DNA of 24,923 nt from a virus. This document shows positions 1 to 24,923 of this stretch, piece by piece. The notes beneath the pieces were generated by a model. That model saw only the letters and a list, made by a program, of their open reading frames with translations. It was not told where the DNA came from and ran no database searches. How positions within the stretch are numbered: the stretch's first letter is position 1; each line of letters opens with the position of its first letter. Position numbers and translations under genes: made by a program. The stretch spans positions 1 to 24,923 of IMG/VR virus record IMGVR_UViG_3300032322_002152; one strand, 5' to 3'.

Positions 1-170
1 AAACGTTGTACGTTAATGTGGTTAAAAGCTACAGAGCCTTGAGACAAATTTACTGCTCCTACTCCTTTGATTTCATAAGCCGGAATACCATCAATGTACA
101 TGATAAATCGGTTGGTTTGCTTTGGTTCAAAAGCTGTGAAAAATATTTCGTTTGGATCTAATACTGCCAT
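1..170 (-). CDS. Tail tube protein (gp19-like), N-terminal part only
   Basis: The reading frame opens with ATG at 168-170 on the minus strand and runs off the left edge, giving 56 residues that begin MAVLDPNEIFFTAFEPKQ and continue with NRFIMYIDGIPAYEIKGV. The pattern of FEPKxxNRF followed by a 'DGIPxYxIKG' strand is typical of T4-type gp19, which polymerises into the inner tube of the contractile tail. It lies directly after the sheath gene, as in T4 (18 then 19), which supports the call. The leader has no Shine-Dalgarno sequence; the decamer ATATTTATAA lies 20 nt before the start. Only the N-terminus is seen, so length and C-terminus are unknown. Confidence 0.85.
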   Translation of the reverse strand, partial: MAVLDPNEIFFTAFEPKQTNRFIMYIDGIPAYEIKGVGAVNLSQGSVAFNHINVQR

Positions 171-190
171 GTTATATTATTTTTATTTGT

Positions 191-200
191 TTATAAATAT
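191..200 (-). promoter_or_regulatory. ATATTTATAA decamer before the tail tube gene
   Basis: The minus strand reads ATATTTATAA 20 nt before the tail tube ATG, between sheath and tube. It is one of five identical decamers found just upstream of genes in this window. I infer a late promoter element or another expression signal; nothing in the sequence proves transcription from it. Confidence 0.45.
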
Positions 201-215
201 TATATTTTTAAAAAT

Positions 216-1919
216 TTACGCAGGGAAAGTTGCGCCAGTTGGAGTAATATTGAAATCAAGGTAAATAAATTCAGCAGTTTTGGTTGGTTGAAGATAAATT
301 TGACCAATCATCTGATTTCTATCGATTACATCAGGTGTGTTATTTGAATCATCCATAATTACTCTAAATGCATATAATCCTTGGCGTTGTTGTACTGATT
401 CTAGATATGGGTTTACTTGGCTTAAGAATGCATTTCTTGTTGCAATTGTATTTTGTTCAAATACTAAATTGTTTGCTACTTGAGAAATGTAAGACTTAAG
501 AGCAATTAATAATCTACGAACGTTTACACGATCAAGAGCAGATGCTTTTTTCTGTAATGTTTTTTGTCCGTATACTACAACTCCAGTTCCAGGGAAAGTA
601 GCAATAGGATTAACATTACCTACATAAAGATCATTGCGGTTTGTTTGTGATAATTTTCTTTCTGCTCTAACTACTGTACTTAAACCTCCTCTATTAATAC
701 CTGCTGGTGCAAACCAAGGTTCGGATACACTATCGTTAAATGCATATACACCAGGGATCATTGTTGAAGCAGGTACCCAAACTAATTGTCCTGTTCCTGG
801 GTCAATAGTTTGTAACCAAGGCCAGTAGGTAGCAACATATGAATTGTTAATTGAAGTAGCTGATGTTATAGTTTGAGATAATTGAGCTCCATAAGGGCGA
901 GTATCTGCTACTAAAATAGCGTCACCACGAGATTGAACATTATTTGCTAAGTTGGTTACTTGGGTTGAATTATCAAATATAGTTAAACCAGGAATTGTAA
1001 TAGAATTAAATCTATAATCGTCTTGGTTAGCCATTAAATTAATCATATTATCGTAATTGGAAGCACTAATTCCTTGGATATTAGCTGTACCCGATATTGC
1101 ACTATAATATTTAGCGCCCCCTCCATAGAATAAATCGCCTATAGCGTTATTAAAAGCACCACTAGCATTTAATGGAATAGAACCAGTATATAGGGCTTTT
1201 GCAGTTCCATTATTATCAAAATAATAAGGAGTTGGGTTATTAACAGCAGATATATAAACGTATCTTGATTGGTTAGGGAAAGTACCGTTTACTTGGATAT
1301 AATTTTCACTTGAATTATATGATTGGTAACTGTCACCAATTACTCTTGCTATATAATTGGGTTGGGTTGGGTCTAATGAAAGATTAGTCCATGTTTCTAA
1401 TACCACAGGTTCTGTGGTAGTATCATTACCCTGTCTAATTAATAAACTAAATGTTCCTGAACCCGTATCGCGGTTTGCAATTTGCCATCTTACATTGTCA
1501 GCTGAACCGCTTGATAAAATACCATTAGTACCTTCTGAACCTGAATTGTTCATTATAGTACCTTCAGAAATAGTTTTTAAAGTAAAGGCTATAGTACTGC
1601 CGCTAGCTAAGATTGAAGCTGAAGCGGGAGTAAATGATCCTGAAGCTACTCTAGCTACTAATAATGAGGTACCACCATTTTGGAAATAATTATAAGCCGA
1701 AATAGAAGTTAAATAACTATATTCTTGGCCCCCACTTAAAAAAGTAGTACCAAATTTATTTACATAATCTGAATATGTAGTTACTACTGTAGGTATTTGA
1801 ACTGGACCTTTAACTGTGGGTCCTATGATAGCGGCTCCAACAGTTACGGGTTGTTGGGATACAAAAGAATTATCGTTTTCTCTTGCTAATACGCCGGGTG
1901 ATATTAAAGTTTCTGCCAT
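216..1919 (-). CDS. Tail sheath protein (gp18-like)
   Basis: A 567-residue protein that forms the contractile outer sheath of the tail. The N-terminus has the usual sheath signature: ISPGVLARE near residues 7-15, then a 'VTVGAAIIGPTVKGP' strand, then a segment ending in LVARV near residue 90. The conserved C-terminal domain (about 515-567) contains GLYAFRVIMDDSNNTP, IGQIYLQPTKTAEFI and a final FNITPTGA, as in T4-like sheaths that wrap around gp19. Its length is between that of shorter myovirus sheaths and T4 gp18 (659 aa), so the variable outer domain may be reduced. The tube gene follows 45 nt downstream. Upstream there is no Shine-Dalgarno sequence but ATATGTATTA lies 20 nt before the ATG. 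The call is firm. Confidence 0.95.
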   Translation of the reverse strand: MAETLISPGVLARENDNSFVSQQPVTVGAAIIGPTVKGPVQIPTVVTTYSDYVNKFGTTFLSGGQEYSYLTSISAYNYFQNGGTSLLVARVASGSFTPASASILASGSTIAFTLKTISEGTIMNNSGSEGTNGILSSGSADNVRWQIANRDTGSGTFSLLIRQGNDTTTEPVVLETWTNLSLDPTQPNYIARVIGDSYQSYNSSENYIQVNGTFPNQSRYVYISAVNNPTPYYFDNNGTAKALYTGSIPLNASGAFNNAIGDLFYGGGAKYYSAISGTANIQGISASNYDNMINLMANQDDYRFNSITIPGLTIFDNSTQVTNLANNVQSRGDAILVADTRPYGAQLSQTITSATSINNSYVATYWPWLQTIDPGTGQLVWVPASTMIPGVYAFNDSVSEPWFAPAGINRGGLSTVVRAERKLSQTNRNDLYVGNVNPIATFPGTGVVVYGQKTLQKKASALDRVNVRRLLIALKSYISQVANNLVFEQNTIATRNAFLSQVNPYLESVQQRQGLYAFRVIMDDSNNTPDVIDRNQMIGQIYLQPTKTAEFIYLDFNITPTGATFPA

Positions 1920-1939
1920 GTTTTATCGGGTTTTGTTGA

Positions 1940-1949
1940 TAATACATAT
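1940..1949 (-). promoter_or_regulatory. ATATGTATTA decamer before the tail sheath gene
   Basis: The minus strand reads ATATGTATTA 20 nt before the sheath ATG, the same spacing as the decamers before the tail tube gene and the gene starting at 24116. It is a G-variant of the recurrent ATATTTATAA element. I infer a promoter that starts a sheath-tube transcript separate from the glycan cassette upstream. Confidence 0.35.
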
Positions 1950-1967
1950 GACAGAATTTTTTAAAAA

Positions 1968-3680
1968 CTATATCTCCCCATCAAAGAAAAACATATGAAA
2001 TAAACGAGAAGAGGGAATATCCCAACCAAAATATTCAGAGGCAGAATGTATTAACCCACCATTAAATATAATTAGTCTATTAAATACATTACCTATTTTA
2101 TCTATTAATTCATAAGGAGTTCCGTCTAAAAATGTGTGCTGGTTAAATACTTTATTACCTTCTCCGTTTTCCCAATTTATTTCAGAATTGTGTTTTATTT
2201 TAGTTTCTTTATGTCTAAAAAAACTTGTTCCGCATTGAGGGGGGGCGTCAGGTGTAAGATATATCATACCAGCCCATTGTTGTGCATCACAATGATATAC
2301 TAAAGGGGTACCGGCAGTACAAGTTTGGAAACGCCCATTTATTCCCCCATCTTTCCAACCCTGTCCATTTTTGGTATGTTCTGCTATTTTTACACCCATA
2401 ATTTCTTCAAATCTTTCTTTTACGCCTTCAAAAAGAAATTGTTTACGAGTTCTAGAACCTACTGCCCCTTCACCAGGAAAGTAGGTTTGTTGAAGGGCAA
2501 ATTCTCTTACAGCATATGGGTCTTCATAAAAATTATCAACTACAAAAAAAGATTTGCGTTGGTTTTTCATTAAACCAAACTTATTAGTTTCTATAATACC
2601 CCAATCTGAGTCTGGGGTTGGGTCTGTGTAATATAATTTTTTTAATGGTATAATATTTAATATAGGGGGGAATGTGGGCCCTTTTGTAGATTTAGTACAT
2701 AAAATATTAATTTGTTTTTCATGTTTTGGAAGCAAATATTCTTTAACTCTAGGTAATTTAAAAATTTCCTTTGGAAGATTTTCTATAGGGTATTTTTTTA
2801 AAATAGAATTTTTAAACCCAGAAGGGGGAATTTTTCCCTCTTCTGGAAGATCAGATATTAATCTATTTTGGGTTTCTTTAGAATTATATTTGCTATTAAT
2901 TAAAGATTCAAATACATCATCATAATGAACAAAAGATTTAGATTTTTTTATTCTTTTTTTCCCATCCCCCATCCAACTAAAATGCCAACCAAGATCTTGT
3001 ATTATATTTCCATCTTGTACTAAATATTCTATAGGAAATTTATTTGAAACCCCAGATCTAATTTGGGAAGGAGAGGAGATTTTTAGTTGTTTTTTTGTAG
3101 CAAAAAACATACCCCCATCCCAGGATTTAGGAACATTTTCATCTTTAAGATAAACTCTAAGATCTGCTCTTCCTTCAAGATATACTAATGGAATTTTTAT
3201 AATAATTTCTGGATTTTGTTGGCACATACCAGCAACCCATTCAATAGTTTCAGGGTTTATAATTTCATCTGAATCACTGTGGATAAACACCGTATCATCC
3301 TCATAATCATTTAAAACAAGCAAAAGAGAATCTTTTTGCATTCGTTCTCTTACTCTTCCTCTTAATGCATTTAAATTTTTTTGATTTATATTAAATTCAA
3401 AATTATAATTTTCAGCACAACTATATTTATCAATATCTTCTATTATTAGATCAGAGTCTTCGGGTATGTTTAAATCTATAATTTTTATTTTTTCTTGAGG
3501 TAAATTTAATTCTTTAATTCTTTTTCTCAAATTATATTTAATAGGGATGCCACTTTGTGTTTTATTAGATTCACAAATTATGAATTCATCAACATAATCT
3601 TTTAACATATTAATTCTTAATTCAAGAATTTCTTTTCCTGTAGGGTCAAAATAAGGGAAAAAATCTATTATTTTTTTCAT
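1968..3680 (-). CDS. Fusion protein: GT17-like glycosyltransferase plus 2-oxoglutarate/Fe(II) oxygenase-like domain
   Basis: A 570-residue two-domain protein. Residues 1-260 resemble glycosyltransferase family 17 and related enzymes: IIDFFPYFDPTGKEILELR at 4-22, VDEFIICESN at 30-39, a metal-binding-type DSDE at 136-139 in a FIHSDSDEI strand, and GWHFSWMG at 231-238. Residues about 370-570 resemble small phage and marine 2-oxoglutarate/Fe(II) oxygenases (DUF6445-like): VVDNFYEDPYAVREFAL, an HxD pair at H463/D465, a distal histidine H545 in FNGGLIHSAS, and R559 as candidate 2-oxoglutarate ligand. The full HxD...H...R set suggests an active site. The gene is packed 9 nt after a helical-repeat gene and a beta-propeller gene, suggesting one glycan-related unit. 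I infer that it adds and perhaps hydroxylates a sugar or a glycosylated protein; the substrate is unknown. Homopolymer runs are frequent in this gene. Confidence 0.75.
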   Translation of the reverse strand: MKKIIDFFPYFDPTGKEILELRINMLKDYVDEFIICESNKTQSGIPIKYNLRKRIKELNLPQEKIKIIDLNIPEDSDLIIEDIDKYSCAENYNFEFNINQKNLNALRGRVRERMQKDSLLLVLNDYEDDTVFIHSDSDEIINPETIEWVAGMCQQNPEIIIKIPLVYLEGRADLRVYLKDENVPKSWDGGMFFATKKQLKISSPSQIRSGVSNKFPIEYLVQDGNIIQDLGWHFSWMGDGKKRIKKSKSFVHYDDVFESLINSKYNSKETQNRLISDLPEEGKIPPSGFKNSILKKYPIENLPKEIFKLPRVKEYLLPKHEKQINILCTKSTKGPTFPPILNIIPLKKLYYTDPTPDSDWGIIETNKFGLMKNQRKSFFVVDNFYEDPYAVREFALQQTYFPGEGAVGSRTRKQFLFEGVKERFEEIMGVKIAEHTKNGQGWKDGGINGRFQTCTAGTPLVYHCDAQQWAGMIYLTPDAPPQCGTSFFRHKETKIKHNSEINWENGEGNKVFNQHTFLDGTPYELIDKIGNVFNRLIIFNGGLIHSASEYFGWDIPSSRLFHMFFFDGEI

Positions 3681-3689
3681 ATTTTTGAC

Positions 3690-4298
3690 TTATATATTAA
3701 AGTTATTTTTAGTGTAAGGTTTAATGTCCTGAGAAAAAGATTCGATTCCTAATCTCATTAAATTATTTTCAACAGACGTTTTTAGGGTTTCGTCTAATTC
3801 TTCCCAATGTTTAAAAGCTAATTCTTTAAATAATTTTCTACTTTCAGTACTCTTCCCCCACCACCAAGAAGCAAATGCCTTTTGGAATATTAAATTACAT
3901 TTTATATTGTGCCCAAAATAGGTTCTTAGTGGGGGTAAATTAAAATTAGAAATATTTAAACCTATTTCAGCTATTGTATAACATTCAGAATATTCATTTT
4001 TTGCTTCGTATAATTTACTTAATAAGTAATAAGCTTCTGGCCTTTTAGGTAAAATTGTAATAGCTTGTAAATATAATCCCTTTACTGTAAAATCTCTGTT
4101 TTTTTGCTGGATAAAACAGTCTGCCATAAGGAGCAAACATTCATAGGCTAAATTTAAATCTTCTGATCTTTCGGCGGATTTAAGTAAATATGATATGGCT
4201 GGAGAAGTATGGCCTAAATTTTTATAAGCTAATCCCAGTTCATAATTGAATTCTGGGTTATTTGGGTTGCTTATATAATTAATTAATTGTTCATCCAT
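3690..4298 (-). CDS. Tetratricopeptide-repeat-like helical protein
   Basis: A 202-residue, all-helical protein. Residues about 15-50 read as a TPR pair (NYELGLAYKNLGHTSPAISY), and a second repeat lies around 90-115 (RPEAYYLLSKLYEAKNEYSE). Such repeats usually serve as protein-binding scaffolds, and TPR proteins often accompany glycosyltransferases. Its ATG overlaps the TGA of the preceding beta-propeller gene (ATGGATGA, 8 nt), and the glycosyltransferase-oxygenase gene starts 9 nt after its stop, so the three are almost certainly translated from one message. I infer an adaptor role for the two neighbouring proteins. A more specific name is not supportable. Confidence 0.65.
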   Translation of the reverse strand: MDEQLINYISNPNNPEFNYELGLAYKNLGHTSPAISYLLKSAERSEDLNLAYECLLLMADCFIQQKNRDFTVKGLYLQAITILPKRPEAYYLLSKLYEAKNEYSECYTIAEIGLNISNFNLPPLRTYFGHNIKCNLIFQKAFASWWWGKSTESRKLFKELAFKHWEELDETLKTSVENNLMRLGIESFSQDIKPYTKNNFNI

Positions 4299-5280
4299 AA
4301 ATAAAATTTTCTAGAAATTTAGAGGGTATTTTAAGAATATACGATGCATTGTCTTGAAATCCAAAAGTGATTAAATAATTTTCTTTATATTTAGCTAACC
4401 CACATGAAAATTCTACTTTAGCATCTAAAAAAGAAAAATTATCAGAAAATTTAATAATATTCCAACTTTTATCCCAATAAGTAAATCGGTGTCTATAAGT
4501 ACCATCTTTACGCTCTTGTTCCGAGTTATATAAATAAGTTTCATGGTTAAGAGTTAAATAACCATCACCAAATGGGATAACTTGAGATCCTCCTCTTAAA
4601 TCTGCAGACATGTTGCAGTATTGGCCTAAATAAACTTGTTCAGAACGTCCTTCTTCAGGGTAAACCTTTACTATTTCTGTGGGGTTTGTCCATTTTACAA
4701 AATGATAGGGCATATCTAGGATAGGCATCCAATTTTTTTCGCAGTATGAATTTGGATCTTTTGGGGGTTCAATTCTAAAACGAGATATTTCTTTACCATC
4801 TACTATTTCTGAAAGTTCCATTCTACCTTCTCCATTAGGTTTAGTATCTCGCCTAACTCCACACATATAAAGTTTACCATCCCACCTAACTAATCGTGCA
4901 TCTTCTAATCCTATAAATTCCCAAACTGGGGGAATGTCTAGTTTGGAGGTATCTACTTTTTGGTATGATTGGATTTCAAGAGTTATAGGATCTAATTCAC
5001 AAAAATAATTTGTTGTTTTAAGAGTTAAATCATTTTCTGGGTGTAGATATACTAAAGGACCATACTGATGTTCAAATTTATTTAGTTCGGAATGATATAA
5101 AGTATATTGGATATGACGCAAATTAACTAAAACTTTATCATTACATGAACAGAGAGGATCATTATCGATGTAAATTGAAGGATTACATAAACCTGTCCCA
5201 CCTGTATTTTCTGAGGGGATTAATAAAGGTTTTATTGTTCCCCCATTTTCTAAAACTAATTTTACGAAATTATCGATCAT
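4291..5280 (-). CDS. GH130/GH43-like five-bladed beta-propeller protein, possibly glycan-active
   Basis: A 329-residue protein with blade-like strands and motifs of the glycoside hydrolase/phosphorylase beta-propellers: NPSIY at 33-37, GLEDARLVRWDGKLYMCG at 124-141, CEKNWMPI at 180-187, LRGGSQVIPFGDGYLTLNHE at 228-247, YRHRFTYWD at 262-270, VEFSCGLA at 289-296 and FGFQD at 306-310. In GH130 enzymes an acidic residue in the ED-R region acts on mannosides; here E125-D126 with R128 would be the counterpart. Proteins of this kind, often found beside glycosyltransferases, are sometimes non-hydrolytic. There is no signal peptide. It heads a three-gene unit, overlapping the TPR gene by 8 nt. I infer sugar binding or processing; hydrolase, phosphorylase and binding protein all remain possible. 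Confidence 0.6.
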   Translation of the reverse strand: MIDNFVKLVLENGGTIKPLLIPSENTGGTGLCNPSIYIDNDPLCSCNDKVLVNLRHIQYTLYHSELNKFEHQYGPLVYLHPENDLTLKTTNYFCELDPITLEIQSYQKVDTSKLDIPPVWEFIGLEDARLVRWDGKLYMCGVRRDTKPNGEGRMELSEIVDGKEISRFRIEPPKDPNSYCEKNWMPILDMPYHFVKWTNPTEIVKVYPEEGRSEQVYLGQYCNMSADLRGGSQVIPFGDGYLTLNHETYLYNSEQERKDGTYRHRFTYWDKSWNIIKFSDNFSFLDAKVEFSCGLAKYKENYLITFGFQDNASYILKIPSKFLENFIYG

Positions 5281-5294
5281 AACCTTTTAAAAAG

Positions 5295-5543
5295 TTAATC
5301 TTCTATCTTAGTAATTTCACCAGTTTGGGGGTCAATTGAAACTCGACCGTATTTGTTTGTTAATTCTTTAGTATAAACTTGTTCGTCAATCTGTAATTGA
5401 GATAAAAGTTGTTCTGAGTTTTCACGTCTATTTTGGAGTGATAATTTTGCAATCTCAATTTGCCCTAATTCATTAATTAGTGTTTGGCCTCTTTGTTGAA
5501 GTTCTTGAAGTTTTTCTAGTTCTTGTTGTGTTAATCTTTCCAT
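5295..5543 (-). CDS. Small coiled-coil protein, function unknown
   Basis: An 82-residue protein, almost entirely a charged coiled coil over residues 1-62 (ERLTQQELEKLQELQQRG, then LINELGQIEIAKLSLQ), ending in a short strand turn (GRVSIDPQTGEI). I do not recognise the family. It sits between the fibre-like and small virion-type genes and the glycan cassette, so it may be a minor tail protein or an assembly factor. The leader is pure A/T with no Shine-Dalgarno sequence; the minus strand carries TATAAATA 7 nt before the ATG, identical to the T4 late promoter core, but too close for a normal leader. Confidence 0.6.
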   Translation of the reverse strand: MERLTQQELEKLQELQQRGQTLINELGQIEIAKLSLQNRRENSEQLLSQLQIDEQVYTKELTNKYGRVSIDPQTGEITKIED

Positions 5544-5574
5544 AAATTTTTATTTATAATATAATAAATTATTT

Positions 5575-5922
5575 TTAAACTTCCAAATTATTTTGTTCTT
5601 CTCTAGGTATGCCTATGATTTCAAATGTAGTACTGGGGTAAGTGGCTTGTAAAGAAGCTACTATTTGTTGTGTTATATACAGTAAGTATTTATTTACTAC
5701 ACCATTTCCATCGTTATTAGGTTCAGATGGTGAATTTGCAATGTAAAACGGTAAACAAGCAATGTATTGAGCACCATCGGCGTATGCCTGTTGTGACGGA
5801 TACATAAAGCAGTCTACAGGTGTGTCTGTGCCGTTTAATGGAAGATGTAAAACTAAACGGAAATATGGGTTTGAATATGTTCCGTAGTTGTATTCAAGGG
5901 GGGTTGTTGCTTGTATTGCCAT
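5575..5922 (-). CDS. Small protein of the neck/tail gene block, function unknown
   Basis: A 115-residue protein that I do not recognise. It has a strand-rich N-terminal half (NPYFRLVLHLPLNGTDTPVD), a central FYIANSPSEPNNDGNG loop, and a helix (LLYITQQIVASLQATYP) followed by a strand TTFEIIGIPRE. The hydrophobic stretches are amphipathic and not membrane segments. It lies 13 nt after the fibre-like gene and 31 nt before the coiled-coil gene, within virion genes. It might be an assembly factor for the fibre or a minor virion protein. The start is preceded by TTAATTAACT with no Shine-Dalgarno sequence. Confidence 0.55.
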   Translation of the reverse strand: MAIQATTPLEYNYGTYSNPYFRLVLHLPLNGTDTPVDCFMYPSQQAYADGAQYIACLPFYIANSPSEPNNDGNGVVNKYLLYITQQIVASLQATYPSTTFEIIGIPREEQNNLEV

Positions 5923-5935
5923 AGTTAATTAAAGT

Positions 5936-6733
5936 TTAAAATAATGCGGTCCACGATGAACCATTCCAAAAATAAGGTTTTAAATTAGCACCGCTTCCGC
6001 TTGTAGCAAATGAAGCAGACGGTATATTTGATGTAGGAAGAGGATTTATAGGTGATAAGGTCATTATAGCTGAAGCTCCGCTTATATGGAGTTGTGAGTT
6101 TGGGGTTGAAGTCCCAATACCTACATTACCGTCATTTCTTACAACTAACGAGGCTGATGCATTGCTATTTTCTACTCTTAATGCGGTTGTTGCTGATGTT
6201 GCCCCACTGCCTTTTATTTCTAGTTTTGCAGATGGTGAGCTTTCTCCAATTCCTACAAAACCAGTAGAACCTACAATTCTCATTATTTCGGGTTGTGTTA
6301 TTGCTCCGGCATAAAATGATAAATCATTTGTTCCAAAAACACCACCAGCATCTGATAGCATATATGCTGTGGTGTGCCCAAAACTTGAGCTTGGGACTCC
6401 TACTCCCGTGTTGCTATATCTAATAAAGGGAGAAAAAGTACCTAAATTATTACCACCAATTGCAAATCCTGAATTGATATTTATATTGCCGCCCGCAACA
6501 GTTAGGGTTGATAATGGGGTTGTTGTTCCTACACCTATGTTTCCACTTGAACTTATATACAAGTAAGTAGATGAACCACTTTGTACTTTAAAAGTATCAG
6601 TACCTATATTTACCGAAGCAGTTATACTACCTGTTGAAATAAAAGAAGAATTTAAAATAGTTTCTCCCCCGCTTTCTCCCCCATTAATAGTATTTACTAA
6701 TATTTGGTCTAAAAATCTGATGTTACTAGCCAT
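5936..6733 (-). CDS. Fibre-like virion protein with VGIGTxTP-type repeats
   Basis: A 265-residue Ser/Gly/Thr/Asn-rich protein. Three degenerate copies of the repeat G-(N/F)-(I/V)-G-(V/I)-G-x-x-(T/S)-P-x-(S/A)-x-L-x-(V/I) occur at about 64-81, 158-175 and 202-219 (cores GNIGVGTTTP, GFVGIGESSP, GNVGIGTSTP). Such repeats are common in fibre and surface proteins of phages and bacteria of the Bacteroidota and probably form beta-helical or trimeric shafts. The end, PYFWNGSSWTALF, resembles the usual C-terminal 'NGSxW' closing motif of these proteins. It has no recognisable chaperone domain. It follows the gp15-like gene by 5 nt. I infer a short tail or neck fibre; the attachment point is unknown. 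Confidence 0.7.
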   Translation of the reverse strand: MASNIRFLDQILVNTINGGESGGETILNSSFISTGSITASVNIGTDTFKVQSGSSTYLYISSSGNIGVGTTTPLSTLTVAGGNININSGFAIGGNNLGTFSPFIRYSNTGVGVPSSSFGHTTAYMLSDAGGVFGTNDLSFYAGAITQPEIMRIVGSTGFVGIGESSPSAKLEIKGSGATSATTALRVENSNASASLVVRNDGNVGIGTSTPNSQLHISGASAIMTLSPINPLPTSNIPSASFATSGSGANLKPYFWNGSSWTALF

Positions 6734-6738
6734 TGGTA

Positions 6739-7845
6739 TTAGGGGTTTTGAAGAGATTGAATAGTTGCATTTGCTGCATCTAATTGATTTTTTAATTCGG
6801 TTATTTCATTTAATAAAGCTTCATACTCTAAATTAGGAGAGAAATTTACTGAGGGAGGTTCATTAAATAATTGAGCTTGTTTAAGATTATATTTATCTGC
6901 TGCCAAACTTCTTGCGTTTTGAGCATTAGGTCTTCCAGAATCATCTGTTAATACAGGAACATTTGGATCAAATACTAAAGGATCGTCTGTGGTTTCTAAT
7001 GCAAATATAAGTTTAGCTTTGTTTCTATATTTTTGTAATGAAGAAACATTATTTTGTAATGTATTTGGGATTACATATCCGTACATTTTAATATTAAATG
7101 TGCTTTTTACTATCCTTTCAGCCCCCGTTGGTAATTCAGTTACGGTAGTAAAAGAATCAATAGCAGCCTTAAATTTATAGCGTTGGGGATCACCCCAATA
7201 TGTGTCTGAAGCATAGTTGATTGCTTCTACTATTTTGTTTAGCTGCTCAACATAGTATGTGTATACTACGCAACTATATGTTAGATTAACGTAGTCAGGT
7301 ATAGTAACGGCGTAGAATTGTTCTTCAGGAACTCTATTGGTTAATACATTAAAATTCGAATAAAAATTTCTAGTATCATACTTTTTTTTCATTACCCCGT
7401 ACAAATTAGGATAATTAGCGTCTAATTTATTGCCCAAACTTCTATTACGTTCAATTGTATCTCGTTTAAACATAATAAGGGGGGCCATTATAGCTCCATT
7501 TTTATCTTTATAGTATCCATCTCGTTGAACTGATTTCCAACGTTCAGGGGACCCATATATTATGGGTACTTCTATTCTATTTCCGTTTTGTATTACAAAT
7601 GGTTTGATAACATTTTGAAAATAATACATTATGGTTTCATCTATATCTTGGATAGTAACTGTAAATGGTTTTACAGTATCATCTTTCCAACTATTTTGTA
7701 ATGATCTATTGGGGCCATTAAAATTAGGGTTAGCTAAATTTGGATCTCCTAATAAAGAATTACTAGCCCCTGATAACTGATTGCTAAGTTCAGCTTGAGT
7801 TTTAGGAGTTGGTTTTCTTGGTGATGGGTTTCTGCTTTCAGCCAT
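6739..7845 (-). CDS. Tail completion / proximal sheath stabiliser protein (gp15-like)
   Basis: A 368-residue protein matching T4 gp15 in overall pattern: a strand-helix start around 65-80 (TIQDIDETIMYYFQNVIKPF), IEVPIIYGSPERWKS near 92-106, then the core PDYVNLTYSCVVYTYYVEQ and LNKIVEAINYASDTYWG, and GYVIPNTLQ in the last strand of the domain. In T4, gp15 caps the tail tube and sheath and joins the tail to the neck. Extra parts here are a Pro/Asn-rich N-terminus (1-55) and a C-terminal coiled coil (about 336-366), which makes it longer than T4 gp15 (272 aa). It directly follows the gp14-like gene with a 2-nt gap, as in T4 order 13-14-15. Similarity is by pattern only, so confidence is moderate. 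Confidence 0.65.
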   Translation of the reverse strand: MAESRNPSPRKPTPKTQAELSNQLSGASNSLLGDPNLANPNFNGPNRSLQNSWKDDTVKPFTVTIQDIDETIMYYFQNVIKPFVIQNGNRIEVPIIYGSPERWKSVQRDGYYKDKNGAIMAPLIMFKRDTIERNRSLGNKLDANYPNLYGVMKKKYDTRNFYSNFNVLTNRVPEEQFYAVTIPDYVNLTYSCVVYTYYVEQLNKIVEAINYASDTYWGDPQRYKFKAAIDSFTTVTELPTGAERIVKSTFNIKMYGYVIPNTLQNNVSSLQKYRNKAKLIFALETTDDPLVFDPNVPVLTDDSGRPNAQNARSLAADKYNLKQAQLFNEPPSVNFSPNLEYEALLNEITELKNQLDAANATIQSLQNP

Positions 7846-7847
7846 AA

Positions 7848-8399
7848 TTACATTCTTTCAAAGGTTATACCAACTTTATCAGCAGGTACATAGTGGGTTT
7901 TACAAATTATAGATACATTATAACCAAATTCGCCTAAACCGGGGTTAAATCCTTGTGGTTGGGGGGAATTTGGATAATCTGGATCTTTACCTACAAAATA
8001 TTGAGCAGCGTTAGTAGCGTGTACTTCATAATAAGCAGTTTCATATAATATAATATCACCTATTTGAGGTACTAGATTAGCACCGTATATTGTATCCTGA
8101 TTAAAATCTTGAAGTTTATTTAATAAATCGTCTCTTAAAAATCTAAATTCAGGCTGCCAATCAAAAGTTACACCCATGTCGTCTGTGGGTTGGGTTTGAT
8201 CAGGTAAGTCTATTAAACAATATAATAATACAGGACCATCATAATACTTTTGTTCTGCGGCTTCACCATACATATTAAAATTAGTTTGGTCTAATCTTAA
8301 TTTATAAAATGCACATTGTTGAGATATAATGTTCCCCATTAACTCGCGATTAACGTGTCTGAACATTGAAATATCGCGTGCTTGTCCAAAAAGAGCCAT
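7848..8399 (-). CDS. Neck / head completion protein (gp14-like)
   Basis: A 183-residue protein with the pattern of T4-type gp14: an N-terminal helix (FRHVNRELMGNIISQQCAFY), a strand block with MYGEA and YYDGPVLLYCLID, FDWQPEFRFLRDDLLN near 80-95, and QIGDIILYETAYYEVH near 112-127 (T4 gp14 has an equivalent 'GDLIYFP...FEI' segment). Gp14 works with gp13 to close the filled head and accept the tail. It is shorter than T4 gp14 (256 aa), lacking most of the C-terminal arm. It sits between gp13-like and gp15-like genes, 2 nt from each. Its start has a rare good Shine-Dalgarno (AGGATAATTATG). Confidence 0.7.
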   Translation of the reverse strand: MALFGQARDISMFRHVNRELMGNIISQQCAFYKLRLDQTNFNMYGEAAEQKYYDGPVLLYCLIDLPDQTQPTDDMGVTFDWQPEFRFLRDDLLNKLQDFNQDTIYGANLVPQIGDIILYETAYYEVHATNAAQYFVGKDPDYPNSPQPQGFNPGLGEFGYNVSIICKTHYVPADKVGITFERM

Positions 8400-8401
8400 A
8401 A

Positions 8402-9622
8402 TTATCCTATATAAATTGTCATGGGTACGTTATTCAACTCTTGTTTAGAAAAGTCTGCTTCATCTTTACGCCTTTCAAGCATACTTTTTCTAGAAGTTTC
8501 ATCAAAATATGCCCTTAATCTTTCAATTAAAGCATTTTTAGTATCAGTTGCTGATGATAATAATGAGTCCCCATTTAATGTAACTTCAGCCCCTGGGATA
8601 GGAATTTGAGAATATTTATTTCTAACATATCCTAGCATTTCTTTAGATAAAGCTAAGGTATATTCAAATATCCAACTTCTACCTATTGAATTTATTTGGG
8701 CATATACAGGATTAGCAAAAGGTACATTAGATACATTTGTTATAAGTCCTGCTCCTGTATTTCCGCTGCCTGAAGCTAACGAATCTGATAAACGTTCATT
8801 TTTTAAAACATATTGAAACCAATAGTGTGTACCTGTATCTGCTTCTAAAGGTACGGGGAATATTCTAAGTTTATTATTGTGTATTTCAAAGCTATAAGCT
8901 GAAAGTAAAATATCTTGCCCTAATTCAACTTCTTGAATAGCACCAACATTATAAGATAAAGGGGTTACAAGGTAATTATACCCATATCCCGCAAATCCTG
9001 GTGCCCCACCTAAAGCTCCCATAAATCCTCCTCCACCTATTCCTAATCCTATCCCTCCCCCATAATAATAAGTTGCAGAAGCGGGTACTCCTTGATAATA
9101 TACTCTTTTAACTTCTAAATTACTTGCACTAATGCCATTTTGAACTGCCCATTGATTTAAATCGTATTCTTGAACACTTCCTGTTAAAATTACAGAACCA
9201 CTGTACCAATTTACATTACCCCCCGACCCAGCTTCAGTTCCGTATTGTTCTGAAATGCGGATGATATTACCCATGTTTGGGGTAATTTGAGTATTATTAA
9301 GAGTAGGAGTAGTGATAGGTAAGCCTTCCAAGTTAAGCATATTTTCTCTAACTTGGTAGGCATATAATTCATTACCATAAACTGTGGTTGCTTCTTCGAA
9401 TGCAGTCCAAAAGTTTAAATCTTGTAATTCAACATTTTCAATAGGATAACCTAATCTTCGGGCGCAAAAGTTTGCTACTTTGTTGGCATCAGTTTTAAAA
9501 TCAGGATCGTTATCATAAAAACCAAATGGAGTAGGTGAGCTACCTGTTGAAGGAGTATTATAATATGAAGCTGAGACCTGGGCAAATGATGAGGTGCCGG
9601 GCCAAATTGGGATATTTGCCAT
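8402..9622 (-). CDS. Neck protein (gp13-like)
   Basis: A 406-residue protein resembling T4-type gp13. The start of the fold is DANKVANFCARRLGYP (45-60) with VELQDLNFWTAFEEATTVYG (64-83), and the conserved C-terminal helix includes LGYVRNKYSQIPIPGAEV and a closing ALIERLRAYFDE. Gp13 sits at the portal in the neck and is needed for head-tail joining. It is larger than T4 gp13 (309 aa). An unusual Gly/Tyr-rich loop at about 187-216 (YYYGGGIGLGIGGGGF) is inserted between strands. It begins the 13-14-15 block and is preceded at 10 nt by ATATTTATAA. There is no Shine-Dalgarno sequence. Confidence 0.75.
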   Translation of the reverse strand: MANIPIWPGTSSFAQVSASYYNTPSTGSSPTPFGFYDNDPDFKTDANKVANFCARRLGYPIENVELQDLNFWTAFEEATTVYGNELYAYQVRENMLNLEGLPITTPTLNNTQITPNMGNIIRISEQYGTEAGSGGNVNWYSGSVILTGSVQEYDLNQWAVQNGISASNLEVKRVYYQGVPASATYYYGGGIGLGIGGGGFMGALGGAPGFAGYGYNYLVTPLSYNVGAIQEVELGQDILLSAYSFEIHNNKLRIFPVPLEADTGTHYWFQYVLKNERLSDSLASGSGNTGAGLITNVSNVPFANPVYAQINSIGRSWIFEYTLALSKEMLGYVRNKYSQIPIPGAEVTLNGDSLLSSATDTKNALIERLRAYFDETSRKSMLERRKDEADFSKQELNNVPMTIYIG

Positions 9623-9632
9623 TTAATTTTTA

Positions 9633-9642
9633 TTATAAATAT
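9633..9642 (-). promoter_or_regulatory. ATATTTATAA decamer before the gp13-like gene
   Basis: Minus strand ATATTTATAA, 10 nt before the ATG and 20 nt after the PhoH stop. Its identity with four other gene-proximal sites argues for function. I infer a promoter or expression element for the neck block. Confidence 0.45.
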
Positions 9643-9661
9643 GGCAAGTCTAATGTTCCTT

Positions 9662-11434
9662 TTATTTTTTCGAACCGCTGTTTGTTAAACTAATTCCGCT
9701 TTCGTATGCGTCTTCATAGTATGCTATTAAATCTTCTACTATTGGGTTTCTGTGGTTTGTTTTAAGCGATATTGCGGCTAAGTTTTTAATTTTTTTAGAA
9801 GCAGTATATAAAAACCTAAACCCAGAATCGCGTTTATTTTTTAAGTCTACTTGGTTATCGTCACCACAAATTATCATCTTAGAACGTAAACCTAAACGGG
9901 TTACAATCATTTCCATTTGTTCGTGGGTAACGTTTTGAGCTTCGTCTACTATGACAATTGAATCTAAGAAAGTGTTATGAGTTACTATAAAATTGTTAGT
10001 AAGATACAAATGTTCTTTTGAATCTACTAAAATACATTGAGCCTCTTTTTCTCCTATATACTCTATTTTGTCTATGGTTCTATAAATATTTGTAGTATTT
10101 TGATAAAGGTTGTGTTTGCGCTTTAATTTAAAAGGATTAATTGTAGAAGGTAATATTATATTTATTCTAAAACAATCGTAATTGTTTTTTATTGTTTGAT
10201 TTTTCCAATAAGTTACTTCTCCCTTTTTTCTACATATTTTTGGAGAAGTACATGTCCCCCCCAAAGAATTTACTATTTCTGTAACATCTTCTATCAATTG
10301 TAAACTAGTGGAGTTAAAATTAATTCTACAAGTATTATTAGGATGAACCCCAATATCTCCATCAGTATCTAATATACCCCTTAATATTTCTAATCGTGTA
10401 TTAATAGAATTATATTTGTATATAGGTGGGATAAATTTATTATTTGATTTAGTTCCTAATAAATCTAAATTTTCAAGATAATGGGTTAATAAATTATTTC
10501 TATCTTGAGAACTTAATCTATAATCATAATTATCTCCTTTTATTTTATTTATAACATAATTATCAGGAAGATTAAAATATTCTAATATTTCAGTATCATT
10601 AGTAGAAAAAGTAGGAGATACTCCTTTAGTTATACTACCGTCCCCTATTAAACACCCCAAAGTGTATGGATCGATAGGAACTTCTTTTTTATCAAATTGT
10701 ACCGATGAAGATATAATAGGTATTTTATATTTTCGTTGTCCTCCTTTTGTTTTTATGTTATCTTTAAATTGTTTTAGTTCTAATGTTTTATATATTGGGT
10801 TTTTAGAATTATTTTTGGCTATATTCCATAAATGTTCATCACAACATTCTGTACAAGACCCATCTGAAAAATGAATTTTGTATATAGATTTTAGACCTTG
10901 AGGAAATACTTCTAATACTTTAATTGGTTCTCCTTTAATGCCTATTACATTATCTCCTTTTTTTATATCCCTCATATATTTTGGTCCTTCAGGAGTATAT
11001 ATAATAGAATCTAAAGGTTGGGCTCGACCTCGCATAAAACTAACCGGTACTATCTCGATATCGCCTTCCTGTATGTGTTTTTCTATTTTTACTCGGTCAT
11101 ACAATGCGTACATGTTTTGGTATATGGGTTGTACCCAAGGGTCCATTTTCTCGCGTAAATCACCAGGTAAAAACCCAATTTCTTCTTTTGATACTGTGGG
11201 GCGTGTTATGATTATTTTTTCAACTTCTTTCATAAATAGCTTTTCTAATGCTATTTGACATGCTAAAAGTGTTTTACCTGAACCAGCAGAACCTGCTAAT
11301 AATGTGACTGTATTTTCTAGTATTTTAGATTTGGCTTCTTTCTGTTCTTGATTTAGTTCTATTTTAAATTTTATAGGGTTTTTAGGTTTACGTTTTTCTT
11401 GGAATATTTCATCTTCGTGGGAGTGGGAAGTCAT
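9662..11434 (-). CDS. phoH: PhoH-like P-loop ATPase interrupted in frame by an intein
   Basis: A 590-residue precursor. The host protein is residues 1-137 plus 488-590 (240 aa), a PhoH/ribonuclease-associated P-loop ATPase, a gene common in marine and environmental phages with an unsettled role, possibly RNA metabolism or phosphate stress. Walker A is GSAGSGKT at 48-55, ITRPTVSKEEIGFLPGD at 76-92 is the PhoH signature, Walker B is IVIVDEAQN at 493-501, ICGDDNQVD lies at 522-530, and LKTNHR is near 557-562. The intein (138-487) splits the conserved MRGR/TFLDS motif, so splicing must occur for activity. The gene is 24 nt after the fibre-like gene and 39 nt before gp13. Placement among virion genes is notable. 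Confidence 0.93.
   Translation of the reverse strand: MTSHSHEDEIFQEKRKPKNPIKFKIELNQEQKEAKSKILENTVTLLAGSAGSGKTLLACQIALEKLFMKEVEKIIITRPTVSKEEIGFLPGDLREKMDPWVQPIYQNMYALYDRVKIEKHIQEGDIEIVPVSFMRGRAQPLDSIIYTPEGPKYMRDIKKGDNVIGIKGEPIKVLEVFPQGLKSIYKIHFSDGSCTECCDEHLWNIAKNNSKNPIYKTLELKQFKDNIKTKGGQRKYKIPIISSSVQFDKKEVPIDPYTLGCLIGDGSITKGVSPTFSTNDTEILEYFNLPDNYVINKIKGDNYDYRLSSQDRNNLLTHYLENLDLLGTKSNNKFIPPIYKYNSINTRLEILRGILDTDGDIGVHPNNTCRINFNSTSLQLIEDVTEIVNSLGGTCTSPKICRKKGEVTYWKNQTIKNNYDCFRINIILPSTINPFKLKRKHNLYQNTTNIYRTIDKIEYIGEKEAQCILVDSKEHLYLTNNFIVTHNTFLDSIVIVDEAQNVTHEQMEMIVTRLGLRSKMIICGDDNQVDLKNKRDSGFRFLYTASKKIKNLAAISLKTNHRNPIVEDLIAYYEDAYESGISLTNSGSKK
9974..11023 (-). mobile_element. Intein with LAGLIDADG homing endonuclease, class 3 (Trp-Cys-Thr) signature
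   Basis: This is an in-frame insert of 350 residues (precursor 138-487). It starts with Ala138, not Cys or Ser, as AQPLDSIIYTPEG, and ends IVTHN at Asn487, followed by Thr488. Block B has H201-L-W203, block F has Cys467 in the AQCILV strand where most inteins have Asp, and block G has Thr485 before His486-Asn487. The set Trp, Cys at F:4, and Thr before the penultimate His is the known signature of class 3 inteins, which use the block F cysteine as first nucleophile. A two-motif LAGLIDADG endonuclease lies inside (LGCLIGDG at 259-266, LRGILDTDG at 351-359). The insert is visibly more AT-rich than the flanking exteins. Confidence 0.88.
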
Positions 11435-11458
11435 AAATAGAGTTTAAGTTGAAAAAAA

Positions 11459-12862
11459 TTAAGAAACTTGAGTTAAAGTTGCTATAACAGAAGGAATAGA
11501 GGGATAATTTCCTGATGCAGGGTCAAAAACTAATTGCATATTAATATCATCAGATTGCCATATAATTTCGATATAATCATTTGCTACTAAATTTTCTACA
11601 TAATTCCAGGCAGCAACAAATCTACCACTACCTCCTGCTTGTTTTAACACATCAATAGAAGTAGTTGAACGAGGAATATTTGTTCCGTTTTTCTTAAACC
11701 ATATGTAAACAGTATCTACACCATTGTCTGTTTTTTCTAGCTGAGCAGAAAATTGAAGATTATATACCCCGGGATGGGCTACAGTAATTCTACTGCCACT
11801 TACAATTGATACACCATCAGATAATTCTGTAGTTTCTAACTGCATTGAACGGGATACGTTAGGTATAGGGTTTGTTTGGGAACCTGTAGAACAGAATGCC
11901 CCATAAAAGCCAAAACTACCTGTTGTATAAAAGCCCCCTGAGATGGCAAGAGTAGCTAAAGGAACTGCAACACTTCTATTAGATGAGTTTCCTAACCAAA
12001 CATAGTTTTGTTGCAAGGAGGCAGAGAATGCTCCACTTACAAATAAGCCGGTTGTATCTATTGTAGCAACTAAACTTCTACTAACAGCTCCATTAGCATA
12101 AGTATAAAAAGCTGCTCTACTACCATAACTAGATGTTGAGTAATTTTCTGTTGCTTGAAACTCTAATGATGTTGGGGTAGCCCCCACTACTGGAAAATAG
12201 CTGCTTGTTGCATAACCTAATCCTGCTAATCTAACTAGTACATCTCCTGATAGGGTTGGGGTGGGAGTTGTGGCTGTTCCTCGAGCTTGTCTGCCTGCAA
12301 AAATAGCACCTATATTTGTTCCAAATCCATCAACAGTTACTCGTGCGGCTTGATTATCGTTACTTGTAATGTGAATCATACCAGAGGGGTTAATTACTGG
12401 TTGGTATGAACCTGATGGGTTTCCTATGATACTAAATGCTCCAATATCTCCAGCCGGGATATTAGGGACTCTTATAATTGTTCTAGCAGTTTCTGAGATT
12501 TCAAATGGTATAAATGAACCGCTTTTTAATTGAAAACCTGCGGCTTCAATTGTCACATTACCATCCTCATTTGAAATTGATGCACGTATACCACCCGGAA
12601 TGTCACTTTCAATATTAATTGAACCGGACTGTAAATATATTTCTCTAAAGGGTTGAGTTAAGGATCCCAAATTAGCGCCCTGTGGGGTAGCAGGAACAAT
12701 ATCTCCTGATAGAGTTATACCACTAGAGGTTAATGATAAATTTGCATCTAAAATATCTTGAACAATAGCTTGAGTAGTAACTCCCCCTTGAACAAGGGGT
12801 AAGACTTCGGTTCCATTTAGTGCTGATGCTAAGGGGAGTTGTGATATTGGTAAATTTGGCAT
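11459..12862 (-). CDS. Fibre-like virion protein with C1q/TNF-like C-terminal domain
   Basis: A 467-residue protein. The N-terminus (LPISQLPLASALNGTEVLPL, 4-23, then VQGGVTTQAIVQDIL) is the usual start of fibre-like or appendage proteins in T4-like environmental phages. The middle is Ser/Gly-rich with shaft-like strands. Residues about 314-467 look like a C1q/TNF-type jelly roll: a strand near IVSGSRITVAHPGVYNLQFS, then DTVYIWFKKNGTNIPRS, and VANDYIEIIWQSDD near the end. Such trimeric heads bind ligands or host surfaces. The ATG overlaps the stop of the preceding 90-aa gene (TAATG). I infer an adsorption or decoration fibre; the position after the capsid genes also allows a head fibre. Confidence 0.7.
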   Translation of the reverse strand: MPNLPISQLPLASALNGTEVLPLVQGGVTTQAIVQDILDANLSLTSSGITLSGDIVPATPQGANLGSLTQPFREIYLQSGSINIESDIPGGIRASISNEDGNVTIEAAGFQLKSGSFIPFEISETARTIIRVPNIPAGDIGAFSIIGNPSGSYQPVINPSGMIHITSNDNQAARVTVDGFGTNIGAIFAGRQARGTATTPTPTLSGDVLVRLAGLGYATSSYFPVVGATPTSLEFQATENYSTSSYGSRAAFYTYANGAVSRSLVATIDTTGLFVSGAFSASLQQNYVWLGNSSNRSVAVPLATLAISGGFYTTGSFGFYGAFCSTGSQTNPIPNVSRSMQLETTELSDGVSIVSGSRITVAHPGVYNLQFSAQLEKTDNGVDTVYIWFKKNGTNIPRSTTSIDVLKQAGGSGRFVAAWNYVENLVANDYIEIIWQSDDINMQLVFDPASGNYPSIPSVIATLTQVS

Positions 12863-13134
12863 TATGGTAGTGGGGTTATAATAATATTAGATCCATCTTC
12901 TTGTAAAAGATCAAATAAATCTTCTTGTAGTAAAAATCCGCTTTCAATTGGAGTTGGTGGAGTTTGAGAAATTAAAGGTCCTTTATTTTGATAGTTTAAC
13001 CAATTTTGTCTTGCTATTGATAAATCTTGAGTGTATTGGTGATAAGCTGCTACTTGTTCGTGTAGTTGCAACTTACTTATACGTTCAATTTTTATAAATT
13101 GAGGCCAAAGTATTTCGTTGAATATATCTATCAT
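12862..13134 (-). CDS. Small unknown protein preceding the fibre-like gene
   Basis: A 90-residue protein with an N-terminal helical half (ILWPQFIKIERISKLQLHEQ) and a Pro-rich, acidic second half (GPLISQTPPTPIESG, then LLQEDLFDLLQEDG). I do not recognise it. It is translationally coupled to the fibre-like gene (TAATG), so it could be a fibre partner or a fibre-to-virion connector. It begins a transcription unit by context: the capsid terminator lies just upstream, and the decamer ATATTTATAA lies 4 nt before the ATG. No Shine-Dalgarno sequence is present. Confidence 0.6.
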   Translation of the reverse strand: MIDIFNEILWPQFIKIERISKLQLHEQVAAYHQYTQDLSIARQNWLNYQNKGPLISQTPPTPIESGFLLQEDLFDLLQEDGSNIIITPLP

Positions 13135-13138
13135 ACTA

Positions 13139-13148
13139 TTATAAATAT
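13139..13148 (-). promoter_or_regulatory. ATATTTATAA decamer between capsid terminator and the 90-aa gene
   Basis: Minus strand ATATTTATAA directly after the T-tract of the capsid terminator and 4 nt before the next ATG. Terminator followed at once by the element is the arrangement expected for a new transcription unit, but 4 nt leaves almost no leader, so a role in translation initiation is equally possible. Confidence 0.45.
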
Positions 13149-13177
13149 AAAAAAGAGCCTTGCTTTCGCAAGGCTCT
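13147..13177 (-). terminator. Rho-independent terminator after the major capsid gene
   Basis: Perfect 10-bp stem, AGAGCCTTGC (13154-13163) and GCAAGGCTCT (13168-13177), with a TTTC loop on the plus strand (GAAA as transcribed). On the minus strand the stem is followed by a T-run (CTTTTTTATA). It lies 26 nt beyond the capsid stop codon, as expected for ending the most strongly expressed late message. Confidence 0.9.
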
Positions 13178-13202
13178 CTTAAACATTTATGGTTTGTTTA
13201 TA

Positions 13203-14915
13203 TTAGAGGCTAGTTAAACCACTAACATAGATTTTACCATAAAATTCTGGACGTAACATCTTCTTAGCGTAGCGAGTCAATAGACCTTTTCTTGGTACGA
13301 AAGTGTTAGGATCGTAGATAAGAGGAGTCATAATTAACGGAACGTAAGGAGCAAATACGGCACCTGCCTCTAAGAACTGAGTACCTCTGAAGCCCATTAA
13401 GATAAGGTTTTCAGTCATGTATGGGTTCTTATAAACGGTATATCTGCTGTTTAACTGTCCAGCTTTCTGTACACCAAATGCATATTCCATTTTAGTAACG
13501 TTACCATCACTGTTAGAAGCAAATCCAGGAATAGATTCAAGAATAGTTGCTACAGTTGGAGAACATACTAACCAGTTAGCACCACCTCTTAGGGTTAATT
13601 GGTGAATTTTGTTAGAAAGTTTCTGCATCTTAGTACCAAGAGTTTGGAACCATTGACCTTGGGTGTTGTAGAAACCACTAGTAGAAGTTGTAAACGCAGT
13701 ACCTGCAGAATTAATAACTTCGTTATTAAGAGCTGACCAGTATTCAGTACCAGCGGCCGCATCTTCAATTAACATGTCAAGAATCTCAAGGTCAATTTCA
13801 AGAGAGATATATTCACTCATGATATTGGTTACTTCAGCTTCAGCATCTAGTGACTGATAAGCATTTAAGTCTTGAGCAAATTCAGGCGTCCATACAGCTT
13901 TTAACTTTTTAGTTTTAGCTACAATGGCTTCTGATCTCATGTTAATATTGATCTCAGGGATTTCAATTTGAGTAGCACTTTCAGCGTTTGGAACTGCGAA
14001 TGCATTACCAGCTTCAAAATCACCTACATTGTATGGGCTCATTTGAGTAGCTTTGTTATACTCTACTACTACAGAAGCAGTACCGTTGGTATATACAGTA
14101 TTAACACTAGAAGCAGTTACATAGAATGTAATGGTGTTAGCAGTATAATCGTAAGTAGTGAACTGAGGTAAGTTAGTAGCTATAGTAACAGCAGAAGCTG
14201 AAGTTACCATAAATCCACGAACTGCATCTGGGTCAAAGCTAGATAAAGCTGTAGTAGCAGATGGGATTGTAATTGCAATAATTCTGCTACCTGCAGCTGA
14301 AGCTGAGAAATCAGAATCAAAGTTTACGTTAGCCCAAGTAGCTACTCTAGCTGTAGCAGAAGAACCAGAAGTTACCTGTACAGAAGCAGAGAATTGGTTG
14401 GTAGAATAGGTAAACTTACCAGCACCATATAAACCACCTTGGTTACCGTAGTTAGTGCCTACGTTAGAAGGATCGGTAGAGAATGGATATCTAGAACCGG
14501 TGTTACCATAAAGTGACTTACCATCAGTAAATGGATTCTTAGTAGTTCCGTATTGGAAATCTAAATAGAATACAAGACCAGAAGGTAAATTCATAGGCTG
14601 TACAGAAACGAATTCTTTAGCCGCGATTTGGCCAAATACTTTACGTACTAATGGAAGAGCAATACCCGCCCATTCTGCACCTTGTCCTACTGAGAAAGCA
14701 CCGTATCCGGTTCCACCACCTACGTTAGAGGTTTCGGTTACAAGCTGTTTAGCTTGGTTTTCTAAAAGCATAGACATGTTGTTTCTTTCAGCCTCATTTC
14801 TAAGACCTTCAAGTAAACCTGTCTTATGCCACTTAGCAGCTAATTTAGCTGCGTCTGACTGCATATTCTTCCACCCGGAAGCTGCAGATTCTAATAATTG
14901 TTGTACTTGTGACAT
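13203..14915 (-). CDS. Major capsid protein (gp23-like), with predicted maturation site
   Basis: A 570-residue protein with the features of T4 gp23: a helical N-terminal prosequence (SMLLENQAKQLVTE), then GGGTGYGAFSVGQGA, QPMNLPSGLVFYLDFQYGT near 106-124, KTKKLKAVWTPEFAQDL near 335, EISLEIDLEILDMLIED, RGGANWLVCSP, and YVPLIMTPLIYDPNTFVP near the end. In T4 the prohead protease cuts after LTE at residue 65; the matching point here is VTE61/Thr62, giving a mature protein of about 509 aa. The extra region about 165-300 (Ser/Thr/Ala-rich) probably forms an insertion domain. It follows the scaffold gene by 14 nt and ends before a strong terminator. Confidence 0.96.
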   Translation of the reverse strand: MSQVQQLLESAASGWKNMQSDAAKLAAKWHKTGLLEGLRNEAERNNMSMLLENQAKQLVTETSNVGGGTGYGAFSVGQGAEWAGIALPLVRKVFGQIAAKEFVSVQPMNLPSGLVFYLDFQYGTTKNPFTDGKSLYGNTGSRYPFSTDPSNVGTNYGNQGGLYGAGKFTYSTNQFSASVQVTSGSSATARVATWANVNFDSDFSASAAGSRIIAITIPSATTALSSFDPDAVRGFMVTSASAVTIATNLPQFTTYDYTANTITFYVTASSVNTVYTNGTASVVVEYNKATQMSPYNVGDFEAGNAFAVPNAESATQIEIPEININMRSEAIVAKTKKLKAVWTPEFAQDLNAYQSLDAEAEVTNIMSEYISLEIDLEILDMLIEDAAAGTEYWSALNNEVINSAGTAFTTSTSGFYNTQGQWFQTLGTKMQKLSNKIHQLTLRGGANWLVCSPTVATILESIPGFASNSDGNVTKMEYAFGVQKAGQLNSRYTVYKNPYMTENLILMGFRGTQFLEAGAVFAPYVPLIMTPLIYDPNTFVPRKGLLTRYAKKMLRPEFYGKIYVSGLTSL

Positions 14916-14929
14916 TGTTTTATATTAGT

Positions 14930-16009
14930 TTAATTGTTTGTTTTAATTCCAGCGAGAACTTGCCATCTCGCAAATTGGCTGTCTACTTCAAAGATTGGTT
15001 TCTTATTTTCAACTGATCCTACAGCTTTAGAAGCTAAACCTCTTACTACTGATTCATTAACTGGTTTTTTAGTAGTTAAACCTTGGCTTAATGTTTCATA
15101 AATAAGTTTTGTTTCTTTTACAGTTGTAGCTTTGTCAAATGATTCCAATACTTTTACTTTTTGACTTTCGGTCAAATTTTTAGCTCTGAAGATTTTGTTA
15201 GTGTAAAGAAGTTTAGCGTTTAAAAGTTTTACTTCTTGGAGACTAGCTTGAATTTCAGCAAGAGTATCGTAAGCTTCTTTAAGTTCTTTTTCAGCTTTTT
15301 CTTTCTTCATTTCAGCTTCTTTAGTTTTTCTTTTAGCTTCTTCGATTTCTTCACGGCCTTTTGATTTCATTTTTTCTTTTTTAACTTCGGCCATTAATTC
15401 TTCGATGTCAACTTCTTCTTCACTTTCCATTTCTTCTTCACCTTCTTCACCTTCCATGCCTTCACCGGCTTCTAATTCACCAGCTTCAACCATTCCGGCA
15501 ATTACATCTTCAATAAGTTCTCTAAGTTCGTCTTCAGTCATGTCTTCAAGGCTAACTTCTTCTTCTCCCATTTCGTCTTCCATTTCATCCTCAGCTTCGT
15601 CCATTTTTTCTTTGTCTTTAGCTTCAGTCATTTCCTCTTCATACATTTCTTCATCACCTTCTTCGAGTTCTCTTAAAAGAGCTTCTAGATCTAATTCTTC
15701 TTCCATAGTGTCGTCTTCTTCTTCAAGATTTCCGTGTGGGGCTGCACTAAATGCGTTTCCAACACCTTCTTCACTTGGATCGTTAATTGTACCTAAACGT
15801 TCTTCCATTGAATCTTTTTCATAACCTTCAGTCTCCATTCCTTCTTCCATTTCTTCTTCTTCAATTTCAGCTAATTTAGCTGCAAATTTTTCTTTTAGAT
15901 ATGGAGTAAAGGCTTCTTCGAGAGCGACTTTTGCATTGGCGATGGCTGCGTCTTTAACAGCTTTAGCATCGGCAATGGCTTCTTTTAGCAAATCTCTGTT
16001 TGTTGCCAT
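14930..16009 (-). CDS. Prohead scaffold / core protein (gp22-like), very acidic
   Basis: A 359-residue protein. Residues 1-45 are an alanine-rich helix (MATNRDLLKEAIADAKAVKD), about 48-225 is dominated by Glu/Asp/Met, about 225-300 is Lys/Glu coiled coil, and 300-359 is a mixed tail with TTKKPVNES and FARWQVLAGI. Scaffold proteins of T4-like phages are acidic and helical, are built around by gp23, and are then degraded by the gp21 protease. Its place between protease and major capsid genes matches T4 21-22-23. The start has a clear Shine-Dalgarno (GAGGTAATTATG), stronger than most starts here, fitting high output. The acidic tract makes the reverse strand look like a Ser-rich ORF, which is a shadow. 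Sequence similarity alone is weak, so the call rests on composition and order. Confidence 0.8.
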   Translation of the reverse strand: MATNRDLLKEAIADAKAVKDAAIANAKVALEEAFTPYLKEKFAAKLAEIEEEEMEEGMETEGYEKDSMEERLGTINDPSEEGVGNAFSAAPHGNLEEEDDTMEEELDLEALLRELEEGDEEMYEEEMTEAKDKEKMDEAEDEMEDEMGEEEVSLEDMTEDELRELIEDVIAGMVEAGELEAGEGMEGEEGEEEMESEEEVDIEELMAEVKKEKMKSKGREEIEEAKRKTKEAEMKKEKAEKELKEAYDTLAEIQASLQEVKLLNAKLLYTNKIFRAKNLTESQKVKVLESFDKATTVKETKLIYETLSQGLTTKKPVNESVVRGLASKAVGSVENKKPIFEVDSQFARWQVLAGIKTNN

Positions 16010-16037
16010 AATTACCTCAAAATTTTTGTTTGTGGAA

Positions 16038-16059
16038 TACGATTATTAATAGAATCGTA
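16038..16059. repeat. 7-bp inverted repeat in the scaffold leader
   Basis: TACGATT and AATCGTA flank an 8-nt spacer in the predicted 5' leader of the scaffold gene, about 28 nt before its ATG. A weak RNA hairpin or a protein site is possible; I cannot tell which. Confidence 0.4.
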
Positions 16060-16080
16060 ATAGGGATTATACAAATATGG

Positions 16081-16100
16081 ATACCATATATAAATGGTAT
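16081..16100. repeat. 7-bp inverted repeat between the promoter-like site and the scaffold gene
   Basis: ATACCAT and ATGGTAT flank ATATAA. It lies downstream (minus strand) of the ATATGTATCA decamer and before the scaffold gene. It could be an operator or a leader hairpin; it is AT-rich enough that chance is also plausible. Confidence 0.35.
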
Positions 16101-16108
16101 ATTATCAA

Positions 16109-16118
16109 TGATACATAT
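16109..16118 (-). promoter_or_regulatory. ATATGTATCA decamer upstream of the scaffold-capsid unit
   Basis: Minus strand ATATGTATCA, 99 nt before the scaffold ATG and just after the terminator that ends the protease message. The place is right for a promoter of a scaffold-capsid transcript. It differs at two positions from the commonest form ATATTTATAA. Confidence 0.35.
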
Positions 16119-16138
16119 ATCAAAATTTATAAAAATCG

Positions 16139-16192
16139 CAAAAAGAAACCCTCCTTTTTAGGGGAGGGTTGGTCTAAGGGGACTACCCTTAG
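16139..16192 (-). terminator. Terminator after the prohead protease gene, with a second hairpin before it
   Basis: An 8-bp stem, AACCCTCC (16147-16154) and GGAGGGTT (16163-16170), is followed on the minus strand by TTCTTTTTG, a usable T-run. Immediately before it in transcription is a second hairpin, CTAAGGG (16174-16180) with CCCTTAG (16186-16192) around GACTA. Together they occupy most of the gap between protease and scaffold genes and should separate the head-assembly message from the scaffold-capsid message. The second hairpin has no T-run of its own and may instead protect the RNA 3' end. Confidence 0.8.
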
Positions 16193-16208
16193 GGGGGTGC
16201 GTGTTGTA

Positions 16209-16811
16209 TTAAAAAAGAGGGCAAGTTCCGTTAGCGCAAAGAATATCTGTAAGAATACTGTTTGCTTTAGAGTAAGGATTGATGTTATTTTCTTTACCTT
16301 CTTTTACTAATTGCATATATGATCCTGGGTTGGATGGGGTTGATACAAAATCCCAACAAAGTAGTTCAAAGTCGTCTTGTACTTCTAATGTTTCTCCCAT
16401 TTGTTTTAGCGAGCCCATTCCTCTACTTGAAACACCAACTTGAACTCCGTTGTCGATTAAAGCTTTAAGGATGTTACCTGATGTTGTTGGGAGGATTTCT
16501 ATTTTACCTAATACTTTATCTCCATTCCACCATATTTCTCGAATGATGTGGGATACATTTTTTAGGTTTATGATTGAGCTCTCGGGGTGATCAAGTTCAC
16601 CGGTTGCTCTATTTTGTTTAACAATTTCTTGATATTTATCTATTTCACGTTCCCATAAATCCTTTGAATAGTATCTGCCGTTTCCGTTTTTTATTTCGGC
16701 TGTAGCTAATATCCCTTCTACCATAGGATTACCTGATGGAGCTCTCATACCTTCTGTTAATTGAACAGGAGATATGCTAAACGGAATTGTTTCTATGAGT
16801 ACTTGTCTCAT
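16209..16811 (-). CDS. Prohead maturation protease (gp21-like)
   Basis: A 200-residue protease when started at the ATG at 16809-16811 (MRQVLIETIPFSIS). A longer frame reaches 16868 but overlaps the preceding gene by 55 nt and adds a sequence unlike the family, so I chose the inner start, 2 nt after the upstream stop. It cleaves scaffold and capsid proteins inside the prohead. The family (MEROPS S77) has a herpes-like fold with Ser and His; here GELDHPE carries His75 and GVSSRGMGSL carries Ser128/Ser129, with the NGRYYSKDLW segment near 43-52 typical of gp21. WDFVSTPSNPG near 153-163 is also conserved. It precedes a terminator and the scaffold gene. Confidence 0.93.
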   Translation of the reverse strand: MRQVLIETIPFSISPVQLTEGMRAPSGNPMVEGILATAEIKNGNGRYYSKDLWEREIDKYQEIVKQNRATGELDHPESSIINLKNVSHIIREIWWNGDKVLGKIEILPTTSGNILKALIDNGVQVGVSSRGMGSLKQMGETLEVQDDFELLCWDFVSTPSNPGSYMQLVKEGKENNINPYSKANSILTDILCANGTCPLF

Positions 16812-16813
16812 GA

Positions 16814-18247
16814 TTATAATTCCATTCCGTTTTGGTATGAAGCAACAGTTAAATCTGAATCGTACCAATCTGATACTCTGTACTCTCCAGATCCTTCTGA
16901 TGTTTCTTCAACGTGTTGTACTACACCTTCTTCTTGGGATATGCGTTGAGCTTCAGCTTTAGCATCTTCTAAGGACATACCATAGCCTTCGTTTAATTCT
17001 TCTTTTATTAAATTGCGAACTAATGAGCGAAGTTTAGATTCCTTTAAAGAATCCAATTTTTCCTTACTCATAGTATTAAAATTTTTTTTTCTATATTCTA
17101 AAGCTTTTAATGCTCTTGATCTATATGGTTCCGGCCATTTTTTATATACTTCTTCATCATCAGGAACATAATCCACTTCATATTTAATCCAATCAATTTC
17201 TTGGTTGTAAGTGTTTTGAATACCTGGTTTGTTTTCTTTTAAATCACTAGCTTTAACCCAAGTATCAGGTCTTCCACCATATTTTAAGTTTTTAATATAA
17301 ATTCTATCATCAACTATGCGAGTAATCTCATGATTCATTCCTTTATATTTAACCTTGTCTCCTACTTTGAATTCTTTAGATTTAATCATGGGGCCTACTG
17401 AGCGGGTTTCTGATTCTCTTAATTTTTTATTGAAAGCAGCAAATATAGCTTCTCTAGAGGCAGTATCATCTGCTCCAGCTTCACGATAATTTTTTAATAT
17501 ATTTTCAACATCTTCCCGTTTAGTAGCTGTTTTTAAGGCTTTAGCAATTGCTTGTTCTGCTTCTTTAAATTTAGGGTGATTTTTGTATAGACTATATGGG
17601 TTTTCTGGTTTGTTTTCTTTGTTTTCTTTTAAATCACCGTATCCACTAGACTTGTATTTGCCTTTTGGTGCTTTAGGTTCTCCTAAGCCAGGAGCATCTT
17701 TGGTGTATCCAATACCCTTAATACCAAATGCTGCGTTTTCGGCATAGTATGTAGGGCTTTTAGCTAAGTTTTTACGAACTATTTCTTTTAATTGGTCTAC
17801 ACTTTTATCTTCATTTTTAGGATCTTTCATTTCGGTATAGTATCCTTCTAAAAAAGCCTGCCCATATACATTATCTATAATATCCTTATTAGTATTATCG
17901 TATCCTGTTTCTTTTTGATTAATTTCTACTTCTTTGGATAATTTAGTGTTAACTGCTTTGGTGTCGTAAGCGCCTGTAGCTTTAGGAGCTTTAATTGGGT
18001 TTTCTTGGGTTGATGCCTCGCTTACAAATTGATTAAAAGTTTGAAAGGGATCAAAAGTACGTTGTGTTACTACACCACCCGCGGCTTCAACTAAAACACT
18101 TTTTTGTTTAAGTATTTTTACAGCTTCATTGTATGTAGCAAAGTTAGTAATATATTCCGGAAATAATCTACGAGCAGATTTTAAAAACACATCTTTGTGT
18201 CCTTTACCTTCGTTTATTAAATTAAATTGTTCTTGTAGAGTTCTCAT
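16814..18247 (-). CDS. Head-region protein of unknown function, possible prohead core or internal protein
   Basis: A 477-residue Lys/Glu/Asn-rich protein that I do not recognise. Features: mixed helices at 1-60, a long low-complexity middle (about 80-215, rich in Lys, Asn and Pro), a strand-rich SH3/KOW-like block at 293-336 (FKVGDKVKYKGMNHEITRI, then IYIKNL and WVKASDL), and a helix at 405-421 (KLRSLVRNLIKEELNEG) followed by an acidic tail. It starts with ATGA overlap (4 nt) after the 187-aa gene and ends 2 nt before the protease gene. In T4 this interval between portal and protease carries prohead core genes 67 and 68, so an internal head protein is a reasonable inference. Similarity to those proteins is not visible. 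Confidence 0.7.
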   Translation of the reverse strand: MRTLQEQFNLINEGKGHKDVFLKSARRLFPEYITNFATYNEAVKILKQKSVLVEAAGGVVTQRTFDPFQTFNQFVSEASTQENPIKAPKATGAYDTKAVNTKLSKEVEINQKETGYDNTNKDIIDNVYGQAFLEGYYTEMKDPKNEDKSVDQLKEIVRKNLAKSPTYYAENAAFGIKGIGYTKDAPGLGEPKAPKGKYKSSGYGDLKENKENKPENPYSLYKNHPKFKEAEQAIAKALKTATKREDVENILKNYREAGADDTASREAIFAAFNKKLRESETRSVGPMIKSKEFKVGDKVKYKGMNHEITRIVDDRIYIKNLKYGGRPDTWVKASDLKENKPGIQNTYNQEIDWIKYEVDYVPDDEEVYKKWPEPYRSRALKALEYRKKNFNTMSKEKLDSLKESKLRSLVRNLIKEELNEGYGMSLEDAKAEAQRISQEEGVVQHVEETSEGSGEYRVSDWYDSDLTVASYQNGMEL

Positions 18248-18807
18248 CTGTCGTTTTGTTTTAATAATGATTCAATATCGTTTAAATATTCTAAAATTAA
18301 ATCTGTTGGTATTACAACAGCATATGATTGGGGTTGGTCCTTATAATAAGCTATAGTTTCTTCTTTAGCATTGTCTATAATGGGATATAAATTATTTAGT
18401 TTTTCTTCAATTTCTTTAAAAGCTGCTATACGCTTTTCCTGGAATTGGATTCTAGCGGGGTCAGCTTCGTTGAGGGTTTTAGATAATTTATATTTATACA
18501 TATTATTTTCTCCCCATAAATATTTAGTATCAATTGCTTTTGATTGGGATGCTAATTTTTTTGAATTTACAGGTTTAAAACCTAATTTTTGGGTGTAATA
18601 ATTATTTTTTACTCCACTAGCCCCGGCTTTAGGGCCCTTACCCAAAGTAGCACCAGGATTAGCTTCACCTAATTTTTTCATTTTCTTAGTCAATCTAAAA
18701 GCATATGGAGTAGCGTATTGAGCCCCTTGACCAGGTGAAAAAGAAGCAGCACCTGCTCCTCCTCCAGTACCCGACATTTCTTTTATTTTTTTATTTGGGG
18801 TTTCCAT
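18244..18807 (-). CDS. Head-region protein with a capsid-like N-terminal motif
   Basis: A 187-residue basic protein of unknown function. Residues 12-40 are Gly/Ala-rich and contain FSPGQGAQYATPYAF, which matches the mature N-terminus of the capsid protein in this window (FSVGQGAEWAG; see findings). Lys-rich low-complexity follows (LTKKMKKLGEANPGATLG), then a helical second half (about 115-187) with FQEKRIAAFKEIEEKL. It overlaps the 287-aa gene by 17 nt and the 477-aa gene by 4 nt (ATGA), so it is translated as part of the portal-protease message. I infer a head protein that touches the capsid inner surface or a core component. No family name is supportable. Confidence 0.7.
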   Translation of the reverse strand: METPNKKIKEMSGTGGGAGAASFSPGQGAQYATPYAFRLTKKMKKLGEANPGATLGKGPKAGASGVKNNYYTQKLGFKPVNSKKLASQSKAIDTKYLWGENNMYKYKLSKTLNEADPARIQFQEKRIAAFKEIEEKLNNLYPIIDNAKEETIAYYKDQPQSYAVVIPTDLILEYLNDIESLLKQNDR

Positions 18808-19654
18808 TTACTTTTTTTAATTCTTCTACAAGTTCACAATATTGGAGTAAATCAATAATATTGTCGTTTTTAATGGGAGCCGTTTTATTAATTTCAACTA
18901 TTAAAGGTAAAACCTCATTTAATTTAATTTGAACTGTTTTATCAGTGATATGCTCATTCAAATTTGTAAGCTCAGTTTTAATTTCTTGTATTTTTGCATT
19001 ATAAAAAGTTCTAAGTTTAGGAGTAGAATCAACAGAGGTAATAAACTCTTTTAATATTTGTTTTTGGGATTCATATAGATTTGAATATTTACCATTAAAT
19101 TTTTCAAGTAAAATTTTATAAGTTAAAATTCTTAAATCCTTATCGTATGATTTAAATTCTTCTATTATATCTTCCTTAACCTTAGATTCGTTTAGAGGGG
19201 CATTAGATAAATATTCTAATAAAGCATATCTATTAGATGAAACTTGATTTATATTAATGTTTTCTGAGTGGTCTAATTCGATTAGAGTGTATAAAGCGGC
19301 TTGGGCTTTATAATTAGGTAATTTAGTTTTAAAAAACTCATCTAAATTGTAATGTTTTTGTATTTCATTAATTAAATTATATTTTTGTTTTCTTAATGAA
19401 GTTTTATTAAGTTTTTTAGATGATTCTAGAATAGTTTGAATTAAAATATTTGATTTTGTTTCACTTAATTTTTGGCTTTTAGTTAAACTTTCATATAACT
19501 TTAATTCTTTCCCTAATTCACTTTTTATAAAATATTTTTTAATTATGTTTAAAGCAGGAGATTGAATATTATTGAGTGTATCTGCTGTTACTTGTCTAAC
19601 AAGTAATTCAAATAGAATCCCCGTATTTTTAAACTTGGAATGTTTTATTTTCAT
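18791..19654 (-). CDS. Helical head-region protein, function unknown
   Basis: A 287-residue, nearly all-helical Lys/Asn/Leu/Ile-rich protein. The start MKIKHSKFKNTGILFELLVR followed by QVTADTLNN is a pattern I associate with uncharacterised proteins encoded next to portal genes in T4-like environmental phages. Other parts include ALYTLIELDHSENININQV and a C-terminal helix LLQYCELVEELKKV. It is the first of three unknown genes between portal and protease, in the place of T4 core genes 67/68. A structural or core role is inferred only from position. ATATTTATAA lies 12 nt upstream, and AGG directly abuts the ATG. Confidence 0.7.
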   Translation of the reverse strand: MKIKHSKFKNTGILFELLVRQVTADTLNNIQSPALNIIKKYFIKSELGKELKLYESLTKSQKLSETKSNILIQTILESSKKLNKTSLRKQKYNLINEIQKHYNLDEFFKTKLPNYKAQAALYTLIELDHSENININQVSSNRYALLEYLSNAPLNESKVKEDIIEEFKSYDKDLRILTYKILLEKFNGKYSNLYESQKQILKEFITSVDSTPKLRTFYNAKIQEIKTELTNLNEHITDKTVQIKLNEVLPLIVEINKTAPIKNDNIIDLLQYCELVEELKKVNGNPK

Positions 19655-19666
19655 CCTAGATTTTAT

Positions 19667-19676
19667 TTATAAATAT
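19667..19676 (-). promoter_or_regulatory. ATATTTATAA decamer before the 287-aa head-region gene
   Basis: Minus strand ATATTTATAA, 12 nt before the ATG, in the 32-nt gap after the portal gene. The sequence continues as ATAAATAAAATC, so TATAAATA on the minus strand overlaps it. I infer an internal promoter or expression element. Confidence 0.45.
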
Positions 19677-19686
19677 ATGGAAATAT

Positions 19687-21576
19687 TTACTCAGTTAAAT
19701 TATTTTCATCTAATAATGATTCTCCTGCACTTTTTTTACCAAAAATAATATTTTTATCTAGACTTTCTAATAAGGTTTTATTTTTAAAATATATACTTTT
19801 AGAATTTTCTAAAGCTAAGGGCGAACCTCCTTTATAATTAGGCACTCCATATCCTTCTTGGTCATCTACTTTATTATCTTTTCTACCTAATCTATCTCTA
19901 CCTAATGCATTTTGTTGGGTATTAATATTAGATGCTTTTTCTTCAGGGCGACCTAGCGGAGATTTTTCATCGTACCCATCAGGAACTGAGCTATCTTCAT
20001 ATCTGCTTCGTCCATATAGCGCAGCTAAATCGTGTGGGGTGCCATAAGAACGTCCTGTTTCTTCTGGATCATTGCCCTCCTCTGATATTTGTCTGTTTCT
20101 GAAAGCGCGTTTTTGGTCCTGAGTTATTAAATCCCTATATTCTTCGTATTGATCTTCACTAAAGTGAAATACATTGTGATAAATCCAATCAGTGGGGATT
20201 ATCTTAGTTTCTAACATTTGACTAGCTAAGTCAACTTTTTCTTTTAATAATGCTACTTTTTCTTGTTCAGCTATAATTGATGGGGTAGTTAAACTTAATT
20301 CAAAGTTTGTTAATTGTTCACCATCGTATCCTTGGGTATATAAATGTACTAAAGCTATTTTATACAATTCAGACAGTAAAATACGTTGAATTCTATCAAT
20401 TGTGCGAGCAAATCTAATATCTTCGGCAGCTAATGTTGCTTTACCTGTTAAATCTTTTTCGTATCCCATAAATGCTTTGGGAACCTTAAGAGCAGCAAAT
20501 AGTTTGTCTCTTAAATAAGCCACATCTTCAATACCATTGTATTCTAATCCTTTAGCGGTATCAATTTTAGTAGTTGTATCGTTGCCCCTAACAGGAATAA
20601 AGAAATCTTCAAGTATATTTTGCATGTTATACTTTAAGTTATATTCACCTGTTTTTTCATCCATCAATGGTGTTTTTTTCATTGTTTGGATTGTTTTTTG
20701 CATAAAAGCATCAACTTCTTGGGGTGGTATATTACCTACGTTTATATAAAAAATACGTCTTTCTGGGGCACGAGAAATTCTATGAATTAACATCGCGTCT
20801 TCCATTAAAATATATTGTTTAAATAATCTACGACCTGGTTCTAGATATGATCTTCCATAAGGGAGATAATTAACATCAGTTAATAATCTAAAATGGGCTA
20901 TTTCGTAGTTATCAAATACAATTTGGTTTTCTGTAGGTTTAGTGTTTGGAGTAGAATAATATCCTGATCCTCCTGTATAGTAACCATCTGGAGAATATGC
21001 AAATTGAACTTTAGCAGGATTTTCTCTATCAAAATTTTCACGTCTTTGAATATGATAAGCTGTATAAGGTATTACATTGTACACCCCAAATTTTTCAGCA
21101 ATCTCTAATTTAAGGAAAAAATCACCGTATTTACACATTTGGCGAGTCCAAGACCATAAATTAAATTCAATATTTAATACATCATAAAATAAATTATAAA
21201 GAATTTTTTGAATATCATCATCACTACTTCTGATTTGAAGTACTTCTCCCATGTCATTCTTTAAAGTACATTCGTCAGCTATAATATCTAAAGCGGATGC
21301 AACAATAGCATCTGTATCCATTGTATCATAATCGCTGTATAGATAAGTTCTTAAATATTGGTATTGTAAATTAAATTGTTGGCCTATTAAAGAAGTAGCT
21401 GCGGGGTTAGTATAGATTTTATTGAATCTATCTATTAGGGAATTGGTTTGAAATTCACCACTTGTTTGAATTTTATCAGTGTCTATTACTTTTAACTGGC
21501 TACCCCCCTCATTACGGATGATAACATCAGTCGAAAATAGACGCCTTAATCTTGAAAATACATCAGTGTTTGCCAT
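19687..21576 (-). CDS. Portal protein (gp20-like)
   Basis: A 629-residue portal, the dodecameric ring at the capsid vertex through which DNA enters and to which the neck binds. Conserved parts: IVASALDIIADECT at 91-104, SWTRQMCKYGDFFLKLEI at 142-159, SRAPERRIFYINVGN at 268-282, LEDFFIPVRGND at 322-333, and a region near 350-400 with LFAALKVPKAFMGYEKDL. These match T4 gp20 (524 aa). The extra length is a C-terminal tail from about 500, rich in Asp, Arg, Gly and Asn, probably disordered or inside the head. It follows the terminase by 14 nt. ATATTTATAA lies 3 nt before the ATG and no Shine-Dalgarno sequence is present. Confidence 0.96.
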   Translation of the reverse strand: MANTDVFSRLRRLFSTDVIIRNEGGSQLKVIDTDKIQTSGEFQTNSLIDRFNKIYTNPAATSLIGQQFNLQYQYLRTYLYSDYDTMDTDAIVASALDIIADECTLKNDMGEVLQIRSSDDDIQKILYNLFYDVLNIEFNLWSWTRQMCKYGDFFLKLEIAEKFGVYNVIPYTAYHIQRRENFDRENPAKVQFAYSPDGYYTGGSGYYSTPNTKPTENQIVFDNYEIAHFRLLTDVNYLPYGRSYLEPGRRLFKQYILMEDAMLIHRISRAPERRIFYINVGNIPPQEVDAFMQKTIQTMKKTPLMDEKTGEYNLKYNMQNILEDFFIPVRGNDTTTKIDTAKGLEYNGIEDVAYLRDKLFAALKVPKAFMGYEKDLTGKATLAAEDIRFARTIDRIQRILLSELYKIALVHLYTQGYDGEQLTNFELSLTTPSIIAEQEKVALLKEKVDLASQMLETKIIPTDWIYHNVFHFSEDQYEEYRDLITQDQKRAFRNRQISEEGNDPEETGRSYGTPHDLAALYGRSRYEDSSVPDGYDEKSPLGRPEEKASNINTQQNALGRDRLGRKDNKVDDQEGYGVPNYKGGSPLALENSKSIYFKNKTLLESLDKNIIFGKKSAGESLLDENNLTE

Positions 21577-21579
21577 TGT

Positions 21580-21589
21580 TTATAAATAT
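21580..21589 (-). promoter_or_regulatory. ATATTTATAA decamer before the portal gene
   Basis: Minus strand ATATTTATAA ending 3 nt before the portal ATG, in the gap after the terminase stop. Transcription starting from it would begin at or inside the start codon region, so leaderless transcription or a translation role must be considered. Confidence 0.4.
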
Positions 21590-21590
21590 A

Positions 21591-23156
21591 TTAAAGAAGC
21601 CATCTTATGTCTTCTTGTTGATTTCCTATTTGATGAATGTAAGGATTAGGGACATTATTGTTATTAAATATTATAGGAGTAGTATTTTTTCTCATATTCC
21701 CTAATGCTGCTCGAGTCATATCTAATCCTTGTTGTTGAAATTTAAGGGAAGTATCTCTTAAATACATAGCTATCCCGAAAGGCATTATTAAGTCGTCATT
21801 GTAACCTTGTTGGGCTTCGGGGCGTCCATTTTTCCAAACAAATACTTTCATTTCTTCAAGTAAACGTTTAGATTGTATTGTAACACTTTTATCCCCAATG
21901 TATTCTCTCATTTTATTTACTACAAGGGGGCGAGTACGTTGGGACATTGTAAAGCCGGGAGTCATACTAGATCCATATTCATATCTATTAAAATAAGATT
22001 CAGCAGATAAAGCATCACTTTTGGGAGAATAATATAAATTTTGGTATCCTCTTTCCATTACCGTTTCTAATGTAGCCCACCCTATTGAAGCATTTTCAAT
22101 AACTAATAAAGCATTGTTATATTCGGTTGCTAATCCTACTAAAAAGTGTCCAAATTCTTTGGGTGCTAGCTGCCCCTTATATTCAGCCACTTGTACATTA
22201 GTTTCAATATCTAAAATATGAGCTGTAGAAAAATCTCTACCATCCCCTCTAGCTACATCAGCTACAACCATATATTCTCTAGAATAATCTGCTTGTTCCC
22301 AAACCCATAAATTTTTATCTAAACCTCTTCGTTCCATAGGTTCTTTAATAGAGGTTTGAGATATAAATTCTATCCATTCAGGGAAAAATACTGTTTCTCC
22401 TGAGGTACTAAAATCACAATCACATTCTTGAGCAGCTATTCTAGGGTTTCCTAATAATTCGTCCTGTCGTTTTCTCCATGCTTCATCTCGTTCAGGGTGA
22501 ACATACCAAGGTAGTTTAATTGGTAAGAAATCGTTATCTCCTGCTTCAGCTCTAGCCCAAGTTTGGTGAAACCAATTACCTGTACCGTTTGGGGTAGATA
22601 ATACAATAGCTCCACCACCCGTTGCTAATGTTTGTTGTGCCGAAGCCCAAATATTTTCTACATTTTCGATAAAAGCAGCCTCGTCAATTATTAATAATGA
22701 TACGGCTTCAGATCTACCAGCATCACTAGCAGCTGAAACGGCTTTGATTTGAGAGCCATTGTCTAATCTAAGAGTTAATTTATTATTTTCTTCGGCTCCT
22801 ATTTTTAACCATGAAGGTAAGTTATCGTACATAAACTTAACTTTGGTTACCATGTTTTTAGCTGTTTCTTGTTTAGTTGCTAAACAAAGTACATTTTTAT
22901 CTTTATGGAATAACATCCACCATAAAGAGTATCCTGCAGCTAAGGTAGATATACCTAATTGTCTAGATTTTAGTACAATAGAATATGGGTTATCCCTCCA
23001 AAGATTTAATACTTTACCTTGAAAAGGATATAAATTAAATATTACCCTTCCTCTTTGGGGATGTTGGATAAAGCAATACTTGCGCATAAAGTGTGATGGG
23101 TCTTTAGCGCAAGCAATATATTCATCTCTTATTATCTGTCTTAAATCTTCACTCAT
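21591..23156 (-). CDS. Terminase large subunit (gp17-like)
   Basis: A 521-residue packaging motor. ATPase part: YPFQGKVLNLW at 43-53 (adenine-binding Q-type motif), a deviant Walker A KSRQLGIST at 63-71, Walker B LLIIDEAAF at 154-162, and coupling motif STPNGTGNW at 187-195. Nuclease part: D300 in VVADVARGDGRDFS, E354 in LLVIENASIG, and D454/D455 in GYNDDLIMPFG, in the acidic triad positions of T4-type terminases. Where T4 has SRQLGKTT, this enzyme has SRQLGIST, so the usual Walker lysine is absent and Lys63 at the start of the loop may replace it. Its ATG overlaps the preceding gene stop by 4 nt (ATGA). It is shorter than T4 gp17 (610 aa). Confidence 0.97.
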   Translation of the reverse strand: MSEDLRQIIRDEYIACAKDPSHFMRKYCFIQHPQRGRVIFNLYPFQGKVLNLWRDNPYSIVLKSRQLGISTLAAGYSLWWMLFHKDKNVLCLATKQETAKNMVTKVKFMYDNLPSWLKIGAEENNKLTLRLDNGSQIKAVSAASDAGRSEAVSLLIIDEAAFIENVENIWASAQQTLATGGGAIVLSTPNGTGNWFHQTWARAEAGDNDFLPIKLPWYVHPERDEAWRKRQDELLGNPRIAAQECDCDFSTSGETVFFPEWIEFISQTSIKEPMERRGLDKNLWVWEQADYSREYMVVADVARGDGRDFSTAHILDIETNVQVAEYKGQLAPKEFGHFLVGLATEYNNALLVIENASIGWATLETVMERGYQNLYYSPKSDALSAESYFNRYEYGSSMTPGFTMSQRTRPLVVNKMREYIGDKSVTIQSKRLLEEMKVFVWKNGRPEAQQGYNDDLIMPFGIAMYLRDTSLKFQQQGLDMTRAALGNMRKNTTPIIFNNNNVPNPYIHQIGNQQEDIRWLL

Positions 23157-23740
23157 TTACCTAATTTCCAAAGCAATTTAAACGAACCTTGTGGAATTAA
23201 ATTTTGGTTTATGCCCATTCCGATTCCTATTGCTTTGCGTTTTTTAGTTCTGTATAGCATTTCACCCCCAATATAACCAAGCTGTCTTGGGCTTCCAACT
23301 ACTCCTACACCAACATACCATTCTCTATTATTTAGGTAAATAGTTTTTTCAATTGTAATTTTAGGTATTTCTAAATTTGATTGAACTTTACGAGCTATAA
23401 TATAGTTTCTTGTTATAGTATCGCTTATTACTATATTACCAAATGTATCAACAGATACTGTGTCTTGATATGCGTATTTGGAATAGTAGTCTTTTAATAT
23501 TTCGTTGGTGTCTATTGGGGCTTGAAATGTATCTGTTTCAAATTGAAATTCAGTTATAGTTTCTACTTTGGTTCTCCATTTAGGAACATATACCGGGGTT
23601 TCAACTTTAACTGGTATTTTTTCAATAGTAGTTTTAATTTCTACTCGTTCTTCTTGGGCATTACCTTGGGTTAAAAGATAAACAATTACACCAATTAGCA
23701 GAACTATTATTGAAATGTATGTTATTTTAGTTTTCATCAT
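23153..23740 (-). CDS. Single-pass membrane-anchored protein, function unknown (spanin-like candidate)
   Basis: A 195-residue protein with an N-terminal membrane segment (about residues 6-24, ITYISIIVLLIGVIVYLLT) preceded by lysine and with no cleavable signal. The rest should be outside the inner membrane: Lys/Glu/Val-rich strands (VEIKTTIEKIPVKVETPVYV), a middle region with repeated Thr/Asp, and a C-terminal Gly-rich strand block (WYVGVGVVGSPRQLGYIGG, ending LLWKLGK). Such 'short helix anchor plus beta-rich ectodomain' proteins occur in many phages of Bacteroidota. A lysis (spanin) role or a membrane docking role is possible, but nothing proves either. It overlaps the terminase by 4 nt and the preceding gene by 14 nt, tying its translation to both. 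Confidence 0.6.
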   Translation of the reverse strand: MMKTKITYISIIVLLIGVIVYLLTQGNAQEERVEIKTTIEKIPVKVETPVYVPKWRTKVETITEFQFETDTFQAPIDTNEILKDYYSKYAYQDTVSVDTFGNIVISDTITRNYIIARKVQSNLEIPKITIEKTIYLNNREWYVGVGVVGSPRQLGYIGGEMLYRTKKRKAIGIGMGINQNLIPQGSFKLLWKLGK

Positions 23741-24116
23741 CCAATTCGCTGAATTTAGATTTAAGCTGGTTTTTACGTTTGGTGAGTTCTTTCATTTTGG
23801 TTAAAAGATCTTCATCAGCTTTAGTTCTATCTGCGGGTTTTTTGGAGATTATATCTTTGATTTTGCTAACATTAGATTTAAGCTCTTTAGTAATTTTAGT
23901 CCATTCGGTTTGGGCTTTAGTTAAAGATTTTTCTTTTTGTATATCAGCTTGTGTTGGTTCTTCGTCTTCGGACTCACTTACAGGTTTAGCCTTTGGGTCA
24001 AATGTTACAGAAAGTCCTTGATCTGTTAATTTTTTTGCAGTGTCTTTATCGCTAGTAACTGTTAACTCAGCCAAAATAATTTCTTTGATATAGTCTTTTA
24101 GTTCAGATTTTTTCAT
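23727..24116 (-). CDS. Charged helical protein directly upstream, function unknown
   Basis: A 129-residue Lys/Glu/Ser-rich protein. It starts MKKSELKDYIKEIILAEL, an amphipathic helix, then an acidic linker (SESEDEEPTQADIQ), then a coiled-coil-like C-terminal half (KELKSNVSKIKDIISKK, KMKELTKRKNQLKSKFSEL). It overlaps the membrane-anchored gene by 14 nt. The small terminase subunit usually lies next to the large one and is helical, so that role was considered; but a DNA-binding fold is not visible and another gene intervenes. A similar Leu-Arg/Lys-rich helix occurs near the C-terminus of the 477-aa head-region protein. ATATGTATAA lies 20 nt before the ATG. Confidence 0.6.
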   Translation of the reverse strand: MKKSELKDYIKEIILAELTVTSDKDTAKKLTDQGLSVTFDPKAKPVSESEDEEPTQADIQKEKSLTKAQTEWTKITKELKSNVSKIKDIISKKPADRTKADEDLLTKMKELTKRKNQLKSKFSELDDEN

Positions 24117-24136
24117 ATTTTTATATATATTATTTG

Positions 24137-24146
24137 TTATACATAT
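24137..24146 (-). promoter_or_regulatory. ATATGTATAA decamer before the 129-aa gene
   Basis: Minus strand ATATGTATAA, 20 nt before the ATG, starting at the last base of the kinase stop codon. The 14-nt stretch covering it (24133-24146) is repeated exactly at 24761-24774. I infer a promoter for the unit leading into the terminase. Confidence 0.4.
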
Positions 24147-24676
24147 TACGAAAATACAACAGATAATACTTTATTTACGCGTTCCTCAATTGAACCTGAT
24201 ATATCGATTATGTTTTTGGCTCTATGGCCGTGAATCATGAGTATTTCTTTGATAGCATTATTGATTTGTTCTCTATAATTTTTATCAGTTTCTCTAACTC
24301 CGTTATCTTCAATAGCAACCCCATCGGGACTAACATAAAAGATATAATCGTATTCTTCAATTAAAAATTTAGCAACATTTTCAAATGCTTCTTTCTCGTA
24401 TATAGTCATAGATGTAGAACATTGACTAAAAGCTATAACATCAATTGCTGTTCTGTCTGTGATTATATTTTCGCATAGTAGTTCTGCGGAACGTTCTGCT
24501 AGAAATATTAATTGCCCTTTGAATGTTGAATCTGTGTTTAAGGGGATACCTAAACTATTTAAATATTTTGAACGTTCTGTTCTAAATTCATAACCTTTAA
24601 ACAATTCGTGTTGTTTTAATGCGTTGACAAGTGTGGTTTTGCCAACAGATTGAGTTCCACATAGACCTATGCGCAT
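24146..24676 (-). CDS. P-loop nucleotide or nucleoside kinase, NadR/AAA_28-like
   Basis: A 176-residue protein with Walker A GTQSVGKT at 7-14, a helix-strand order of small kinases, DRTAIDVIAFS at 74-84 as the Walker B/substrate region, YDYIFYVSPDG near 109-119 and a lid-like RETDKNYREQI at 128-138. The pattern fits the AAA_28 group, which includes the ribosylnicotinamide kinase domain of NadR and phage relatives. If so, it phosphorylates a nucleoside such as nicotinamide riboside using ATP in the cytoplasm, supporting NAD or nucleotide supply in infection. The exact substrate cannot be read from sequence. A terminator stands just upstream, so it begins a new unit or depends on read-through. 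No Shine-Dalgarno sequence is present. Confidence 0.75.
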   Translation of the reverse strand: MRIGLCGTQSVGKTTLVNALKQHELFKGYEFRTERSKYLNSLGIPLNTDSTFKGQLIFLAERSAELLCENIITDRTAIDVIAFSQCSTSMTIYEKEAFENVAKFLIEEYDYIFYVSPDGVAIEDNGVRETDKNYREQINNAIKEILMIHGHRAKNIIDISGSIEERVNKVLSVVFS

Positions 24677-24710
24677 ATTTTATTTTTTAAAATTGTTTTT
24701 ATTTGCGTGA

Positions 24711-24742
24711 ATGTAAAAAAGAAAGCTTGGTTTCCCAAGCTT
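24711..24742 (-). terminator. Rho-independent terminator upstream of the kinase gene
   Basis: Perfect 8-bp stem, AAGCTTGG (24723-24730) and CCAAGCTT (24735-24742), followed on the minus strand by TCTTTTTTAC. It ends the transcript that carries the 42-aa gene. It sits 34 nt before the kinase start. Confidence 0.85.
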
Positions 24743-24764
24743 AACTTTAAAATATTTTTGTTTG

Positions 24765-24774
24765 TTATACATAT
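24765..24774 (-). promoter_or_regulatory. ATATGTATAA decamer between the 42-aa gene and a terminator
   Basis: Minus strand ATATGTATAA inside a 14-nt exact repeat shared with the site at 24137-24146. A terminator follows within about 25 nt, so if this is a promoter its product would be a very short RNA or be attenuated before the kinase gene. Confidence 0.3.
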
Positions 24775-24790
24775 ACAAAAAAAATAAAAA

Positions 24791-24919
24791 CTAATATCTA
24801 CTGGTTCCTGTAATTGAGGCTTTTTTATACCAAGGAAGACCTTCCCTATCTTTACGGGCTTCTTTCCATTGTTCTTCTGTTTTTTTATTCCCGTAAAGAT
24901 AATATTCTCTTTTTCGCAT
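24791..24919 (-). CDS. Small 42-residue protein, possibly the end of a longer one
   Basis: An ATG at 24917-24919 opens a frame ending in TAG at 24791-24793. It encodes 42 residues, starting MRKREYYLYGNKKTEEQ and containing WKEARKDREGLPWYKKAS. The composition (Lys, Arg, Glu, Trp, Tyr) is protein-like and charged, as in many small phage proteins. Only 4 nt lie beyond the ATG, so a longer reading frame may enter from the right edge. No family is recognised. A decamer and a terminator follow it. Confidence 0.45.
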   Translation of the reverse strand: MRKREYYLYGNKKTEEQWKEARKDREGLPWYKKASITGTSRY

Positions 24920-24923
24920 ATTA

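Follow-up and report, generated by a model that had tools for sequence, protein, structure and literature searches.

Glycosylation of phage virions is already known, as are islands of glycosyltransferase genes situated beside fibre genes. In mycobacteriophages, glycans are attached to structural proteins of the capsid and the tail tube (Freeman et al. 2023, as cited in PMC12619734). The pelagimyophage host recognition cluster, located between VrlC and gp14 and described in the excerpts of PMC7029224 as serving LPS modification, is a hypervariable island. It lies in the structural region and contains fibres, collagen repeats, glycosyltransferases, and radical-SAM cassettes; in this content it may be likened to the locus presented here, but a propeller–TPR core with a plug-in slot is not named in those excerpts. 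Mimivirus L230, of known activity (PMC9614988), and human LH3/PLOD3 carry an N-terminal GT-A-type transferase and a C-terminal 2OG oxygenase in one chain, an arrangement shared by the third gene of our locus. Cyanophages encode proteins of the same DUF6445 oxygenase family (phrog_1644, E 1.5e-32; "minor coat protein" is a database name only), which differ in being products of stand-alone genes with no core pair. The Gtr-type serotype-conversion systems consist of a membrane-bound flippase and a transferase, whereas the proteins of our locus are nearly devoid of membrane segments. We know of no propeller–TPR core or module exchange in mycobacteriophage virion glycosylation. In the literature searched, neither a constant propeller–TPR core with a plug-in slot, nor any mention of DUF6445, nor GT108 together with GH130 and mannosyltransferase was found. 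We hold with moderate confidence that the locus encodes a soluble, modular glycan-assembly system acting on the phage's own virion proteins, most likely the tail fibres.

The window, i.e., the whole stretch of 24,923 nucleotides analysed, is a 24.9-kb piece of a myovirus genome, and its genes are encoded on the minus strand. They include terminase, portal, major head protein, and PhoH, as well as a neck-type protein, the fibre, the cassette, the sheath, and the beginning of what is probably a tube gene. The cassette, standing downstream of the neck gene, comprises three ORFs (Table 1), the third following the second after 9 nt (3681–3689). Their tight packing and the calling of a propeller, a TPR protein, and a glycosyltransferase–oxygenase fusion, both put forward in an earlier note on this DNA, are borne out by the minus-strand ORFs, by the AF2 model compared with GH130 structures, and by Pfam. 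The note also had the cassette separating a gp15-like/fibre block from the sheath; the fibre PHROGs and the sheath match agree with this, while the name "gp15-like" is unconfirmed, as the 368-aa gene so called, which lies beyond the 82-aa, 115-aa, and fibre-like genes upstream of the cassette, has no convincing family match. The cassette is presumably expressed late; promoter-like matches in the window are no more numerous than in shuffled sequence. No collagen-like protein or repeat was found in the fragment, an Rfam search of the window gave no hit, and the first 10 kb have no near relative among named phages.

Table 1. Features of the cassette and its borders in the window
Feature	Position	Strand	Basis
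Tail sheath, conserved downstream border	216–1919	minus	phrog_23 E 7e-69, two Pfam sheath domains
GT17–DUF6445 fusion P0001, 570 aa (third gene)	1968–3680	minus	ORF
Slot part B: DUF6445 2OG-Fe(II) oxygenase domain, P0001 residues 369–570 and stop codon	1968–2576	minus	Pfam, fold, residues
Linker GT17–DUF6445, P0001 residues 323–368, low confidence	2577–2714	minus	pLDDT <50
Slot part A: GT17-type glycosyltransferase domain, P0001 residues 1–320	2721–3680	minus	Pfam GT17, DxD motif
Core gene 2: TPR protein P0002, 202 aa, proposed hub or substrate holder	3690–4298	minus	Pfam TPR, neighbourhood, mirror-tree, fusions
8-nt start–stop overlap of the propeller and TPR genes, putative translational coupling	4291–4298	minus	same overlap in 30/92 loci
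Core gene 1: propeller P0003, 329 aa, divergent GH130/GT108 relative	4291–5280	minus	AF2 model, fold matches, invariant positions
82-aa gene, upstream border conserved in siblings	5295–5543	minus	100% aa identity in L011, 82% in L161/L162/L164
115-aa protein	5575–5922	minus	next to cassette; 94% in L013
Fibre-like protein	5936–6733	minus	tail-fibre PHROGs

The first core gene codes for a protein whose AlphaFold2 model (pLDDT 92.7) is a five-bladed propeller. The best fold matches are GH130 mannoside phosphorylases (Z 22–24, 265–280 residues aligned), followed by the Leishmania MPTs, GDP-mannose transferases of family GT108 (Z 18–19), and GH43 (ca. 18). The likeness to the GH130/GT108 group extends over the whole length of the fold (Z 24 and ca. 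19, respectively), and the GxED and C-terminal xxD motifs line up; the differences are an identity of only 14–16% to the window propeller, which misses the Pfam GH130 model, and the viral origin of the phage propellers and their position beside a TPR gene. Pfam GH130 is matched by 21 of 68 propeller relatives (E ≤ 0.01; best 4.8e-6), and the two grounds for placing the propeller in this group are the fold comparison and these matches of some relatives; since the window protein itself lacks such a match, it is termed a relative and not a member of GH130/GT108. A profile search of the PDB with the propeller alignment gave no true sequence relative, and neither did a search from one distant relative. 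Fifty positions are invariant across 66 propeller sequences, including GLED127AR, which in a forced global profile alignment falls on the GGEDPR of GH130 enzymes from bacterial genomes; a local profile alignment covers only the C-terminal part. The aspartate of the GxED motif is the catalytic residue in GH130. The fold similarity (Z 24) and the retained catalytic motif indicate that the propeller probably has an enzymatic role, not one in binding, and is most likely a divergent mannoside-type enzyme, sister to GH130/GT108, its activity being predicted from sequence and model. The earlier note had it binding or trimming the sugar; the deep conservation of a GH130/GT108-type core makes the addition of sugar, or phosphorolysis, likelier. 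A faint Pfam match of the window propeller to SPASM (E 0.04) is attributed to chance, the genuine radical-SAM/SPASM domains being situated in other cassettes. Related propellers are also found in proteins of giant viruses, some of them annotated as fucosyltransferase or LicD.

The second core gene, P0002, codes for a TPR protein (Pfam TPR_17, E 1e-7). Related loci were collected on the basis of similarity to the proteins of the window, and the frequencies given here therefore apply to the 80 nearest among at least 599 relatives; the threshold for a TPR relative was E < 1e-3 among ca. 5,700 mechanically called ORFs, many of the contigs being fragments. Among these nearest relatives, a TPR relative is located downstream on the same strand of 86 out of 92 distinct propellers, the two being adjacent or fused in 68 loci and overlapping by exactly 8 nt in 30. 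Four of the six propellers with no TPR gene downstream end at a contig edge within 2.1 kb, and the real exceptions are L013, with a propeller and DUF6445 and no TPR, and a distant protein of DSL-LC01 (L160). The propeller and the TPR protein co-evolve: their pairwise identities correlate in a mirror-tree comparison with r 0.81 (permutation maximum 0.11), the respective values for the propeller being 0.47 with DUF6445 and 0.50 with GT17. Elsewhere the TPR domain is found in N- or C-terminal fusion with GT2, GT17, GT25, FkbM or other methyltransferases, radical SAM/SPASM, or DUF6445. The TPR protein may bridge the partners. The propeller family comprises at least 599 stretches in IMG/VR but is found in only three of 50,697 named phage records, one of them distant and with no TPR, and the lack of a name for the pair may reflect this near absence. 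A genome scan for the propeller gave a single match, on a contig of 3.7 kb that was binned as Chitinophagaceae but is probably of phage origin, and therefore no cellular source is recognised. The pair together with the 8-nt overlap can serve as a marker for phage glycan loci.

The third gene of the window, P0001, is a fusion. Its N-terminal domain belongs to GT17 (Pfam, 42.8 bits against a cut-off of 26, E 4.5e-11), with the D136xD138E motif at 100% in 73 relatives, and its C-terminal domain to DUF6445 (45.9 bits against a cut-off of 24, E 8.5e-12). The latter is of the 2OG oxygenase type, as judged from the modelled double-stranded beta-helix fold and the intact HxD…H…R set: the nearest folds are prolyl hydroxylases (Z 12–14), among them the viral collagen prolyl hydroxylase vCPH, and the iron triad and the 2OG arginine (H463xD465, H545, R559) are kept at 97–100% in 40 relatives. 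The order of a GT followed by a 2OG hydroxylase, as in L230/LH3, and these nearest folds would suit a special case of our reading, in which the oxygenase hydroxylates Lys or Pro of collagen-like fibres and the fused transferase glycosylates the hydroxyl. Foldseek aligns the fusion to full-length LH3 with E 3e-6, but at a TM of 0.2, and collagen-like virion proteins are encoded near many relatives of the cassette, often just upstream. GT17 and DUF6445 are, however, other families than the L230/LH3 domains, the window has no collagen-like repeat, and DUF6445 shows no statistical link to collagen-like neighbours (5/18 vs 20/48, P 0.40), which makes this special case improbable.

Sugars placed on phage DNA bases by the transferases and the oxygenase could also be considered, as a part in DNA glucosylation is commonly ascribed to glycosyltransferases of phages, some 2OG oxygenases have nucleic acids as substrates, and such a role was suggested for another transferase of DSL-LC02 in the Dishui Lake paper (PMC10611076). 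The closest folds of the oxygenase are, however, protein and amino-acid hydroxylases, and the cassette lies in the tail block and not among replication genes. Moreover, GT17 and GH130/GT108 enzymes act on glycans, and DNA hypermodification is highly unlikely.

The earlier note took the three genes for one unit with a shared role, and in this the core pair and the third gene part ways. The core genes do stay together, while the third position is occupied in other loci by GT17, GT2, GT25, FkbM methyltransferases, radical-SAM/SPASM enzymes, or 2OG oxygenases, often fused to TPR, and the GT17 and DUF6445 families occur also away from the propeller and TPR genes; a fixed three-gene unit is therefore rejected. 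Independent occurrence with unrelated partners, named in the earlier note as refuting its proposal, is thus seen for the third gene but not for the propeller and TPR genes. Altogether, the enzyme domains around the core comprise GT2, GT17, GT25, GT11, GT47, FkbM and other methyltransferases, radical SAM/SPASM, and DUF6445. The exchange can be followed in close siblings of the window. L011 and L012 are 97–98% identical to it in nucleotide sequence over the sheath and the DUF6445 domain and again over the gp15-like and neck genes (98–99% amino acid identity of the sheath in L010/L011), but differ between 2634 and ca. 5280 despite the near-identical flanks. In this middle part their propeller is 72% identical in amino acid sequence, the TPR is 43% identical and forms part of a longer protein, GT17 is replaced by an FkbM methyltransferase and two further genes, and DUF6445 (96%) is a separate ORF. 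In L010 an identity of 98% extends to 2632, with DUF6445 again in a separate ORF, and so the identity with all three siblings breaks off at 2632–2634; position 2634 (blastn) falls at residue ca. 349 of the window fusion, within its low-confidence linker. L161 and L162 are further variants at the same spot, and the 115-aa and fibre-like genes are missing there in L011 and L162. L013 is only 33–55% similar to the window in the genes for the sheath, the neck, and the gp15-like protein, whereas its 115-aa fibre-side protein (94%) and DUF6445 (93%) are close, which points to horizontal exchange. The fast turnover of the third slot and of the fibre genes could also mean that the cassette is mere cargo at a recombination hot spot beside the fibres, with no coherent joint function; the invariance of catalytic residues over deep divergence, the near-constancy of the core pair, and its coupled evolution make this most improbable.

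In the modular glycan-assembly system that we favour, the core would consist of the propeller enzyme, probably transferring a mannose-type sugar, and of the TPR protein, translated together with it and serving as the hub or substrate holder. The swappable glycosyltransferases, methyltransferases, radical-SAM/SPASM enzymes, and 2OG oxygenases would set the glycan structure; in the window this set is a single fusion, whose GT17 domain would add a sugar and whose DUF6445 domain would hydroxylate the acceptor protein or the sugar. The virion proteins would be glycosylated directly in the cytoplasm, a route that suits a set of soluble transferases encoded in the tail gene block together with a repeat-protein hub. 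The core pair with changing sugar enzymes, often beside tail genes, suggests that these phages probably make custom sugar coats, most likely for their own tail fibres. More tentatively, we propose that the propeller mannosyltransferase and the TPR scaffold are the constant hub of an undescribed class of phage protein-glycosylation machines, into which recombination, at domain linkers as well, would plug the modules; phages that are nearly identical would in this way show different tail-fibre glycans. Fibre glycosylation in aquatic phages and the change of glycans by module exchange have thus become a testable question, e.g., in Synechococcus phage S-SCSM2R, which has the cassette, on WH7803.

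The earlier proposal of a glycan system acting on the virion stands as to the company of glycan enzymes and the conserved place among virion genes; virion proteins, fibres in particular, are the presumed acceptor, and the activities and the sugar are likewise presumed. All 18 other propeller loci in which a sheath homologue occurs, four of them close siblings of the window, have it downstream on the same strand, and 37 control loci with GT17 and no propeller have no homologue of the window virion genes, the controls being fewer and often shorter. Collagen-like ORFs occur in 29 of 92 propeller loci and in none of the 37 controls (P 1.4e-5), and such an ORF ends within 2.5 kb upstream in 18 of the 67 loci with enough sequence. 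In collagen-bearing loci the propeller lies within 1 kb of the collagen-like ORF in 14 cases, vs 6.6 expected for a random gene (P 0.001). Among 20 sampled nearest upstream genes, Pfam finds collagen repeats in four and the S74 fibre chaperone domain in three; several others are sugar or metabolic enzymes, and in many cassettes a recognised fibre is not the nearest upstream gene.

The fibre neighbours could instead mean that a fibre and the exclusion enzymes matching it are inherited together, if the cassette altered a glycan on the surface of the infected cell, such as LPS or capsule, and thereby kept competing phages from adsorbing or progeny from sticking to debris. The pelagimyophage islands with fibres, glycosyltransferases, and radical-SAM cassettes are so interpreted in the excerpts of PMC7029224, as are the sugar clusters of jumbo cyanophages (PMC7824862), and the rapid exchange of modules is compatible also with receptor competition. 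Separate large sugar clusters (epimerases, KdsA/KdsB or GDP-mannose dehydratase) are present in S-SCSM2R and DSL-LC02. Against such remodelling of the host surface, no flippase, polymerase, or lipid-carrier enzyme is found among the 25 commonest Pfam families per set, and a constant position among the late structural genes would be unusual for an early exclusion function; we consider it the main rival, though less likely than glycosylation of the virion. Also against it, and in favour of a soluble system, membrane-like segments are nearly absent from the cassette proteins, being predicted by a Kyte–Doolittle scan in three of 267 as compared with 156 of 2504 genes overall, with values of at most 0.91 for the window proteins. 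In DSL-LC02, a metagenome-assembled cyanophage, the cassette is inverted and situated between two fibre genes.

Only one full-length cassette-like locus is devoid of the TPR gene. It belongs to L013, a locus from a distant phage, which nevertheless has in common with the window the 115-aa fibre-side protein (94%) and the DUF6445 oxygenase domain (93%). A scan covering the genomes of 84,980 species of bacteria and archaea gave a single match, on L165, a 3.7-kb contig binned as Chitinophagaceae, where the propeller and TPR genes adjoin glycosyltransferase-like genes; the contig is probably phage DNA within that bin.

Coordinates of the features discussed
Feature	Location	Remark
PhoH-like gene	window 9662-11434	in-frame insert at about 9974-11024
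467-aa protein	window 11459-12862	second variable spot, by comparison with sibling L011
Cassette-like locus	L013:8526-10552	full-length, without TPR gene
Match in the species-genome scan	L165:2206-3661	
Stand-alone DUF6445 gene	L158, record 147072-147623	second DUF6445 gene of phage S-SCSM2R

The PhoH-like gene of the window is split by an insert of about 1.05 kb, which contains the motifs LGCLIGDG and GILDTDGD, ends with VTHNT, and resembles an intein that carries a domain of the homing-endonuclease type. The insert is polymorphic, since PhoH of the 97-98% identical sibling L011 is an uninterrupted protein of 240 aa. The 467-aa protein shows only a short partial match to L011 (53% over 38 aa), while the genes flanking it are nearly identical in the two phages.

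The propeller type of the window is also found, by BFVD matches, in proteins of Pithovirus LCPAC, Solivirus, Indivirus, and Ectocarpus virus, some of the matched viral chains being annotated as fucosyltransferase or LicD, a hint of a broader glycan role among viruses. Synechococcus phage S-SCSM2R (L158) carries, apart from the additional DUF6445 gene, several other 2OG oxygenases.
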